A DNA stretch of 64,000 nucleotides. It comes from Chitinophagaceae bacterium. Lineage in GTDB: Bacteria; Bacteroidota; Bacteroidia; Chitinophagales; Chitinophagaceae. Shown here in pieces: positions 1 through 64,000 of this stretch. Position 1 is the stretch's first letter. Each line of letters opens with the position of its first letter. The DNA lies in NCBI GenBank assembly GCA_947447465.1, contig CANFKE010000013.1:1-64000 (forward strand), in the 5' to 3' direction. The notes below the pieces were generated by a model. The model was not told where the DNA came from. It saw only the letters and a program-made list of their open reading frames with translations, and did not search any database. A program made the translations under genes and the position numbers.

Positions 1-38
1 AACAGCAATATAAACCACTCTTAACGGAAAAACAGAAA

Positions 39-63
39 ACGCTTTCCCCTTAAGGAAAAGCGT
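39..63 (-). terminator. Rho-independent terminator, minus strand
   Basis: An imperfect inverted repeat (ACGCTTTCC / GGAAAAGCGT, one bulge) is followed, read on the minus strand, by a T-rich stretch (TTTTCTGTTTTT). It lies about 75 bp beyond the rpmH stop and is the likely end of that transcript. Confidence 0.6.
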
Positions 64-136
64 GTTAATATGCTGCTCTCGTTTGAGCCGCTCATATACT
101 TTGAAAGTATTACGAATGGCTGAAAGATTTAATTAA

Positions 137-292
137 TTACTTAAGACGGCTTTCGCTTGATACTGTAAGTTTGTGGCGGCCTTTTGCACGGCGAGATGCC
201 AATACTTTGCGTCCGTTAGCTGATTCCATACGCTTGCGGAAACCATGAACAGATTTACGACGACGGCGGCTTGGTTGATATGTACGTTTCAT
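137..292 (-). CDS. rpmH: 50S ribosomal protein L34
   Basis: The 51-residue protein starts [18 protein letters not shown] and is very rich in Arg and Lys, which is diagnostic of bacterial L34 of the large ribosomal subunit. The family start (MKRT) fixes the initiation codon. Translation on the minus strand gives a full-length protein ending SSESRLK. In many bacteria rpmH is followed by rnpA; here a terminator-like hairpin follows, so the gene appears monocistronic. A textbook Bacteroidota promoter lies just upstream. Confidence 0.97.
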
Positions 293-327
293 ACGTTAAT
301 TTTTAATCTTATTTTTAAAAGGGAGTG

Positions 328-359
328 CAAAGGTAAATGTTTATCTGTAAACAGACAAA
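328..359 (-). promoter_or_regulatory. rpmH promoter (Bacteroidota -33/-7)
   Basis: Read on the minus strand, TTTG (356-359) is followed after 20 bp by TACCTTTG (328-335). This matches the Bacteroidota housekeeping consensus TTTG-N(19-21)-TAnnTTTG exactly. The predicted transcript would start about 30 nt before the rpmH ATG. It is the best promoter in the window. Confidence 0.85.
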
Positions 360-517
360 TTTTTCAGGTATAAATTAATACGCCTTAAAAACGGTTGCGA
401 AAATACGTATAAAAAAGGAACATGCTAAAATTGTTGCTGATTATTTAAATGATTTCTTATTTTTACCCAACAAAGTTTGTCATGCTCCAAAGTGTGACTG
501 TAAATTTATATATGCAT

Positions 518-2176
518 ATGATACGTAAACTTATACTTGTCTTCTTACTTTTCATCGGGTTTCAGTCAGTTTCCAATGCGCAACTGCGTGACTCTGTAAG
601 AATATATATACCGCCTTATACCGATACGACTTGTGTAGGTACTCAGCTTAAATTTACAGCAGTACAAAGTGATACTTCGTTTCACCCAGTATCCTATCAT
701 TGGTATGTCAACAATGTATTTACCGGCATCACTCTGGATACCTTCTATACCACCGCACTTAATGACGGAGACAGCGTTTATTGCTGGCTTACGTTCACTA
801 ATAGTTTCGCTCTGGCAGATAGCTCTCGCTCTAATGGTATTACCATTCATCACCTGCCAAGTATCCCGCCAAGAGTATTGACTTCATTGATCGTTGGTAG
901 CAATCCTGATTGTGCAGGTTCTCCACTTACTTTCGAGGCTTATCCTATTTGTGGTGGTATCACTCCAAAGTATCAGTGGTTGGTCAATAATGTAGAATTG
1001 CCGGGTGAAGATAGTATGCGTGTAACACGTGTATTTGGAGGCGCCGATACCGTTACCTGCCGTATGATCTCAGATGCATCTTGCAGATCTTATGATACAG
1101 CTTATTCTATTCCTGTACCTATCATACATATTCATCTTACTGCGGCAATTTCAATAAGTGCTGTATTTGATTCTATTTGTCTCGGTGGCCGTGATACCTT
1201 CCGTTCTGTAGCAACAGGTTTTGGTAACAACATATCTTATCAGTGGTATATACAAGGTGTACCGGTCTTAGGTGCTAACGGATATGATTTCATTACTACT
1301 GCGCTCAATGATAGTGATAGTGTATATGTGGTCCTCACTACTACAGATACCTGTGTTTTGAACCCTGTAGTTACATCCAACGTTATCTATACTAAGGTAA
1401 AGCACGTATTTAATAACTATGCTACCATCGCGCTCACTGCAGGTACCAATCCGGGATGTTTATCAGATCCGGTTACGTTTACTGCTGTCTTCGATTCTTT
1501 TGGTACAGCTCCTTATTATGCATGGTATATCAATGGTACATTGACTTCAGTAGGTGCAAGTACATTGTCGGGTTTGTTTGCTAACACAGATGTAGTAACG
1601 CTGGAAGTAAGACAGACAGATGGCGGCTGTTATGTACACGACACTATCTTGGTGCCGGGCGTGGTAATGGTAAGAGATACTACTCCTGTTGCCCCTATCA
1701 TTACATTGATAGGCGATAACTTATCTACTTACAGTTCAGGAACAATGACCTGGTATTTCAGTACAGTATCAACACCAGGTTCAGGAACTATTATTCCGGG
1801 AGCTACCGATACCTTCTATCATCCTACCGCATTGGGTTATTATTACATAGTAGCCAACAATGTCAACTGTCCGTCATTACAGTCTAATGTGATCTATATC
1901 TCATTATTGGATGTAGCTGATATCAATAGATCTAACGCTAATATCTATCCTAATCCTACTACCGGTATTGTAAGCTTGGATTGGAATAATCTGTTGGTGA
2001 ACATGACCTTGAATGTGTACAATGCACTGGGTCAAAATGTGATCACCAGATCGATCAATAACAATTCACATGCAGATATCGATCTCTCTAAGTTACCTAA
2101 TGGTAACTATTATCTCCAACTAAGAGATGAAAGCGGACAATATAGCAGTCACAAAATTATTCTCGAACATAATTAA
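518..2176 (+). CDS. T9SS type A sorting domain protein with Ig/PKD-like repeats
   Basis: This is a secreted surface protein of about 552 residues. The start at the ATG at 518 is chosen because it begins a normal signal peptide (MIRKLILVFLLF, then a small-residue cleavage site ending SNAQ). An upstream in-frame ATG at 449 would add 23 residues that do not look like a signal. The body has about four Ig/PKD-like segments, each with a Cys pair and the pattern YxWYxNN. The last 80 residues (ANIYPNPTTGIVSLDW...LPNGNYYLQL) form the C-terminal sorting domain recognised by the type IX system. The ligand or function of the repeats is unknown. A strong terminator follows. Confidence 0.85.
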   Translation: MIRKLILVFLLFIGFQSVSNAQLRDSVRIYIPPYTDTTCVGTQLKFTAVQSDTSFHPVSYHWYVNNVFTGITLDTFYTTALNDGDSVYCWLTFTNSFALADSSRSNGITIHHLPSIPPRVLTSLIVGSNPDCAGSPLTFEAYPICGGITPKYQWLVNNVELPGEDSMRVTRVFGGADTVTCRMISDASCRSYDTAYSIPVPIIHIHLTAAISISAVFDSICLGGRDTFRSVATGFGNNISYQWYIQGVPVLGANGYDFITTALNDSDSVYVVLTTTDTCVLNPVVTSNVIYTKVKHVFNNYATIALTAGTNPGCLSDPVTFTAVFDSFGTAPYYAWYINGTLTSVGASTLSGLFANTDVVTLEVRQTDGGCYVHDTILVPGVVMVRDTTPVAPIITLIGDNLSTYSSGTMTWYFSTVSTPGSGTIIPGATDTFYHPTALGYYYIVANNVNCPSLQSNVIYISLLDVADINRSNANIYPNPTTGIVSLDWNNLLVNMTLNVYNALGQNVITRSINNNSHADIDLSKLPNGNYYLQLRDESGQYSSHKIILEHN

Positions 2177-2194
2177 TCGATATAGGAATTATCT

Positions 2195-2226
2195 AAAACG
2201 GCCGACACCAGTGTGTCGGCCGTTTT
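2195..2226 (+). terminator. Strong intrinsic terminator
   Basis: A perfect 14-bp inverted repeat (AAAACGGCCGACAC / GTGTCGGCCGTTTT) with a 4-nt loop is followed by TTTATTT. It ends the T9SS cargo transcript and could act on both strands. Confidence 0.9.
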
Positions 2227-2264
2227 TATTTAAGGCCACATTTCAATAGTGTTGCCCTAATCAC

Positions 2265-2272
2265 TATTTTTG
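2265..2272 (+). promoter_or_regulatory. -7 element of peroxiredoxin gene
   Basis: TATTTTTG matches TAnnTTTG and ends 17 bp before the chosen ATG at 2290. A degenerate TTTC sits 20 bp upstream in place of the -33 TTTG. Confidence 0.55.
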
Positions 2273-2289
2273 TGATCTCAAATCAGTAT

Positions 2290-2763
2290 ATGAACATACA
2301 AATAGGAATGCAGGCGCCGGATTTTACACTGCGCGATAATGAAAAGAATACAGTGACACTTAGCGAACAACGTGGCAAGAACGTATTATTATTGTTCTTC
2401 CCATTGGCTTTTACTAGCGTGTGTACTAAAGAGCTTTGCTCTGTGAGAGACAACCTTGCCATGTATAATCAATTGAATGTACAGGTATATGGTATTTCTG
2501 TTGATTCTCTGTTTACTTTAGATAAGTTCAGGATCGAACAAAATCTGAATTTCCCTTTATTAAGCGATTTCAACAAAACTGTTTCTACCACCTACGGAGC
2601 TATCTATGATAAGTTTGTTTTGGAAATGGAAGGCGTTTCAAAGAGATCAGCATTTATTATTGACAAACAAGGAGTTATACAATATGCTGAGGTTTTGGAA
2701 AATGCAGGAGAAGTGCCTGACTTTGAAGCAATAAAAATATGTTTAGATAGAATTAATTCTTAA
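2290..2763 (+). CDS. Peroxiredoxin, BCP/PrxQ type
   Basis: The protein is a cytoplasmic thiol peroxidase of 157 residues that reduces hydroperoxides. The thioredoxin fold opens with MQAPDFTL. The active-site segment PLAFTSVCTKELC has the peroxidatic Cys at residue 45 and a second Cys at 50, the same pair (C45/C50) used by E. coli BCP, so an atypical 2-Cys mechanism is likely. The ATG at 2290 is preferred over an in-frame GTG at 2272, because that GTG overlaps the predicted -7 promoter element. Flanking genes are unrelated exported proteins. Confidence 0.9.
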   Translation: MNIQIGMQAPDFTLRDNEKNTVTLSEQRGKNVLLLFFPLAFTSVCTKELCSVRDNLAMYNQLNVQVYGISVDSLFTLDKFRIEQNLNFPLLSDFNKTVSTTYGAIYDKFVLEMEGVSKRSAFIIDKQGVIQYAEVLENAGEVPDFEAIKICLDRINS

Positions 2764-2815
2764 TTTTGATTCAATAATTAATATTAAACAATCAAAATAT
2801 TAAACGATCATTATC

Positions 2816-3772
2816 ATGAAGAAAATTTACTTCTTATTGAGTGCATTGGCACTTTCTGCTTCAGTTAACGCTCAGACAGTTACCGGTGGCGACATGGAAG
2901 CATGGCATGTAGGATCTGCCGGTTCTACCTTTCCGAAAGTAGTTCGTGCTCCGAATAATTGGTACGGTGTTGACTCTCTGATCATTGCTGATGGTCAGCT
3001 ATTGGGTAGCCTTGCAGGTATTCCTGATACAGTATGGAAGCAGCAGGTATTTAAAGATTCAGGTGCAAATGCACATGGCGGATCTTATGCTGCTAAGTTG
3101 GTGACAGCCGATCAGGATACTTTAGGTATTTTCCCTGGTTTGCTTACAAATGCCGTGGTAAGTGTAGATCTCACCACATTTGCGGTCACTTTCTCAGGTG
3201 GTCAGGCTACTACATTGCGCACTACTTCTGTAAGTGCTTGGATCAAGTATGCTCCGGCTAACCCATTGGATAGCGCTAATATCCTGGTTCAGACCTATGG
3301 CAATGTTGCAGGTAACCCCGATTCATTGTTGGGTACCGGTATTATTAAGATCGGCGCAACTCCTGCTTTCACTCAGTACACTGCTAATGTTGTTTATCCG
3401 AATCCTGCTTTATACGTTAACAACGTACGTATCACTTTCGCAAGTAGCTCTGATACCGCATTCGTAGGTAGCACTCTTTGGGTTGATGATGTGACTATGA
3501 CCGGCGTAGCTCAGGTTGATGGCGTATCTTCTTTGAGTGCACAGAAGGTAAGCGTTTATCCTAACCCTGCCAGCGATGTACTTTTCCTTGAAGGTGGTGC
3601 AGCAGCAATGGTTTGCAACCTGGTATCTGTAAACGGACAGGTAGTGGCTACCAAGTCTTTCAGCGGAAAGAGTTCAATAGATTTGACTACTTTGCCTTCA
3701 GGTCTTTATTTCTTCACTATTTCTGAAAATGGTGTAGTTACACAAAGAGGTAAGGTGAGCGTTACCAAGTAA
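2816..3772 (+). CDS. T9SS cargo protein with PCMD-like carbohydrate-binding domain
   Basis: The product is 318 residues with a clear signal peptide (MKKIYFLLSALALSASVNAQ). The middle region has the features of the PCMD/choice-of-anchor beta-sandwich found in Bacteroidota: GGDMEAWH near the N-terminus, AHGGSYAAKL, SAWIKYAP, and a WVDDVTM end strand. Such domains are predicted to bind glycans. The C-terminal 75 residues (KVSVYPNPASDVLFLEG...LPSGLYFFTI) are a type A sorting domain for T9SS export and surface anchoring. It is transcribed alone and followed by a strong hairpin. Confidence 0.8.
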   Translation: MKKIYFLLSALALSASVNAQTVTGGDMEAWHVGSAGSTFPKVVRAPNNWYGVDSLIIADGQLLGSLAGIPDTVWKQQVFKDSGANAHGGSYAAKLVTADQDTLGIFPGLLTNAVVSVDLTTFAVTFSGGQATTLRTTSVSAWIKYAPANPLDSANILVQTYGNVAGNPDSLLGTGIIKIGATPAFTQYTANVVYPNPALYVNNVRITFASSSDTAFVGSTLWVDDVTMTGVAQVDGVSSLSAQKVSVYPNPASDVLFLEGGAAAMVCNLVSVNGQVVATKSFSGKSSIDLTTLPSGLYFFTISENGVVTQRGKVSVTK

Positions 3773-3799
3773 TTATTCTCAGTAATATAGATTTTATTA

Positions 3800-3838
3800 A
3801 GCGGGTTGAATGTGTTTACATTCAACCCGCTATTTTTT
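3800..3838 (+). terminator. Intrinsic terminator of PCMD-like gene
   Basis: A perfect 14-bp stem (AGCGGGTTGAATGT / ACATTCAACCCGCT) with loop GTTT is followed by ATTTTTTTAT on the plus strand. Confidence 0.9.
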
Positions 3839-3842
3839 TATG

Positions 3843-3882
3843 CAAAAAAATAGCGGGAATACTATGTGTAGTATTCCCGCTA
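3843..3882 (-). terminator. Intrinsic terminator of comA operon
   Basis: A perfect 14-bp stem (TAGCGGGAATACTA / TAGTATTCCCGCTA) with loop TGTG is followed on the minus strand by seven Ts. It lies back to back with the plus-strand terminator, so the two convergent transcripts have separate hairpins. Confidence 0.9.
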
Positions 3883-3899
3883 AACTATGTTCCGTTCAA

Positions 3900-4661
3900 T
3901 TATTTATTCAAAAACAAGTGGAAAGTATCTCCGCGCAGACCTACACGTGTTGCTTCCAGCGGAATGACTTCATTAGGGGCAATGTTACCGAGATTGACAT
4001 TAGCACCCAATAGCTCCAGGAAGTAAACCTGCTGTGCTTTCTGCGGAGCTTCCCAGATGATGCGCTCATAAGGGATCTGTGTGAGAATTTCCTGAACCAG
4101 TCCTTCTCTTACCTCTCCCGAACCGCGGTAGATACCTACATTACCTGCTTCACGAGCTTCAGCGATAACATAAGATGCACCGGCCTCCAGTTCTGCCTTC
4201 ATCAGTTCTATCCATTTGTATGGAGCCATGATGTGTGTAGCATCTTTAGAGCCTACTTCAGAGTGGACCGTAACATGCTTCGCCAGTTTTTCTATATAGC
4301 CGCATTTTTCAATATGGGGTATGGTAATAGAACCATCAGATACCTCTACATGCTCTAAGCCAAACTCCTTGATCACATTCAGATAGTCATCGAACTGATT
4401 GCGCACTAAAAATGCCTCGAACAATGTACCCCCGAAATATACAGGGATATTGTGCTCACGGTATATAGCTATCTTTTCTTTAAGATTATTGGTGATATAG
4501 CTGGTGCCGAAACCTAGTTTCACGATATCTACATAAGGTGCTGCAACAGAAAGAAAATCTCTTACACCATCCAGTCCCATACCTTTATCCATTACCATTG
4601 TCAGTCCATAGGTGCGCGGACGTTGGGTGCGTTCAGGTATATTGTTCAGCTTAAAATTCAT
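3900..4661 (-). CDS. comA: Phosphosulfolactate synthase (ComA family)
   Basis: This 253-residue TIM-barrel protein belongs to the ComA family, which adds sulfite to phosphoenolpyruvate to give (2R)-phospho-3-sulfolactate, first known from coenzyme M synthesis. Recognisable segments are RTYGLTMVMDKGMGL, IVKLGFGTSYI, VYFGGTLFEAF, VEVSDGSITIP, SEVGSKD and VIAEAREAGNVGIY. Coenzyme M is not expected in Bacteroidota. A role in sulfonate metabolism, such as a route toward cysteate or sulfonolipids, is an inference. It lies 50 nt downstream of a trans-sulfuration-type PLP enzyme on the same strand, suggesting co-transcription and a sulfur context. Confidence 0.88.
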   Translation of the reverse strand: MNFKLNNIPERTQRPRTYGLTMVMDKGMGLDGVRDFLSVAAPYVDIVKLGFGTSYITNNLKEKIAIYREHNIPVYFGGTLFEAFLVRNQFDDYLNVIKEFGLEHVEVSDGSITIPHIEKCGYIEKLAKHVTVHSEVGSKDATHIMAPYKWIELMKAELEAGASYVIAEAREAGNVGIYRGSGEVREGLVQEILTQIPYERIIWEAPQKAQQVYFLELLGANVNLGNIAPNEVIPLEATRVGLRGDTFHLFLNK

Positions 4662-4711
4662 GTGTGTATGTTTTCAATTAAATAATATAGTTAAAACCGT
4701 GCCTTCAGATA

Positions 4712-5866
4712 TTATCCGATGGCCTGTTCCAGATCTTTGATAAGGTCGCTGATATCTTCAATACCTACGCTCAGTCTGATCAATGAGTCAACTAATCCGT
4801 TCTTGATACGCTCTTCACGCGGAATGGATCCGTGTGTCATGCTTGCAGGATGTCCTATCAATGATTCAACACCACCCAATGATTCTGCCAATGCGAACAA
4901 TTGTGTTTTCTTCAGTACAGAAAGTGCAGCATCCATACTGTCATCTTTCAGGGTAAATGAGATCATACCGCCGAAACCACGCATTTGCTTCTTTGCGATA
5001 GCATGGTTAGGATGATCTTCAAAACCTACCCATAATACTTTGCCCACCTTAGGGTGGTTACGCAGGTATTTCGCAACAGCTTCACCATTCTCGCAATGGC
5101 GCTGCATACGTACATGTAGTGTTTTTATACCACGTAATACCAACCAGCAATCGTGAGGGCCGGGCACTGCGCCACAGCTATTCTGTATGAAACGTAGTTT
5201 TTCATCAAGTGCAGCATCTTTTACTATCAATGCACCATGTACCACATCCGAGTGGCCGCCCAGGTACTTGGTAGCAGAGTGCAATACGATGTCTGCTCCC
5301 AGATCCAGCGGGGTTTGCAGATAAGGTGATGCAAAAGTATTGTCGCAGATCAGCAACAGGTTATTGGCCTTGGCTATTTTAGCGCAGGCTTCAATATCAA
5401 TAACGTTCAGTAATGGATTAGTTGGTGTTTCTATCCAGATCATCTTGGTATTTGCATTGATGAAATTGCTCACGTTCTGAGCATTCTGCATATCAATGAA
5501 ATGGAACTTGATGCCATAGTTGGCAAACACCTTGGTCATGATACGGTACGTACCACCATAAAGATCATTAGATACGATTACCTCATCACCTGGTTGCAAC
5601 AGTTTCATCACAGCATCAGTAGCAGCCATACCACTACCAAATGAAAGTCCGTGAGTACCATTCTCTATTGCTGCTAATGCATTTTGCAATACTGTGCGTG
5701 TAGGGTTCTGAGTACGTGCGTATTCATAACCTTTATGATCGCCGGGTGCAGCCTGAACATAGGTAGAGGTCTGGTAGATAGGTGTCATGATAGCTCCTGT
5801 TGTAGGATCAGGAACCACACCTGCGTGTATCAACTTGGTATCTAATTTATAATTATTGTCTGCCAT
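4712..5866 (-). CDS. Cys/Met metabolism PLP-dependent enzyme (cystathionine gamma-synthase/lyase family)
   Basis: This is a 384-residue member of the MetB/MetC/CGL fold-type I family that makes or cleaves C-S bonds around homocysteine and cysteine. It shows the family start (TKLIHAGVVPDPTTGA), the cofactor-contact segment YEYARTQNPTR, the PLP-stacking tyrosine in NDLYGGTYR, DNTFASPYLQ, and the PLP-binding Lys at residue 200 in SATKYLGGHSD. Family members interconvert functions, so synthase, gamma-lyase and sulfhydrylase cannot be told apart by eye. It is the first gene of a minus-strand pair with comA, 50 nt apart. Confidence 0.88.
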   Translation of the reverse strand: MADNNYKLDTKLIHAGVVPDPTTGAIMTPIYQTSTYVQAAPGDHKGYEYARTQNPTRTVLQNALAAIENGTHGLSFGSGMAATDAVMKLLQPGDEVIVSNDLYGGTYRIMTKVFANYGIKFHFIDMQNAQNVSNFINANTKMIWIETPTNPLLNVIDIEACAKIAKANNLLLICDNTFASPYLQTPLDLGADIVLHSATKYLGGHSDVVHGALIVKDAALDEKLRFIQNSCGAVPGPHDCWLVLRGIKTLHVRMQRHCENGEAVAKYLRNHPKVGKVLWVGFEDHPNHAIAKKQMRGFGGMISFTLKDDSMDAALSVLKKTQLFALAESLGGVESLIGHPASMTHGSIPREERIKNGLVDSLIRLSVGIEDISDLIKDLEQAIG

Positions 5867-5887
5867 AAATGTGTGTTATTGCGGTTG

Positions 5888-5895
5888 CAAAGGTA
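5888..5895 (-). promoter_or_regulatory. -7 element of the trans-sulfuration/comA pair
   Basis: TACCTTTG on the minus strand matches TAnnTTTG and lies 21 bp upstream of the ATG. No clear -33 TTTG is seen at the usual distance. Confidence 0.55.
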
Positions 5896-6068
5896 TTGGT
5901 TTGTGTGTTATTAAATAAATGCCCACTGTTAGCGGTTTTGTAAAATACGAATGAATAAGGTCAACTACAAATAGAAGTATTCTTGCATTTAATGGTTGGC
6001 TACTAAAATGCATAAGAAATATATAGTGCATATACTGAACTGTTTGTGCACGAAATGTATATTTGATC

Positions 6069-6836
6069 ATGAATTTCCTACGACCGTTCACTATTGTACT
6101 TTGCATTTTTATTGGCGCATCGTCCCTCCGCGCGCAAAGCCTGATGCCCAACTACTTTATCAATGCAGATATAGGTTATGCCTTTCAGAAGATACCCATG
6201 TTGGGTGTTGAGCATTTTGTCATCAAAAACGATCATGTTCGGAGCTGGCATTTAGATATAGCCTATCAGTTTCATTACAAGGAAAGCTTTGGTATAAAAA
6301 ATAATAAGAATGATTATGTCAGTGTAGGTGTTTACCGCGGACCGGGTATTAAACTGGGGTACACTTTCTATACCAGGTGGGTAGATAGGAAATGGAAAAA
6401 CTATATATCACCTACATTGGGTGTCAAATACCTGCAATACGATAAGCTGCAGGTCAACATTGATCCTAAATATCCCAATCAGGCATTTAGGATACAGGCG
6501 GAAGAGTGTCTGGCTATGGTGCCTCAGTTTTACATCGGGCAGAAGCGTTTTTCTAAACACCTGTGTTTAGACTATTATGTTGGCGCCCAGCTACCGGTCA
6601 AGTTCAGAAATAAGCGGGTATATTATGAACAGAATAATCTTATGGTGGCTAACCCGGATGTGCCGTACAATAGATTTGAGATAGCTATGTTGCCCGATAT
6701 TGTTGTAGGTATAAAACTAGGATTCATCAGCAATAAAAAAATATCCCAAAAAGAAGCCGATGAGCTGAAAGATCAATACAGAAAACGCACACATTACAAA
6801 AGCAATAAGAAAAGATCGGTATTTTTGTTTGAATAA
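6069..6836 (+). CDS. Exported protein, probable outer-membrane beta-barrel
   Basis: This 255-residue protein has a signal peptide (MNFLRPFTIVLCIFIGASSLRAQ). The rest alternates aromatic and hydrophobic strands (YFINADIGYAF, VSVGVYRGPGIKLGYTFY, YISPTLGVKYLQY) like a small outer-membrane barrel, and it ends in F-L-F-E after a Lys/Arg-rich tail. I cannot assign a family. The ATG at 6069 is used because it begins the signal peptide; an in-frame TTG at 6063 adds nothing. It is followed by a small lipoprotein gene 32 nt downstream, so the two may be co-transcribed. Confidence 0.7.
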   Translation: MNFLRPFTIVLCIFIGASSLRAQSLMPNYFINADIGYAFQKIPMLGVEHFVIKNDHVRSWHLDIAYQFHYKESFGIKNNKNDYVSVGVYRGPGIKLGYTFYTRWVDRKWKNYISPTLGVKYLQYDKLQVNIDPKYPNQAFRIQAEECLAMVPQFYIGQKRFSKHLCLDYYVGAQLPVKFRNKRVYYEQNNLMVANPDVPYNRFEIAMLPDIVVGIKLGFISNKKISQKEADELKDQYRKRTHYKSNKKRSVFLFE

Positions 6837-6868
6837 TAGATTGCATACAACTGTTAAGTTCTAAAAAT

Positions 6869-7099
6869 ATGAAGGTAGTCATCAGTAGCATGTTGGTAGC
6901 AGCAGTAATGATATTGGGTGTTTCATGTAGCAAAAAAACTACCGGAAAGGGGCAAACCTGCACATGCAAGGGGGGGATTTCAGGACAAGGTACCACACAG
7001 GTAATGGACAGCCTCAGTCATGCAGAGGCCGAAGCGCGATGCAATAATTATAATGCCATCGTTGGTCCCGATGCCTATTATGATTGCCATCTGGAATAA
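6869..7099 (+). CDS. Small Cys-rich lipoprotein
   Basis: A 76-residue protein with a lipoprotein signal: the hydrophobic stretch VVISSMLVAAVMILGVSC ends at a lipidation Cys (residue 20). The mature part has four more cysteines (31, 33, 58, 73), including a CTC motif, which could form disulfides in the periplasm. The family is not recognised. It follows the barrel-like protein with a 32-nt gap. Confidence 0.7.
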   Translation: MKVVISSMLVAAVMILGVSCSKKTTGKGQTCTCKGGISGQGTTQVMDSLSHAEAEARCNNYNAIVGPDAYYDCHLE

Positions 7100-7218
7100 A
7101 TGTATTTTCACATTACAACTCTTTAGTAAATGAATGCGGCTACGTCATAAATACAAGAGGGCAGTGAGAAAGACGGTTCATTTACAATTTCATTAACGCA
7201 GCATCAACGGCTATTTTC

Positions 7219-7226
7219 TATCTTTG
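7219..7226 (+). promoter_or_regulatory. -7 element of DUF4834 gene
   Basis: TATCTTTG matches TAnnTTTG and ends only 6 bp before the ATG at 7233. The predicted mRNA would be leaderless or nearly so. Confidence 0.5.
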
Positions 7227-7232
7227 TATCAT

Positions 7233-7457
7233 ATGATAATAAGGGTCATCACATGGATAATAGCCGTGTGGGTTATTTATAGCCTGCTGAGCCGTTATGT
7301 CTTTTCTGTTTTTCGTATCAATATGTCCACCAATGAGCAGTTGAAGCAAATGCAGGCGCAACTAAAGGAAATGGATAAGAAAATGAGTAAGAATAATAAT
7401 ACACCTAAGAAGACAAGAAGAGAGGGTGATTATATAGATTACGAGGAGATAAAGTAG
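7233..7457 (+). CDS. Small membrane protein, DUF4834-like
   Basis: A 74-residue protein with one N-terminal transmembrane helix (ITWIIAVWVIYSLLSRYVF), a short coiled-coil-like stretch (NEQLKQMQAQLKEMDKKM), a Lys-rich linker and the C-terminal GDYIDYEEIK tail that marks the Bacteroidota DUF4834 family. The function is unknown. The ATG at 7233 is chosen because an upstream in-frame TTG lies inside the predicted -7 element. The next gene starts 33 nt downstream. Confidence 0.75.
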   Translation: MIIRVITWIIAVWVIYSLLSRYVFSVFRINMSTNEQLKQMQAQLKEMDKKMSKNNNTPKKTRREGDYIDYEEIK

Positions 7458-7490
7458 TTTCTTACCACAACAATATAATCTATCATCACT

Positions 7491-9554
7491 TTGGCCAGGT
7501 TCTCATTACATAGTTTTTCGGGTCTTGTAGCAGTTGCCATGCTGTATGCAGCCACAGCTATAGGGCAGGGTGCTCCCCGCCAGATGAAACCTGAAGATAT
7601 TCCACCTCAGTACCGTCCCCCACACCCTGCTGCCAAGATGGTGGACCGCTACTTCCGCATAGACCCGAAAAGGGCTACAGAAGATGTGAATGGCGAAGAT
7701 GCTTTGCTACGGTCAAGAGAGTTCAAAAGGATAGATAGTACTTACTACGTCAGTTGGATGTATGAGGGGGCATTCAAGTATAATCACGCTGCTGATTACC
7801 TGGGTTTTAAAAATGCTATTTTCCCGCTCGCCCATGCGCTGGATCTGTTGGAGCACGACTACGATAAAGCCCTTAAGGTGCGCACTGACGATGTGCTTAC
7901 CTACATACCGGTGTATAAGTTGCAGATAGATTATACGCTCATTGCCAACTATCTCATGAACTGTTACAGCAATACCGATCAGCCCGATCAGGTTTTCAAG
8001 TTGCTGCGCAGAGCAAAGAAGTATAATTTTCAAAATCAGTATTATCTGGATGTGTATGACTACATGGCTTGGACAGTTCATCGCAACAGGTTCTATACAA
8101 GCGCCAGATACGATTTCCTCCGCAACTCCATTGATGAGAATGAACAGTTGGCCATGCGCTATCTCGATACAGCAATGAGAGTGATTGCCCGCAATAAGCC
8201 GCTGAATGAGAAGTTTCAACCCAATGTAGAGCGGGGGGAAAAGATGAGTGTGTATCACTATAAGAACATACTTTATAGTTATGCTTTCAATCAGGACTCT
8301 GCCGAGCATTATTTTGGATTGATGCGCGATGTTGGGAGATTGCCACATAACAACTACGCTACTTTCAAGGCGGTAAGCGGCGACTTTAAAACGGCTGAGG
8401 CAGAGTATAAGATAGCCTCTCAGATAGACAATGGAGACAAGCGCCTGCAGGAATGGGCCTATTATACTACCATACTGGATATTTATAAAGCAAAACCTCG
8501 TGAGGGCATACAGTTGGCAAAAGATATGATCAAAGCTGCGGGCACTACTCCCGGTTATGGCTGGTACAATATAGCTGCCGCTCGTTGTCTTATGTATGAT
8601 GGACAGATCTCTGAAGCGCAAAAGTATATAGACAGGGCTGCCGATTTTAAGGAGACACACATTGGTACAACACTCGGCCAGAGCCACTATGAGTTCAGCG
8701 TGCAGCTACTCAAATTGATTGGCAAAGAAAGGGAATGGAGCATGCAGCAGTTTGAGCACAATAATTGGTGGTATAATCCCGCTGTGCTGTTCGCTATGTC
8801 GGGCAAGGTATCTGAGCGCTATATGCAGCAGTTCCTCATCATCAATCAGTTTGCACAAAACCCCGAGCGCGACAGGGTGATCTATAAACTCTTCTCCAAC
8901 GAGAGTACTGTGTCTTGGGATGAGATATGGTACCTGATCCATGATTACAGCACACAGTATTTTGTGAAGCGTTTTGAACATGAGGCACAGACAGACAACA
9001 GAAAGTACATCCGTAAATACTTTAAGTTATTCAGTGCACGCTTAAAAATAAAACAAGGAAAGTATAAAGAGGCGAAAAGCGAATTGGACGCACTGCTCCG
9101 CACTCCTGACATTGAGCCTGAATATGAAAAAATGTTCACTGCTCGTTTGTATCAGGCAGAAGCTGAAGTGTGCAAAGAATTGAAATACACCGAAGAACTC
9201 AATGACTGGATGTATAAGCTATACATGACCTATCCGCAACTGGTGCCATTCAGCGGCATACCCATGAATATGACTCTGCACATAAGCGGTAATGAGGATA
9301 AGGCGATAGTAGAAAAACTAAAGTCTTGTAATATTAATTGGGTAACTAACAGCAGCATTCCTGCCGCCAATGTTTATATCTCTTTCTCCGGCACTGGAGA
9401 CAAAAAGAACATCACCTACTATGTGGTGGACAGAGGGGGTAATTACATAGTACAGAAACAAGCCTTCTCCTGGAGAAAAGCAGATGAAGCAGGCCAGTCA
9501 CTTGTGTATCGACTGTTTGACATTGGTAGTAGGATGCCTGATGGGGAGAGGTGA
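7491..9554 (+). CDS. Large exported TPR/helical-repeat protein
   Basis: A 687-residue protein with a signal peptide (LHSFSGLVAVAMLYAATAIGQ) followed by helical repeats of TPR/SEL1 character (for example ADYLGFKNAIFPLAHALDLL and GQISEAQKYIDRAADF). No in-frame ATG precedes the signal, so TTG at 7491 is taken as the start; an in-frame stop lies just upstream. The last 110 residues look like a separate alpha/beta segment (VYISFSGTGDKKNITYYVVD). It is likely periplasmic or outer-membrane associated. The function is unknown. Confidence 0.75.
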   Translation: MARFSLHSFSGLVAVAMLYAATAIGQGAPRQMKPEDIPPQYRPPHPAAKMVDRYFRIDPKRATEDVNGEDALLRSREFKRIDSTYYVSWMYEGAFKYNHAADYLGFKNAIFPLAHALDLLEHDYDKALKVRTDDVLTYIPVYKLQIDYTLIANYLMNCYSNTDQPDQVFKLLRRAKKYNFQNQYYLDVYDYMAWTVHRNRFYTSARYDFLRNSIDENEQLAMRYLDTAMRVIARNKPLNEKFQPNVERGEKMSVYHYKNILYSYAFNQDSAEHYFGLMRDVGRLPHNNYATFKAVSGDFKTAEAEYKIASQIDNGDKRLQEWAYYTTILDIYKAKPREGIQLAKDMIKAAGTTPGYGWYNIAAARCLMYDGQISEAQKYIDRAADFKETHIGTTLGQSHYEFSVQLLKLIGKEREWSMQQFEHNNWWYNPAVLFAMSGKVSERYMQQFLIINQFAQNPERDRVIYKLFSNESTVSWDEIWYLIHDYSTQYFVKRFEHEAQTDNRKYIRKYFKLFSARLKIKQGKYKEAKSELDALLRTPDIEPEYEKMFTARLYQAEAEVCKELKYTEELNDWMYKLYMTYPQLVPFSGIPMNMTLHISGNEDKAIVEKLKSCNINWVTNSSIPAANVYISFSGTGDKKNITYYVVDRGGNYIVQKQAFSWRKADEAGQSLVYRLFDIGSRMPDGER

Positions 9555-9591
9555 GGTAGGTGGCTCTGTATTTTATTTGATTTATATTTCA

Positions 9592-9599
9592 TATTTTTG
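9592..9599 (+). promoter_or_regulatory. -7 element of toxin-antitoxin operon
   Basis: TATTTTTG matches TAnnTTTG and ends 22 bp before the antitoxin ATG at 9622. The flanks are very AT-rich. No clear -33 box was found. Confidence 0.5.
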
Positions 9600-9621
9600 G
9601 TAAGTATTTTAAATAGGGAAT

Positions 9622-9792
9622 ATGGTGTTTATTATTAAAAAAGACGATGATAAAAAGGTGATTGAAGAGGCAGTAAGCAAACTTGAAAAGAAACCTGATC
9701 AACCGCGTCTGAGCGATTTTTATGGAAAGCTCAAAGGCAAATTTGAAGATGGTATGATCTACCAAAAGAAAGTTAGAGATGAGTGGAGTTAG
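9622..9792 (+). CDS. VapB-like antitoxin
   Basis: A 56-residue protein (start MVFIIKKDDDKKVIEEAVSK) whose C-terminal half, LSDFYGKLKGKFEDGMIYQKK, matches the small antitoxins that sit directly before PIN toxins in Bacteroidota. The C-terminal part would wrap the toxin; the N-terminal part may form the DNA-binding dimer. Its stop lies 14 nt inside the toxin gene, so the two are translationally coupled. It is easy to miss because of its length. Confidence 0.8.
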   Translation: MVFIIKKDDDKKVIEEAVSKLEKKPDQPRLSDFYGKLKGKFEDGMIYQKKVRDEWS

Positions 9793-10147
9793 TTATTTTG
9801 CAGATACTAACTGCTTCATTTATTTACTGAATGAAAATCCTTTACTACGTTCCTTTGCAGAGTATCACTGGGCTTATTCTTTCATAACTGAAATTGAACT
9901 GCTAAGTAAAAACACGTTAACTGTTCCCGACGAACAACTTATTCGACAGATGCTGGCCACTTGTCAAAAAACAGCATACAGTGAGTTGATTTCAGAACAT
10001 ACCATAATGATCAGGAGGAACTACAAGCTCAAGCTGCCGGATGCATTGATAGCTGCTTCTGCACTATCTCTGAATATTCCCCTGCTCACTGCAGACACTC
10101 AGTTTGCGAAAGTCAAAGAAATTGATTGTTTTATTTTAGAGCTTTGA
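9779..10147 (+). CDS. PIN-domain ribonuclease toxin (VapC-like)
   Basis: A 122-residue PIN domain with the four acidic Mg-binding positions in place: Asp9 (in FADTN), Glu38 (FITEIE), Asp88 (KLPDALIAA) and Asp106 (LLTADTQF). Family members cleave specific RNAs, such as tRNA or rRNA loops, when their antitoxin is degraded. It overlaps the upstream antitoxin gene by 14 nt. The length and motif order are complete, so the toxin looks intact. Confidence 0.88.
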   Translation: MSGVSYFADTNCFIYLLNENPLLRSFAEYHWAYSFITEIELLSKNTLTVPDEQLIRQMLATCQKTAYSELISEHTIMIRRNYKLKLPDALIAASALSLNIPLLTADTQFAKVKEIDCFILEL

Positions 10148-10322
10148 TTCCTGAGGCTTAATTCTCTTTTAATCTTTAATACGATGTCTGATAGATACTC
10201 AACTGATTTATTGGTCAGATAATATTTTGTTATTTGCCTTTCTTGCAAAGTTGTCATTTTCGGGCAACTTTTGTTTTATCTGTAAAGCAAAAACTATCTT
10301 AGCACTTATAAGCCTTTTGGTC

Positions 10323-12089
10323 ATGCTCACCTCACCCAACAAACTATCCAAGTACGCCTGTATATTATGCATAGCCATAATGTCGTTTACTTCGTTAGTG
10401 TATTTTCCTCGCTGGAATAAAGAAAATACAGAGGCGACCATATCATGGGATGTATCCGGTTATTACTGGTATTTACCTTCCATTTTTATCTATCACGATC
10501 TGAAGCATCAGGCATTCAAAGACAGTATTCTTAAAAAGTATCAGCCTACAAATAATTTTCAGCAGGGCTTTCAGTTGCCCGATGGCAACTATGTACTCAA
10601 GTATTCCTCGGGTATGGCTGTCATGTATCTGCCTTTCTTTACGGCCGCACACATGGTCGCAGGTTGGTTCGGCTACCCGCAGGATGGCTTTTCTACACCT
10701 TATCAGTTTGCTATACAGTTGGGTTCATTGCTCATGGCTGTGATAGGCCTTTGTTATCTGCGCAAGCTCATGCTCCGATACTATGAAGATAGAGTAGTTG
10801 CATGGGCATTACTTATACTGGTCATTGGAACGAACTACCTGAACGCAGGTATCATAGATGGAGCCATGTCGCATAACTGGTTGTTGACGATCTATGTGTT
10901 TATATTGATCAATACAGCCCGGTTCTACGACACATTTAAAGCTAAATATGCAGTAAGAATAGGATTGCTCATTGGCCTTGCAACACTTACCCGCCCAACT
11001 GATGCACTCTCAGCGCTTATCCCTCTTTTATGGGGAATGGAAAGCCTTTCGGTTAACGCTATATCGCAAAGGATAAGGCTCATGATTACGCACATCCGTC
11101 CATTGTTACTTGCGGTCCTTTGCGCCGCAGCAATGATATCTATCCAGCTTATTTATTGGAAATATGCCTCCGGACATTGGATAGTTTATAGCTATCAGGA
11201 TCAGCATCTTTATTTCCGCTCACCCAATTTTTCCGATTATACATTCAGCTATCGCACAGGCTGGCTGCGGTACACACCTATGATGATACTGGCATTTGTG
11301 GGGTTGATCCCTTTTTGGATAAAGGGTAGGAACAAGGTTGCTGTAACAACATTCTTTCTGGTCAATTACTATTTTATCTGTGCATGGAGTATTTGGTGGT
11401 TTGGTGGCAGGGCAATGGTGCAGAGCTATCCGGTGCTCATGTTTCCACTGGCATCGTTGCTAAGTATTGCGTTCGATAAAAAGATACTGGCTATCCTTCT
11501 TGTGCCAGTAGTGTTATTTTGTACTTATATGAATCTTTGGTTCACGCACCAATGCCACTGGGGGGGATTGTATGATACCGAGACCATGACAAAAGCCTAT
11601 TACAACAGAGTTGCGGGTCGCTGGTCAGTGCCTGCTTATACGGTAGTGCTTCGGGATAAAGCCGAGTTATACGAAGGGCAGCCGCAAAATGTACATGTGA
11701 TATACATGAATAGTTTTGAGCGAGACAGCATTGGGGGAGGCCATAAGGATGTAGGTAACAAGGAAACATTAGAGTTCAAATTCGCTGCCTCGCCCCGGCA
11801 CCAGCAATGGCTGCGCATGAGTGCTGGCTTTACTGGTAAAGAAAGGGAGAATGATATCTGGAAGATGGCTCAGTTTGTAGGTCGCGTTTACAAAGGCGGG
11901 GTAAAGCAAAAGGAGAACATGTTCAGGATTTACCGCTTACTTGGAGACAATGAGGTCAAAAACTTGTCTCTCGATATGAATGTGACGGGCATACAATACG
12001 ACAGTATCAGTATTGGCTTCTGGAATGGAGAAAGTGATAAACAACTCTTTGTCGATGATCTGAAGGTTATAAGTTTTGATGAAAAATAG
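10323..12089 (+). CDS. Polytopic membrane protein, GT-C-like glycosyltransferase
   Basis: A protein of about 588 residues with roughly ten transmembrane helices and a soluble C-terminal region of about 170 residues. After the first helix comes a loop with WDVSGYYWYLPSIFIYHDL; an acidic residue in this first periplasmic loop is typical of GT-C enzymes that use polyprenyl-phosphate sugars. The ATG at 10323 is favoured; an alternative ATG at 10227 would add 32 residues. The C-terminal domain (beta-rich, ...SIGFWNGESDKQLFVDDLKV) may bind glycan. Substrate unknown. Confidence 0.65.
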   Translation: MLTSPNKLSKYACILCIAIMSFTSLVYFPRWNKENTEATISWDVSGYYWYLPSIFIYHDLKHQAFKDSILKKYQPTNNFQQGFQLPDGNYVLKYSSGMAVMYLPFFTAAHMVAGWFGYPQDGFSTPYQFAIQLGSLLMAVIGLCYLRKLMLRYYEDRVVAWALLILVIGTNYLNAGIIDGAMSHNWLLTIYVFILINTARFYDTFKAKYAVRIGLLIGLATLTRPTDALSALIPLLWGMESLSVNAISQRIRLMITHIRPLLLAVLCAAAMISIQLIYWKYASGHWIVYSYQDQHLYFRSPNFSDYTFSYRTGWLRYTPMMILAFVGLIPFWIKGRNKVAVTTFFLVNYYFICAWSIWWFGGRAMVQSYPVLMFPLASLLSIAFDKKILAILLVPVVLFCTYMNLWFTHQCHWGGLYDTETMTKAYYNRVAGRWSVPAYTVVLRDKAELYEGQPQNVHVIYMNSFERDSIGGGHKDVGNKETLEFKFAASPRHQQWLRMSAGFTGKERENDIWKMAQFVGRVYKGGVKQKENMFRIYRLLGDNEVKNLSLDMNVTGIQYDSISIGFWNGESDKQLFVDDLKVISFDEK

Positions 12090-12106
12090 TGATGTACATA
12101 CTTATT

Positions 12107-12640
12107 TTAACCTTCATATCTTCTTAGCCCTTCTCCCGTTAGTAGAAAAAATCTTTCGTTATCCTGATCTTTAAAGAGAAGATATAGGTCATCAAACGCC
12201 TCCGGATGTGACGGTATGCGATCGCCAAACGACTGTATTCTTTTGATGTGGTCGCTTTTACGCTCCGGGCTCACTGCAAAATACATCGATGCGAAAGTAA
12301 AGCACCGGAACAATCCGGTCAAGGCAGACCTCTTTGTCGTCAGTATGCTCGGAATATCTACCACCAAATTCAGAAAATGGTATCGTTCTTTTGCATGGTC
12401 GGGAGGAGCCTTTGATAGTATGCGTGCACTTGTGCCGGTGTGCTCCTCATACAGAGTGCTTATGGCTTCCAATACCAACTCATCACTACATTCCTGTCTG
12501 ATACCGGCAAAAAAACAAAAAGGGGCTTCACTTGTCAGGTGTTCAAAGAGCGGCGTCCACTTGCTGTCGCCTAATTCTATCCATTCGTCATTATGCTCAA
12601 AAATATCCTCTGTCACCATTTTATCAATATAAATAAGCAT
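12107..12640 (-). CDS. Hypothetical protein
   Basis: A 177-residue acidic cytoplasmic protein without signal or membrane segment. I recognise no family. It starts 24 nt after the methylmalonyl-CoA epimerase stop on the same strand, so it is probably the second gene of that transcript. A shorter start (Met8, MVTEDIF) is possible. Its 3' end faces the GT-C-like gene with a 17-bp gap and no clear terminator between them. Confidence 0.6.
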   Translation of the reverse strand: MLIYIDKMVTEDIFEHNDEWIELGDSKWTPLFEHLTSEAPFCFFAGIRQECSDELVLEAISTLYEEHTGTSARILSKAPPDHAKERYHFLNLVVDIPSILTTKRSALTGLFRCFTFASMYFAVSPERKSDHIKRIQSFGDRIPSHPEAFDDLYLLFKDQDNERFFLLTGEGLRRYEG

Positions 12641-12664
12641 TGAACCATTGGGTCATTAAGCCGT

Positions 12665-13072
12665 TTAGACATTCTTTATTTCCATACACAACTCTATCAA
12701 TACACCATTGGTGCTTTTCGGATGCAGAAAGCACACCATCTTATTATCAGCACCCTTGAATGGTTCCTTATGTATTAGTTCAAAGTCTAATGCCTGAAGG
12801 CGCTTCATTTCTGCTTCAATATTCTCTACTTCAAAAGCTATGTGATGAATGCCCTCTCCTTTTTTAGCTATGAATTTGGCAATGGTACTCGACTCGTTCG
12901 ATGCGCAAACCAGTTCTATTTTAGAATCTCCCGTCCTGAAAAAGGCAGTTTCTACTCCTTCGCTGGCTACTGCTTCAGTTTTATAGCATGGGGTATTCAA
13001 TAGCTGTTCAAACAGCGGAATGGAGATGCTCAGATCCTTTACGGCAATACCTAAGTGTTCTATTTTCGACAT
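12665..13072 (-). CDS. mce: Methylmalonyl-CoA epimerase
   Basis: A 135-residue VOC-fold enzyme that interconverts (2S)- and (2R)-methylmalonyl-CoA in the propionate/succinate route together with B12-dependent mutase. The metal-ligand pattern of the family is visible: His6 in IEHLGIAV, Glu in IELVCA, His in GEGIHHIAFEV, and a final Glu in VLIELCME. The length is normal for the family. The gene for the mutase is not in the window. It is divergent from iscS. Confidence 0.92.
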   Translation of the reverse strand: MSKIEHLGIAVKDLSISIPLFEQLLNTPCYKTEAVASEGVETAFFRTGDSKIELVCASNESSTIAKFIAKKGEGIHHIAFEVENIEAEMKRLQALDFELIHKEPFKGADNKMVCFLHPKSTNGVLIELCMEIKNV

Positions 13073-13147
13073 TGTTGTATAGTTTTTATAAATAGGTTCA
13101 TTTATAGTATAGTTTAATATAAGGGGCTAAAAATAGCATAAACTGCG

Positions 13148-13155
13148 TACTTTTG
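13148..13155 (+). promoter_or_regulatory. -7 element of isc operon
   Basis: TACTTTTG matches TAnnTTTG and ends 27 bp before the iscS ATG at 13183. No good -33 TTTG is seen at 19-21 bp. Confidence 0.55.
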
Positions 13156-13182
13156 TACCAAATATCTACGAGAAGAAAGACC

Positions 13183-14403
13183 ATGGAATTGAACTTACCG
13201 ATATATTTAGACAATAATGCTACCACGCCGATGGATCCGCGTGTATTGGACGCTATGTTACCCTATTTTGTTGAAAAATTCGGTAACGCGGCCAGCAGGA
13301 ACCACTCATTTGGTTGGGTAGCAGAAGAGGCGGTTGATTATGCACGTGAACAGGTGGCTAAGCTCATCGGTGCCGACGCTAAAGAAATAATCTTTACATC
13401 AGGTGCTACCGAAGCCAATAATCTCGCACTTAAAGGTGTTTTCGAGATGTATGCTTCTAAAGGTAATCATATCATCACCTGCACTACCGAGCATAAAGCG
13501 GTACTGGATGCTTGCAAGCACATTGAGAAAATGGGCGGACAGGTGACTTACCTCGAAGTAAAGCCCGATGGACTGATAGATCTGGAAGAATTGGAAAAAG
13601 CCATCACAGATAAAACTGTACTTGTTTCTATCATGTATGGAAATAACGAAATCGGTGTTATCCAGCCTATCCGCGAAATAAGTGCTATCTGCCGCAAGCA
13701 TGGTGTACTTTTCTTCACAGATGGTACTCAGGCGGTTGGTAAAGTTCCTGTTGATGTGATAGCTGATGGTATCGACCTGATGTCTTTCAGCGGACATAAG
13801 ATGTACGGACCCAAGGGTGTTGGCGTATTGTATGTTCGTCGCAAGAACCCACGTGTAAAAGTTACTGCCCAGATGGACGGTGGCGGACACGAACGTGGTA
13901 TGCGCAGTGGTACGCTCAATGTGCCGGGTATTGTAGGTCTGGGCAAGGCTTGCGAACTGTGCATGAACGAGATGGAAAGTGAAGCAAAACGCCTTAGCGC
14001 TATGCGCGACAGGTTGGAGAACGCCTTGATGCAGATAGAAGAAGCTTATGTGAATGGTAACCGCGAACATCGCCTGCCGCACACAACTAATATTTCTTTC
14101 AAATATGTTGAGGGTGAAGGTTTGATGATGGGCTTTAATAAGAATATTGCCTTGTCAAGTGGATCTGCTTGTACCTCTGCATCTTTAGAGCCATCATATG
14201 TTCTGAAGGCTTTAGGTCTGGGCGATGATTTGGCTCATAGTTCATTGCGTTTCGGTCTTGGTCGCTTCACTACAGACGAGCAGATAGATTTCACAATAAA
14301 TGCGATAACATCTAGTGTATTGAAATTACGCGAAATGAGTCCGCTTTGGGAAATGTATAAAGAAGGTGTGGACATCGATGCGATAGCTTGGGCACACCAT
14401 TAA
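13183..14403 (+). CDS. iscS: Cysteine desulfurase IscS
   Basis: A 406-residue PLP enzyme that takes sulfur from cysteine for Fe-S cluster assembly. It looks like true IscS rather than SufS: start [20 protein letters not shown] Lys206 in [27 protein letters not shown], catalytic loop Cys330 in [16 protein letters not shown], and the C-terminal IscU-binding end [25 protein letters not shown] tail. The ATG at 13183 fits the family start; the TTG at 13153 lies in the promoter element. It heads iscS-iscU-iscA. IscR, HscA, HscB and ferredoxin are absent nearby. Confidence 0.95.
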
Positions 14404-14470
14404 TGAATAAGTGGATCGGCTGATGTTATGATCGGTCGGTTCTTGTGAAAAAGAAAATATTATATAATAA

Positions 14471-14495
14471 ATAGGTGGTCAGCAATTTGCTGATC
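14471..14495 (+). promoter_or_regulatory. Intercistronic stem-loop A (iscS-iscU)
   Basis: The motif ATAGGTGGTCAGCAATT starts a hairpin, GGTGGTCAGC pairing with GCTGATCTCC (9 of 10 positions, one G-T pair) around a 5-nt loop, ending about 20 nt before the iscU ATG. The same motif precedes iscA. Confidence 0.5.
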
Positions 14496-14517
14496 TCCTC
14501 ATCAAAACATCAATAAA

Positions 14518-14931
14518 ATGGCATATTCAGATAAAGTTATCGATCATTATACCAACCCTAAGAATGTTGGAACTTTAGATAAATCAAAGACTAACGTAGG
14601 TACTGGACTGGTTGGTGCTCCTGAGTGCGGCGACGTAATGCGCCTGCAGATAGAGGTAGATCAGGAAAGCGGCCTTATCAGCGACGCAAAGTTCAAGACT
14701 TTCGGTTGCGGATCAGCTATCGCTTCTTCTTCTCTGGCTACTGAGTGGCTCAAAGGTAAGACCGTAGATCAGGCATTGGCTATCGACAATATGGATATTG
14801 TTGAAGAATTGAACCTGCCACCGGTAAAGATACATTGCTCGGTATTGGCCGAAGATGCTATCAAAGCTGCTATCAACGACTACCGTGTAAAGAACGGTTT
14901 GGCTGAATTGGAAACAGTAGCTGCTCACTAA
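14518..14931 (+). CDS. iscU: Fe-S cluster scaffold IscU
   Basis: A 137-residue scaffold on which the nascent cluster is built. Ligands are present: Cys37 and Asp39 (PECGDVM), Cys64 (FGCGSAIASS), His106 and Cys107 (KIHCSVLAEDAI). The chaperone-recognition sequence LPPVK (100-104), used by HscA in E. coli, is intact although no hscA/hscB is in the window. It follows iscS by 114 nt and precedes iscA by 87 nt; both gaps contain a related stem-loop. Confidence 0.95.
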   Translation: MAYSDKVIDHYTNPKNVGTLDKSKTNVGTGLVGAPECGDVMRLQIEVDQESGLISDAKFKTFGCGSAIASSSLATEWLKGKTVDQALAIDNMDIVEELNLPPVKIHCSVLAEDAIKAAINDYRVKNGLAELETVAAH

Positions 14932-14965
14932 TCAATATTTAATTTCAAATAAAATTGTCTCATTC

Positions 14966-14998
14966 ATAGGTGGTAAGCAGTTCTTACAACTTATGGAT
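14966..14998 (+). promoter_or_regulatory. Intercistronic stem-loop B (iscU-iscA)
   Basis: ATAGGTGGTAAGCAGTT repeats 15 of 17 bases of the motif before iscU. It can fold as GTAAG/CTTAC around CAGTT, with outer pairs GT/AC and CATA/TATG, and ends about 20 nt before the iscA ATG. Confidence 0.5.
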
Positions 14999-15018
14999 GG
15001 GATTTACGACTAAACAAA

Positions 15019-15345
15019 ATGATCTACGTAAGTGATAAAGCAAAGGAAAAAGTAGAACAACTCAGGCGCGATGCTGACCTGGGCGATGACTACTTTCTTC
15101 GTGTGAGTGTAGTAGGTGGGGGGTGCTCGGGGCTGTCTTATAAATTAGACTTCGATAACGAATCGCAACCAAAGGACCAGACATTCGAAGATCAGGGCGT
15201 GAAGCTGGTAACTGATCTGAAAAGTTTTTTATATCTCTGCGACACTACCCTCGACTTTTCTGACGGTCTGAACGGAAAGGGTTTTCACTTCAGCAATCCT
15301 AATGCCAGTCGCAGCTGCGGATGCGGTGAAAGTTTTGCAGTATAA
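15019..15345 (+). CDS. iscA: A-type Fe-S carrier IscA/HesB-like
   Basis: A 108-residue A-type carrier protein that accepts and delivers Fe-S clusters. The three conserved cysteines are present: Cys36 in GGGCSGLSY, and Cys100 and Cys102 in the C-terminal SCGCGESF. The segment SFLYLCDTTLDFSDGL, with an extra Cys74, corresponds to the family's beta hairpin. It is the last gene of the isc cluster and is followed by a terminator. Confidence 0.93.
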   Translation: MIYVSDKAKEKVEQLRRDADLGDDYFLRVSVVGGGCSGLSYKLDFDNESQPKDQTFEDQGVKLVTDLKSFLYLCDTTLDFSDGLNGKGFHFSNPNASRSCGCGESFAV

Positions 15346-15375
15346 ATTGATTTTATTAGCATAATATATTTACAG

Positions 15376-15412
15376 GAGCATTGGTTTTACGGCCAATGCT
15401 CTTCTTGTTTTC
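15376..15412 (+). terminator. Terminator of isc operon
   Basis: A 9-bp stem (GAGCATTGG / CCAATGCTC) with an 8-nt loop is followed by TTCTTGTTTT. Confidence 0.8.
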
Positions 15413-15527
15413 TGTGTTACATCAATATTTGTTTATTGTAAGATTGACTGTTAGCAATAAAAGTCAGACATTCGCGTTTTATATTGTGGCTTCATTCTAT
15501 GGTGGGCTCATTTTGAGTTTTTAGATT

Positions 15528-16397
15528 ATGCGTAAATTACTGGTTCCTGTTATTCTTATAGCTTTTCTCGTTACGGGTAACTCCTCGTTGGCGCAGTCTT
15601 TTTTTACGGCTAATGAATACGGTATTGCAGTAGGTGCCAGTCAATACTTTGGCGACCTGAATGAAAATTATGGCTTCAAGACGGTTAATATGGCCTATGG
15701 TATCTATGGCCGCAGGCGCATGAACTCATACATCGCGCTGAAACTTTCAGGCAATTATACACAGGTAGGGTATGATGATAAGTTCAATACCATACCATAC
15801 AAGGTTTCCCGCAATCTCAATTTTAAAAGCAAAGTAATAGAAGCATCTTTTCAGGCCGAGTTCAACTTTTTCCGATTCATTACCGGAGATAGGAGCTTTA
15901 GGTTCACACCATATCTCACCGGTGGCATAGGCGCATTCTATTACAACCCTTATACTACCTACAACGGGTACACTTACGATCTTCGCCCGCTGGGCACCGA
16001 AGGGCAGAATACAGGGCAATACGATAGCAGAAAATATACCAGTATCGCGGTTTGTTTTCCTATAGGTGCTGGTATTAAGTATTGGCTCGCCCCGGGTGTC
16101 AACCTGTCCTTCGAGATCGTTGACAGGCTCACCACCACCGACTATCTCGACGACGTCAGTCAGACCTACGTAGGTGCAGATAAGTTTCCGCGCAGCACAG
16201 CCTTGAATCCGGCTAAATCACTGCAAGATCGCAGTATAGAAATATCCGGTAATCCTGAGTTGGGTCGCGTAGGGAAGCAACGCGGCAATTCCAGCAGCAG
16301 CGATCAGTACCTTATGGCTATGTTCAGTATCTCTTTCAACTTCACCACCTACAAGTGCCCGGCATTCATGAGTAGAGATCTGATCAAGACCTATTGA
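15528..16397 (+). CDS. PorG-like outer-membrane beta-barrel (DUF6089)
   Basis: A 289-residue protein with a signal peptide (LVPVILIAFLVTGNSSLAQ) and an eight-strand-type barrel. The start NEYGIAVGASQYFGDLNENYGF is characteristic of the DUF6089 family, which includes PorG, an outer-membrane partner of the T9SS ring in Porphyromonas. The middle has the strand pair RFTPYLTGGIGAFYYNP, and the C-terminal end carries MAMFSISFNFTTYKCP. PorX, a T9SS regulator, is encoded 0.7 kb downstream. Whether this copy is the T9SS PorG or a paralogue is not decided by sequence alone. Confidence 0.8.
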   Translation: MRKLLVPVILIAFLVTGNSSLAQSFFTANEYGIAVGASQYFGDLNENYGFKTVNMAYGIYGRRRMNSYIALKLSGNYTQVGYDDKFNTIPYKVSRNLNFKSKVIEASFQAEFNFFRFITGDRSFRFTPYLTGGIGAFYYNPYTTYNGYTYDLRPLGTEGQNTGQYDSRKYTSIAVCFPIGAGIKYWLAPGVNLSFEIVDRLTTTDYLDDVSQTYVGADKFPRSTALNPAKSLQDRSIEISGNPELGRVGKQRGNSSSSDQYLMAMFSISFNFTTYKCPAFMSRDLIKTY

Positions 16398-16444
16398 TCC
16401 TACTTCTGGTAGCCGGCAGGCAATAGGCTTATTTCATGACCTGC

Positions 16445-16900
16445 TTAACCAATATTCAACACCGCATTCACCCATTCCGGATCGAAGCTGGCATCAAACT
16501 TCTTATAGAAATTTAGTGCAGGTTCATTCCATTCCAGTACCTGCCACACTATTCCGCTGAATTTCTTTTCCTTAGCCTCTTCTATCAGTGCATCCATCAG
16601 CATCTTGCCCAACTTACGGCCACGAGCTGCCTCAGTAACTATAATGTCTTCAAGATACATGCGCTGCCCTTTCCATGTGCTGTAGCGGATGTAATAAAGC
16701 GCAAAGCCTTGTATCATGCCATCTTCTTCTACCACAAATGCCCACCACACAGGGTTGGCGCCAAAACCACTGTCTGTAAAATGCTCAAGTGTTACCGTTA
16801 CTTCATCAGGGGCACGCTCATAGAGCGCCAGTTCTCGCACCAGTTCCAGCATACGCGGACAATCTTCTACTACTGCTCTTCTTACTATTGGCGTTGGCAT
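16445..16900 (-). CDS. GNAT acetyltransferase, SSAT-like
   Basis: A 151-residue N-acetyltransferase. It follows the pattern of the spermidine/spermine (thialysine) acetyltransferase branch: VRELALYERAPDEV near residue 22, YYIRYSTWKGQRMYLEDIIV, the acetyl-CoA loop RGRKLGKMLM, and VLEWNEPALNFYKKF. Likely substrates are small amines or polyamines, but this is family inference. It is transcribed alone on the minus strand between the PorG-like gene and porX. Confidence 0.85.
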   Translation of the reverse strand: MPTPIVRRAVVEDCPRMLELVRELALYERAPDEVTVTLEHFTDSGFGANPVWWAFVVEEDGMIQGFALYYIRYSTWKGQRMYLEDIIVTEAARGRKLGKMLMDALIEEAKEKKFSGIVWQVLEWNEPALNFYKKFDASFDPEWVNAVLNIG

Positions 16901-17057
16901 AATGTTAATGTCTTGTTCCTTAATGCAATACTAACTACCTAATGGCGTTATTCCAAGTATTCCCTCCTGTCAAACTTGCGTTAAACTAAATTTTAAATGC
17001 AGGCATCCCAAATATTTTGTAATAAATTTATCTGATCTTAAAACACACACACCAAAA

Positions 17058-18617
17058 ATGAGTACACAAGGCGAGATACTATGGGTAGATGATGAAATTG
17101 ATTCGCTTAAGTCGCAGATCATGTTCCTTACCAATAAGGGATATACCGTTACTCCGCTTTCTAATGGCTATGATGCCCTCGAACTATTGAAAGATAAGAT
17201 CGTTGATGTGGTATTGCTCGATGAGAGTATGCCCGGACTTACAGGACTGGAAACACTGAGTAAGATAAAAGAAATGTTACCTCAGTTGCCGGTAGTGATG
17301 ATCACTAAGAATGAGGCAGAGAACATAATGGAAGAAGCTCTAGGCTCACAGATCACCGACTACCTCATTAAGCCGGTCAACCCCAATCAGGTATTACTTT
17401 CATTGAAGAAGATAATGGATGGTAAGCGCCTGGTGTCAGAGAAGACCACAGTAGCCTATCAGCAAGACTTCCGCAATCTCTTTATGGCACTCAACGATAG
17501 TCCCGATCACGAAGAGTGGAAGGAACTCTACAAGCGCCTGGTCTATTGGGAACTGGAGATCGGCAAAAGCGATAGCTCTGAGATGATGGAAGTGCTGCAA
17601 ACGCAAAAGGCTGAAGCCAATAGTGAGTTCTTTAAGTACATCAGTAAGAACTATGCAGGCTGGATAAAGGATAACAACAAAACAGGCCCTTTGTTCTCTC
17701 ATAAACTCTTTGAGACCAAGATAGCGCCACATATTAAAGCAGGTCAGCCTACCTTCATGATAGTGGTGGACAATCTCCGCTACGATCATTGGAAAGCCTT
17801 CCAGTCCATCATAACAGAGTCTTTTCGCATAACGGAAGAAGATCTGTATTACAGCATCCTGCCTACAGCCACACAATATTGCCGCAACGCAATATTCGCC
17901 GGAATGATGCCGATAGATATAGAAAAGCATTTTCCGCTGGAGTGGAAGAACGATGATGAAGATGGTGGAAAGAACCTCTACGAAGAGTTCTTCTTTGCCA
18001 ATCAGTTGAAGCACCTGAAAATGGACAAACTGAAGTGGCAATATGTAAAGATCACCAACAACGATGATGCCAAGCAACTGGAAGACAACATACACAACTA
18101 CCTCTCTAACGACCTCACAGTTGTGGTGTACAACTTTGTAGATATGCTCTCTCATGCACGCACCGAAATGGAAGTATTGAAAGAGCTGGCCGGCGATGAA
18201 ATATCTTATCGTTCGCTGGTTACCAGTTGGTTCGAGCACTCTCCATTGCACAGGGCTTTACGCAAGATCGCGGAGAAGAATATTCAGGTATTCATGACCA
18301 CAGACCACGGCAGCACCAAAGTAAAGACACCTAGTAAATGTGTGGGCGACAGACAAACAACTGCCAATCTCCGTTACAAACATGGCCGTAATCTCCAGTA
18401 CGAAGGACGTGATGTATTAGCCTTCAAAGATCCTAAACTGGCGGGCTTACCTACACCCAATGTTAGCTCTACATTCATCTTTGCAAAGGAAGATGTATTC
18501 CTGTGCTATCCCAATAATTACAATCATTATGTCAACTACTACCGCAACACCTTCCAGCACGGGGGCATCTCCATTGAAGAGATGATCATACCGGTAGTAA
18601 GGATGGAAAGTAAATAG
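17058..18617 (+). CDS. porX: PorX, response regulator with PglZ domain (T9SS regulator)
   Basis: A 519-residue protein with an N-terminal receiver domain (Asp55 phosphorylation site in VVLLDESMPG, Lys105 in DYLIKPVNP), a helical linker, and a C-terminal PglZ/alkaline-phosphatase-like domain. The metal site shows Asp238 in VVDNLRYDHW, Thr270/Thr272 in LPTATQYCRN, and TTDHGS. In Porphyromonas, PorX acts with PorY to control T9SS gene expression, and its PglZ domain cleaves cyclic oligonucleotides. A histidine kinase is not adjacent here. It is monocistronic, with a terminator 20 nt after the stop. Confidence 0.95.
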   Translation: MSTQGEILWVDDEIDSLKSQIMFLTNKGYTVTPLSNGYDALELLKDKIVDVVLLDESMPGLTGLETLSKIKEMLPQLPVVMITKNEAENIMEEALGSQITDYLIKPVNPNQVLLSLKKIMDGKRLVSEKTTVAYQQDFRNLFMALNDSPDHEEWKELYKRLVYWELEIGKSDSSEMMEVLQTQKAEANSEFFKYISKNYAGWIKDNNKTGPLFSHKLFETKIAPHIKAGQPTFMIVVDNLRYDHWKAFQSIITESFRITEEDLYYSILPTATQYCRNAIFAGMMPIDIEKHFPLEWKNDDEDGGKNLYEEFFFANQLKHLKMDKLKWQYVKITNNDDAKQLEDNIHNYLSNDLTVVVYNFVDMLSHARTEMEVLKELAGDEISYRSLVTSWFEHSPLHRALRKIAEKNIQVFMTTDHGSTKVKTPSKCVGDRQTTANLRYKHGRNLQYEGRDVLAFKDPKLAGLPTPNVSSTFIFAKEDVFLCYPNNYNHYVNYYRNTFQHGGISIEEMIIPVVRMESK

Positions 18618-18636
18618 ACTTTGGAGATCATTATCT

Positions 18637-18672
18637 AAAGACCTGTTTCTGTATAGGAACAGGTCTTTTTAT
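18637..18672 (+). terminator. porX terminator
   Basis: The stem AAAGACCTGTTTC / GGAACAGGTCTTT (one G-T-type mismatch, 6-nt loop) is followed by TTATTTTTTTC. Confidence 0.88.
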
Positions 18673-18738
18673 TTTTTTCAAAGACATAACAAATTGAAGA
18701 TCATAGAGTACATTCGTAATGCAATAAAAATTGTCATT

Positions 18739-19755
18739 ATGAAGAAAATTTTATTTCTGTTGGCCACTCTGTGTGCCATGTTCAGTGCTCAGGCACAACC
18801 GGGTTTAGTTGCTCATTGGGATATGGATGATTCCGTCAATGATGTCTCCGGCAATGGCCACAATGGTCAGGCGCATAATATTGTACCGGCAATGGGTAAA
18901 GATGGAGTCATGGGACACGCATATTATTTTAATGGTGTTAATAGCTACATATATGTGCCCTACTCTGCTGGAATGAATATGACCACAGGATTCTCCATCT
19001 GTGCGCGAATAAAAATCGATGGATTTTATTCCGGAACATGTCATGGTAATACCATTCTGGATCGCGGACAGCTATCTCCCGTTGGTACCGGTACATACGC
19101 TCTGTATTTTAGTGATCTCGCTTCAGGGGCCAATTGCAGTGATGTAGTCGATACAACTCAGGAATGTTTTTTGACCGGCGCTACTGCTACCTCTGCACCA
19201 TTATCTCCGGCCAGCACTACTGCCTTCAATTACTCGCCACATATTGTCACCAACAAGTGGTATAACGTAGTCGGAACTTTTAATGATACGGTGTATAAAC
19301 TATATGTCAATGATACGTTGGTCAACACAGCTACCATATCTACCCCGGGTGTGCCGATAGGTGCTACTACAGAAGGGCTCTCAATTGGCTATGACACTTA
19401 CGATTCGATCGGTGGATATCCTTATCAGTTCAAAGGTATTATTGATGACATAAAATTATTCAACAGGGCTTTAAGCGGTACCGAAGTCCACGGATACACT
19501 ACCGGTATTCAGTCCGTTGACAGGCAGGCAGAAATTACCATCTATCCTAATCCGGCACACAATTCAATAAGCATCCGGAATGCACAGAACAGTACTTTGA
19601 ACATTTACAATGTATTGGGTAGTAAGGTTTATGAGGGTAATATAAATAATGCTACAGAACAACTGAACATTGAACATCTTACTCCGGGAACTTATCTCAC
19701 GCAATTCATAGCAGCTGATGGAAGCAGCCTCAGTCTGCGGTTCATTAAAGATTGA
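18739..19755 (+). CDS. T9SS cargo protein with LamG domain
   Basis: A 338-residue protein. The ATG at 18739 begins the signal peptide MKKILFLLATLCAMFSAQAQ; an upstream in-frame codon adds 15 unlikely residues. Residues 22-245 form a LamG/concanavalin-like fold (VAHWDMDDSVNDVSGNGHNG, GHAYYFNGVNSYIYVPYS, FKGIIDDIKLFNRALSGTE), predicted to bind carbohydrate or another surface ligand. The last 75 residues (ITIYPNPAHNSISIRN...LTPGTYLTQF) are a type A sorting domain. It is the third T9SS substrate in the window. Confidence 0.87.
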   Translation: MKKILFLLATLCAMFSAQAQPGLVAHWDMDDSVNDVSGNGHNGQAHNIVPAMGKDGVMGHAYYFNGVNSYIYVPYSAGMNMTTGFSICARIKIDGFYSGTCHGNTILDRGQLSPVGTGTYALYFSDLASGANCSDVVDTTQECFLTGATATSAPLSPASTTAFNYSPHIVTNKWYNVVGTFNDTVYKLYVNDTLVNTATISTPGVPIGATTEGLSIGYDTYDSIGGYPYQFKGIIDDIKLFNRALSGTEVHGYTTGIQSVDRQAEITIYPNPAHNSISIRNAQNSTLNIYNVLGSKVYEGNINNATEQLNIEHLTPGTYLTQFIAADGSSLSLRFIKD

Positions 19756-19775
19756 TCTCCATACTTTTAAAATAA

Positions 19776-19820
19776 ATAAGGGTGTTGACCATTACGGCAA
19801 CACCCTTATCTATTTAATTT
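19776..19820. terminator. Bidirectional terminator between convergent genes
   Basis: The stem ATAAGGGTGTTG / CAACACCCTTAT (perfect 12 bp, 10-nt loop) has T-rich sequence to the right (CTATTTAATTT) and A-rich sequence to the left. Confidence 0.8.
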
Positions 19821-19827
19821 ATAAGAT

Positions 19828-20388
19828 TCACTTATTTTTCAGCCATTCCTCAGGATTCAGCTTTTCTTTCTGTCCTTTCATACCGGCTTTCCAGATCTGG
19901 AAGTTAAGTGTCGGCTTTCCGTTCTTGGTGGATACTACACCTATCTGGTCGTTGGCCATCAGATGCTGCCCTTCTTTTACATTCACACTGGCAAGGCCGC
20001 TATATACACTGAAGATATTACCATGCTGAACGATCATACTCAGGTCAGATCCTCCAGATGAAAAAATACGGGCTACCAATCCTTCCGATACAACACGTAC
20101 CGGTGCCTTTTCAATGGTTAGAATATCTATTCCCGGGTTGGTATCTTCTGCTGTAGGTATTGCCTTTACCACCGCCTTTTTCGTCTTAGGCGCTTTCACT
20201 ACAGGTAGGGGCAGCTTGCCTTTCTGTGACTGGAATTTTTGCGCCATAGCCTCATCAGCAGCGCTTGGCCTTGGCGGTAAGGGTACATTCATATTCTCCT
20301 GTCCGGGTGCAGGACGGCTGATAGGCCTTAACTGTGCAAAGCTGCTTATCGACAGGCTAAGTAATGCAATGGTAAATATTATCCTCAT
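19828..20388 (-). CDS. Exported protein with degenerate LytM domain, paralogue 1
   Basis: A 186-residue protein starting at the ATG whose product opens with the signal MRIIFTIALLSLSISSFAQ. After a Pro-rich linker comes a LytM/M23-like fold (VRVVSEGLVARIFSSGGSDL, IVQHGNIFSVYSGLASVNVKEG, then LNFQIWKAG). The catalytic HxH of active M23 peptidases (HLHF) is replaced by TLNF and the first zinc motif is missing, so it cannot be a peptidase. EnvC-type degenerate LytM proteins activate cell-wall amidases, a likely but inferred role. Two paralogues lie upstream on the same strand. Confidence 0.8.
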   Translation of the reverse strand: MRIIFTIALLSLSISSFAQLRPISRPAPGQENMNVPLPPRPSAADEAMAQKFQSQKGKLPLPVVKAPKTKKAVVKAIPTAEDTNPGIDILTIEKAPVRVVSEGLVARIFSSGGSDLSMIVQHGNIFSVYSGLASVNVKEGQHLMANDQIGVVSTKNGKPTLNFQIWKAGMKGQKEKLNPEEWLKNK

Positions 20389-20414
20389 GATCGTTATAAA
20401 TATATAGTTAGTTG

Positions 20415-21020
20415 TTAGTAGCTTTTTATGATCCACGCCTCGGGGTCTAGCTTGGTCTTTTCTACCTTGCCCGGTGCTGCTTTCCATATCTGGAAGTTCA
20501 ACTTTGGTTCGCCATCATCATTCGCCGCAATTGTTCCTATCTCCTGGTTAGCTTTTACTTTCTCTCCTTTCTTTACTGCTGTGTTGGCTACACTATTGTA
20601 AACCGTAAAGTAGTTGCCATGCTTTACAATGACTACCATCTTGTCATCATTATCAACACTAAATACGCTGCTTACAGTTCCTTCATGCACAGTTCGCACG
20701 CACGATCCGGCTCTGCAACTGATGTTCACGCCTCCGCTCACCTCATCAAGAGAAAATTTGTTGAACCTGCTGATCAACGGGTTGGCAGTTTCAACAGGAA
20801 ATAACAGGTTGCCTTTATGTGCTTCAAATTGCTCAGAAAGGATATCGTCTTCAGTAATTATTCTTGGAGCCGCTTTATGTACCACAGCTTTCCTGTTACG
20901 GCCGCTGTGTTGATGATGCCCCGAATAACGATGCTGTGTGTGATGTTTATGTCTATGCTTGGCAAAGCCGGGGCTGCAAATGAACAGCAATACAATAGCT
21001 ATAAAGTATCTCATAGGCAT
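20415..21020 (-). CDS. Exported protein with degenerate LytM domain, paralogue 2
   Basis: A 201-residue protein with a signal peptide (MRYFIAIVLLFICSPGFA), a His/Lys-rich segment (KHRHKHHTQHRYSGHHQHSG) right after cleavage that might bind metal, and a LytM-like domain (HEGTVSSVFSVDND, IVKHGNYFTVYNSVANTAVKKG, LNFQIWKAA). The zinc-ligand histidines of M23 are absent, as in its neighbours. Met3 is an equally possible start. It lies 26 nt upstream of paralogue 1 (start 20388) and 135 nt downstream of the EnvC-like gene. Confidence 0.8.
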   Translation of the reverse strand: MPMRYFIAIVLLFICSPGFAKHRHKHHTQHRYSGHHQHSGRNRKAVVHKAAPRIITEDDILSEQFEAHKGNLLFPVETANPLISRFNKFSLDEVSGGVNISCRAGSCVRTVHEGTVSSVFSVDNDDKMVVIVKHGNYFTVYNSVANTAVKKGEKVKANQEIGTIAANDDGEPKLNFQIWKAAPGKVEKTKLDPEAWIIKSY

Positions 21021-21155
21021 TTATATTAGTTATTGATTTGAGCGCCTGCTGTCGGTCTCTGACCTACGGCCATCGGGCGGATATTCTTTGAGTTCGTAAC
21101 TACATTTTATGCACCTGTCTGGATTGGAGGGTACACTCGATCTGATATTACTCTA

Positions 21156-22535
21156 TCAATGTGCTTTTCCTATCCATGTCTCTGGGTTAAGCTTAACTTT
21201 GGCACCCTTACCTGCCGATTTCCATATCTGGAAGTTCACTGTTGGCTCTCCTTCATCATTATTGGCTACTATTCCTATCGTTTGGCGCGTATCTACATGC
21301 TGACCGTTCTTTACAGATACACTGGCCAATCCATTATACACTGTAAAGTAGTTACCATGCTGTATGATCACGATAAGGTCACTGCCTCCGGTCGAGAACA
21401 CACTACTTACAGTTCCTTCAAATACTGCTCTTACAGCAGCACTTGGTGAGGTGCGGATATCTATACCTGCCTGGTCCACCATTACGCTGGGTGCCAGCGG
21501 GTGCGGGTGTGTACCAAAGTGGTCAGATATAGACCCCTGCGCCACTGGCCAGTAGAGTTTACCATGATTACCTTCAAAATTAGCGGCAAGTGCTACTTCT
21601 GTTGGTGTCATCATCAATGGTGGGGCATCAGCCCTTGCAGGCTTTGGTTTCGGCGCTACATAAGGTAGTGTAGGGTCGGGCTTGCCATTACCTGCCGGGT
21701 GGGTCTCTTTCGGATTGACAGGTGCCGTAGGTTTATTGGCGGCAGCCAGTCTTTTCTTCTCCTCTTCCTCAGCTTTTTTCAGAGCCGCCGCCATCTCACG
21801 TTCTATGATCGCACCAATGGCCTTGTTGATCCTGTTGGCTACTATCCTGTTCTTTTCTATTTCTTTGGCCAGTTCTGCTTCCTTGCCTTTCAGACTCTGT
21901 ATCACATTATTCGTCTGCTGCACATCGCCCTGCAAGGCTACAGTTTGCTGCTTTTGGTTCATCAGCAACTGGTCTTTTTCCTGCTTTTCCTTGTTCAGGT
22001 CGCCTATCTTATGTTCTATCTGGTTTTGCGTCTGGTGTATCTGATCTACCTGCTGCTTACGGTATTCCCTGAATTTTTTCAGGTACTTCATTCTCCTTAC
22101 TGCGTCATTGAAATCCTGTGATGAGAACAGGAAGGCCAGCATGTCATAAGAACTGCGGGTCTGGTAAGCATACCGTAGCGACTGCGCATATCTGATTTTC
22201 AATAGCTCCAGTTTCTGCTTCAACGTCATTATCTCTTTAGAGGAGGAAACGATGGTATTGTCTATACTCCCTATCTCTTCATTGATATTGCCGATCAATG
22301 TCTGCCTTTGTGCCAGCTTATATTGCAGTGCGCGCAACTGGCTCATTGTGGCATTCTTATTCTTCTTGATCTCATTCAGTTGCTGCTCCGTCTCATTGAT
22401 AGCATCCTGTATCTCCTTACGTTTAGCCTCAAGCTGTGCTTTGGTAGGCGGAACATAGTTTGATCCGGTAACTACCTGTTGTGCAGAGGCAGATACCGAG
22501 ATGAACAGAAATAACAGAAAACAGATTTTACGCAT
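21156..22535 (-). CDS. EnvC-like murein hydrolase activator
   Basis: A 459-residue protein. The ATG at 22535 begins the signal MRKICFLLFLFISVSASAQ. Residues 25-250 are a long coiled coil rich in Lys, Glu and Gln, then a Pro-rich linker, then a degenerate LytM domain (SDHFGTHPHPLAPSVMVDQAGIDI, IIQHGNYFTVYNGLASVSV, VNFQIWKSAG). The architecture is that of EnvC, which activates division amidases in the periplasm. The peptidase histidines are replaced (HxH to VNF), consistent with a regulatory role. It is the first and largest of three adjacent LytM-domain genes. Confidence 0.87.
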   Translation of the reverse strand: MRKICFLLFLFISVSASAQQVVTGSNYVPPTKAQLEAKRKEIQDAINETEQQLNEIKKNKNATMSQLRALQYKLAQRQTLIGNINEEIGSIDNTIVSSSKEIMTLKQKLELLKIRYAQSLRYAYQTRSSYDMLAFLFSSQDFNDAVRRMKYLKKFREYRKQQVDQIHQTQNQIEHKIGDLNKEKQEKDQLLMNQKQQTVALQGDVQQTNNVIQSLKGKEAELAKEIEKNRIVANRINKAIGAIIEREMAAALKKAEEEEKKRLAAANKPTAPVNPKETHPAGNGKPDPTLPYVAPKPKPARADAPPLMMTPTEVALAANFEGNHGKLYWPVAQGSISDHFGTHPHPLAPSVMVDQAGIDIRTSPSAAVRAVFEGTVSSVFSTGGSDLIVIIQHGNYFTVYNGLASVSVKNGQHVDTRQTIGIVANNDEGEPTVNFQIWKSAGKGAKVKLNPETWIGKAH

Positions 22536-22691
22536 GAGTAACGGTGAGTTGGTAACAAATATACCCATTTCTTAAAGTTATTGTTAAAAGCCACTTCGTT
22601 TTTAGATAATTTTATCAAATGCCTCATAAAAATCACACTTATGGGGTTTTATTGTAAAACTTTGTTTTCTTTTGTTGCAAATAAGTAAGTT

Positions 22692-23567
22692 ATGTTATAC
22701 TCAATGACTGGTTTTGGCCGGGCAGATGCCGCAATAGGTAATCGCCAGGTAGTAGTAGAAATGAAGGCGCTTAACGGTAAGCAATTCGAATTGATGACCA
22801 AGTTACCACCTATCCTACGCAACTATGAACTGGACATTCGCAATCTGCTCAACAGCATTCTGATGCGCGGAACTATTGATGTGACCATAACTGTAAAGCA
22901 GGAAGGCGCTTCTAAACCTATGGTTGTCAATACAGATCTCGCTATGTTCTACTATCAGGGTATGAAGCAGATCGCTGATCAGGTTGGTGTGCCAACAGAT
23001 AATATTATATCTACACTCATGCGCATGCCGGAGGTAGTTGCCCCCGATCAGGATGCACTGGCTACCGAAGATTGGGAAAAGGTAAAGCTGGTGGTCGAAA
23101 AAGCGGCCAACAATCTCATGGAACACCGCAGGCATGAGGGCGAAGTTTTATACAAAGACATTCATTCCCGCATTAGCAATATTGAACAATTACTCGAAAA
23201 AGTCATTCCATTAGAAGGTGAGCGCACTACTCGTGTACGTGCTAAAATTGAACAATGGTTGATAGACGTCGTTGGTAAGCAGAAGATCGATGAGAATCGA
23301 CTGGAACAGGAAATGATCTACTACCTCGAACGTATGGACATCAGCGAAGAAAAGACACGCCTCAAACAACACTGTGTTTATTTCCACGATACGGTAGATA
23401 ATAAAGACACGGCAATAGGTCGTAAGCTCAACTTCATACTTCAGGAAATAGGCCGCGAGGTGAACACGCTCGGGTCAAAAGCCAACCATGCCGAAATTCA
23501 GCAGATCGTTATTAATATGAAAGACGAACTGGAAAAAGCTAAAGAGCAGATACTGAATATCCTCTGA
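22692..23567 (+). CDS. YicC-family endoribonuclease
   Basis: A 291-residue protein with the YicC/YloC hallmarks: start MLYSMTGFGRADA, VEMKALNGKQFEL, and the C-terminal half RLKQHCVYFHDTV, GRKLNFILQEIGREVNTLGSKAN. Recent work shows members cleave structured RNA; the physiological role is not settled. In many bacteria the gene precedes gmk; here it is followed by a terminator and an unrelated gene. It is divergent from the EnvC-like gene, 156 nt away. Confidence 0.93.
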   Translation: MLYSMTGFGRADAAIGNRQVVVEMKALNGKQFELMTKLPPILRNYELDIRNLLNSILMRGTIDVTITVKQEGASKPMVVNTDLAMFYYQGMKQIADQVGVPTDNIISTLMRMPEVVAPDQDALATEDWEKVKLVVEKAANNLMEHRRHEGEVLYKDIHSRISNIEQLLEKVIPLEGERTTRVRAKIEQWLIDVVGKQKIDENRLEQEMIYYLERMDISEEKTRLKQHCVYFHDTVDNKDTAIGRKLNFILQEIGREVNTLGSKANHAEIQQIVINMKDELEKAKEQILNIL

Positions 23568-23607
23568 TCTTTTTATCGGGTACTGTTCATACTTAGATAT
23601 CAAATAC

Positions 23608-23640
23608 ACGCCAAAGACCAGCTCTTTGGCGTTTTTATTT
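23608..23640 (+). terminator. yicC terminator
   Basis: A perfect 10-bp stem (ACGCCAAAGA / TCTTTGGCGT, 5-nt loop CCAGC) is followed by TTTTATTT. Confidence 0.9.
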
Positions 23641-23782
23641 GCTGCCGTATAGTTATATGCTCAACAAGACCTGCCAGTTCATCGCAGGTGATACTTCATT
23701 TGATTGTAGCCGCTGCATTGCCTTCCTTATCTCTTTTCGCAACTTTTCAATGAGATACATCACCTTTTCTGTGTGACTACGG

Positions 23783-23816
23783 TTGCTTTATCATAGTTGC
23801 TGCGCAATTACTTTTG
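23783..23816 (+). promoter_or_regulatory. Promoter of PLP decarboxylase gene
   Basis: TTG (23783-23785) and TACTTTTG (23809-23816) are separated by 23 bp. The -7 element ends 31 bp before the ATG at 23848. Confidence 0.5.
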
Positions 23817-23847
23817 CTGCACTTCTGGGTAAACTAAGTAGTAAATA

Positions 23848-25080
23848 ATGAAACACTGGGTAAAACGCACGCACAAAGAACTGGATCAGATCATATCGAC
23901 CGCACTCGATCGTAATGTTTCCTACTCAAAAAATGTTTGCCTGGGCGTGCCGGCATCTGTGCTCGATCAGCATGTGTTTTACGAACATGCGGCATTTCTT
24001 AAAGATGCACCCCTGCTTCGGGCGTATGTTCAGAACCCCAATCATATCGGCTGTCATACCTTCGGCGATTCAGAACCTTTTTTCGAAGGTACACACGAAC
24101 TGGAAAAAGAGGTCATTGAATTGCTTTGTGTGGATATCTTCAAAGCTCAGGATCATTCATGCGATGGTTATGTAGCTTCAGGTGGCACCGAGGCCAATAT
24201 ACAGGCAGCATGGATCTACCGAAATTACTTTATCTCCCGTCATGGTGCAAAGCAAAGCGACATTGCTCTGCTAAGCTCTTCCGATACCCACTACTCGGTA
24301 GCCAAGGCTGCTAATCTCTTGGGTATAGATATGTACTCCGTTCCGGTCAATGATAACGACAGGGTCATGGACGAGGTTCAGTTGGATGCAGTTGTAAAGC
24401 GTTCTATAGAAAATGGCATCAGGTTTTTTATAGTATTCTGTAATATGGGTACCACCATGTTTGGTAGTGTCGATGACCCTGATGTCTATAAAAGGGTACT
24501 CGATGCCAATAAGATACAATTCAAACTGCATGTAGATGGTGCCTTCGGTGGTTTCGTCTATCCTGTCAGCGATCCTGTCAGCCATCTCAATTTTGCCAAC
24601 CCCATTGTTGATTCCATTACGCTCGATGCCCATAAAATGTTGCAGGCACCCTATGGCACAGGTATCTTTTTGGCCCGCAAAGGGCTCATGCAGCATGCCT
24701 ATACAAAGCAGGCAAGCTATGTAAGCGGTATGGATATGACACTCAACGGAAGCAGAGGAGGGGTCAATGCGATCGCCATATGGATGATCCTCTTTACCTA
24801 CGGGCCCTTTGGTTGGTTAGAGAAGATCAATAAACTTTTATACCGTACTCAATGGATTTGCGATCAGCTCAACAAAATGGGTGTCGTTTATTATCGCCAT
24901 CCTAAAATGAATATTGTTACCATCAGGTCCCGGTATATCATACGCGCACTTGCCGATAAATACAAACTTGTGCCTGACAGCCACAACGATGATCCGGCAT
25001 GGTATAAGATAGTGGTCATGGATCACGTTAGCATAGATCAGCTTCAGGCTTTTATCCACGATCTGAAGAGCGGCATATAA
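23848..25080 (+). CDS. PLP-dependent group II decarboxylase
   Basis: A 410-residue fold-type I PLP enzyme of the Glu/Tyr/His/aspartate decarboxylase superfamily. It contains SGGTEAN (111-117), the PLP-stacking His148 in SSDTHYSV, Asp230 in HVDGAFGGF and the PLP Lys263 in LDAHKMLQAPYG. The substrate cannot be read from sequence; MfnA-like aspartate decarboxylation and aromatic amino-acid decarboxylation are alternatives. It stands alone after the YicC terminator. No transporter or antiporter partner is adjacent, unlike in acid-resistance decarboxylase systems. Confidence 0.85.
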   Translation: MKHWVKRTHKELDQIISTALDRNVSYSKNVCLGVPASVLDQHVFYEHAAFLKDAPLLRAYVQNPNHIGCHTFGDSEPFFEGTHELEKEVIELLCVDIFKAQDHSCDGYVASGGTEANIQAAWIYRNYFISRHGAKQSDIALLSSSDTHYSVAKAANLLGIDMYSVPVNDNDRVMDEVQLDAVVKRSIENGIRFFIVFCNMGTTMFGSVDDPDVYKRVLDANKIQFKLHVDGAFGGFVYPVSDPVSHLNFANPIVDSITLDAHKMLQAPYGTGIFLARKGLMQHAYTKQASYVSGMDMTLNGSRGGVNAIAIWMILFTYGPFGWLEKINKLLYRTQWICDQLNKMGVVYYRHPKMNIVTIRSRYIIRALADKYKLVPDSHNDDPAWYKIVVMDHVSIDQLQAFIHDLKSGI

Positions 25081-25091
25081 AACCACACAAC

Positions 25092-25112
25092 GTAGAGACG
25101 CATAATTGCGTC
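25092..25112. repeat. Palindromic GTAGAGACGC-type element
   Basis: GTAGAGACGCATAATTGCGTC contains the inverted repeat GACGCA-TAAT-TGCGTC. It resembles short dispersed GTAGAGACGC palindromes reported in intergenic regions of some bacteria. Only one copy was noticed in this window. It has no T tract, so it is not a typical terminator. Confidence 0.35.
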
Positions 25113-25169
25113 ACCATGCCCAAACAGTGATGTACTACATCCCCCAAATACAGCTTTTAAAAATATCGA

Positions 25170-25583
25170 TCAGCCCGCCATTCGCACCATACACTGCACA
25201 TCCTTTTCATTCAGATACAACTCCACACAATACCCTTCCGGGTCTATGCCCGACTGAGATAATAGTTGTTGAAAAGCTTTGCCGATAGCAGTTATTTGTT
25301 GCATGTAGTCGCGAATGGTAATGCTATAATAGTTCCCGCTTTTGAGCATCAGAACTGGTAAGCCTTTAGCATGTCTCTCTTGTTCACTTCTTATTTCGGC
25401 CGCGGCTTTATAGCTTATTGCACCTGCATCTTCTGGGCGCGATAAGCCGAAAAATTTTCTTCCGTCACCCGGAAATGGGAAATGCACATGTAGCTGCTCA
25501 TGTGCTGCCATCACTCCCTCCGGAAAGGAAAAAGCCTGCACATAAGCCAGTAAAATATCATGGTCAATGGTTATGGTATCCAT
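25170..25583 (-). CDS. Hypothetical protein, possibly GyrI-like ligand-binding domain
   Basis: A 137-residue soluble protein with no DNA-binding helix. The stretch LMLKSGNYYSITIRDYMQQI and the end GIDPEGYCVELYLNEKDVQCMVRM resemble the C-terminal strands of AraC-effector/GyrI-like small-molecule-binding domains. The match is from memory and weak. It is transcribed alone, convergent with the PLP decarboxylase. Confidence 0.55.
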   Translation of the reverse strand: MDTITIDHDILLAYVQAFSFPEGVMAAHEQLHVHFPFPGDGRKFFGLSRPEDAGAISYKAAAEIRSEQERHAKGLPVLMLKSGNYYSITIRDYMQQITAIGKAFQQLLSQSGIDPEGYCVELYLNEKDVQCMVRMAG

Positions 25584-25698
25584 ATGCTGTTATTGGTTAC
25601 ATAAAGTTACTCATCCTCCTTTGGTGCATTATACGCTATTGCGACAATTCTCGGGGTAATTGCGCTCGATAGATATACCTACTATTATTAAAAATTAC

Positions 25699-25706
25699 TA
25701 AGTTTG
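25699..25706 (+). promoter_or_regulatory. -7 element of thioredoxin-like gene
   Basis: TAAGTTTG matches TAnnTTTG, ending 18 bp before the ATG at 25725. No -33 box is clear. Confidence 0.45.
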
Positions 25707-25724
25707 ATAAAACAATTGATACAA

Positions 25725-26888
25725 ATGAAAAAGCTTTCACTGTTATTCATCTTATCTGTTATGCTTATCTCCTCGGCAATAGCGGGAGAGATCAATTATT
25801 TTACCGGCACATGGGCCGAGGTAAAGGCAAAAGCCAAAGCAGAGCATAAGTACATTTTTGTAGATTGTTATACCGATTGGTGCGGATGGTGTAAGGTGAT
25901 GGATAAACAGACAATGCCGGATGCAGGTGTGGTAGGTATCATGAACGATAAGTTCATTGCTACCAAAATAGATATGGAGAAAGGCGAAGGGATTAGTCTG
26001 GCTATGAAATATCATATCAGCGGTTATCCTGCTTTCCTGTTCTTCGATCCCGAAGGTCAATATGTATTTCAGGGTTTTGGCTACAGCGAACCCAAAGACT
26101 TTATAAAAACACTTACCGATGCGCTCGACAAAAGCAAGCAGGTAAGTGCTCCGGGTTATAGCAATTCCCTCAATGTACCTTACCCCGATATGTTGAAGAA
26201 GGCCTATGCCGGAAATGGTAAAAGGACCTATCCTAAAGAAGAGGAAGTAACCGCTTATCTATCCAAGCAGAAAGATCTTTTCAGCGAGGCCAATTGGGCG
26301 GTAATGGCACAGTTTCACCTCAATGCGAAATTCGAAAAATTTTTCTTCGACAATCGTGCTAAATACCAAAAGCTGTACGGCCGTTTCAGTGTCCAGGAAA
26401 AGATAGACAATATCATCGGCAGCAATATGCAAAAGGCCATGAAAGAGAAAGATGAGACCAAATTCGAGGCTGCGCTCAAAATGATCGATAAATATGTGAC
26501 CGACGATGCGGAAGGAACAAAGGCCAACTATCGTATCTCTTTTTATAAAGAGACAAAGAACTGGAGCAAGTGTGTGACTGCGGTCAACAATCTTATCAAA
26601 ACTAAGGGTGATGCTGATCCTAATTACATCAATTCGCTTAGCTGGGATATGTACGAACATTGTACAGACAAGGCAGCATTGAAGTCAGCGATAGAATGGA
26701 TGAAGACGGTCATTGCAAAGGCCCCTCAATATGCATATCTCGATACTTACGCCGCATTACTTTCGGTAGCAGGTGACAAAAAGGAGGCCGAAGAAATGGC
26801 AGCCAAAGCAATAGAAGTAGGCAAGCAGGCAGGAGAAAAAACAGAATCCACCGAACAGCTTTTGAAAAAACTAAAGGAGACGAAATAA
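25725..26888 (+). CDS. Exported thioredoxin-like protein with C-terminal helical repeats
   Basis: A 387-residue protein with signal peptide MKKLSLLFILSVMLISSAIA, then a thioredoxin fold of the DUF255/Thioredoxin_7 type with the redox pair Cys53-Cys56 in DWCGWCKVMD and the cis-Pro segment ISGYPAFLFF. Residues 140-387 are helical and TPR-like (NYRISFYKETKNWSKCVTAV, SVAGDKKEAEEMAAKAIEVG). It probably acts as a periplasmic thiol-disulfide protein; the partner is unknown. The ATG at 25725 is chosen for the signal peptide; an upstream in-frame TTG overlaps the promoter element. Confidence 0.82.
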   Translation: MKKLSLLFILSVMLISSAIAGEINYFTGTWAEVKAKAKAEHKYIFVDCYTDWCGWCKVMDKQTMPDAGVVGIMNDKFIATKIDMEKGEGISLAMKYHISGYPAFLFFDPEGQYVFQGFGYSEPKDFIKTLTDALDKSKQVSAPGYSNSLNVPYPDMLKKAYAGNGKRTYPKEEEVTAYLSKQKDLFSEANWAVMAQFHLNAKFEKFFFDNRAKYQKLYGRFSVQEKIDNIIGSNMQKAMKEKDETKFEAALKMIDKYVTDDAEGTKANYRISFYKETKNWSKCVTAVNNLIKTKGDADPNYINSLSWDMYEHCTDKAALKSAIEWMKTVIAKAPQYAYLDTYAALLSVAGDKKEAEEMAAKAIEVGKQAGEKTESTEQLLKKLKETK

Positions 26889-26893
26889 AGACG

Positions 26894-26931
26894 ATGGCCG
26901 ATCAATAAATAGTTTGATCGGCCATTTTTTT
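26894..26931 (+). terminator. Terminator of thioredoxin-like gene
   Basis: A perfect 11-bp stem (ATGGCCGATCA / TGATCGGCCAT, 10-nt loop) is followed by TTTTTTG. Confidence 0.9.
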
Positions 26932-26939
26932 GCCCGGAA

Positions 26940-27377
26940 ATTTCTTTTACTTCAAGTAATTACTGCTAACTCATTCACTCACCATGCATTACGCTAAGAT
27001 GTCCACATTTTTGTGAATATCTTAATTTTCAGACATCACTCCGGCGTAGTAATTTGCATGTTCACCAACCTGGATTCCCTGCATCACCAACAAACCGCTC
27101 CTCGATTGGTCGGGCATGAGCGACATATCGCTCTTCGCTCTATCGCTCTCCGCTCCTCATTTAGTCGGGCATCATCGGGCATTGCGTTTTTCAATAAACA
27201 ACTGACTATGAACAACATATCAAATTCCTATGCCCGATTTTATTTCCACTTTCATCGGGCATCTGCACAAATCGCTCCCACTCTTTCGCACTTTCGCTCT
27301 CTACTTCGCTCTCCGCGCTCAATTTACTATCTTGTTCTCGGTTTGCCGTTTTTTCATAGCTTCTTAATACGCTCTAT
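26940..27377. repeat. Non-coding region with TCGGGCAT and CGCTCT repeats
   Basis: About 440 bp without a convincing gene. TCGGGCAT occurs directly at 27110, 27165, 27175 and 27255, and inverted (ATGCCCGAT) at 27230-27238. The inverted copy and the last direct copy form a 9-bp stem with a 15-nt loop (27230-27262). CGCTCT/CGCTCC units recur at 27129-27156 and 27270-27320, and GAGCGA-CATA-TCGCTC (27118-27133) is a small palindrome. A 122-codon frame (27013-27381) over it has repetitive, protein-unlike composition. The purpose is unknown. Confidence 0.6.
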
Positions 27378-28136
27378 ATGATCACCGCCAATAAAAAATA
27401 CCACTTTGTACTGCTGCTCCTATTCGTGGCCATTACATTTCGGTGTCATGCTCAGTTGACCGATGATAGCCTAAAAAAGATCATAGGTTTCAGGTACGAA
27501 CGCTCATTGAATAAGTCAGTTACTCAAGAGGAAATAATTGCCGGCAGATACTATGGCAATGCATACGAGGTATTCAGAGGCTATTTTCCGCATATTAAAA
27601 TATTTTCTTTCCTCCCCGGTCGCTCAGCCATCAATGGTAATAAGGTCACTTGCGAATTATGTCCCAAACGCCACTATGCCGTATATGTGAAGACAGGCGA
27701 ATCAGTTGATGTAAAGACACCTGCGGCATTTAATCGACTCATGACAAGATCCGATATCGCATTTACGAATACCGACAAAGCCTATTGCTACCTTATATTG
27801 AATGACATGGCCAATGGATTTCTGATATCGCCTGAGCAATACAGAAAAGCACTCTTTAAAGGATCTGTTCTGCTGGAGTCAAAAGACTTTTACGATTTCG
27901 ATTTCTGGAGCTTCAGTAAATTTGCCCGTATAAAATACGGATTCAAATACGATGAGCGCCGACAACACTATTTAGATGCATCCAACCGGTCGGTCTTCTA
28001 CATAGGAGTAGCAAATGATGTGAACGGAGAAAAACAAATGACCATCCATCAATTCAAGTTCGATAAAAATGATCGCCTGATGAGTCACGTAATGTTCCCC
28101 GATGATGAAAATTCATGGACCGAAGAAGGGATTTAA
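27378..28136 (+). CDS. Exported hypothetical protein
   Basis: A 252-residue protein with a signal-like start (MITANKKYHFVLLLLFVAITFRCHAQ). The mature part has a central CELC pair (TCELCPKRHYAVYVKTG) and charged, mixed alpha/beta sequence. I recognise no family. Composition and codon use look like its neighbours. It follows the repeat-rich non-coding region and stands alone, with 113 nt before the next gene. Confidence 0.65.
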   Translation: MITANKKYHFVLLLLFVAITFRCHAQLTDDSLKKIIGFRYERSLNKSVTQEEIIAGRYYGNAYEVFRGYFPHIKIFSFLPGRSAINGNKVTCELCPKRHYAVYVKTGESVDVKTPAAFNRLMTRSDIAFTNTDKAYCYLILNDMANGFLISPEQYRKALFKGSVLLESKDFYDFDFWSFSKFARIKYGFKYDERRQHYLDASNRSVFYIGVANDVNGEKQMTIHQFKFDKNDRLMSHVMFPDDENSWTEEGI

Positions 28137-28249
28137 AGTCCTGATAGCGATAGTTTGGTGAGCTTAAAATTGGAGATGAATGCCTGCGGTTATGCACAGG
28201 TAAAATGTATAGCATAACATAAATAAGTGAAAAAGATACAGACGGAGCA

Positions 28250-28987
28250 ATGATACGATCACGAACATTTGTAATAGGTGATATACATGGTGCGCTTATA
28301 GCACTGAAACAGGTCATAGAAACATTGGCACTAAACGACAATGACAAACTCATATTTTTAGGTGACTATGTAGATGGGTGGCCTGAATCGGCACAGGTTA
28401 TTGATTACCTAATAGAACTGGATACCCGATACGACTGCATTTTCATAAAAGGTAATCATGATCTGTGGTGTGCCGAATGGCTCAACGGAGGAACTCCTGA
28501 TACCACATGGTTATTTCATGGGGGCATAGCCACGGTTGATAGTTACAAAGGCATAGCAGAAGAAAGAAAATATAAGCACCTTGCCTTTTTCAACAAGCTC
28601 ATCAACTATTACGAGGATGACAACGGAAGGTTATTTATTCATGCCGGTTTCGCATCTATGCATGGCCCGGCCAAAGAACCATTTGAAAGTAACTATTCCT
28701 GGGACAGGACTCTCTGGGAGGTGGCCCGCACAATGGACGACCGTATAAGTAAGGATTCAAAATTATACCCTAAGCGGCTGCTGCTTTATAATGAGATATT
28801 TATAGGTCATACACCCACTTTGTATTACGATGTTGAAGAACCCATGCAGGGTTGCAATGTGTGGAACATAGACACCGGTGCAGCATTTTATGGTAAGATC
28901 AGTGCTATGAATGTGGATAACAAACAATACTGGCAAAGCGATGTGGTCATGCAACTATACCCCGATCATAAAGGAAGGAATAAGTAG
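28250..28987 (+). CDS. Serine/threonine protein phosphatase-type metallophosphoesterase
   Basis: A 245-residue cytoplasmic metallophosphoesterase of the PPP/ApaH group. The dinuclear metal motifs are complete: GDIHG (10-14), GDYVDGW (38-44), KGNHD (67-71), then HAGF and GHTPT histidines in the C-terminal half. Family members remove phosphate from Ser/Thr proteins or hydrolyse diadenosine polyphosphates; the choice is open. It is monocistronic. Confidence 0.88.
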   Translation: MIRSRTFVIGDIHGALIALKQVIETLALNDNDKLIFLGDYVDGWPESAQVIDYLIELDTRYDCIFIKGNHDLWCAEWLNGGTPDTTWLFHGGIATVDSYKGIAEERKYKHLAFFNKLINYYEDDNGRLFIHAGFASMHGPAKEPFESNYSWDRTLWEVARTMDDRISKDSKLYPKRLLLYNEIFIGHTPTLYYDVEEPMQGCNVWNIDTGAAFYGKISAMNVDNKQYWQSDVVMQLYPDHKGRNK

Positions 28988-29104
28988 TTTGTTTAGATAG
29001 CAGAAATGAGCACTAATATGATTTACTTGTAGTCGGCCTTTCACACTGTAAATGCATCCCACAAGTTGTTTTACCTGCTGTACATGTCAATAAGTAACTG
29101 ATCG

Positions 29105-29137
29105 TAAAAAAAGCCCCCGATCATAGACCGGGGGCTC
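29105..29137 (-). terminator. cphA terminator
   Basis: The stem AGCCCCCG / CGGGGGCT (8 bp perfect, 9-nt loop) is followed on the minus strand by seven Ts. Confidence 0.9.
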
Positions 29138-29159
29138 AATAGATAAACTTTAAAGATGC

Positions 29160-31787
29160 TTAGTTAGCAAGTACCGCACCATCTTCTTTCGCCTTGTATT
29201 CCTTTACCTGCTCCAGTGCATCAGGTATCACGTCACTAATGATCGTTATGAAACTATCCTTTATCGCGTTATTCAGCGCAAAGTCAATAGCCTCGGCTTC
29301 TTTCTTGATCACCGTTATTTTCTTCGTTGCATCAACAGAGTGTATGCCCTTTGTCATCAAAGCAATGATCTCTTCTTCTGTTCTGCCACGCAGGTGCTTA
29401 TCCTGTCTGATGATGATCTCATCAAAGATCTGCGCTGCCGCTTCACCCAGAGATATGATATCCTCGTCTCTTCTGTCACCAACACCGGCTATTACTCCCA
29501 CCTTCACAGATGCGTTCACTGAGTGTAAGAACTTACCTATAGCTTTCAGTCCATGAGTATTATGTGCATAGTCCAGCATCACAGAGTAGTTGCGGAAGTG
29601 GAACATATTCATACGACCCGGTGTTTGCGCCGGTGATGGTACGAATGTCTGTAACGCCTCACGGATATCCTCTGTTTTAAAGTCCTGTACATATACAGCA
29701 AGTGTTGCCGCCAGTACATTGGCAATATTGAATTCCGCCATACCCGAGAAGGTTAGCGGAATGTTGGTCACCTTCTCTACTCTTATCTTCCAGCTACCCT
29801 TCAGTATCGTTACATAGCCATGTTCATAGATAGCAGCCAGCCCGCCCTTAGCACAATGTTTCACGATCCTTTCGTTGGTCTCGCTCAGAGAGAAGTAGGC
29901 AACCTTGCACGTAAGCTCTTTGTGCATCTCATACACAAGGTCGTCATCTGCGTTAAGTATCGCATACCCATTAGGGAATACTGTATTAGCTGCAACCGCC
30001 TTCACTCTTGCCAGTTTTTCTATAGTGTCTATGCCGCCCAGTCCCAGATGGTCTTCAGCTACATTGGTCACCACAGCTACGTCACAGTTATGGAAACCGA
30101 GGCCGGCACGCAGAATACCGCCACGGGCACATTCCAGTACAGCATAATCAACTGTCGGGTCACGAAGCACGAACTCTGCAGATACAGGACCTGTACAGTC
30201 ACCGCGCATCATTATCTGATTCTGTATATACACACCATCAGTGGTCGTATAGCCTACTTTATAGCCCATCTGTTTCACTATGTGTGCGATAAGGCGAGTG
30301 GTGGTGGTCTTACCATTAGTACCCGAAACCGCTACAATAGGAATACGGGCGCTGGTGCCGGGAGGATAGAGCATATCTATTACCGGTTCTGCTACGTTCC
30401 TTGGCAAGCCATCTGTAGGGTCAAGGTGCATACGGAAACCCGGTGCAGCATTTACCTCAAGCACCGCACCGCCATTTTCGGCGAGTGGGGTAGAAAGGTC
30501 TTCAGCCATAATGTCTATACCGCAGATATTCAATCCTATGATACGGGCAATACGCTCAGCCATGAATACATTAGTGGGGTGCACATAGTCGGTCACATCT
30601 GTAGCGGTACCACCCGTGCTCAGGTTGGCGGTTGGCTTCAGCCACATCTCCTCCTTATCAGCAAGTACGGTCTCCAGGGTATAGCCCTTCTTGGCTATCA
30701 TGTCCATAGTAAAGTCGTCGATCTTGATCGCCGTAAGTACTTTTTCATGCCCATATCCACGACGAGGGTCCTGATTCACTATGTCTATAAGCTCCTGTAT
30801 GGTATGTTTGCCATCGCCTACAACTGCCGCAGGTGTGCGCAATGCTGCGGCTACAAACTTGTAGTTGACAACAAGCACACGGAAGTCGCGGCCGGTGATG
30901 AATTTCTCACAGATGACCGCACGGCCATAGACCTTAGCAGCCTTAAGACCTGTTACAGCATCTTCCCAATTACGAATATTAGTAGTGGCGCCCTTGCCGT
31001 GGTTGCCATTTACAGGCTTGGTAACAATTGGGTAGCCTATCTTATCTATAGCTGCCTGCAGGTCTTCCTCATCATAGATGATTCGGCCGCGTGGCACAGG
31101 TATCTCAGCCGCTTCCAGCAGGTTCTTGGTCTCCTCTTTATCGCAGGCTATCTCTACTGCTATACTGCTGGTAGTACTGGCAATGGTGGCTTGCACCCTG
31201 CGTTGGTTCACGCCATAGCCCAGTTGCACCAGAGAGTGGCGGTTCAGTCTGATATAAGGGATCTTTCTCTTAATGGCCTCATCTACTATAGATCCTGTAC
31301 TTGGTCCAAGGCGCTCATCCTCGCGTATCTCACGCAGGTTCTGAATGTCTTCGGCAAGATCGTAAGGGATATTGTCGGCAAGTGCCTGAGCTATCTTAAC
31401 TGCTGCCTTGGCGGTATAGATACCAGCCTTTGCTTCCTGATAAGAGAATACTACATGGTAGATGCCGGGCTCTTTGGTCTCACGGGTACGGCCAAAACCG
31501 GTATCCATGCCTGCAAGTGTTTGCAGCTCCAATGCTATATGCTCTATCACATGTCCCATCCACGTGCCCTCTTTGATGCGGGTATAAAATCCACCCGGAA
31601 CGCCTTCAGAACAACGGTGAGTATACAGAGACGGCATCAGTGCAGATATACGCTCCAAAAAGCCGGGAATAGTATCGGTAGGACGCTGTTCCATCTCTTC
31701 AAGATCGAGCAGCATGACAATAAGTTTGTGTCTGGTTGCGGACCAATAATTAGGCCCGTTCATCGCTTTGATTTCCAATATTTTCAT
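29160..31787 (-). CDS. cphA: Cyanophycin synthetase
   Basis: An 875-residue enzyme that builds the Asp-Arg storage polymer cyanophycin with ATP. The order is: N-terminal domain (1-160), ATP-grasp domain (about 220-470; VTKPVNGNHGKGATTNI, ICGIDIM, VLEVNAAPGF) that adds Asp, and a Mur-ligase-like domain with P-loop GTNGKTT (489-495) that adds Arg. The N-domain carries His79, Glu82 and His83 (GHVIEHIALELQ), the positions reported as the cryptic primer-making hydrolase site in CphA1. The length is normal. Cyanophycinase and isoaspartyl dipeptidase are not in the window. A long antisense frame over it is a codon-bias artefact. Confidence 0.95.
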   Translation of the reverse strand: MKILEIKAMNGPNYWSATRHKLIVMLLDLEEMEQRPTDTIPGFLERISALMPSLYTHRCSEGVPGGFYTRIKEGTWMGHVIEHIALELQTLAGMDTGFGRTRETKEPGIYHVVFSYQEAKAGIYTAKAAVKIAQALADNIPYDLAEDIQNLREIREDERLGPSTGSIVDEAIKRKIPYIRLNRHSLVQLGYGVNQRRVQATIASTTSSIAVEIACDKEETKNLLEAAEIPVPRGRIIYDEEDLQAAIDKIGYPIVTKPVNGNHGKGATTNIRNWEDAVTGLKAAKVYGRAVICEKFITGRDFRVLVVNYKFVAAALRTPAAVVGDGKHTIQELIDIVNQDPRRGYGHEKVLTAIKIDDFTMDMIAKKGYTLETVLADKEEMWLKPTANLSTGGTATDVTDYVHPTNVFMAERIARIIGLNICGIDIMAEDLSTPLAENGGAVLEVNAAPGFRMHLDPTDGLPRNVAEPVIDMLYPPGTSARIPIVAVSGTNGKTTTTRLIAHIVKQMGYKVGYTTTDGVYIQNQIMMRGDCTGPVSAEFVLRDPTVDYAVLECARGGILRAGLGFHNCDVAVVTNVAEDHLGLGGIDTIEKLARVKAVAANTVFPNGYAILNADDDLVYEMHKELTCKVAYFSLSETNERIVKHCAKGGLAAIYEHGYVTILKGSWKIRVEKVTNIPLTFSGMAEFNIANVLAATLAVYVQDFKTEDIREALQTFVPSPAQTPGRMNMFHFRNYSVMLDYAHNTHGLKAIGKFLHSVNASVKVGVIAGVGDRRDEDIISLGEAAAQIFDEIIIRQDKHLRGRTEEEIIALMTKGIHSVDATKKITVIKKEAEAIDFALNNAIKDSFITIISDVIPDALEQVKEYKAKEDGAVLAN

Positions 31788-31963
31788 ACATCACTAATTT
31801 TAGTGTATTAAGGTAACTATTTTATTGAGGAATACAAATTATCGGTTCCAATATTTGTTGAAATAAATATTTTATCTCTGTCTGATAATTTTAAAATTGA
31901 ATAGCTTATGAATGGGCAGACGATCACAGCCACAGAAGCGCTTACGCTCAATAGGTTCAGTAC

Positions 31964-31995
31964 TTGCACTTATTTGATACAACATAGTACTTTTG
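31964..31995 (+). promoter_or_regulatory. Promoter of NTF2-like/algI operon
   Basis: TTG (31964-31966), a 21-bp spacer, and TACTTTTG (31988-31995) match the Bacteroidota pattern. The leader to the ATG at 32079 would be about 75 nt. Confidence 0.6.
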
Positions 31996-32078
31996 CCCGC
32001 ATTGCACCGCTGTTTACAGAGCCTTGCCCCTATGTAATAAGTGATCTCTCAATACGAACTGTTAACAACATATAGCTT

Positions 32079-32501
32079 ATGAAACACATCATGATCATTG
32101 CCTTATTCCTGATATGCGGCCGGGAAGTATCGGCAAAAGGAAATAGAGAAGCCATTCGCACCATGCTCGCCGCTCAGGTTACTGAATGGAACAAGGGCAA
32201 TATAGAAGGCTATATGCATGGTTACTGGGAAAACGATAGTCTGCTGTTCATAGGCTCAAAAGGTCCAAGGTATGGATATGATATTACCTTAAAGAAATAT
32301 AAGGAAGCCTATCCCGATCAGGCACACATGGGACAGCTTACCTCGGTCATCACCCGCATGGAAAGACTATCGCACAAGTGTTACTTTGTAGTAGGTACAT
32401 GGGCGCTGAAACGCACTGCAGGAGATGTAGGTGGTAGCTATACCTTGCTGATCAAAAAGATAAAAGGGCAATGGATGGTAGTGGCAGATCATAGTTCATA
32501 G
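32079..32501 (+). CDS. Exported NTF2/SnoaL-like protein
   Basis: A 140-residue protein with a short signal (MKHIMIIALFLICGREVSAKG) and an NTF2-like fold of the DUF4440/YybH type: an N-terminal helix pair (AIRTMLAAQVTEWNKGNIEGYMHGYW) and the sheet VVGTWALKRTAGDVGGSYTLLIKKIKGQWMVVADHSS. Such domains bind small ligands or act as simple catalytic pockets. It sits 66 nt before the AlgI-like gene and may be co-transcribed. Confidence 0.75.
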   Translation: MKHIMIIALFLICGREVSAKGNREAIRTMLAAQVTEWNKGNIEGYMHGYWENDSLLFIGSKGPRYGYDITLKKYKEAYPDQAHMGQLTSVITRMERLSHKCYFVVGTWALKRTAGDVGGSYTLLIKKIKGQWMVVADHSS

Positions 32502-32567
32502 CTGATAGTTATTAATAAATAGTACACACTCCTATGGGAGCGATCATCAACAGATACAAGACGGTAC

Positions 32568-33950
32568 ATGCTTTTTAATTCACTGCAGTTTTTAGTCTTT
32601 TTTATGGTAGTCACACTGCTATACTATCGCATGCCGCGGCAAAACCAGCGTGTGTGGTTGTTATTAATAGCCAGCTGTTACTTCTACATGAGCTTTGTGC
32701 CTGAATATCTGCTCATACTGGCAGGTACTATTATTATAGACTACATTGCCGGCATACTTATCAGCAATAGTGAGGGCAGTAAACGAAAGGCGTGGCTTAC
32801 AATAAGTATCATAGTCAATGTGGGTATTCTGGTGTTCTTCAAGTACACCAATTTTTTCCTCGATACAGTAGCGCCTGCTATCAAGCCGTTATTTCCTCAT
32901 GCACACCTACCCTATCTGGATATTGTATTGCCTATCGGGTTATCCTTTCATACATTTCAGGCCATGAGTTATAATATAGAGGTCTATCGCGGTAAACAAC
33001 CTCCTGAGCGAAACTTTATAGTGTACGCTTTGTATGTGATGTTCTACCCGCAGTTGGTAGCGGGGCCCATTGAGCGACCGCAGAATATACTACCTCAGCT
33101 ACATGACCGAAAGGACTATAAGTGGGATAATGTAAAAGAAGGACTGGCGCGCATGTTATGGGGCTTTTTCAAAAAGGTGGTGATTGCAGACAGGTTGTCA
33201 TTGGTGGTAGATTATACCTATGGTCATACCGGCTTGTCATCATGGGCTATGTGGGTAGGAGCCATGTTCTACTCCTTCCAGATCTACTGCGATTTTTCCG
33301 GTTATTCAGATATAGCTCTGGGTGCCGCAAAAGTAATGGGCATAAAACTGATGGAGAACTTTAAACAGCCCTACATATCTCGTGGTATTACTGAATTCTG
33401 GACCCGATGGCATATTTCTTTATCTTCCTGGTTTCGCGACTATGTATATATACCGCTGGGAGGTAGCAGAAAGGGGGAGTTAAGAAGAAAACTGAACGTA
33501 TTTATTGTATTTATGCTCAGTGGTATCTGGCATGGTGCCAACTTTACTTTTATCATTTGGGGTGTGCTGCACGGTCTGCTGGTCACATTATTGCCCAACA
33601 GAGAAGGCCGAAAGGCCGTATGGTGGAGCGCAGTACTCTTTGGGGTCATCAACTTTATGGTGGTTACACTGTGCTGGGTCTTCTTCAGGGCGCGAACGGT
33701 AGGGGTAGCTGTAAGTTATCTCAAAGGTATGTTTACCTATGGCAAAGGAGTTACACTGTTGGGACTTAATGATGTCGAATTATGGTTGTGTGTACTACTT
33801 ATAGCGATACTTATGGTGCGCGAATACAGGTACAGAAAGCATCTCATACGCAGTAATGCCGGGTTTGCCGCTTATTGTGCGGTAATGGTAACGGTCTGTT
33901 ACTTCTTAGGTGTATTTGGTGAGAATCAGTTCATTTACTTTCAATTCTGA
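32568..33950 (+). CDS. MBOAT O-acyltransferase, AlgI-like
   Basis: A 460-residue inner-membrane protein with about 10-12 transmembrane helices. It has AlgI/DltB signatures: MLFNSLQFLVFF at the start, LPIGLSFHTFQAMSYNIEVYRG, YPQLVAGPIERPQNILPQL, DFSGYSDIALGAAKVMGI, FWTRWHISLSSWFRDYVYIPLGG, and the catalytic His in SGIWHGANFTFIIWG. In alginate and related systems it moves acetyl groups across the membrane for a periplasmic SGNH partner, which is encoded 4 nt downstream. Confidence 0.93.
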   Translation: MLFNSLQFLVFFMVVTLLYYRMPRQNQRVWLLLIASCYFYMSFVPEYLLILAGTIIIDYIAGILISNSEGSKRKAWLTISIIVNVGILVFFKYTNFFLDTVAPAIKPLFPHAHLPYLDIVLPIGLSFHTFQAMSYNIEVYRGKQPPERNFIVYALYVMFYPQLVAGPIERPQNILPQLHDRKDYKWDNVKEGLARMLWGFFKKVVIADRLSLVVDYTYGHTGLSSWAMWVGAMFYSFQIYCDFSGYSDIALGAAKVMGIKLMENFKQPYISRGITEFWTRWHISLSSWFRDYVYIPLGGSRKGELRRKLNVFIVFMLSGIWHGANFTFIIWGVLHGLLVTLLPNREGRKAVWWSAVLFGVINFMVVTLCWVFFRARTVGVAVSYLKGMFTYGKGVTLLGLNDVELWLCVLLIAILMVREYRYRKHLIRSNAGFAAYCAVMVTVCYFLGVFGENQFIYFQF

Positions 33951-33954
33951 CCCT

Positions 33955-35019
33955 ATGAAAAAGATACTCTCCTGGATATGCATAGTATTAGGTTTGGTGG
34001 TACTGGTATTCGGTACTTTAGAGCACCTGTTCAAAACAATACATGATGCCAAGAACTATGAGCGCAATAAGAGCTGGTGGGGAGAGCATCATTCAGAGAA
34101 CGGTGATCTGGTCAATATGGCCTATCTCGATGATATCAAAACTTTCCGTTCTCCCAAAGATTATGACTTCAAAATACCTGCCGATACCGGAAATAAGAAC
34201 GTAGATCTGTATCTATGGGGTGATAGTTATTTTGAGGATATTCCCGCAAAGGCATTAGCACATGTGCACAAGTATAGCTTTGGAAGGACCTATTACGAAG
34301 AGCTGCATTATAAGCTCGATAAGACCAGACGTAATGTGTTGATAATAGGTTGCTCCGAGCGCTTTTTTCGACCTTATTTCAGCTACCAGTCGATTTATAA
34401 AACAGTGAGTAAGTTGGCAGACTCACCTTCTGTAAATGCAAAGCCGCAACCTACTGTAGGTGCCGGCAAAGCTGCAGTTGCATTGGGTATCAATGATCTT
34501 TTCAACAAGAATATCAATCAGAATCTGGAATATCTGCTGTTCAATTATAATCTGCTCAATAGACCACGTCTCCTGAAGGCAGATATGAACTACATGATCT
34601 TCAGGCGTGGATCTGGTAGTGTGGTGATCTCAGAAGATGGCAGGAACTTGTTCATCAAAGAGACCTTACTGCCCAAACATGGATACAGTTGCTACGAGAT
34701 ACTTGCCGACAGCGATATAGATTGGTATGTAAAGGAGTTGGACAGCGTATATGAACATTACAAGGCCGAAGGATTTGATGAGGTATATCTCTCGGTCATC
34801 CCTAATGCCGCAACGATATTGCAACCGGCACGTTATAACCGATTGCTGCCCCGGCTAACTGCCCACCCTGATATGCATATGCCGTTGATAGATATTTACC
34901 CGATCTTCAAAAATGACTCATCTCCCCGCCGTCTATATCGTTCCGGAGATACCCATTGGAACAATAATGGCATGCAGATATGGTTGAACATGGTCAATGA
35001 GATATTGACCAGAGAGTAA
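33955..35019 (+). CDS. AlgJ/AlgX-like SGNH O-acetyltransferase
   Basis: A 354-residue protein with an N-terminal membrane anchor or signal (MKKILSWICIVLGLVVLVFG) and a periplasmic SGNH-like domain: WGDSYFEDIP carries the nucleophile Ser, and SGDTHWNNNGM near the C-terminus carries the catalytic Asp-His pair, the layout of AlgJ/AlgX. It starts 4 nt after the AlgI-like stop, so translational coupling is likely. Together the pair should O-acetylate an exported polysaccharide or envelope polymer; the polymer is not identifiable here. The ATG at 33955 is used. Confidence 0.83.
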   Translation: MKKILSWICIVLGLVVLVFGTLEHLFKTIHDAKNYERNKSWWGEHHSENGDLVNMAYLDDIKTFRSPKDYDFKIPADTGNKNVDLYLWGDSYFEDIPAKALAHVHKYSFGRTYYEELHYKLDKTRRNVLIIGCSERFFRPYFSYQSIYKTVSKLADSPSVNAKPQPTVGAGKAAVALGINDLFNKNINQNLEYLLFNYNLLNRPRLLKADMNYMIFRRGSGSVVISEDGRNLFIKETLLPKHGYSCYEILADSDIDWYVKELDSVYEHYKAEGFDEVYLSVIPNAATILQPARYNRLLPRLTAHPDMHMPLIDIYPIFKNDSSPRRLYRSGDTHWNNNGMQIWLNMVNEILTRE

Positions 35020-35126
35020 GAAATATAGAGGTGTGCTTATTCAGGGTATATTAATATAAGTGACATTGCCACTTGCGGATATTTATGAAGGTACAATAGC
35101 TGGCAGATCATTATGACGGTCATCTG

Positions 35127-35642
35127 CTATTTGGTATAATGTCCCTGAATGGTATAGATCATGCCGTCATGGCTATTATTGTAGGTATAGTTGTTAGATA
35201 GGGAGTTCGTTGATAGTAATACGATCGTTCCGCTCACGGTGTCGGGAGTAGTAGTGGTGGGAATAAGTTGCTTGGTATAGGTGATAATGCCGCCATCAGT
35301 GCTGAGTGTGCCGTTAACAACATGTCCGGCTGCAAATCCCGAGGTAAAGGCAATGACTACCTGACTTGTATCGGTTGTTGAGCGTGCTATTGATATCTGC
35401 TGCTGATAGCTGCTCGAAGTGGTCACGTTATTATCAGTTCCTACCCAATTGTTCAATAAGGTCACATTCTGGCAATTGCTTCCGGTAAAACTCACCGGAC
35501 AAATACATTGGTTACTTTTACAGGTGCCGCCATTATAACATACGATGGCGCATTTGTCGGGTAGGCAAGATGTAGAAAAAATAGAACAGGCAGCTACCAA
35601 CGTGATCAGTACGCTTAACATTATCATTCTTGAATGTGCCAT
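35127..35642 (-). CDS. Lipoprotein with an EGF-like module
   Basis: A 171-residue exported protein. The hydrophobic leader ends at Cys19 (LVAAC) or Cys26 (STSC), either of which could be lipidated. Residues 31-57 match an EGF module: Cys31, 35, 41, 46, 48 and 57 with spacing C-x3-C-x5-C-x4-C-x-C-x8-C and the typical NGGTC and CPVSFTGSNC. The rest (VVIAFTSGFAAGHVVNGTLS) is Ser/Thr-rich and beta-like. EGF-like modules are uncommon in bacteria but occur in Bacteroidota lipoproteins. Function unknown. Confidence 0.75.
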   Translation of the reverse strand: MAHSRMIMLSVLITLVAACSIFSTSCLPDKCAIVCYNGGTCKSNQCICPVSFTGSNCQNVTLLNNWVGTDNNVTTSSSYQQQISIARSTTDTSQVVIAFTSGFAAGHVVNGTLSTDGGIITYTKQLIPTTTTPDTVSGTIVLLSTNSLSNNYTYNNSHDGMIYTIQGHYTK

Positions 35643-35825
35643 AGTTGCCAGATATTTTGTAGATGGATAGAGTTAAGATATAACAAAATTCGCACCAAAT
35701 TGTTGTTTTTACAATGTAATGAGTAAATATATTTCGAGAGTCTATAGTTTATGTATTGACGGATGTTCTTTAGTACCCGTTTTTTTGCCGGATACATTAA
35801 CTTTAATCAATAAAACTTAGTCAAC

Positions 35826-36191
35826 ATGATCACCGATGATCCGATACAAAGAGCCGGCAGCTTAGCGGCAGATACCGTGCTTTCCTGCGTGGAGGCAGTA
35901 AACAATGGAGACTACAAAGAAGCAAGGACCTTTGTTGCAGATAATATGGTCTTTGTGGGTGTTATGGGGTCTAGCGATGGTGGCGATGCCTATATAGATT
36001 ATCTGGAGCAGAAAAAGATCAGATATCAGGTGCATAAGGTTTTTGCAAATGGTGATGATGTGTGTCTTTTATATGATCTGCTGATGGGCGGAAGATCTGT
36101 TTATGGGTGTGGGTGGTATCATGTAAAAGATGGTAAGATAAATATGCTGAGAGTAGTTTTTGATCCGCGCCCTATGCTGGAAGGTAAATAG
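35826..36191 (+). CDS. SnoaL/NTF2-like protein
   Basis: A 121-residue soluble protein with an NTF2-like fold: helix VLSCVEAVNNGDYKEARTFVADNMVFVG, then strands VHKVFANGDDVCLLYDLLM and GCGWYHVKDGKINMLRVVFDPRP. The pattern is that of SnoaL-type ligand-binding or isomerase domains, but catalytic residues cannot be assigned. It has no signal peptide and is transcribed alone. Confidence 0.72.
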   Translation: MITDDPIQRAGSLAADTVLSCVEAVNNGDYKEARTFVADNMVFVGVMGSSDGGDAYIDYLEQKKIRYQVHKVFANGDDVCLLYDLLMGGRSVYGCGWYHVKDGKINMLRVVFDPRPMLEGK

Positions 36192-36273
36192 CAATGAGGG
36201 CCATTTCCGGGTTTATATGCCTGTGGGAGCAAGAATTATGTTTTTCATAAGAATGTAAAAACATAATAAGCAT

Positions 36274-36281
36274 TACATTTG
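36274..36281 (+). promoter_or_regulatory. -7 element of TPR gene
   Basis: TACATTTG matches TAnnTTTG and ends 15 bp before the ATG at 36297. Confidence 0.5.
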
Positions 36282-36296
36282 AGAAGATAATATTGA

Positions 36297-38150
36297 ATGA
36301 AAAATATGCAGGTTAGTATGTGGCCGAAGGTGGTAATGCTTAGTGTTGGACTGATGTGTACATGGTATGGTGCTCAGGCGCAACTTACATGGACCCCGCC
36401 AACCCCTCCACCGGTTAACTACCTGGAGAAAGCACAAGGATATGCCGCTGTGAAGAATTATGACAGCGCCATATACTTGTATAAAAAGCTGCATGATGAG
36501 AGCGGCGAGGCTATGTATCTGCCTTACTATACTACCCTTATTGAAGCCAAAAGATATAAAGAAGCAGAGAAACTGGCTTCGTCCTATTTAGATAAGTACA
36601 CCGATAAGTTCGTGCCTGAGATAGACTTGGGTAGGGTATATAAGCTACAGGGAAAGGATAAGAAGGCTACAGAACTTTTTGACAAGGCTTTGGCTAAGAT
36701 CAATGGTGATGATATGCTGACGCAGCGCATAGTAAAGGCATTTACAGATGCGGAACAACCGGAATATGCGATAAAGACCTATGAACAGGCCATACAGAGA
36801 CTCGGGAATTCTTATCTGTACTGTGTTCAATTGGGCAATCTGTATGCGAAGAACAACCAGATAGATAAGGCAATGGATGTAGTGATGACCGGTAGTCCCG
36901 GCCAGTTCATTACGGTAGATAATGTGAAGGCGCTGTTTTTGCAATGGATGGGTACAGATCCTAAAAAACTACAGACAGCTCAGAAGTATCTCTTAGGTCG
37001 TATCAATGAGGAGCCCAACAACACTTATTTCGCCAGCCTGCTGACGTGGATATATACCCAGAAAAACGATTGGGATGGAGCGCTGATACAAATGGAAGCT
37101 GTGGATGAACGCAACAATGAGACTGGTAAAACACTTATTGATTTTGCCCACGTAGCTGTTGCGGCCAGAAAGTATGATATTGCATTCAAGGCCTATGACG
37201 ATGTAATTGCCAAAGGAGCCGATAAGCCACTGTATGCCGCAGCAAAGAGTGAAAAGATAACGGCCAGACTGGCTCAGCTTAAAGCAACTCCTAACATTCC
37301 ACAGGAGAGTATCACATCGTTACTAAAAGAGTATGACGAGGTATTCGCACTGTTCCCGCAGAACTATTCAACACCTGCCGCAGGTGATTATGCGCTGATA
37401 GCCGCACAATATGCCGATAGTGTGGATAAGGGAATAGCTATACTGCAGACCGCTATTAAATATCCCGGTACCAGAGTGCAGCAGACCGGTGCATTCATGC
37501 TGCAGTTAGGAGATTATTATGTAATAAAAGGAAAGGTTTGGGACGCTTCACTGATCTATAGTCAGGTAGATAAACAATTCAAGCAGGACATGCTGGGCGA
37601 GGATGCTCGTTTCCGTAACGCTAAACTGCATTACTATAGAGGCGACTTTGAGTGGGCACAGAGTATGCTTACTGTATTAAAGCGATCGACCTCTGAATTG
37701 ATAGCTAATGATGCGCTGTTCTTGTCTGTGCAGATAATAGAAAATGTACAGGATAGCAATTTTTATCCTTTATCCCGTTTTGCTTATGCCGATCTGTTAC
37801 TCTTCCAGAATAAGGATAAGCAAGCGGAGGTATTGCTGGATAGTATTTCGACTGCATTCCCCAAACATCCGCTCAATGACGACATCCTGATGCAGCATGC
37901 TAAAATTGCCATGAAGCACAATAATTTCGACAAGGCGATCTCTTATCTCACCGAGATCGTACAGAAGTATCCCGAAGATGTATTGGCTGATGACGCTGTA
38001 TTTACTATGGCAGAGATATATAATTACAATCTTGGGAAGAAAGATAGCGCCAAAGAGTATTATGAGAAACTGGTCATAGATTTTCCCGGCAGTACATTTG
38101 TGCAGGTGGCTCGTCAAAAATTAACTGAGCTCAACAATCCGGTACCGTAA
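36297..38150 (+). CDS. Exported TPR protein
   Basis: A 617-residue protein with a signal-like start (MWPKVVMLSVGLMCTWYGAQAQ) and about ten TPR repeats spread over the whole length, for example AVKNYDSAIYLYKKLHDESG, NNFDKAISYLTEIVQKYPED and KKDSAKEYYEKLVIDFPGS near the C-terminus (YbgF/BamD-like spacing). It is probably a periplasmic scaffold. No enzyme domain is seen. Met1, Met4 or Met8 could be the start; all keep the signal. Confidence 0.8.
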   Translation: MKNMQVSMWPKVVMLSVGLMCTWYGAQAQLTWTPPTPPPVNYLEKAQGYAAVKNYDSAIYLYKKLHDESGEAMYLPYYTTLIEAKRYKEAEKLASSYLDKYTDKFVPEIDLGRVYKLQGKDKKATELFDKALAKINGDDMLTQRIVKAFTDAEQPEYAIKTYEQAIQRLGNSYLYCVQLGNLYAKNNQIDKAMDVVMTGSPGQFITVDNVKALFLQWMGTDPKKLQTAQKYLLGRINEEPNNTYFASLLTWIYTQKNDWDGALIQMEAVDERNNETGKTLIDFAHVAVAARKYDIAFKAYDDVIAKGADKPLYAAAKSEKITARLAQLKATPNIPQESITSLLKEYDEVFALFPQNYSTPAAGDYALIAAQYADSVDKGIAILQTAIKYPGTRVQQTGAFMLQLGDYYVIKGKVWDASLIYSQVDKQFKQDMLGEDARFRNAKLHYYRGDFEWAQSMLTVLKRSTSELIANDALFLSVQIIENVQDSNFYPLSRFAYADLLLFQNKDKQAEVLLDSISTAFPKHPLNDDILMQHAKIAMKHNNFDKAISYLTEIVQKYPEDVLADDAVFTMAEIYNYNLGKKDSAKEYYEKLVIDFPGSTFVQVARQKLTELNNPVP

Positions 38151-38308
38151 GGATAGCTGATTGTCTATGGCATTTGACAATGTGATGAATTGTGATCCTA
38201 AGGGAAGTAATGTTAGAAAAATATTGATTTCTTAATGTCCGAGAGGGCTATTTTAGGCGGGAAGGGCAAAAATAAATGAGCAGATTAGCTAATTGGCATA
38301 AAAAATTC

Positions 38309-38316
38309 TATTTTTG
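38309..38316 (+). promoter_or_regulatory. -7 element of DUF5606 gene
   Basis: TATTTTTG matches TAnnTTTG and ends 20 bp before the ATG at 38337. Confidence 0.55.
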
Positions 38317-38336
38317 CCACCCTTTACATTAAAAAT

Positions 38337-38918
38337 ATGCAGTATAAAGAAATAGTTTCTGTAACCGGCCTTAGTGGCCTTTACCAATTATTGACCACCA
38401 AGAGTGATGGTGCTATTGTGCGTAACATTGGCGATAAGACTACCAAGTTCATATCTGCCCGCCAACATAATGTAACCCCGCTGGAAAGCATAGAAGTATA
38501 TACTATAGCTGAGAACGTGCGTTTGCATAATGTATTCCAGAAAATGGTGGAACATGAAACATCTATACCTCCCGTAGATCCTAAAACAGCTACTAAGGAA
38601 GGTATTTCAGGATATTTCAAAAGCGTATTCCCTGAATTTGACGAGGAAAGGGTATATGTAAGTGATATGAAGAAGATGCTGAAGTGGTTCGAGTTGTTGA
38701 AGGCTAACGATCTGCTTCATTTCGAAGCACAGGTAGCTGAAGATAATGCCGCCGGCGAAGAAGCTGCTCCTGTAGTTGAGGCGCCTGCTGCTCCTGTAGC
38801 TGAAGAAAAGCCTGCAAAGAAAGCTGCCAAGAAAAAAGCTGTAGCTGAAGATGCTGCAGAAGGTGAAGAAAAGCCTGCAAAGAAAGCTGCTCCGAAAAAG
38901 AAGAAAACTGAAGAATAA
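38337..38918 (+). CDS. DUF5606/DUF6852 protein with Lys/Ala-rich tail
   Basis: A 193-residue protein. Residues 1-70 form the DUF5606 domain (MQYKEIVSVTGLSGLYQLL, KTTKFISARQHNVTPLESIEVYTI), followed by a helical DUF6852-like region (EGISGYFKSVFPEFDEERVYVSD). The last 60 residues are low-complexity Ala/Lys/Glu/Pro (EEKPAKKAAKKKAVAED), with the EEKPAKKAA unit repeated; such tails bind nucleic acids or are disordered. The family is widespread in Bacteroidota and of unknown function. Confidence 0.82.
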   Translation: MQYKEIVSVTGLSGLYQLLTTKSDGAIVRNIGDKTTKFISARQHNVTPLESIEVYTIAENVRLHNVFQKMVEHETSIPPVDPKTATKEGISGYFKSVFPEFDEERVYVSDMKKMLKWFELLKANDLLHFEAQVAEDNAAGEEAAPVVEAPAAPVAEEKPAKKAAKKKAVAEDAAEGEEKPAKKAAPKKKKTEE

Positions 38919-38962
38919 TCTTCTGAGTCTAAAGAGACAGATATTAATAGTTTAACTTTTAT

Positions 38963-38990
38963 TTTAAAGCCCGCACCTGCGGGCTTTAAA
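38963..38990. terminator. Terminator after DUF5606 gene
   Basis: A nearly perfect 12-bp stem (TTAAAGCCCGC / GCGGGCTTTAA, loop ACCT) with AT-rich flanks on both sides. Confidence 0.85.
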
Positions 38991-39120
38991 TATTTATGCC
39001 GGTAATGGCGTAAATTTAGTGTTAGCCAGCATAGGTATTCATGAAGCATATTTGTCTGAAAAGCAAAGAATAATCAATAATTGCTCGTCTATATACGTGA
39101 AAGGTGATTTGTACTGTAAC

Positions 39121-39144
39121 ATGAGCTCAGACATCGTAAAGTGA
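39121..39144 (+). promoter_or_regulatory. Possible 7-residue leader ORF overlapping the array operon start
   Basis: ATG AGC TCA GAC ATC GTA AAG TGA encodes MSSDIVK. Its stop overlaps the GTG start of the next gene in the sequence GTGA. This could couple initiation at the weak GTG to upstream translation, but chance cannot be excluded. Confidence 0.35.
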
Positions 39145-39989
39145 AAAGGCCGCAACATATAACCCTGAATAGTCCTTGCCACGAGGATTGGGATAGCATG
39201 TCTGTAACGGATAGGGGACGGTATTGCGATACATGCCGGAAGGTAGTGATAGACTTTACCTTGATGAGTGACGGGCAGGTGCTGGATATATTTAAGCGTG
39301 CTAAAGACAATCCGCCATGTGGCAGATTTCTGAATACACAGCTTGACCGGCCGCTGATAGATAAAGACCATAAGCCATCATTTTCTGCTTTGGTAGCAAA
39401 GCGTATTGCGGCAGCATTAATATTGTTGCAGTCGCTAACAACAGAGGTGCTGGCGCAACAGATAAAGAAACATACTCCGGTGCCCCAGCAAGTATATAAA
39501 GACAAGCAAAAGGTTAAGGCGGAAAGAATCATAAGGGGGCGTGTGGTGGATGGTACGTGTAGTGGAGCTCTGACAAGTGTCGATATTTATATAAAAAATA
39601 CCGGGATCAAAACAGTAACAGATAGTTCAGGCAGGTTCTCTTTTATTTTGCCTGATAGTTTACATAGCCCGGAAATACAGTTGGAGGGAAAGCAAAAGGG
39701 ACAATTGGTTACTCAATTAACGATCAATATTGCTGCCAATGCTGGTAGAGAGGTTGTCATGCAGCAACAGTCGGTTCACCCCACAACTACAGAGATAACA
39801 GATATCGTGTCTGTAGCACCTGCTATTTATCAAAGAATGGGTGGAGGGCGCATCAATACAGACGCCGGTAGATCTTCGGGCTATCTGTACGTTATAGATG
39901 GCGTAGAAGTACCTTCTGAGCATAAGTCGCTGTGGCAACGCGTTACCAAGCCTTTCAGAAAAAAAACCATGACGAATGAATCTAAGTAG
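39141..39989 (+). CDS. Array paralogue 1: Cys4 module, TM helix, CarboxypepD_reg-like domain, plug-like fragment
   Basis: A 282-residue protein starting at GTG (a stop lies 21 nt upstream and no ATG is in frame). Residues 1-72: PCHEDWDSM, RGRYCDTCRKVVIDFTLMSDG, PPCGRFLNTQLDRPL, with Cys13, 29, 32 and 60 spaced C-X15-C-X2-C-X27-C, a likely zinc or thiol module. Then a transmembrane helix (87-105) and a beta domain (IRGRVVDGTCSGALTSVDIY, DSSGRFSFILPDSL). Residues 222-260 (IVSVAPAIYQRMGGG, YVIDGVEVP) resemble the plug of TonB receptors. A basic tail ends the protein. First gene of a five-gene operon, overlapping the next by 14 nt. Confidence 0.82.
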   Translation: MKRPQHITLNSPCHEDWDSMSVTDRGRYCDTCRKVVIDFTLMSDGQVLDIFKRAKDNPPCGRFLNTQLDRPLIDKDHKPSFSALVAKRIAAALILLQSLTTEVLAQQIKKHTPVPQQVYKDKQKVKAERIIRGRVVDGTCSGALTSVDIYIKNTGIKTVTDSSGRFSFILPDSLHSPEIQLEGKQKGQLVTQLTINIAANAGREVVMQQQSVHPTTTEITDIVSVAPAIYQRMGGGRINTDAGRSSGYLYVIDGVEVPSEHKSLWQRVTKPFRKKTMTNESK

Positions 39990-40608
39990 TCTCGCCATAT
40001 CCATCCGTCTGTCATGCCTTATGACGGCACTTCTGCTGCTTATAACAGCTCCGGGATGGTCGCAGCAGGCTGGCCTGGATATGAGTGGCGGGTATCAAAC
40101 TGAGAAGGATACCTTGGGCCCTAAACAACTAAGAGAGATACACGGAAGAGTAAGAGATGTGCATAATGCTACTATGGCAGGTATTACGGTATACATAAAG
40201 GGGATACCCGTAAGTGCAGTGACAGACGATACCGGAGACTTTACCCTCTTGCTGCCAGATACATTACAGGCAACACAGCTATTGCTGGTAGCAGAAATAA
40301 ATAGCAGTGCGATTGGCGGAGTAACCGTGGATATCAGAGACGATGCAAATGTGTCTTTGTACTTGCAGCCAAGCCTGAGGATAATAAACTCTCCTTCAGG
40401 AAAGTCAGATTTGATCCGCACAATAGGTGGGCCTGAGCCAAATGATATTGTTGCGGTGTCCCCCGGCATTTATCAGCAAAAGAGAGGTGGAGCGGCACCA
40501 AATGCGACAAGCAGCACACCTGCTATTGTACCTAAGGATAAGCACACCTTTCGGGGGCGCAATGTCAAGTCATTCAAGAAAAAACACCTGACTAATGAAA
40601 CAAAATAA
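39976..40608 (+). CDS. Array paralogue 2: exported, lacks the Cys4 module
   Basis: A 210-residue protein related to its neighbours. The N-terminal Cys module is absent; instead it starts with a signal or anchor (LSCLMTALLLLITAPGWSQQ). The CarboxypepD_reg-like domain follows (IHGRVRDVHNATMAGITVYI, VTDDTGDFTLLLPDTL), then NDIVAVSPGIYQQKRGGAAP, which matches the plug-like fragment of paralogue 1, and a basic end (FKKKHLTNETK) close to paralogue 1 (FRKKTMTNESK). Its stop overlaps the next gene by 14 nt, exactly as paralogue 1 overlaps this one. Confidence 0.8.
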   Translation: MNLSSLAISIRLSCLMTALLLLITAPGWSQQAGLDMSGGYQTEKDTLGPKQLREIHGRVRDVHNATMAGITVYIKGIPVSAVTDDTGDFTLLLPDTLQATQLLLVAEINSSAIGGVTVDIRDDANVSLYLQPSLRIINSPSGKSDLIRTIGGPEPNDIVAVSPGIYQQKRGGAAPNATSSTPAIVPKDKHTFRGRNVKSFKKKHLTNETK

Positions 40609-41500
40609 TCCTATCATAACCATCCCCGATCCTTGCCACGAAAACTGGGATGAGATGACCCCAGTTCAACAGGGGCGGCATTGTGCTATGTGTCAGAAAA
40701 CAGTGATAGATTTTACCTTGATGAGTGACGGGCAGATTCTGGAAGTGATCAAAAAGGCGAATGGTCGTATCCCATGTGGCAGATATCTCCCCTCACAGCT
40801 CGACAGACCGCTCATAGATAACAGACCCAGCTCAGGACCTATTGGGTATATTATTAAACGGATAGCCGCTATGGTATTGATGGTGCAGTCTGTAACAACG
40901 TCTATGGCGCAGCAGTCAAAGAAGCATCTGGTAACTGTAGAACAATATGAGGAGTATGATAAAGATGCACAGGGACGCATACAGGTATCGGGCAAGTTGA
41001 TAGACTCACTAAGTAAAACACCGGTTCCACAAATGAGTGTTTATATCAAACAGATCGATACTACTCTGTTTACAGATGCCAACGGGCTGTTTTCTTTTGC
41101 CATGCCTGCTGATCTGGATACTGTAACGGTATTACTGAACCGGAAACAATTTCCTGATAATACAGTGCATGTGGCGTTACCCGGTGCTTCTTTAATTCCC
41201 GAAATGATAGTTCCTGTTCATAAGACGAAGAGCGGAGGGGAGATGGTAGTGGCTATGCCGCAGATAACTTATCAATTAATTTATACTGAAATGCCCCAAG
41301 TAATGGGTGCATCTATTGGTCCGCAAACAATAACCACGGTAGATTGGTTAAAGGCAGTCAGATCTACGATTTGTTATCAACTGCCTAAAGCAAAGCCGAT
41401 CCTTAAACTTCGGGGGAAAGAACCAGTAGCACAATCAGAAAAGACAGTATGGGGCAGGCTGACGAATTACTGGATGGGTAAGAAAAATGGAGGTAAATAA
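40595..41500 (+). CDS. Array paralogue 3: Cys4 module, TM helix, CarboxypepD_reg-like domain
   Basis: A 301-residue protein with the full N-terminal module (PDPCHENWDEMTPVQQGRHC, AMCQKTVIDFTLMSDGQ, IPCGRYLPSQLDRPLID); Cys14, 30, 33 and 61 keep the C-X15-C-X2-C-X27-C spacing. A transmembrane helix (IIKRIAAMVLMVQSVTT) precedes the beta domain (VSGKLIDSLSKTPVPQMSVYI, TDANGLFSFAMPADL). The C-terminal 100 residues differ from the other copies, without a clear plug-like part. The end overlaps the next start as TAATG. Confidence 0.8.
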   Translation: MKQNNPIITIPDPCHENWDEMTPVQQGRHCAMCQKTVIDFTLMSDGQILEVIKKANGRIPCGRYLPSQLDRPLIDNRPSSGPIGYIIKRIAAMVLMVQSVTTSMAQQSKKHLVTVEQYEEYDKDAQGRIQVSGKLIDSLSKTPVPQMSVYIKQIDTTLFTDANGLFSFAMPADLDTVTVLLNRKQFPDNTVHVALPGASLIPEMIVPVHKTKSGGEMVVAMPQITYQLIYTEMPQVMGASIGPQTITTVDWLKAVRSTICYQLPKAKPILKLRGKEPVAQSEKTVWGRLTNYWMGKKNGGK

Positions 41501-42315
41501 TGGCAACAATGAATAAAAGCAACTTGAAAATAACATTGCCACTTCCATGTCAGGAAGTATGGGATACAATGACACCTGTGTCTCAAGGGCGTCACTGTGA
41601 TCAGTGCAGCAAGACCGTTATAGATTTTACGCTGATGAGTGACGGAGAGATACTGGATATTTTCAGTAAAGCAAAAGGTTGTACGCCTTGCGGGCATTTT
41701 CTGGAAACGCAACTGAACAGAGAGTTAGTAGATACTCGGTATAAGCCTTCATTGATTGTAACGATAGCCAAAAGAGCTGCCGCATTGGTGTTTTTGTGGC
41801 AATCGATAGCAGTAGCGGCCTTAGCACAAACAGTGAAAAAGACACCGGTAAACAGGGTCGCCAGTAAGAAGACCATGCAGGCAAAAGATAGTCGGCTACA
41901 GATATGCGGGTATGTTGAACACTATGAGCACGGAGGGCCGATAGGCGGAGTAAAGGTAACAATCAAAGGAACCCAGATAGAGAGTGTTTCAGATAATTCA
42001 GGTATGTTCATACTAACTTTGCCGGATAGTTTCTATATGGAACATCTATTAATAGAAGGGACTATAGAAGGCAAAGCTAATACCGAGGTGATAGAAGAGC
42101 AAGCTATGTCTTTTAATGATGTATTGAATAACAAAGAACTGAAACTGTTTGCTTATAAAGTACAGATATTGTCTGTTCACAATGTTACCCAAAATAATTA
42201 CAGACCGGTAAAACTGACCGGGACAGCGCCCATGCAACCGGTGAGGATAGCGCCTGTGGAAACAGGTATCTGGAGTAAGATCAGAAAACCTTTCAAAAGA
42301 AAGAAACATAGCTAA
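41500..42315 (+). CDS. Array paralogue 4: Cys4 module, TM helix, CarboxypepD_reg-like domain
   Basis: A 271-residue protein with PCQEVWDTMTPVSQGRHC, DQCSKTVIDFTLMSDGE and CTPCGHFLETQLNRELVD. Cys17, 33, 36 and 64 repeat the fixed spacing, with an extra Cys61. A transmembrane helix (VTIAKRAAALVFLWQSIAVAAL) and the beta domain (ICGYVEHYEHGGPIGGVKVTIKG, DNSGMFILTLPDSF) follow. The end is basic (IRKPFKRKKHS). A start at the ATG at 41509 is possible. It is translationally coupled to both neighbours (TAATG junctions). Confidence 0.8.
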   Translation: MATMNKSNLKITLPLPCQEVWDTMTPVSQGRHCDQCSKTVIDFTLMSDGEILDIFSKAKGCTPCGHFLETQLNRELVDTRYKPSLIVTIAKRAAALVFLWQSIAVAALAQTVKKTPVNRVASKKTMQAKDSRLQICGYVEHYEHGGPIGGVKVTIKGTQIESVSDNSGMFILTLPDSFYMEHLLIEGTIEGKANTEVIEEQAMSFNDVLNNKELKLFAYKVQILSVHNVTQNNYRPVKLTGTAPMQPVRIAPVETGIWSKIRKPFKRKKHS

Positions 42316-42758
42316 TGAGGAAAGTAGTGGTCGTAATATTGTTGTCGCTGATAGTTTCCGAGACTTTTGCGCAGCAAAGCAAACAGTTGAAGAAAACGGT
42401 AAGACCTTATGTAAGGTCGGGTGTAGTTGCAGCTCCTGCGCCGGAGGTATTCATGTATGTAGAACAACAGGCAGACTTCAACAGCGGTTCGGCCGGATTA
42501 GATAAATACCTGGATAATTCTCTTTACTACCCCGAACAGGCAAAAGAAGCTGAAGTTGAAGGGATAGTTTACGTTCGTTTTAAGATTGATGAAGCAGGGT
42601 CTATTACAGATGTGAGATTGATCAGGGGGATAGGTTTCGGTTGTGATGAGGAAGCGTTGCGGGTTGTAAAAGCGATGCCTGCATGGCGACCGGCAAAATT
42701 GAATGGCCGCCCCGTATCATCTATATTCATGTTACCTGTAGCGTTCAAGTTAAAATAA
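42315..42758 (+). CDS. TonB C-terminal-domain protein
   Basis: A 147-residue protein with a signal-like N-terminus (MRKVVVVILLSLIVSETFAQQ) and a TonB C-terminal domain: YYPEQAKEAEVEGIVYVRFKI, DEEALRVVKAMPAWRPAKLNG. TonB domains touch the TonB box and plug of outer-membrane receptors. Compared with standard TonB it is short, and lacks the long Pro-rich periplasmic linker; if the leader is cleaved it would be soluble in the periplasm and could not transmit ExbB/D energy directly. ExbB and ExbD are not nearby. Last gene of the operon. Confidence 0.85.
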   Translation: MRKVVVVILLSLIVSETFAQQSKQLKKTVRPYVRSGVVAAPAPEVFMYVEQQADFNSGSAGLDKYLDNSLYYPEQAKEAEVEGIVYVRFKIDEAGSITDVRLIRGIGFGCDEEALRVVKAMPAWRPAKLNGRPVSSIFMLPVAFKLK

Positions 42759-42815
42759 AGAATATATAGCCATACTAAGGTAGATCGTACATATAAATGT
42801 ACCTGAAATTGGCTT

Positions 42816-43397
42816 TTATGTGGTGCTATTCGATATCCATTTAGGTGTCTGTATGGGAATATAGGCGCGCATTTGCGTCAGCAGATCATCGGAAGTAGTG
42901 CTGTTGAGCAGCATATTACGGACATCTGCAGGTAAGAAGCCTTCATTGACCATCGTATCACAAAGCGTATTGAGTGCATTGTAATAGCCATTTACATTGA
43001 GCAGGCCCACAGGGCGAACATGTAGTCCTAACTGAGCCCACGTGAGCATTTCGAATAGCTCTTCCATTGTTCCCCAGCCCCCCGGCAATGCTATTATACC
43101 ATCACTCAGTTCATGCATCTTTAGCTTACGTTCGTGCATATTTTCAGTGACGATCAACTGTGTCAGACCTTCATGTGCCACTTCTTTGGTGCGTAGAAAA
43201 TTAGGTATCACACCAATCACCTCTCCACCTGCAGCCAACGCAGCCTCCGCTACAGCACCCATTATTCCCACCTTGGCTCCGCCATAAATCAAACGAATGC
43301 CTTGAACAGCCAAAGTAGTGCCCAATATGTGAGCAGCCTCTTTATAGACAGGTTTGTTACCTTCTCCTGATCCGCAGAATACAACTATACTTTTCAT
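42816..43397 (-). CDS. LOG-family nucleotide phosphoribohydrolase
   Basis: A 193-residue enzyme of the LOG (TIGR00730) family that removes the base from (cytokinin) nucleoside monophosphates. Motifs: SIVVFCGSGEGN, the Rossmann loop RLIYGGAKVGIMGAVA, and the family signature PGGWGTMEELFE. In bacteria the role is usually AMP/purine nucleotide turnover rather than cytokinin activation. Minus strand, 74 nt from the DUF3050 gene. Confidence 0.9.
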   Translation of the reverse strand: MKSIVVFCGSGEGNKPVYKEAAHILGTTLAVQGIRLIYGGAKVGIMGAVAEAALAAGGEVIGVIPNFLRTKEVAHEGLTQLIVTENMHERKLKMHELSDGIIALPGGWGTMEELFEMLTWAQLGLHVRPVGLLNVNGYYNALNTLCDTMVNEGFLPADVRNMLLNSTTSDDLLTQMRAYIPIQTPKWISNSTT

Positions 43398-43471
43398 TAC
43401 TGAGCCTATTTGAGCCCAAATATAGCAGATGCCGGGAAACGTGGTGTTATTTTATTGTGTATTGAACAAGA

Positions 43472-44263
43472 TCAGATTGCTATAGCATCAGCAATTGCAT
43501 TCCACAATTGTATGCGATGTTCCAGTGCTTGTTTAACAGCTACAGTTGCAGCGGCCCATTTGGCATCATCAGTACCACAAAGTTCAGCAGTCATCTCAAA
43601 ACCCAGATGAGAGTGGTGGTCCCCGTCAACTTCTATGTGGCGCTCCAGATAGTATTTGAGTGTGCTCAGTTTGTTGTCTGTACTCTTGTTCAATTCATTG
43701 ACAAAGCTGATGAACATGCCCGGTATAAGATCTTCTCTGCCAAAAGTGAATACAGCAGCCTGCAATGCAACATTGCCCGATGTCACAACAGAGAATGTAT
43801 TTTTTACAAACGCTGCAGATGCTTCGGGTACGCCATCTTGTTCCAGACACTCCTCAACCGGCATGCCGCTTTTGATATTCGCAACAAGTGCGCTGATGGC
43901 GGTAGTACTGCTGCCTGCCTGTTGCATAGCACGAATATATAACTCGAAATGGCTGGTCCGTTGTCCGTGTTCATCAACATCAGATTCTTCACCCAGCACT
44001 ATTTCATTGATGAGATATCGGGTCTGAGGATTACCTACAGGTACCCAAGGTACATTTACACAGGTAAGATTTCTTTGCAAAGATTTGAGCAGCGACATAA
44101 AATCCCATACAGCATATATGTGATGCTCCATGAAAATGTTGAGGTCCTCAATTGTTTTTACAGCCGCATATACTCTGTGGTCTATAAGTTGCTGCCTTAG
44201 TGGCGCTATCTCTGCCTTTAATTGCTCTATATACTTGTTCACCGTTGTAGAAATTGGCAACAA
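43472..44263 (-). CDS. DUF3050 protein, haem-oxygenase-like fold
   Basis: A 263-residue cytoplasmic protein matching DUF3050: LRQQLIDHRVYAAVKTIEDLNIFMEHHIYAVWDFMSLLKSLQ, VNEIVLGEESDVDEHG-type stretch, and DGDHHSHLGFEM near the end. The conserved His and Glu residues suggest a metal or di-iron centre in a haem-oxygenase-like helical bundle. No reaction is established. It is one of a run of minus-strand genes between the array operon and the adhesin-like protein. Confidence 0.85.
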   Translation of the reverse strand: MLPISTTVNKYIEQLKAEIAPLRQQLIDHRVYAAVKTIEDLNIFMEHHIYAVWDFMSLLKSLQRNLTCVNVPWVPVGNPQTRYLINEIVLGEESDVDEHGQRTSHFELYIRAMQQAGSSTTAISALVANIKSGMPVEECLEQDGVPEASAAFVKNTFSVVTSGNVALQAAVFTFGREDLIPGMFISFVNELNKSTDNKLSTLKYYLERHIEVDGDHHSHLGFEMTAELCGTDDAKWAAATVAVKQALEHRIQLWNAIADAIAI

Positions 44264-44348
44264 AAATACATGGTATCGGGCAAGATACTTGAAGCTACTT
44301 ATTGAATTATACTATACTACCAATAGTTGTTCTATATTCAGAATAAGA

Positions 44349-45692
44349 CTATGCTTCGATCTTTTTTCCCAGTTTGCTTCTTAGCGCGAAGAACAGGATG
44401 ATACCTGTAGCAATGAATGCCAGTGCCCTGAGGATAAACCAATAGTCGCTGGTGAGCAGCAGGTAGAGCCAGATGCAAGCACTGATAATGGCAGGTAAGG
44501 GGAATAGCGGCATCTTGTAAGGTCTGGCATCATTTGGCTTATTCTTATGCCATAATATAACACCTACTGCCTGTGATACGAATTGAATAAGAATGCGCAT
44601 CGTAACAATGGTGGTGATAATAGTGCTCATCTTGAACAGGAGACTGAAAATAAATGCCAGAGAGCCGAGTGTAAGTAATGATACATGCGGGAATTTATGT
44701 TTAGAATGAACCTTTGCAAATACCGGGAAAAAATCTCCGTTGAGTGCAGCAGCATAAGGTACGCGGGAATAACCCAGCAGTAGTGAAAACAGTGAGGCGA
44801 GGGCGATACATAATACTAAGACAGTTGCTATCTGTGCTACTGCATGGTTGTAGATAAGTTCGAAATAGGTGCTCACAATAAAGCTGGATGCGCCAACTTG
44901 CTGCCACGGAATAACACCGATGACCGATAATTGCATGCAAAGATAGAGGACCATGATGCCCGTTATAGATATGAACATACTACGGGGAATGTTCTTTTCG
45001 GGGTCTTTGATCTCCGCACCCAGATGACATACGTTGTAATAGCCCATGTAAGAGTAAACCGCTTTGACCGATGATTGCCCCAGATAAACGAAGAAAATGG
45101 GAGTGATGCTGAACCCCGCAGAGTCGAAGGAGAATGCCCGCTCAAAACTGAAATGTCCTGCAGCCGAAAAGATCATCCACAAAATGGTGAGTACAGTAAC
45201 TATAGACAATACCAGAGAGATAGCGCCTATCTTTTTGATGTTTCTGTAGAGCAAGAACACCATCAGCGCCACAACCGCACCACTTACACATTTTTGCTGA
45301 TCGGGTGTAATGTTGGGTATGAGGTATGCCAGATAGGTTGAAAACCCTATGGCGCTGCTTGCTGCGGTGAGCGGGGCCTGAACTACAGTTTGCCAGATGA
45401 ACAGGAATGCCATCAGTTTGCCCCATTTATCGCCAAAAAGTTTTTGAAGAAATACATAGCTGCCACCTGCTTCAGGCCACTTGGCACCCAGTTCTGCCCA
45501 TACCATACCATCGGTATAGGCAAGTATGGCGCCCAGCACCCATGCCAGGAGGCATAGCGGACCACTGAGGTGGGTAAGTACCATAGATATGGCAATGAAT
45601 GGGCCAATGCCTACCATGTCTATCATATTAATGGCAGTAGCCTGGGTGAGTGATAATCCCCTTTCTAGTTTATGATCTGCTTTATCGGCCAA
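44349..45692 (-). CDS. APC-family amino acid permease
   Basis: A 447-residue inner-membrane transporter with about 12 transmembrane segments. The first helix pattern TQATAINMIDMVGIGPFIAISMVL is the APC signature, followed by DGMVWAELGAKWPEAGGSYVFLQ and, in the middle, AVYSYMGYYNVCHLGAEIKDPEKNIPRSM, which is the conserved loop of amino acid/polyamine permeases. Substrate not determined. It stands alone on the minus strand, 106 nt from the DUF817 gene. Confidence 0.9.
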   Translation of the reverse strand: MADKADHKLERGLSLTQATAINMIDMVGIGPFIAISMVLTHLSGPLCLLAWVLGAILAYTDGMVWAELGAKWPEAGGSYVFLQKLFGDKWGKLMAFLFIWQTVVQAPLTAASSAIGFSTYLAYLIPNITPDQQKCVSGAVVALMVFLLYRNIKKIGAISLVLSIVTVLTILWMIFSAAGHFSFERAFSFDSAGFSITPIFFVYLGQSSVKAVYSYMGYYNVCHLGAEIKDPEKNIPRSMFISITGIMVLYLCMQLSVIGVIPWQQVGASSFIVSTYFELIYNHAVAQIATVLVLCIALASLFSLLLGYSRVPYAAALNGDFFPVFAKVHSKHKFPHVSLLTLGSLAFIFSLLFKMSTIITTIVTMRILIQFVSQAVGVILWHKNKPNDARPYKMPLFPLPAIISACIWLYLLLTSDYWFILRALAFIATGIILFFALRSKLGKKIEA

Positions 45693-45798
45693 AGAAATTG
45701 TATTTGATCTGCAAAGTATAAAATGCTCCTAACATTGGCTAGGATAATCTTGATCTGCGCATAGCTAAACAATCAATATTATTTGAAAATAGTATGGT

Positions 45799-46575
45799 CT
45801 AGGAGGTATGTACTTCTGTAGATGGTTTTTTTAGCATGCGTAACTCAGCTACTATTATGTAGCTGACGATAACCAGAAAGGCCCATGAACTGATCTTCTG
45901 ATAGTTGACCATTGCCCACCCATTGTGTTGATAGGCATATTTCCATGCACCCAGCAGTGTGGCTATATTTTCGGCCAGCCATATAAAGAACCCTATGAGA
46001 ATAAATGATATGGTAACCGGCATTTTGTATGCTTTACGTTCTATATGGAATATCACCCATGATGAACGGAACAGATAGCAGATAAACAGTCCATAGAGAT
46101 ACCGCAGATCGTGAAAGTAATGATTGGTAAAGAAATTAAGATATATCAAGGCGCCTGCAAAACGAACAGGTATATGATGTGGCCAATTGATCATCTTCAG
46201 GTCGAATCTTCGCCATGCCTGGCACATATAGCTGGCTACACTGGCATACATAAAGCCGCTGTAAAGGGGTACGCCGGCAATTTTTGTATAAGCAGGCTCG
46301 GGGTAAGACCATGAACCTACATGTACTTTGAATAGTTCCATAGCCAGTCCCAATACGTGAAAGATACAGATCACTTTGACCTCATCTTTACTTTCTATTC
46401 CTGAAAAGTAGAGTGCCAGTTGTGCCAGAAGGCAGACAAAGAGCATAAAATCGTAGCGGGGAATAAATGTGACATAGTGCGATAGCGCAAGTGCAGTAAA
46501 CACAACTACAGGAAACAGGCAGGAGAGCACCTCCTGAATGCCGAAGATAAAAAAGTGACGTAATGCCTGTTTCAT
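45799..46575 (-). CDS. DUF817 integral membrane protein
   Basis: A 258-residue protein with about seven transmembrane helices. It fits DUF817: VGSWSYPEPAYTKIAGVPLYSGFMYASVASYMCQAWRRFD, FTNHYFHDLRYLYG, IAENIATLLGAWKYAYQ-like segment. His and Trp clusters near the membrane suggest a cofactor or lipid role, but no function is known. It is transcribed alone, divergent from the adhesin-like gene. Confidence 0.85.
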   Translation of the reverse strand: MKQALRHFFIFGIQEVLSCLFPVVVFTALALSHYVTFIPRYDFMLFVCLLAQLALYFSGIESKDEVKVICIFHVLGLAMELFKVHVGSWSYPEPAYTKIAGVPLYSGFMYASVASYMCQAWRRFDLKMINWPHHIPVRFAGALIYLNFFTNHYFHDLRYLYGLFICYLFRSSWVIFHIERKAYKMPVTISFILIGFFIWLAENIATLLGAWKYAYQHNGWAMVNYQKISSWAFLVIVSYIIVAELRMLKKPSTEVHTS

Positions 46576-46732
46576 ATAGATATAGGATTCAAAATAAGTT
46601 CTTTTGGTTAGTAATCGTAATCTAACCGCCGATTATCTAACTATCATTGGTTCATTGTATTGCTATTGGTTAATAATATTTTTTTATTTAAGTTTTCATA
46701 CCCATAAAATATTTTAAATCCTTTGTTATTGA

Positions 46733-46740
46733 TAATTTTG
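46733..46740 (+). promoter_or_regulatory. -7 element of adhesin-like gene
   Basis: TAATTTTG matches TAnnTTTG and ends 6 bp before an ATG (46747) and 15 bp before the ATG at 46756. This favours the second ATG as the start. Confidence 0.5.
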
Positions 46741-46755
46741 TACCAAATGAACATC

Positions 46756-48561
46756 ATGAGGAAGAATCTATTATTTATTATTTGCTCCCTAATACTAATA
46801 TGTGCCTGCAATAAGGTCAGCGCTATAACATCTTCTCCAGTATCTTTTACCGGAGGCCATGTTCAATATTTGCCAGTTTGTGAGAACGGGCCACATTATT
46901 CAATAAACAGTATCTTGATTGCTACTGATGCTGATATGGGAGAAACCGAAACCTGGTCAGTAGTTACTATAGCGTCTCATGGTACTGTTTCCGGATCTTA
47001 TTCTGCGGCATCAACCGGCGGGCTCATTTATCCAATTGGTCTTACTTACACTCCTGCAGCGGGTTATGTTGGTACTGATACCTTTTCAGTACAAGTGAGC
47101 GATGGTGTTACCAGCGATACAACTACTATTTGTGTTACTGTACATGCATTGCCAAATGCCGGATCTTTATCCGGAGGCAGCTCTGTATGTGTGGGTAGTT
47201 CTATAACATTGACCTCTACTGTAAGCGGAGGTTTTTGGGGTGCTTCAAATGGATCAGCGACAGTTATTGGTGGGGTTGTTACAGGTATGATGTACGGTGT
47301 GGATACGATAAGTTATTCGGACACTAATAGTTGTGGTATCAATACCGTAACTCAGTTGGTAACCGTTAACGGTGCTCCGCTAGCTGGTCCGGTCACAGGT
47401 CCTTCAGCGCTATGTGTTGGCGGCACTATTACACTTGCCGGTGGAACTATTGGTGGATCATGGAGTTCATCAAATGGTAATGCAACAGTTTCCGCTATAG
47501 GTGCAGTAGCCGGGGTAGCAGGTGGTACATCTGTTATTTCCTACATTACTTCGGGTGCCTGCGGGTCTGATACCGCAACATTGATCATTACTGTTGATAC
47601 AGGTATTGTTACTCCTTCTGTAATTACCGGTGCCGATACCATGTGTGCAGGTGCAATGATCACATTGAGCAATGGTATAGCAGGTGGCGTATGGACGAAT
47701 AGCCCATTTGGTAGTATATCCACAGGTGGTGTACTAACTGCCGATTCATCTGCAAATGGTGCGGATACTGTTATCTATACACTCACCAATGCATGTGGCT
47801 CAGGTAGTGTACATCATGTTGTTTATGTCAATCCACTACCATTTGCGGGTGTTATTACCGGTTATGACAGTGTTTGTGCAGGCTCTACTATTACCTTGCA
47901 TACTACAGGTACAGGCGGGGTGTGGTCCAGCAACATTCCTGAATTTGGTGCTGTAGATGCTAATGGTCATGTGACAGGGGGATTGAATGGTACATCTGTC
48001 ATTAGTTATACAGTAACCAATGCGTGCGGTAGTGCTACTGCTACTCACTCAGTGAGAGTGAACTTGCCTGCACAGCCAATTGTAGGCAGCAATACTATTT
48101 GTCGTCTTAGTTTAGGTATTCTTGCCGATCCTGTGACGGGTGGAACATGGAGTAGCAGTAATTTTCTTGTTGTGCCTGTCTTTGGAGGTAATATTACCGG
48201 CCTTCAATTAGGTACAGCGACAATTACTTATACCGTAAATAATGCCTGCGGAACAAGCAGTGCTACAATAGACATTGAAGTAGTTGACTGTACCAATGAC
48301 GTAAATGAGGTTACCGCAGAAAATGCTGCACTTTGTCTGCTGCCAAATCCTAATACAGGAACATTTACATTACAATTACCTGGAGTGAACGGTAGTGCGT
48401 CTGTAGTTGTTACAAATGTGCTGGGTGCAAAGGTCAAGGAATTTACTATGGCAGCAGGTAGTGCTACAGAAGTAAACATTGATGCACCTGCCGGTGTTTA
48501 CTTTGTAACTGCTACTGTGAATAACACTATCTACTCAGCGAGAATGGTCATTGCTAAATAA
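46756..48561 (+). CDS. T9SS cargo with cadherin-like domain and five Ig-like repeats
   Basis: A 601-residue secreted protein. A signal peptide (MRKNLLFIICSLILICACNKVSA) is followed by a cadherin-like domain (YTPAAGYVGTDTFSVQVSDG) and five repeats of about 80 residues, each with C-x-G-x-x-I-T-L, GGxW and a closing NACG, giving two cysteines per repeat (not obviously in the last). The final 80 residues (LCLLPNPNTGTFTLQLPG...APAGVYFVTA) form a type A sorting domain. It is likely an adhesin or surface-layer component; ligand unknown. Start choice follows the promoter spacing. Confidence 0.83.
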   Translation: MRKNLLFIICSLILICACNKVSAITSSPVSFTGGHVQYLPVCENGPHYSINSILIATDADMGETETWSVVTIASHGTVSGSYSAASTGGLIYPIGLTYTPAAGYVGTDTFSVQVSDGVTSDTTTICVTVHALPNAGSLSGGSSVCVGSSITLTSTVSGGFWGASNGSATVIGGVVTGMMYGVDTISYSDTNSCGINTVTQLVTVNGAPLAGPVTGPSALCVGGTITLAGGTIGGSWSSSNGNATVSAIGAVAGVAGGTSVISYITSGACGSDTATLIITVDTGIVTPSVITGADTMCAGAMITLSNGIAGGVWTNSPFGSISTGGVLTADSSANGADTVIYTLTNACGSGSVHHVVYVNPLPFAGVITGYDSVCAGSTITLHTTGTGGVWSSNIPEFGAVDANGHVTGGLNGTSVISYTVTNACGSATATHSVRVNLPAQPIVGSNTICRLSLGILADPVTGGTWSSSNFLVVPVFGGNITGLQLGTATITYTVNNACGTSSATIDIEVVDCTNDVNEVTAENAALCLLPNPNTGTFTLQLPGVNGSASVVVTNVLGAKVKEFTMAAGSATEVNIDAPAGVYFVTATVNNTIYSARMVIAK

Positions 48562-48581
48562 GCAGAGATACATATATTGAA

Positions 48582-48613
48582 ATCAGAAAGCCCTCTTTTG
48601 AGGGCTTTCTGAT
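48582..48613. terminator. Bidirectional terminator
   Basis: A perfect 14-bp stem (ATCAGAAAGCCCTC / GAGGGCTTTCTGAT) with loop TTTT lies between the convergent adhesin-like gene and pdxJ. Confidence 0.88.
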
Positions 48614-48665
48614 TTATGATGATCGTTGTTGCCAATGAAATTGGCTACTCGATAAAAATGATGGG

Positions 48666-49382
48666 TTATTTCAAGGCACGCTTATAGAGCTGGATCGTAT
48701 TTTCAAGTCCATAATACAAAGCATCTGCTATAAGTGCATGCCCGATGGAAACTTCAAGCAGGTTAGGGATAGATGATCTGAAAAAGGCAAGATTGTGCCT
48801 GTCCAGATCGTGACCTGCATTTACACCCAAGCCGGATGTGAGTGCCACACTGGCTGCTTTGATATATGGTGCGATCGCCGCGTGTTTATCGCTGTGAAAA
48901 TTACGGGCATAATCTTCGGTATATAATTCTATACGGTCGGTGCCGGTGTCAGATGCAGCAGCTACCATATTTTCAATGGGATCAACAAAAATAGAAACAC
49001 GGATGCCCGCATTTTTGAACACGCTGATGATCTCGCGGAGATATTGTTTTTCTTTTACCGTATCCCATCCGTGATTAGATGTTAGCTGACCGGGTGCATC
49101 GGGTACCAAAGTTACTTGTGTTGGCTTTGTTTCCAGTACAAGTGCTACGAATTTGTCTTCCAGCGGGTTGCCCTCAATATTAAACTCAGTGGTGATGATC
49201 TTGTTGATATCTCTAACGTCGCTGTAACGGATGTGGCGCTCATCGGGGCGTGGATGAACGGTAATGCCTTCCGCACCAAACTGCTGGCAGTCGATAGCAA
49301 CCTGCAATACGTTAGGGTTGTCTCCTCCTCGACTGTTGCGGAGTGTAGCTATTTTGTTGATGTTGACCGAGAGTTTTGTCAT
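48666..49382 (-). CDS. pdxJ: Pyridoxine 5'-phosphate synthase
   Basis: A 238-residue TIM-barrel enzyme that condenses 3-amino-2-oxopropyl phosphate with deoxyxylulose 5-phosphate in vitamin B6 synthesis. Signatures are clear: [67 protein letters not shown], and [11 protein letters not shown]. Length and motif order are normal. It is preceded by a good promoter. Confidence 0.96.
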
Positions 49383-49437
49383 ATGACCAGTGAATACTAT
49401 GAAAAGTGAACTTAACAGGCTTGTACAAAAGCCCGTG

Positions 49438-49469
49438 CAAAAATACGCTAATTGCGATATTCAGATCAA
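49438..49469 (-). promoter_or_regulatory. pdxJ promoter
   Basis: On the minus strand, TTG (49467-49469), a 21-bp spacer, and TATTTTTG (49438-49445) fit the Bacteroidota consensus. The leader to the ATG is about 50 nt. Confidence 0.65.
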
Positions 49470-49520
49470 TGGATGTTTTTGCGGAGATGGATTGATGTAA
49501 AAGGGTAACAGATGGGAATG

Positions 49521-49913
49521 TTATTTGTCGCCGGCAATTTTGGCGGCAATTGAAAACACTATGACGCCAAGTAATGCACCTATGCTGTCAGCCACGGCAT
49601 CCATAAACTCAGATGCACGCCCCAGAGCCGGAAGTGCGCCCTGAAGCAGCTCAATAAGGCAGCCAAAGGTAACTGCAATGAGCAGGATAGCAGCCAGACG
49701 AATAGCTTTTACAGAGGGCTTAGCGCATAGCCAGAAGAAGGTGAAGCCGCCGAAGAATGCAAAATGCACCCATTTGTCAATAAGGGGAACCTCAACCTTA
49801 GGCACATTGGCAGCAGGCATGAAGCACCCTATTAAAATGAGCAAGGTCCATAGTATTGCTATGAACCTTGCTTGTTTTTTATACGAAGAACCTGAAGAAA
49901 AGATATTGGCCAT
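49521..49913 (-). CDS. VanZ-family membrane protein
   Basis: A 130-residue protein with four transmembrane helices and the VanZ signature: ILIGCFMPAANVPKVEVPLIDKWVHF, FGGFTFFWLCAKP, ELLQGALPALGRASEFMDAVADSIGALLG. The family is linked to teicoplanin resistance in Gram-positives, but in Bacteroidota it is a common small membrane protein of unknown role. It starts 8 nt after gcvH, so the two form an operon. Confidence 0.88.
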   Translation of the reverse strand: MANIFSSGSSYKKQARFIAILWTLLILIGCFMPAANVPKVEVPLIDKWVHFAFFGGFTFFWLCAKPSVKAIRLAAILLIAVTFGCLIELLQGALPALGRASEFMDAVADSIGALLGVIVFSIAAKIAGDK

Positions 49914-49921
49914 TCTTAAGA

Positions 49922-50299
49922 TTAGTCAACCAGAGCTTTATACGCAGCGGCGTCGAGCAATGCAGCTACATCAGCAGCATTATCTACTTCCATCTTGATC
50001 ATCCAGCCAGCGCCATAAGGATCAGTATTCACACTTTCAGGGTTTCCTTCCAGTCCGCCGTTTACTTCTGTAATAGTACCTGCAACTGGCAGGTAAAGGT
50101 CAGATACCGTTTTTACAGCTTCTACAGTACCGAAGATGTCATTAGCACCAAGGTGCTTGCCTTCTGAACTGATATCAACAAAAACGATATCGCCCAACTC
50201 CCGCTGTGCGAATTCGGTAATACCTACAGTTGCGATATTGCCGTCAAGACTTATCCACTCGTGATCTTTTGTGTAGCGTAATGTGCCTGGAAATTCCAT
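49922..50299 (-). CDS. gcvH: Glycine cleavage system H protein
   Basis: A 125-residue lipoyl carrier that shuttles the aminomethyl group between the P, T and L proteins of glycine cleavage. Lys63 in GTVEAVKTVSDLYLPV is the lipoylation site; the start LRYTKDHEWI, VGITEFAQRELGDIVFVDI and the end PYGAGWMIKM are typical. The P and T proteins are not in the window. Its 3' partner is a VanZ-like gene 8 nt away. Confidence 0.95.
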   Translation of the reverse strand: MEFPGTLRYTKDHEWISLDGNIATVGITEFAQRELGDIVFVDISSEGKHLGANDIFGTVEAVKTVSDLYLPVAGTITEVNGGLEGNPESVNTDPYGAGWMIKMEVDNAADVAALLDAAAYKALVD

Positions 50300-50376
50300 T
50301 GTTATATAATTTTGAGGTAAAAATAACAGAAAAAACGGGAATTGATAATCTCAATTCAGGATTTTGACCACGATCA

Positions 50377-51267
50377 TCATTCTTTTTCCTTTATGTGGGC
50401 TCCTGAGTCATTGCAGAGGCTTTTTTGCCGACCTATGCTATCCATTTGTTGCAGGAGCCTTACCCACATCTCAGGGTATTTTTTGAAATGTAGAGGTACG
50501 TCAATGTCTTCTTTGAAGAGCGATGATAACAGATCATATGCTTCAGCAGCGTTCTCTTCGTTATAGAAGGTGTTGATCCATGCGGCATTGATATGTTCTC
50601 TGTCCTGCAGTGCTATACCATTACTACCCAGAATGAAGGGGTTAGGCGAATGTTGCCATGATACGTTGGTCACATCGGCTTTGTTGTAACGATCGAACAA
50701 AAGACATAGGTGATGTGTCATGCCCAGCAAACGCTGTTGCAGCTCCCTGCACGTCTCTTTATGGTCGGGTCTTATACGCCATTGGCTGTGCTCTATACTA
50801 AAAGGATCTTTATTGGCGCTGAATTGTACATCGTTTCTATCCAGAAAAATATTCTTGTGTACAGGGTAGCTTATTCTTTCGGGTAGGTCAGCCCCGCTAA
50901 GTCCCGCCAGTTTCAACCATTCATCAGCAAATGGATAACTTATCTTCAGCACATTGTGCTCCCTATCCACAACATCAAGCGTCCATTCTTTTTTGTAAAT
51001 GATGTGACTGCGTTCCGATACCAGTTGTATTTTATTGTCTTTGAATGACCAGTGCCCATAATCGAAATAATAAGGCTGGTAGAAGGTATATGACTTATCC
51101 TCTCTGAGATTCAGATAGGCGCCTTCTTCCATCTGGTGCTCATCACCTCCGTTCCCTCTGAAATTCCACAGACCTGTAAGGGTATCTTTGGGTGCAGATA
51201 GCTGCTCGCAACCGGAGAGCATGAAGATAGTGAGGGCAATAAATATGAGATACTGTAGATTTTTCAT
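50377..51267 (-). CDS. Lipoprotein, unknown family
   Basis: A 296-residue protein starting at the ATG at 51267 (MKNLQYLIFIALTIFMLSGC). The lipobox LSGC places the lipidated Cys at residue 20; an upstream ATG adds 15 residues without a signal. Residues 25-105 (LTGLWNFRGNGG, LNLREDKSYTFYQPYYFDYGHWSFKDNKIQL) look like a lipocalin-type beta sheet (DUF4488-like style), then a charged helical C-terminal half. Family not firmly recognised. Monocistronic, divergent from nrdJ. Confidence 0.7.
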   Translation of the reverse strand: MKNLQYLIFIALTIFMLSGCEQLSAPKDTLTGLWNFRGNGGDEHQMEEGAYLNLREDKSYTFYQPYYFDYGHWSFKDNKIQLVSERSHIIYKKEWTLDVVDREHNVLKISYPFADEWLKLAGLSGADLPERISYPVHKNIFLDRNDVQFSANKDPFSIEHSQWRIRPDHKETCRELQQRLLGMTHHLCLLFDRYNKADVTNVSWQHSPNPFILGSNGIALQDREHINAAWINTFYNEENAAEAYDLLSSLFKEDIDVPLHFKKYPEMWVRLLQQMDSIGRQKSLCNDSGAHIKEKE

Positions 51268-51443
51268 TGTCATTGAGAGTAGTGAAAGTTGATAGTAGAT
51301 GGCAGTTGACATAATTGAATGTCAACACAAATGTGGTATCGCAACAAAAATAATGTAGCGATTTTTGTGTGCATTGCCAAATTAAATTTTCTGTTTATAT
51401 TATTAAATAATTTATTTTTTAAGTCCCGCCTGATTTTCGTGAG

Positions 51444-51452
51444 TTATCCACA
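51444..51452. promoter_or_regulatory. Consensus DnaA box upstream of nrdJ
   Basis: TTATCCACA, the perfect 9-mer DnaA box, lies 117 bp before the nrdJ ATG. No cluster of further boxes was seen in the intergenic region. By chance about one perfect 9-mer every 130 kb of double-stranded DNA is expected. Confidence 0.45.
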
Positions 51453-51568
51453 TGAGTTAATATCCCGGTCATCTTTTGGAAAAGAAGATTCCGGTAAATT
51501 TAGTTTACAATAATTCTGATCCTCCCCTCATCACTAAGCTTTCATAAACACACAAAACCATTTAATTC

Positions 51569-54500
51569 ATGAGCACAACAGCTACGGGTAAAGGGCTGCC
51601 GTTTCATCGGCATTACACACGCGATGGGGTCAATCCATTCGACATGTTCGAGTACGATTATCGTACCTCTGTCATTCGCAACCCTAATGGTGAAAAGGTC
51701 TTTGAAATGACCAATGTTGAAGTGCCTGCGCATTGGTCGCAGATAGCTACCGATATATTAGCGCAAAAATATTTCCGCAAAGCGGGAGTGCCATTGGCTG
51801 ACGGTACTACCGGTGGAGAAACTTCTATTAAACAAGTGGCTAACCGACTGGCTGATTGCTGGCGTGCGTGGGGCGAAAAATACAATTACTTTGCATCTGC
51901 TCAAGATGCACAGGTATTTTATGATGAGCTGGTATATAGCATACTAATGCAAAGCTGTGCGCCTAATTCACCGCAATGGTTCAATACCGGATTGTATAAT
52001 AGCTACGGCATAGAAGGCAAGCCGCAAGGGCATTATTATGTTGATCCGATAACCTGTGTGCTGGAGCGCTCAAAGAATGCATATGAAAGACCACAGCCAC
52101 ATGCCTGTTTCATTTTAAGTGTTGACGATGATCTGGTGAACGACGGCGGTATCATGGACTTGTGGGTAAGAGAAGCGCGTATTTTCAAATACGGATCAGG
52201 TGTAGGTACTAATTACTCTAACATTCGTGCTGAGGGGGAAAAGCTTAGTGGCGGTGGCACTTCAAGCGGATTGATGAGTTTCCTGAAGATCGGTGACCGG
52301 GCTGCAGGTGCGATCAAGAGTGGAGGAACTACACGCCGTGCGGCCAAGATGGTCTGTCTTGATCTAGATCATCCTGAGGTAATAGATTTCATAGACTGGA
52401 AAGTGCAGGAAGAAAAGAAAGTAGCAGCATTGATAGCGGCCGGTTATCCATCTGACTATGAAGGCGAAGCTTATAAAACAGTATCAGGTCAGAACTCTAA
52501 CAATTCGGTTCGAATACCTAATGGTTTCTTCCATAGTCTGGAAAACAATAGTGATTGGGAAATGACCGCCCGTAGTAATGGGAAGGTAATGAAGACCATT
52601 CCGGCAAAGGAGCTGTGGGAGAAAATTGCATATGCGGCCTGGCGTTGTGCCGACCCCGGCACACAATATGACACTACAATAAATGAGTGGCATACCTGCC
52701 CTGAGGGTGGTCATATCAGAGCGTCCAATCCTTGCTCGGAATATATGTTCCTGGATAATACTGCCTGTAATCTGGCATCATTGAATCTGCGACGTTTCTT
52801 CAATGAAGAGACAGGTCGTTTTGATGTGGCCGGTTTTGAATACATGACCAGATTGTGGACAGTAGTGCTGGAGATATCTGTACTCATGGCACAATTCCCA
52901 TCTCCTGAAGTGGCGCAACTCAGTTATGATTATCGTACGCTCGGGTTGGGTTATGCCAACCTGGGGTCTATGATGATGGTGAGTGGTATTGCATATGATA
53001 GTGAGGAAGGACGCGCGATAGCAGGTGCTATCACAGCAATAATGAATGGCGTAGCGTATAAGACATCGGCCGAAATGGCTGCAAGTTTGGGCACTTTTGC
53101 TCGCTACAATGAGAACAAAGATCACATGATGCGGGTAATGCGTAATCATCGTGCCGCTGCTTATGATGCTACTGATGCTTATGAAGGTCTGGAAATAAAA
53201 CCGGTAGGTATCAATGCCAAGTATTGCCCCGACTATCTGCTGAAGGCCGCCACAAAAGCATGGGATGATGCCGTGCAGATGGGAGAACAATATGGCTATC
53301 GTAATGCACAGGCAACGGTGATCGCTCCTACAGGTACAATAGGGTTGGTGATGGATTGTGATACTACAGGTGTGGAACCTGATTTTGCATTGGTGAAATT
53401 CAAGAAGTTATCGGGTGGTGGTTATTTTAAGATCATCAACCAGTCTATACCGGCTGCATTGAAGAAGCTGGGCTATACTGCCGAGGAAGCAGATGCCATA
53501 GTAAAGTATGCGAAAGGTCATGGTACATTTGCAGGTGCACCTTATATCAATCATCAGAGCCTTAGTGAGAAAGGCTTTATTTCGGAAGAAATAAAGAAGC
53601 TCGATCAGGCAGTAGAAAGTGCATTTGAGGCGGGGTTTGTTTTTAATGTCTATACCCTTGGTGAGAGTTGCTTACAGCGTTTAGGGTTTACTCCGGAACA
53701 ATATTATGCACCTGATTTCAGCTTGTTGCATGAGTTGGGCTTTACAGATGAGGAAATAGAGGCAGCCAATGATTATGCCTGCGGTACCATGATGATGGAG
53801 GGTGCACCATTGCTGAAGAAAGAACATTTATCGGTATTTGATTGTGCCAATAAGTGCGGTAAGAAAGGAGAGCGGTACATACATGCGCATGGTCACATCA
53901 GAATGATGGGTGCTGTGCAGCCGTTCATCAGCGGAGCCATTTCCAAGACCATCAATCTGCCCAACGAAGCATCTGTAGATGAGATCAAAGATTGTTATTT
54001 CTTAAGCTGGCAGCTGGGTCTGAAAGCCTGTGCGCTCTACCGCGACGGTTCTAAACTGAGCCAGCCGCTGAGCACCAAGAGTGATAGTAAAAAGAAAGAA
54101 AAGGAAGAAGTAAAAGATGACAATACTGCTCCGGTAGCAGAAGCACAGCAAATAGTGGACATGAGCTTGCTTACTGTAGAAGATCTGCTGGAAGAGGTAA
54201 ACAGGAGAGTGCAGGAGAGTCCGGATACGCAGTTGAAGCGTGAGCTGAGCCGGATAGTGGAACGTAAACAATTGCCTGCTAAAAGGAGAGGATATACCAT
54301 AAAGGGTAAAGTGGGTGGTCAGGCCATGTTCCTGAGGACAGGCGAATACGGAGATGGTACGCTCGGTGAGATCTTTATAGATATGGCCAAAGAAGGAGCT
54401 ACAATGCGCAGTATGCTGAATAGTTTTGCCATAGCCATTTCTGTAGGGCTGCAATATGGTGTGCCGCTGGAGGAGTATGTTGACAAGTTCATATTCTCCC

Positions 54501-54901
54501 GCTTTGAGCCTTCAGGTATCGTAGAACACCCGAATATCAAATCGGCAACTTCTGTGCTCGATTATATCTTCAGATTGCTGGCATATGAATATCTTGATAG
54601 GGATGATCTGGTGCATGTACAGGATCCAGACAAGAGACCTCATCACGAAGAAGTAGAGGCACAAAAACAGTATGAACTCTCTCAGGTACGCATCACACAA
54701 CCGGCATCCAATCTGGCTAAGCCCAAACCTGTAAGTGCCCCTGCTCCGGTGAGCCTGATGGCCCAGAATAGTGCTGATCTGAAAAAAATGATGGGTACCA
54801 GTGCTGATGCCCCGGCTTGTCGCCAGTGTGGTAATATCACTCTGCGCAATGGCACCTGCTATATGTGTCCTAATTGCGGTACTACCACCGGTTGCAGCTA
54901 A
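51569..54901 (+). CDS. nrdJ: Adenosylcobalamin-dependent ribonucleotide reductase (class II)
   Basis: A 1110-residue B12-dependent reductase that makes deoxyribonucleotides without oxygen. Markers: LPFHRHYTRDGVNPFD, the N-terminal PNSPQWFNTGLYNSYG, ACFILSVDDDLVNDGGI, KYGSGVGTNYSNIRA, the finger-loop SNPCSEYMFLDNTACNLASLNL, and ATVIAPTGTIGLVMDCDTTG. A Lys/Glu-rich linker precedes a late NrdJ-specific region and a C-terminal zinc-ribbon-like tail (CRQCGN, CYMCPNCGTTTGCS) with the redox cysteines. Full length. No cobalamin riboswitch is visible upstream; a DnaA box is. Confidence 0.95.
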   Translation: MSTTATGKGLPFHRHYTRDGVNPFDMFEYDYRTSVIRNPNGEKVFEMTNVEVPAHWSQIATDILAQKYFRKAGVPLADGTTGGETSIKQVANRLADCWRAWGEKYNYFASAQDAQVFYDELVYSILMQSCAPNSPQWFNTGLYNSYGIEGKPQGHYYVDPITCVLERSKNAYERPQPHACFILSVDDDLVNDGGIMDLWVREARIFKYGSGVGTNYSNIRAEGEKLSGGGTSSGLMSFLKIGDRAAGAIKSGGTTRRAAKMVCLDLDHPEVIDFIDWKVQEEKKVAALIAAGYPSDYEGEAYKTVSGQNSNNSVRIPNGFFHSLENNSDWEMTARSNGKVMKTIPAKELWEKIAYAAWRCADPGTQYDTTINEWHTCPEGGHIRASNPCSEYMFLDNTACNLASLNLRRFFNEETGRFDVAGFEYMTRLWTVVLEISVLMAQFPSPEVAQLSYDYRTLGLGYANLGSMMMVSGIAYDSEEGRAIAGAITAIMNGVAYKTSAEMAASLGTFARYNENKDHMMRVMRNHRAAAYDATDAYEGLEIKPVGINAKYCPDYLLKAATKAWDDAVQMGEQYGYRNAQATVIAPTGTIGLVMDCDTTGVEPDFALVKFKKLSGGGYFKIINQSIPAALKKLGYTAEEADAIVKYAKGHGTFAGAPYINHQSLSEKGFISEEIKKLDQAVESAFEAGFVFNVYTLGESCLQRLGFTPEQYYAPDFSLLHELGFTDEEIEAANDYACGTMMMEGAPLLKKEHLSVFDCANKCGKKGERYIHAHGHIRMMGAVQPFISGAISKTINLPNEASVDEIKDCYFLSWQLGLKACALYRDGSKLSQPLSTKSDSKKKEKEEVKDDNTAPVAEAQQIVDMSLLTVEDLLEEVNRRVQESPDTQLKRELSRIVERKQLPAKRRGYTIKGKVGGQAMFLRTGEYGDGTLGEIFIDMAKEGATMRSMLNSFAIAISVGLQYGVPLEEYVDKFIFSRFEPSGIVEHPNIKSATSVLDYIFRLLAYEYLDRDDLVHVQDPDKRPHHEEVEAQKQYELSQVRITQPASNLAKPKPVSAPAPVSLMAQNSADLKKMMGTSADAPACRQCGNITLRNGTCYMCPNCGTTTGCS

Positions 54902-54917
54902 TCATCTGTATCACATT

Positions 54918-54955
54918 ATACAAAAGAAGCCACCGACAGGTGGCTTCTTTTGTAT
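54918..54955. terminator. Terminator of nrdJ (bidirectional)
   Basis: A perfect 17-bp inverted repeat (ATACAAAAGAAGCCACC with its complement, loop GACA) ends in TTTTGTAT on the plus strand. Confidence 0.9.
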
Positions 54956-54985
54956 ATCCATGAAGTAGTTATAAATATTGAGAAG

Positions 54986-55540
54986 TTATTTCTTAGGTGT
55001 GAGCAAAGAGTAAATTGCTGAGTCCAGAAATCGTCCGTTGTAATAGTAGTTCTCTCTAAAGTGCGCTTCTTTCACAAATCCTGCACGTTCCAGCAATCTC
55101 TGTGAAGACATATTACCCGGGTTTATGTTCGCTTCGATAGAATGTAATTCCATTTCATAAAAGCCATAATGTATCACCGACTGCAAGGCTTCCTGCATGA
55201 TGCCTTTGCCCTGATGGTCGGGGTGCAGGACGTAGCCTATTTCTGCCCGGTAGTTGGGTCTGTCCAGCCGCCACAAGGCTATGTTGCCTATCATTTTTTC
55301 TGTTCCCTTCGGCACTATGTTCCATGATATCCCTGTATTGTTTACCCGGTTATCAATTAATGTTTGAATGAATGTTTTGGCTTCCTCTATGGATTCCGCA
55401 GGATCTCTGTCCACATATTTGATGACATCGGCATCAGATCTTAGGTAGAAAACTTCTTGAGCATCATCCATTGTCGCCTCTCTCAGTATCAGGCGTTCTG
55501 TGACCAGTGTAGGGAATGGTGTAAAATTTACTTCAAGCAT
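54986..55540 (-). CDS. GNAT acetyltransferase, RimJ/RimL type
   Basis: A 184-residue N-acetyltransferase. Features: TERLILREATMDDAQEVF at the start, IGNIALWRLDRPNYRAEIGYVLHPDHQGKGIMQEAL with the acetyl-CoA loop QGKGIM, and EANINPGNMSSQRLLERAGFVKEAHFRENYYYNGRFLDSAIYSLL. These are the marks of the ribosomal-protein/other-protein alanine acetyltransferase group. Substrate unknown. It faces nrdJ (convergent) across the terminator. Confidence 0.9.
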   Translation of the reverse strand: MLEVNFTPFPTLVTERLILREATMDDAQEVFYLRSDADVIKYVDRDPAESIEEAKTFIQTLIDNRVNNTGISWNIVPKGTEKMIGNIALWRLDRPNYRAEIGYVLHPDHQGKGIMQEALQSVIHYGFYEMELHSIEANINPGNMSSQRLLERAGFVKEAHFRENYYYNGRFLDSAIYSLLTPKK

Positions 55541-55644
55541 TTTATTCTCATTTACAGGTAATGTGAATTTTCAAAGATATAATTTTCTATCGTTGTCATA
55601 TTTAGTAATATTAGGTTGGTTTAATACGCTGAATATCAATTTCT

Positions 55645-56823
55645 ATGTTGCGCAAAATATCATTGTGTCTGATACTCTTCATGCTTGTTGCTATTGCAGG
55701 ATGCAAAAAGAAGGTTCCCCAAAATGCATTGAAGGGCTATTGGTGTAAGCGTTATACCGGTACCATTGCAGGTCAGCCGGTAGTGGTCAGCATTTTCTGC
55801 GATGGTGATAATACTGCTAGAGGTACTTATTATTACGTCAATAAAAGCGAGATACTTTACTTGTCTCTGAGCAATGACTCTGCTAATGCCGGGCATGTAC
55901 TTGTTGAAGAATCCTTAATTACGGATAGAGAAAGTGAAATAGAGTCTGTTGATGAAGATAGTGAGATGACCAACTTCTGGGATGTGGTGTTCGATGCTGA
56001 TAGTGTTTCTGGAAAATTTCATAAAGATAAAGGTGCTCCGGTTTATGAGATCAGTCTGCATGAAGATTATGCAGGTGCATATCCTTTTAGTTATGCTCGC
56101 TTTGATGATTCTGTTTCTATAAAGAATGGTAAATGGGGTGGTGATGCTATGGGGTCATGTTTAGGTATTATTCCTGCTGCTGAAGTAAACAAAGAGGATG
56201 CAGCATTTATAACAGATGGTATCCGTAGGTTACTCAGCTTTGGCGATACCGGCAGAATGGCTGCACAGAAAGCAGGTGGTAAGGATTACCAGAAGGCATT
56301 TGTACATGAATATCTGGAAGGGTTCAAGAGAGATATAAAGGAGTGGCAGGATGATAGCCTTGCACCTGAGCCTATGGGGCGGTATGAGCAGTTCGCCGAT
56401 ATTATTCCGTTGTATAACAGTAATGGGATACTTGTTATAGGCAATCAGTGGTACGACTATTCAGGTGGTGCGCATGGTAATCATGGATCGTCATATGTGA
56501 ATATGGATGTCAAAGCGAAAAAAATATGGCAACTGGCAGATATTATACAAATAGACAGTGTCGCTATCAGCAGGCTGCTGATAGCGGAAGCAAGGGCGAA
56601 ATTCAAGATGAAGGCTGATGCACCAATTGAAGATGTCTTTTTTGCAAAGTCGATTCCGGCAAATAATAATTTCATAGTAGGCGACAGAGGACTGACGTTC
56701 TGCTACAATCCGTATGATATTGCCAGCTATGCAGATGGGGAGATAATGCTCTTCGTTCCCTATAATAAAATGAAGTCCTTGATAAGGCCTGAGTTCATAA
56801 CCAGAATGGGCTTGAAGCTATGA
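55645..56823 (+). CDS. DUF3298-type lipoprotein
   Basis: A 392-residue protein with a lipoprotein signal (LCLILFMLVAIAGC, Cys20) and a C-terminal DUF3298/RsiV-like domain: QWYDYSGGAHGNHGSSYVNMDVKAKKIWQLADII, FVVGDRGLTFCYNPYDIASYADG-type stretch, and VPYNKMKSLI. RsiV-like domains bind lysozyme or peptidoglycan ligands in Firmicutes; in Bacteroidota the role is unknown. The last 29 nt overlap the 3' end of dtd on the other strand. Confidence 0.82.
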   Translation: MLRKISLCLILFMLVAIAGCKKKVPQNALKGYWCKRYTGTIAGQPVVVSIFCDGDNTARGTYYYVNKSEILYLSLSNDSANAGHVLVEESLITDRESEIESVDEDSEMTNFWDVVFDADSVSGKFHKDKGAPVYEISLHEDYAGAYPFSYARFDDSVSIKNGKWGGDAMGSCLGIIPAAEVNKEDAAFITDGIRRLLSFGDTGRMAAQKAGGKDYQKAFVHEYLEGFKRDIKEWQDDSLAPEPMGRYEQFADIIPLYNSNGILVIGNQWYDYSGGAHGNHGSSYVNMDVKAKKIWQLADIIQIDSVAISRLLIAEARAKFKMKADAPIEDVFFAKSIPANNNFIVGDRGLTFCYNPYDIASYADGEIMLFVPYNKMKSLIRPEFITRMGLKL

Positions 56824-57286
56824 GTTGGCGGGCTTTATCCCTGTTCTTACTATCCATAATGATAGTTACAGGCCCGTCATTGATCAATGCCACTTTCATA
56901 TCTGCTCCAAATATTCCCGTGGCTACGGGCTTGCCGGTTTTTTCTGTCAGGCACTTGGTGAAAAACTCATATAATGGAATAGCTTGCTCAGGTCTGGCTG
57001 CTTTAATGAATGAAGGCCTGTTGCCTTTTTTATATTGAGCATGAAGGGTGAACTGGCTGATAAGTAATATATCGCCATCTGCACTTATTATATCCTTGTT
57101 CATCATGCCGGCTTCATCTGCAAACACACGCAATAAGGCAATTTTGCCGCACAGCCATTCAGCATCCTCCTGTGTGTCTGCTGTTTCAATACCCAGCAGT
57201 ATCATAAAACCATGTTGTATGGCTGCTTTTATTGTGCTATCTATAGTTACACTGGCCTGACTTACTCGTTGTATCACTACTCTCAT
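56795..57286 (-). CDS. dtd: D-aminoacyl-tRNA deacylase
   Basis: A 163-residue enzyme that removes D-amino acids mischarged on tRNA. Signatures are complete: MRVVIQRVSQASVTI, GFMILLGIETADTQEDA, LLISQFTLHAQYKKGNRPSF (SQxTL motif), and GPVTIIMDS preceded by the key NDGPVT. The ATG at 57286 gives the family start; an upstream ATG adds three residues. It overlaps the DUF3298 gene by 29 nt at the 3' ends. Confidence 0.95.
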   Translation of the reverse strand: MRVVIQRVSQASVTIDSTIKAAIQHGFMILLGIETADTQEDAEWLCGKIALLRVFADEAGMMNKDIISADGDILLISQFTLHAQYKKGNRPSFIKAARPEQAIPLYEFFTKCLTEKTGKPVATGIFGADMKVALINDGPVTIIMDSKNRDKARQLIASSPFWL

Positions 57287-57377
57287 AGGGTACAAATGTG
57301 AAGATTTATTATTAAACAGGCAATACTGATATTGATTTTCAAATTAGCCAGATGGCTTACTTATCAAAATATCGTCC

Positions 57378-57385
57378 TAATTTTG
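57378..57385 (+). promoter_or_regulatory. -7 element of gldC
   Basis: TAATTTTG matches TAnnTTTG and ends 20 bp before the ATG at 57406. Confidence 0.5.
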
Positions 57386-57405
57386 CCCACTTAAAATAAG
57401 ATATT

Positions 57406-57750
57406 ATGACTTCTAATATAAACATAGAGATCACACTGGCAGAAGATAAAATGCCTGAGCACATTCAATGGACAGCGCCTGATGGTGGTGTTTCTGAACC
57501 GCAGAAAGCAAAAGCATTCCTGCTGGGCTTGTGGGATGGAGAAGCAAAAGAAGCTTTGCGTATAGACCTCTGGACCTCTAAGATGATGGTAGATGAAATG
57601 AACGATTTCTACTTCCAGACCCTTTTTGCAATGGCCGATACCTATGCACGCGCTACAAAAAATGGTGAACTGGCAAAGGAAATGAAAGATTTTGCAAAAG
57701 AATTTCTGAAGAAGGCTTCAGATGCTATGGCAGCGTCTGAGAATAAATAA
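57406..57750 (+). CDS. gldC: Gliding motility protein GldC
   Basis: A 114-residue cytoplasmic protein matching GldC, a helper of the gliding/T9SS apparatus in Bacteroidota: INIEITLAEDKMPEHIQWTAPDGG, AKAFLLGLWDGEAKEALRIDLWTSKMMVDEMN and FYFQTLFAMADTYARATKNGE. GldC deletion weakens but does not abolish gliding in Flavobacterium. It is transcribed alone here and is common in non-gliding relatives, so gliding is not implied. Confidence 0.93.
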   Translation: MTSNINIEITLAEDKMPEHIQWTAPDGGVSEPQKAKAFLLGLWDGEAKEALRIDLWTSKMMVDEMNDFYFQTLFAMADTYARATKNGELAKEMKDFAKEFLKKASDAMAASENK

Positions 57751-57766
57751 CTTGACTACTGCATAA

Positions 57767-57816
57767 AAAAATGTCGCCGGAAAGATGTCAGATATCTTCC
57801 GGCGACATTGTTATTT
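57767..57816. terminator. Bidirectional terminator after gldC
   Basis: An ATGTCGCCGGAAAGAT / ATCTTCCGGCGACAT stem (15 bp, one bulged A) sits between an A run on the left and TTATTTTA on the right, serving gldC and the convergent NMO gene. Confidence 0.88.
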
Positions 57817-57830
57817 TATGTCAATTCACA

Positions 57831-58811
57831 TCAGTAGCCAAACGGATTGGCACTTGCGATCTTGAACGCTCCCCATATTTCCGAAACCACTTCTGCAGCA
57901 GGTTTTATTTCTTTAATAATGCTGCTCACCTGCCCTATTTCCAATTCCCCTTCAGTCATGTCGCCTTCAAACATGCCTTTTTTGGCTCTCCCGCGACCTA
58001 ACAGTTCTTGCAGTATTTCTGTATCTGCTCCGCCGGTCTCCGCCGCAATTACCTTATTGGCAAAATCATTTTTGATCAGTCTTACAGGTGTAAGCTTCTT
58101 TAAGGAGAGCACTGTATCGCCTTCGTTAGCTGATAAGATAGCTTGTTTAAAGGCCATGTGACTTGAAGCCTCAGGCGTACATACAAAACGACTGCCTATC
58201 TGTACTCCTTCAGCGCCCAATGCCATTACGGCTAACATTCCTCTTCCGGTACCTATACCACCCGCAGCGATCAATGGAATATTAATTGCCTCACGAACAG
58301 CAGGTATGAGGCAAAGTGTTGTGGTCTCTTCGCGACCATTATGTCCACCCGCTTCAAAGCCCTCGGCAACTACGGCATCAACGCCTGCATCTTCACATTT
58401 TTTAGCAAATTTGGCGCTGGACACCACATGCACTACTATGATCCCATGTTCCTTCAGTTTAGCGGTCCAGGTTTTTGGGTTGCCTGCTGAAGTAAAAACT
58501 ATAGGCACTTTTTCTTCTATTATCGTAGCTACATGGGTTTCAATGTCAGGATATAATAACGGCAGATTTACCGCGAATGGTTTATCAGATGCCTTCTTAT
58601 ATTGCTGTATGTGCTCCATAAGAATGTGTGGATACATACTGCCTGCACCAATGATGCCCAACCCACCTGCATTGCTGACTGCAGATGCCAGTTTCCAGCC
58701 GGAAGCCCAGATCATACCTGCCTGAATAATTGGGTATTGAATACCGAACAATCGGGTGATCCGATTATCGAAACCGTTGCCATCTTCTGTAAATTTTCCC
58801 TGAAATATCAT
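57831..58811 (-). CDS. Nitronate monooxygenase (NPD family)
   Basis: A 326-residue FMN TIM-barrel of the 2-nitropropane dioxygenase/nitronate monooxygenase family, related to FabK enoyl reductase. Motifs: FGIQYPIIQAGMIWASG, VSNAGGLGIIGAGSM, KPFAVNLPLL, VVAEGFEAGGHNGREETTT, IPLIAAGGIGTGRGMLAVMALGAEGVQIGSRF. It oxidises nitronates or related toxins such as propionate-3-nitronate; a FabK-like role is less likely from the loop sequence. Alone on the minus strand, 32 nt from the M16 peptidase stop. Confidence 0.88.
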   Translation of the reverse strand: MIFQGKFTEDGNGFDNRITRLFGIQYPIIQAGMIWASGWKLASAVSNAGGLGIIGAGSMYPHILMEHIQQYKKASDKPFAVNLPLLYPDIETHVATIIEEKVPIVFTSAGNPKTWTAKLKEHGIIVVHVVSSAKFAKKCEDAGVDAVVAEGFEAGGHNGREETTTLCLIPAVREAINIPLIAAGGIGTGRGMLAVMALGAEGVQIGSRFVCTPEASSHMAFKQAILSANEGDTVLSLKKLTPVRLIKNDFANKVIAAETGGADTEILQELLGRGRAKKGMFEGDMTEGELEIGQVSSIIKEIKPAAEVVSEIWGAFKIASANPFGY

Positions 58812-58843
58812 GGAATGATCAGCTGTTTATTTCGTTAATGATA

Positions 58844-60103
58844 TTATGCGGTTACGGCCTGTTTTTTCAGGTAGAACATAGTGTTGCAATTGCCTTCCCT
58901 GAATATTTCTTTGGCTGTTGTCTGTAGAAATTCAGCTGTTACTGCATTATAATGATCCCATTCTTTATTGATCATCTCCGCATCTCCCAGCAATTCATAG
59001 AATGCAAGATTGTTGGCCCGGTTGAGCAAGGTCATGTCTTCGAATGAGATCATGGCCTCTATCTTGTTCTTCGCTTTTTGCAGTTCAGCTTCAGTGATGC
59101 CTTCAGCTACCAATAATGCAATTTCTTTTTCTACTGCTTCATTGGCCGCCTCAATTGTTTTGCCTTCGCGGATCTTGCCTTCTATCACTACCAATCCCGG
59201 ATCCAGACTGCCGGTGTGATAGCAGTTGATGTTACTGAACAACTGTTGTTCCTTGACCAATCTTTGATATAGTCTTGATGAAAAACCGCTGCCCATGACT
59301 TCCGTTATCAGATCGGTAGCATAATATGGATCGGTAAGTCTGCCGGTCATATGCCAGGCCTTATACAAGGCATCAAGCGGCACATCTGCATGTACTGTTT
59401 TGGTTCTGGCTACTTCTTGCTTTGGTTCAGCTACTATATTGCGGGTATATTTCTCTCCTGCGGGAATATCTCCGAACCATTTTTGTGATAGCTCACGCAC
59501 CTGCTCTGTAGTCACATTGCCGGCCACACACATAACTGCATTCTGCGGACGATAGTGTTTAAAAAAGAAGGCTTTTACATCTGTAAGTTCAGCAGTCTCA
59601 ATTTGTTCCAGATTTTTACCTATGGTCGGCCATTGGTAAGGGTGGGTAGTGTATGCCAGCGAGCGTAACTGATGCCACGCGTCGCCATAAGGCTTATTCA
59701 GATAATGTTCTTTAAATTCTTCTGATACTACTTTGCGCTGCACATCAAGGCTCTTTTCGCTGAATGCCAGCGATAGCATCCGGTCACTCTCCAGCCAGAA
59801 AGCAGTTTCCATATTTTTGAGTGGCAGTTGTATGTAGTAATTTGTTATGTCATTGGTGGTATAAGCATTATTCTCACCTCCGGCCATTTGCAAGGGTTCA
59901 TCGTATTCAGGGATATTCACGCTGCCGCCAAACATAAGGTGTTCAAACAAATGTGCAAATCCCGTTCGGGCTGCTTCCTCATCACGCGCTCCCACATCAA
60001 ACAATATATTCATAGCCACCATTGGGGTAGCAGTATCTTTATGTACTATAACTCTGAGCCCGTTATCCAGAGTAAATTTCTCAAATTGAAGCATATTATT
60101 CAT
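58844..60103 (-). CDS. M16 family zinc peptidase
   Basis: A 419-residue insulinase-family metallopeptidase without signal peptide. The inverted zinc motif is His51-x-x-Glu54-His55 (GFAHLFEHLMFGGS); the opening TLDNGLRVIVHKD and the ENNAYTTNDITNYYIQLP strand fit M16B. The C-terminal domain (YYATDLITEVMGSGFSSRLYQRLVKEQQLF, EAMISFEDMTLLNRANNLAFYE) is the usual inactive half, so the enzyme resembles PqqL/PMPB-type processing peptidases. It is divergent from the metal-uptake operon, 134 nt away. Confidence 0.93.
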   Translation of the reverse strand: MNNMLQFEKFTLDNGLRVIVHKDTATPMVAMNILFDVGARDEEAARTGFAHLFEHLMFGGSVNIPEYDEPLQMAGGENNAYTTNDITNYYIQLPLKNMETAFWLESDRMLSLAFSEKSLDVQRKVVSEEFKEHYLNKPYGDAWHQLRSLAYTTHPYQWPTIGKNLEQIETAELTDVKAFFFKHYRPQNAVMCVAGNVTTEQVRELSQKWFGDIPAGEKYTRNIVAEPKQEVARTKTVHADVPLDALYKAWHMTGRLTDPYYATDLITEVMGSGFSSRLYQRLVKEQQLFSNINCYHTGSLDPGLVVIEGKIREGKTIEAANEAVEKEIALLVAEGITEAELQKAKNKIEAMISFEDMTLLNRANNLAFYELLGDAEMINKEWDHYNAVTAEFLQTTAKEIFREGNCNTMFYLKKQAVTA

Positions 60104-60213
60104 TTAGAACATGCCAAAGTTAACAGAAAATATACCTAAAAGGTTTGGGTCATTTAAATGTTATCATTGTGTATAACAATGCTATAGCCCTAATTCGGCA
60201 TGGTTATTGTTTG

Positions 60214-60221
60214 TAATTTTG
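60214..60221 (+). promoter_or_regulatory. -7 element of the metal-uptake operon
   Basis: TAATTTTG matches TAnnTTTG and ends 16 bp before the TTG at 60238, supporting that start. No clear -33 TTTG. Confidence 0.5.
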
Positions 60222-60237
60222 TACAAATTATACCTGA

Positions 60238-60573
60238 TTGAGAAAATTGCTGACAAAAATGGGAATGAGCTTGATGCTCATAGTGTTCCTGGTGGGTTCT
60301 ACACCCCCGGAATACATCCATGATATGTTTGCACACCATCAGGATGAGATAGATTCGCCTATAGTGAAGGGGCAGGCTGTAATGACGCCTGAACACCATC
60401 ACTGTTCATTTCTCGGGTTCGAATTTGCACCTTTTGTATCCACAGAGCCTGATTTTTTGATATTTGAACATATCACCCACGAAAATTCATGGCGCGAATC
60501 TTTTTATTATTACAATTATTCGAATGATCACAAAGCAGTATCTCTGCGTGGCCCGCCTGTAATTCAGGTATAA
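60238..60573 (+). CDS. Small His-rich exported protein
   Basis: A 111-residue protein starting at TTG; the charged MRKLLTK segment is needed to complete the signal peptide (LLTKMGMSLMLIVFLVGS), and the promoter ends 16 bp earlier. The mature part carries metal-like clusters, HDMFAHHQDE and PEHHHCSFLG, and ends in HKAVSLRGPPVIQV. Bacteroidota often encode such small proteins just before TonB receptors, where they may bind zinc, copper or another metal; function unproven. A start at the ATG at 60259 would remove the N-terminal charges. Confidence 0.65.
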   Translation: MRKLLTKMGMSLMLIVFLVGSTPPEYIHDMFAHHQDEIDSPIVKGQAVMTPEHHHCSFLGFEFAPFVSTEPDFLIFEHITHENSWRESFYYYNYSNDHKAVSLRGPPVIQV

Positions 60574-60635
60574 ATTGATCCTCAAGCCGGTTCTCTCCGG
60601 AAATATCTTATACAAATTTCGCTAATTACAAGATC

Positions 60636-62999
60636 ATGGTTCGTTTTCTAAACACCATGGTATTATTGGTGGTACTGCTTTCCCTGCCTTTGTTTTCAAA
60701 GGCACAGGATTGCAGTTACTTGGTGCACGGAGTAGTTACAGACAAAGGCAATCATCCTATGCCGGGTGTTATTGTCCGCCTCATCAAAGATTCCACAGGC
60801 ACAGCAACAGATACCAGCGGTAGTTTTTCTTTTAACAATGTCTGCCCCGGCGGTCATACTATTTCTTTTGAGTCAATAGGGTATAAAACAATTGCTCAGA
60901 TCATAGATGTATCTGCTGACCGTTATCTTACCATTACTTTATCTGCAAGCGATAATGAGCTGGGGGAATTAGTAGTGAATGGTGAAAAAAAGCACGAGCT
61001 CCGTACTGTATTGGTCGATGAACTGAAAGGAGTAAATCTGCTGCAAACCCGTGGCTCTTCACTTGGTGAGACCATGAAGGAGATGACCGGCTTAAATTCT
61101 TTGCAAACAGGCCCTAGTCTTTCAAAACCGGTAATTCACGGTTTACATAGCAACAGAGTGCTGATCATTAATGATGGTATCAGGCAGAACGGACAGCAAT
61201 GGGGGACAGATCATGCGCCGGAGATAGATCCTTTTGTGACCAATAAAATTACCGTCGTAAAAGGCGCAGCCAGTGTGCGATATGGTGCAGATGCCGTGGG
61301 TGGAGTAGTATTACTTGATCCTGATGATCTGCCGACGGAGAAAGGTATCAAAGGTAACCTGTATGCTATTGCGGCAAGTAACGGACATTCCGGAGCGGTG
61401 TCGGGTACACTGCAGGGGGCATTCGATAAAAAGTTGGAAGGGCTATCATGGAGGGTGCAGGGTACGTTGAAGCAGGCAGGTAATGCTTACACACGTAATT
61501 ATTACCTTGCTAATACGGGTTTGAAAGAAGGCGACTTCTCCGCTAACATAGCTTACAAATGGAGGAAGTTCACTCTCAATTTGTTCTATAGTCAGTACAA
61601 CTCCAAAATGGGGATATTTGCCGGAGCGCAGAGCAGTAGTCCCGCAGATCTTGCAGCTAAGATAGCAGCCCCTTCACCATTATCTCCATCTTACTTTTCT
61701 TATGATATCAAGCGCAGTTACCAGAATGTGGTCCATGATCTGTTGAAAGCGAATATTAACTATAAACTGGCCAACAATGCGAAACTGGATCTTACCTTCG
61801 GTCGTCAGGAAGATCTGCGACAGGAATTTGATGCGTCTCTGCCCTACTCTACCAATCCGGAAATTCTTAGTAGACCTCAGGTCAGTTTCAAACTGATCAC
61901 CCATTCGCTTGACTTCATTTACACATCTGGTGTAAAAAATGGTTTTTCGGGTAGTGCAGGGCTTACAAGTAATACATCGGGCAATGTTTTTGAAGGTATC
62001 AGATATTTGATACCTAATTTCAGAGATTATAACGGAGGTTTCTTTGCCATAGAAAGGTATAACCATAAAAAGTTCACTTTCGAGGCTGGTGCAAGGTATG
62101 ATTACAGATGGTTGAGGGTATATCAGCGAAATACAAACACGCTGGCATTGTTCAATACTACCTACAACTATCAGAATCTTACAGGTACTGTTGGCGCTAT
62201 TTATCGCTACAATGCACACCTGACTTTCAATGGTAATATCGGTACTGCATGGAGAGCGCCAAGTATCAATGAAATGTACATTAACGGAGAACACTTCAGC
62301 AGTGCAACTTTCGAGGTAGGTGATTCGTCAATGAAGTCCGAAAGGTCTGTCAATACTACACTTTCTGTCAACTACACCGGAGATAAATGGAGGGTGACAG
62401 CGGATATGTATTATAACAAGATCGGCAATTTCATTTACTCAATGCCTACGGGAAGAGATACTGTATTGATCAGTGGTACATTTCCTAAGTTCCGGTATGT
62501 ACAGAACGATGTGAACATAAAAGGCCTTGATTTGTCGTTTCAGTACGATTTTATGAAACACCTCTCGTTTCAGTCGAAGACCACAATAGTGCTGGCTTAC
62601 AATGAGTCGATCAATGATTACCTTATTTATATGCCGGCCAACAGGTTCGAGAACGGCATTACTTATCAGCTACATAAGATATGGAAGTTCAATGAGCCCT
62701 ATCTTACCGTAGAAAATGTAAGTGTCAGCAAGCAAACCAGAGTGCCTTCGGGTAAAGCAAACGGAAGCAATTCAGCTGCGGTAAGTGAGGCGTCAGATTT
62801 TGCCCCGCCACCAGCCGGCTATACATTGTTCAATGTAAATGCAGGCTTTACAACACCGTTCTTTCACCATTTGTTGACGGTAAATGTAGGGGTAACAAAT
62901 ATTGGTAATGTTGCCTATCGCGACTATCTGAATCATTTCAGATATTACGCAGATGATCTCGGCTCCAATTATGTGCTGAGATTGAAATATTCTTTTTAA
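60636..62999 (+). CDS. TonB-dependent receptor with CarboxypepD_reg-like N-terminus
   Basis: A 787-residue outer-membrane receptor. Order: signal (VLLVVLLSLPLFSKAQ), CarboxypepD_reg-like domain (HGVVTDKGNHPMPGVIVRL), plug domain (GLHSNRVLIINDGIRQNGQQWGTDHAPEIDPFV, VVKGAASVRYGADAVGGVVLL), and a 22-strand barrel ending in YVLRLKYSF with the terminal Phe expected for BAM insertion. The plug with GLHSNRV and TDHAPEIDP resembles metal receptors of the ZnuD/copper group. It lies 62 nt after the His-rich gene and 18 nt before the lipoprotein gene, so an uptake operon is probable. Ligand inferred, not seen. Confidence 0.9.
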   Translation: MVRFLNTMVLLVVLLSLPLFSKAQDCSYLVHGVVTDKGNHPMPGVIVRLIKDSTGTATDTSGSFSFNNVCPGGHTISFESIGYKTIAQIIDVSADRYLTITLSASDNELGELVVNGEKKHELRTVLVDELKGVNLLQTRGSSLGETMKEMTGLNSLQTGPSLSKPVIHGLHSNRVLIINDGIRQNGQQWGTDHAPEIDPFVTNKITVVKGAASVRYGADAVGGVVLLDPDDLPTEKGIKGNLYAIAASNGHSGAVSGTLQGAFDKKLEGLSWRVQGTLKQAGNAYTRNYYLANTGLKEGDFSANIAYKWRKFTLNLFYSQYNSKMGIFAGAQSSSPADLAAKIAAPSPLSPSYFSYDIKRSYQNVVHDLLKANINYKLANNAKLDLTFGRQEDLRQEFDASLPYSTNPEILSRPQVSFKLITHSLDFIYTSGVKNGFSGSAGLTSNTSGNVFEGIRYLIPNFRDYNGGFFAIERYNHKKFTFEAGARYDYRWLRVYQRNTNTLALFNTTYNYQNLTGTVGAIYRYNAHLTFNGNIGTAWRAPSINEMYINGEHFSSATFEVGDSSMKSERSVNTTLSVNYTGDKWRVTADMYYNKIGNFIYSMPTGRDTVLISGTFPKFRYVQNDVNIKGLDLSFQYDFMKHLSFQSKTTIVLAYNESINDYLIYMPANRFENGITYQLHKIWKFNEPYLTVENVSVSKQTRVPSGKANGSNSAAVSEASDFAPPPAGYTLFNVNAGFTTPFFHHLLTVNVGVTNIGNVAYRDYLNHFRYYADDLGSNYVLRLKYSF

Positions 63000-63017
63000 C
63001 TATTTTAAGAACTAACA

Positions 63018-63575
63018 ATGAAAAGTCGATCAATATTATTAATGGCTACCGGGATGATGATGCTCTTTTTTATGGGGGCATGTTCCAAGGCCGAGAAAAA
63101 TGTAACAGAGCAACCCGATAATGAATTGCTCACTACCGTTGAATTGAAAGCGGTCAATACAACAGATGCAACAGATACCCCGAGCGCCAAGTGGGCAAGC
63201 ATTCCCGGGGGCTCATTAGATACCAGTCATGCTATCTTGAATCTGAAGAAGAATGCGTCATACAATGTCTCTGTAATGTTTCTGGATGAGTCTAAAACGC
63301 CTGCAAGTGATCTTACAAGTGAGATAAGAGCTCGGGGAAATTACCATCTGGTCTGTTTCAATGTTTCGGGTGGTCTTACTTTAGCTGTATCTCCAACAGA
63401 TCATGACAGTAACAGTCCGGCTTTACCTATAGGCTTGAGCGATCTGCTTACCACCGGTGCCGCCAGTGCAGGCAGACTGGAAGTAATTTTGCACCATCAA
63501 CCCAACGTAAAGACGGGCGACTGTGCTCCCGGCTCAATAGATGCAGATGTGAATTTTACTGTGAACATCAATTAA
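63018..63575 (+). CDS. Lipoprotein of the TonB-receptor-linked type 1 periplasmic-fold family
   Basis: A 185-residue protein with the signal LLMATGMMMLFFMGAC (lipid Cys in MGAC). The mature part starts Gln/Asp-rich and has the family pattern ELLTTVELKAVNTTD, HLVCFNV, LPIGLSDLLTTGAASAGRLEVILHHQPNVKTG and DADVNFTVNI. This small family sits beside TonB receptors in Bacteroidota and may capture or relay the ligand. It lies 18 nt after the receptor and 25 nt before the barrel gene. Confidence 0.8.
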   Translation: MKSRSILLMATGMMMLFFMGACSKAEKNVTEQPDNELLTTVELKAVNTTDATDTPSAKWASIPGGSLDTSHAILNLKKNASYNVSVMFLDESKTPASDLTSEIRARGNYHLVCFNVSGGLTLAVSPTDHDSNSPALPIGLSDLLTTGAASAGRLEVILHHQPNVKTGDCAPGSIDADVNFTVNIN

Positions 63576-63600
63576 CTACAACTCACCTAAACTAACAAAC

Positions 63601-64000
63601 ATGAAACGCTTCTTAATGAAAGTAGCGCCTGTAGCTCTATATATGCTACTGGCGACAGGGCCTTTGTTTGCCCAAAATGATTCGATTGTGGTAAGAGATC
63701 TGCAGTTAAAACTAAAACCTCCTCTGAGAATAGGACTAACAGGGGGGGGAAGTGTTCCGACAGGTAATTTTGCTAAGACTGATTACACTGATCTCAGATC
63801 CGGATTTGCAGGTCCGGGTTTTAATCTGGGCTTAACAGGAACTTACATGATCACTCAACACTGGGGTATAGCAGGGTTAGTGTCGTATTCAAGATACGAT
63901 CAGTCGGGACTGGATAATTTAGCCGCTGGTTATGTAGCGTCATTCGCTGTAAGCGATGCCACCATCAGAGTTAAAGATGATACCCATACATTCAGCTATT
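63601..64000 (+). CDS. Outer-membrane beta-barrel protein, partial at window edge
   Basis: The first 133 codons of a gene that runs past the window. It starts MKRFLMKVAPVALYMLLATGPLFAQ (signal), then PLRIGLTGGGSVPTGNFAKTDYTDLRSGFAGPGFNLGLTGTYMITQHWGIAGL-type strands, the opening of a small porin-like barrel. There is no stop in the visible part. It is the fourth gene of the presumed metal-uptake operon, 25 nt after the lipoprotein gene. The 3' end cannot be given. Confidence 0.82.
   Translation, partial: MKRFLMKVAPVALYMLLATGPLFAQNDSIVVRDLQLKLKPPLRIGLTGGGSVPTGNFAKTDYTDLRSGFAGPGFNLGLTGTYMITQHWGIAGLVSYSRYDQSGLDNLAAGYVASFAVSDATIRVKDDTHTFSY

What the first reader, a model, noticed from the sequence alone, without database searches (positions are those of the whole stretch)
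39141..42758. Operon of four tandem Cys4-TM-beta-domain paralogues capped by a TonB-domain protein
Three copies share an exactly fixed spacing, C-X15-C-X2-C-X27-C, together with (C)HExWD, GRxC, VIDFTLMSDG and CGxxL..QL.R. A transmembrane helix and a periplasmic CarboxypepD_reg-like domain follow. The fourth copy has lost the Cys module. The operon ends with a TonB C-terminal domain that has no Pro-rich linker. The Cys module is expected on the cytoplasmic side and the beta domain in the periplasm, so the layout suggests an envelope-sensing or TonB-modulating system. Similar modules occur singly in Bacteroidota; I know of no described function for a tandem array. The Cys spacing and overlaps are visible; the signalling idea is inference.
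Basis: partly seen in the sequence, partly recalled or inferred. Interest (0 to 1): 0.8.

Follow-up and report, generated by a model that had tools for sequence, protein, structure and literature searches.

The report
Cut-off cysteine head on secreted proteins
Three proteins of this bacterial operon carry a strictly conserved four-cysteine domain in front of a segment with the marks of a cleavable export signal, so the domain would be cut off and stay inside the cell while the rest, which resembles pieces of the TonB–transporter contact, is predicted to leave; it matters because we found no description of such a detachable inner head, which likely controls export.

Summary
In detail: five overlapping genes (39141-42758), three with an identical C-X15-C-X2-C-X27-C module, one module-less copy (the second gene, not the fourth) and a TonB_C protein. 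The module belongs to a large Bacteroidota family for which no Pfam or NCBIfam model was recognised.

The "transmembrane helix" has the marks of an internal signal peptide. Among 119 non-redundant relatives, 100 have a strict signal-peptidase-I or lipobox motif at its end, against 21.6±3.6 in shuffles and 1 of 20 real membrane anchors. In P0015-type (mostly Flavobacterium) TonB_C fusions the lipobox Cys is 120/120. Of 120 listed relatives 51 carry a type IX secretion tail, which fits poorly with a permanent inner-membrane anchor. The cargo varies (SusC NTE-like domains, TonB_C, T9SS tails); the head is the constant part (61% versus 29% identity between array neighbours).

Best reading: a cytosolic, probably metal-binding head is cut from a secretory precursor by signal peptidase and likely gates or pilots export. 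Cleavage, metal binding and the head's role are untested. A TonB link is supported (fused in 36 of 176 ORFs, adjacent in a few loci); in Chitinophagaceae relatives an ECF sigma gene often lies divergently upstream.

The parts
38963..38990 (+). terminator-like hairpin between the DUF5606 gene and the operon
   Evidence: 12-pair stem, 4-base loop; consensus match only, 4 found against 2.9 expected
39141..39989 (+). gene 1: Cys4 head + internal export signal + NTE-like beta domain
39144..39368 (+). Cys4 head of gene 1 (C13, C29, C32, C60)
   Evidence: E 8.0e-40 to module profile (the profile holds this sequence)
39399..39455 (+). predicted internal signal peptide of gene 1, KRIAAALILLQSLTTEVLA|QQ
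39525..39764 (+). NTE/CarboxypepD_reg-like beta domain of gene 1 (residues 129-208)
39976..40608 (+). gene 2: paralogue without Cys head; starts directly with a predicted signal peptide (39976-40062, ..APGWS|QQ) followed by NTE-like domain (40138-40365)
40595..41500 (+). gene 3: Cys4 head + internal export signal + NTE-like domain (40982-41167)
40601..40825 (+). Cys4 head of gene 3
   Evidence: E 2.6e-40 (the profile holds this sequence); AF2 model
40856..40909 (+). predicted internal signal peptide of gene 3, KRIAAMVLMVQSVTTSMA|QQ
41500..42315 (+). gene 4: Cys4 head + internal export signal + NTE-like domain (41902-42027)
41512..41739 (+). Cys4 head of gene 4
   Evidence: E 7.9e-40 (the profile holds this sequence)
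41770..41826 (+). predicted internal signal peptide of gene 4, KRAAALVFLWQSIAVAALA|QT
42315..42758 (+). gene 5: free TonB C-terminal domain protein, predicted to be exported; signal-peptide-like start 42315-42371 (..SETFA|QQ), TonB_C 42522-42752

Best explanation
The Cys4 module sits in front of a segment with the marks of a cleavable signal peptide, so it is most likely the cytosolic head of a secretory precursor, is predicted to be cut off by signal peptidase (I in the window, II in relatives), and would probably act before the cut as a metal-dependent gate or pilot for export. What leaves the cell varies: SusC NTE-like beta domains here, TonB C-terminal domains on predicted lipoproteins in Flavobacterium and its kin, or T9SS-tailed proteins. 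In the window, four NTE-like proteins and one free TonB C-terminal domain are encoded together; in SusC transporters the NTE lies just before the TonB box, so these products would act at that contact (inferred). Shown by sequence: head conservation, signal motifs, cargo types, operon. Inferred: cleavage, metal binding, gating. I put about 0.88 on the cleavable architecture and about 0.4 on the gate/pilot role.
For: (1) Strict SPase I or lipobox motif at the end of the hydrophobic segment in 100 of 119 non-redundant relatives, against 21.6±3.6 (max 31) in 200 shuffles and 1 of 20 real N-in anchors of the P0013 type. (2) The segment is less hydrophobic than those anchors: KD19 median 1.35 against 2.25; 25 of 119 against 19 of 20 reach 1.6. 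Net charge of the 10 residues before it is +2 (median). (3) TonB_C fusions: all 36 of 176 ORFs with TonB_C are in the lipobox class, none in the 95 of the SPase I class (by an iterated profile, Pfam's own model sees 13 of 119); lipobox Cys 120 of 120 listed P0015 relatives. (4) T9SS tail in 51 of 120 listed relatives, all 51 with the head, and Por_Secre_tail in 15 of 119. (5) Natural head-less paralogues start directly at a signal peptide: window gene 2 and L077:8366-9001. (6) Head 61% versus exported part 29% identity (medians) in 75 within-locus pairs, head higher in 74. (7) Cargo is NTE-like: RagA E 4.5e-10 and SusC NTE 9hfj 6e-10 with a profile of 54 sequences, 9hfj top by fold.
Against: No cleavage, lipidation, metal or localisation data were available. 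19 of 119 relatives lack a strict motif. The motif patterns were set after looking at the sequences, and the shuffle rate is not small. 14 of 33 lipobox-class segments reach KD19 1.6, as do window genes 1 and 4 (1.61, 1.72; gene 3 1.41). The exported part of gene 1 alone finds no PDB sequence and the window proteins score below Pfam's cut-offs for the NTE models; the assignment rests on the family profile and the fold. The gate/pilot role has no direct support; the 90% conservation of the signal segment in P0015 relatives and the ECF sigma neighbours fit a signalling role as well. The window's array has no ECF sigma neighbour.
Confidence: 0.7

Rival explanations
1. The protein works like RsiV/RsiP: a cytosolic regulatory head, a signal-peptidase-cut membrane segment and an outer sensor. 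The cut (site 1) and intramembrane clearing of the stub would release or destroy the Cys4 head and so change gene expression, for example through the neighbouring ECF sigma factor.
For: RsiV and RsiP are anti-sigma factors cut by signal peptidase (PMC8844934, passages read). An ECF sigma gene lies divergently within 1.5 kb upstream in 16 of 30 family loci and 7 of 79 genome-contig loci; a rough estimate from the sigma gene density is about 1% by chance. The signal segment of 120 P0015 relatives is 90% identical (median to P0015) against 45% for the linker, unusual for a segment with a targeting role only.
Against: No sigma neighbour in the window or in most loci (27 of 140 loci with a module have one, some of these fetched twice). 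Where a P0013-type protein lies beside the sigma gene it is the likelier anti-sigma factor (inference). The head's predicted fold is beta strands plus a helix without the H-x3-C-x2-C zinc anti-sigma signature (recalled). T9SS-tailed and lipoprotein cargo is not a typical sensor.
Confidence: 0.25
2. One reading: a stable single-pass membrane receptor with a cytosolic Cys module and a periplasmic beta domain that senses the envelope or modulates TonB.
For: AF2 gives a helix at residues 81-100 between two confident domains; window genes 1 and 4 have KD19 of 1.61 and 1.72.
Against: Signal-peptidase and lipobox motifs in 100 of 119 relatives against 1 of 20 real anchors; T9SS tails in 51 of 120 listed relatives; head-less paralogues with ordinary signal peptides.
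Confidence: 0.1
3. Two products from one gene: translation sometimes starts inside, giving an ordinary secreted protein, while the long form stays cytosolic.
For: In 94 of 120 P0015 relatives a Met stands just before the hydrophobic segment.
Against: That Met is Ile in 23 and Leu in 3 of 120, and the window copies have no Met just before the segment.
Confidence: 0.04

Closest known systems
RsiV / RsiP anti-sigma factors of Bacillus
   Same: Cytosolic N-terminal domain, a membrane segment cut by signal peptidase I, and an exported domain (PMC8844934, passages); an ECF sigma gene is adjacent in many Chitinophagaceae relatives
   Different: Different head (Cys4, no anti-sigma model among the hits shown), variable and secreted cargo, lipobox and T9SS versions, tandem arrays, no sigma neighbour in the window
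Extended signal peptides of autotransporters (ESPR; long signal sequences, PMC2805444, seen in search listing and abstract start only)
   Same: Conserved N-terminal stretch in front of a Sec signal peptide, shared by different cargo (partly recalled)
   Different: Here a 75-residue predicted folded Cys4 domain, also in front of lipoboxes, in Bacteroidota; cargo is not an autotransporter (ESPR length recalled as about 25 residues)
NTE domain (PF13715) of SusC/RagA transporters
   Same: Cargo fold and family profile (66 of 119 relatives hit TIGR04056 at E 0.01 or better)
   Different: Free small protein without the outer-membrane barrel
TonB energy transducers
   Same: Gene 5 and the Flavobacterium fusions hold a TonB C-terminal domain
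   Different: No N-terminal membrane anchor or Pro-rich linker in gene 5; signal peptide or lipobox instead
T9SS type A cargo
   Same: Many relatives end in Por_Secre_tail
   Different: Window copies have no such tail; relatives have a cytosolic head before the signal peptide

Membership tests
Sec/SPase I signal peptide | positive n-region, short h-region, small residues at -3 and -1 | tested here: met
   Window copies KR..VLA|Q, SMA|Q, ALA|Q; strict type I motif in 67 of 119 relatives
Sec/SPase I signal peptide | located at the N-terminus | tested here: not met
   It starts at residues 87-91, behind the Cys4 head; gene 2 and gene 5 do meet it
Sec/SPase I signal peptide | is cleaved | not testable with these tools
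   needs protein data
Bacterial lipoprotein | lipobox with invariant Cys | tested here: not met
   Not in the window; met in relatives, 33 of 119 and 120 of 120 listed of the P0015 type
NTE / CarboxypepD_reg domain | profile and fold similarity to PF13715 or SusC NTE | tested here: met
   Profile A5 vs RagA 4.5e-10 and 9hfj 6e-10, Foldseek 9hfj 6.6e-5; single window proteins score below Pfam's cut-offs and gene 1 alone finds no PDB sequence
SusC TonB-dependent transporter | plug and 22-strand barrel | tested here: not met
   Exported parts of 162-196 residues in the window; no barrel in the gene 1 model
TonB energy transducer (gene 5) | TonB_C domain | tested here: met
   PF03544 70.4 bits, cut-off 24.6
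TonB energy transducer (gene 5) | N-terminal inner-membrane anchor and Pro-rich linker | tested here: not met
   19-residue signal-peptide-like start ending TFA|QQ, no Pro-rich stretch
RsiV/RsiP-type regulator | partner ECF sigma gene adjacent | tested here: not met
   None beside the window array; present in 16 of 30 family loci
RsiV/RsiP-type regulator | anti-sigma domain in the head | tested here: inconclusive
   No anti-sigma model among the 25 shown of 54 families that 121 module sequences touch at E up to 1, nor for the window proteins; a distant relation is not excluded
T9SS cargo | C-terminal sorting domain | tested here: not met
   Not in the window copies; 51 of 120 listed relatives
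Zinc-binding Cys4 domain | binds a metal through four Cys | not testable with these tools
   Near-invariant Cys suggests it; no coordinates were available and no PDB fold match was found

The most novel reading that the evidence does not exclude
A new class of secretory precursor: a folded Cys4 metal-binding head in front of an internal signal peptide is detached at each export event and stays in the cell as an export-coupled messenger, so that the cell counts or licenses the release of free NTE and TonB C-terminal domains which compete at the TonB–SusC contact.
Probability: 0.27. Interest if true: 0.87.

Novelty: new variant of a known kind. Interest (0 to 1): 0.7.

Why it matters
If right, a common Bacteroidota family (64 of 147 genomes of the window's family; 44 of 296 across the phylum) exports proteins whose signal peptide would be overlooked wherever signals are sought only at the N-terminus. 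It would give Bacteroidota a detachable cytosolic control head shared by SPase I, lipoprotein and T9SS routes, and would give a handle on two open points: what the SusC NTE does (described as unknown in PMC7782687, passages) and why free TonB C-terminal domains exist. The cleavage claim can be tested in one experiment.

Tried and rejected
Known domain for the head: none in Pfam or NCBIfam for the window proteins; for 121 module sequences Pfam gave 54 families at E up to 1, of which the 25 shown have best E-values of 0.0049 or worse and 1 to 9 members each, so chance level; no PDB sequence match of meaning (the HMG box hit is 19 residues, E 0.03), no PDB fold match. A weak or missing fold match for so small a domain does not show a new fold.

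RiPP-lipoprotein precursor: an NCBIfam ChrA hit in 1 of 119 relatives (E 0.007) and a search listing led to PMC12636315 (abstract and passages); there the lipoprotein signal is N-terminal and the modified motif C-terminal, so rejected.

Flank synteny: dxs-like and tadA-like genes beside Flavobacterium copies (names recalled from sequence) are taken as conserved housekeeping order.

TonB adjacency as a general rule: TonB_C genes are nearly everywhere (145 of 147 genomes), and a separate TonB_C gene directly follows the array in only 4 of 79 loci (L039, L040, L042, L077). L103 also has a TonB_C ORF right behind a short head ORF, perhaps one broken gene.

T9SS dependence: all 44 module-bearing genomes have SprA_N against 228 of 296 overall (Fisher 7e-6). 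This is confounded by phylogeny, so it is not used as support.

Control rows: five picked control ORFs (L148, L150, L151, L152, L158) were wrong frames or wrong proteins; rebuilt the set to 20 by an N-terminal motif, which also left out L147, L154 and L156 (no strict motif in any of them). One of the 20 (L136) matches the lipobox pattern inside its anchor and is counted. The 'weak' SPase pattern fits 11 of 19 controls and was not counted. Before counting, 179 module ORFs became 176 (E < 1e-10 and more than 40 residues behind) and 119 (under 75% identity).

Papers: searches gave no description of this head; many subscription papers are not held.
Full report
What is there. Five genes on the + strand, 39141-42758, overlap by 14, 14, 1 and 1 bases. 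Genes 1, 3 and 4 start with a 75-residue module with identical C-X15-C-X2-C-X27-C spacing. Gene 2, not the last paralogue, lacks it. Gene 5 is a 147-residue TonB_C protein (E 1.8e-19) with a signal-peptide-like start. The own genome (92% complete) has one further module gene elsewhere (C8).

How common. With module profiles, 44 of 296 genomes drawn from the phylum and 64 of 147 from the family have it. A scan of genome contigs gave 534 confirmed stretches, of which the best 79 loci were fetched; by my reading of their titles all but one are Bacteroidota (the exception, labelled Limnohabitans, is probably mis-binned). 45 of the 79 loci hold arrays of 2 to 4. C14, C30, C33 and C61 are kept in 121, 122, 122 and 121 of 122 sequences; C33 was part of the scan pattern.

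The central correction. In all three window copies the hydrophobic segment behind the module reads K-R, a short hydrophobic core, then V-L-A, S-M-A or A-L-A before Q. Across 119 non-redundant relatives 67 end in a strict SPase I motif before Q and 33 in a lipobox, 13 in a weak motif and 6 in none; 200 shuffles of the same residues give 21.6±3.6 for the two strict classes, maximum 31. Real anchors are a better control: proteins of the P0013 type from related taxa have a cytosolic N-terminal part, a membrane segment and, in those scanned, NTE-like and TonB_C domains outside. Of 20 such anchors 1 fits a strict motif, and 19 reach KD19 1.6 against 25 of 119 module proteins. The patterns were chosen after seeing the sequences.

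Independent support. Among relatives of P0015 (811 found, 120 listed, the named ones nearly all Flavobacterium), 120 of 120 listed keep the lipobox Cys, and the segment is 90% identical to P0015 (median) where the linker behind it is 45%; the four head Cys are kept in 116, 120, 120 and 119 of 120. A TonB_C lipoprotein paralogue in L077 (8366-9001) lacks the head and begins at the lipoprotein signal, as window gene 2 begins at its signal peptide. Of 119 relatives 15 carry Por_Secre_tail, and 51 of 120 listed (164 found) in the protein database do, all with the head; a T9SS substrate has to pass through the periplasm, which a permanent inner-membrane anchor would prevent (established knowledge of T9SS). 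The listing is sorted by score, so 51 of 120 is not a population rate.

What is exported. The window cargo is a beta domain like the N-terminal extension of SusC: the profile of gene 1 and 53 further sequences (window genes 3 and 4 among them) matches RagA (4.5e-10) and the isolated SusC NTE 9hfj (6e-10), and 9hfj is the top fold match of the gene 1 model, 6.6e-5, with AF2 confidence above 90 for residues 131-210. Gene 1's exported part alone finds no PDB sequence, and the window proteins stay below Pfam's cut-offs. 66 of 119 relatives hit the SusC model TIGR04056 (E 0.01 or better). In SusC the NTE precedes the TonB box; its function is described as unknown, with TonB specificity as a suggestion (PMC7782687, passages), and it is implicated in TBDT-TonB interaction (PMC12204202, passages). 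Thus the operon encodes relatives of both sides of one contact as free proteins. That they bind each other is inference.

Head versus cargo. In 75 within-locus pairs the head is 61% identical and the exported part 29% (medians), head higher in 74. In the window the pairs are 57, 58 and 62% against 24, 25 and 25%. The head starts within 60 residues of the first possible start codon in 205 of 209 distinct ORFs; the three ORFs that end right behind it look like broken or frameshifted genes.

TonB and sigma links. TonB_C follows the array as a separate gene in the window, in L039, L040, L042 and L077, and probably in G317 from coordinates (the list is cut, so others may exist). It is fused behind the head in 36 of 176 ORFs, all in the lipobox class (13 of 119 by Pfam's own model). 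In the family, 16 of 30 loci have an ECF sigma gene divergently upstream, 12 of them at 39 to 246 bases, and 7 of 79 genome-contig loci do; the 30 loci are the best-scoring ones, so the rate is biased upward. Sigma70_r4_2 matches number 16 to 94 per genome in 11 genomes, from which I estimate about 1% by chance. The window and most loci have no such neighbour.

Mechanism. Shown by sequence: head, segment with export motifs, variable cargo. Inferred: the cut, metal binding, role. I hold the cleavable architecture at about 0.88. For the role, a gate or pilot that acts before the cut (about 0.4) explains why one head serves three export routes; a messenger or RsiV-like regulator (about 0.25 to 0.3) explains the sigma neighbours and the conserved segment. 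RsiV and RsiP show that signal peptidase can cut behind a cytosolic regulatory domain (PMC8844934, passages).

Novelty. No library model for the head was recognised among the hits shown and eight literature searches gave no description; the paper library is partial. I file it as a new variant of a known kind, since extended signal peptides and signal-peptidase-cut membrane proteins exist.

Noticed in passing
L043:3593-5696, L088:5001-7155, L118, L119, L130, L136, L137, L139, L142: An ECF sigma gene beside a protein with an unassigned N-terminal cytosolic part and a membrane anchor (P0013 type; NTE-like and TonB_C domains outside in those scanned by Pfam), divergent from the Cys4 gene in Chitinophagaceae.
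   Followed up: partly
L119:1390-2847 and L028:1492-2016: Cys4 genes with an in-frame stop between head and export signal; in L028 the fourth Cys is also lost. They look like decaying copies.
   Followed up: no
G375:C11:67981-68196: Same-genus genome has four scattered Cys4 genes without an array; one match holds a TAA inside.
   Followed up: no
window 39882-39911: Gene 1 holds YLYVIDGVEV behind the NTE-like domain, like the start of a SusC plug (recalled signature); similar stretches in 4 of 215 relatives.
   Followed up: partly
window 39930-39989, 41440-41500, 42250-42315: Genes 1, 3 and 4 end in basic tails with a Trp (WQRVTKPFRKK, WGRLTNYWMGKK, WSKIRKPFKRKK); function unknown.
   Followed up: no
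window 38337-38918: Upstream DUF5606/DUF6852 gene with a low-complexity Lys/Ala tail.
   Followed up: no
L020:1510-1884: Cys4 head plus export signal with only about 30 residues behind it, so head and signal may matter without cargo.
   Followed up: no
L076: Contig labelled Limnohabitans carries two lipobox-type Cys4 genes; probably a mis-binned Bacteroidota contig.
   Followed up: no
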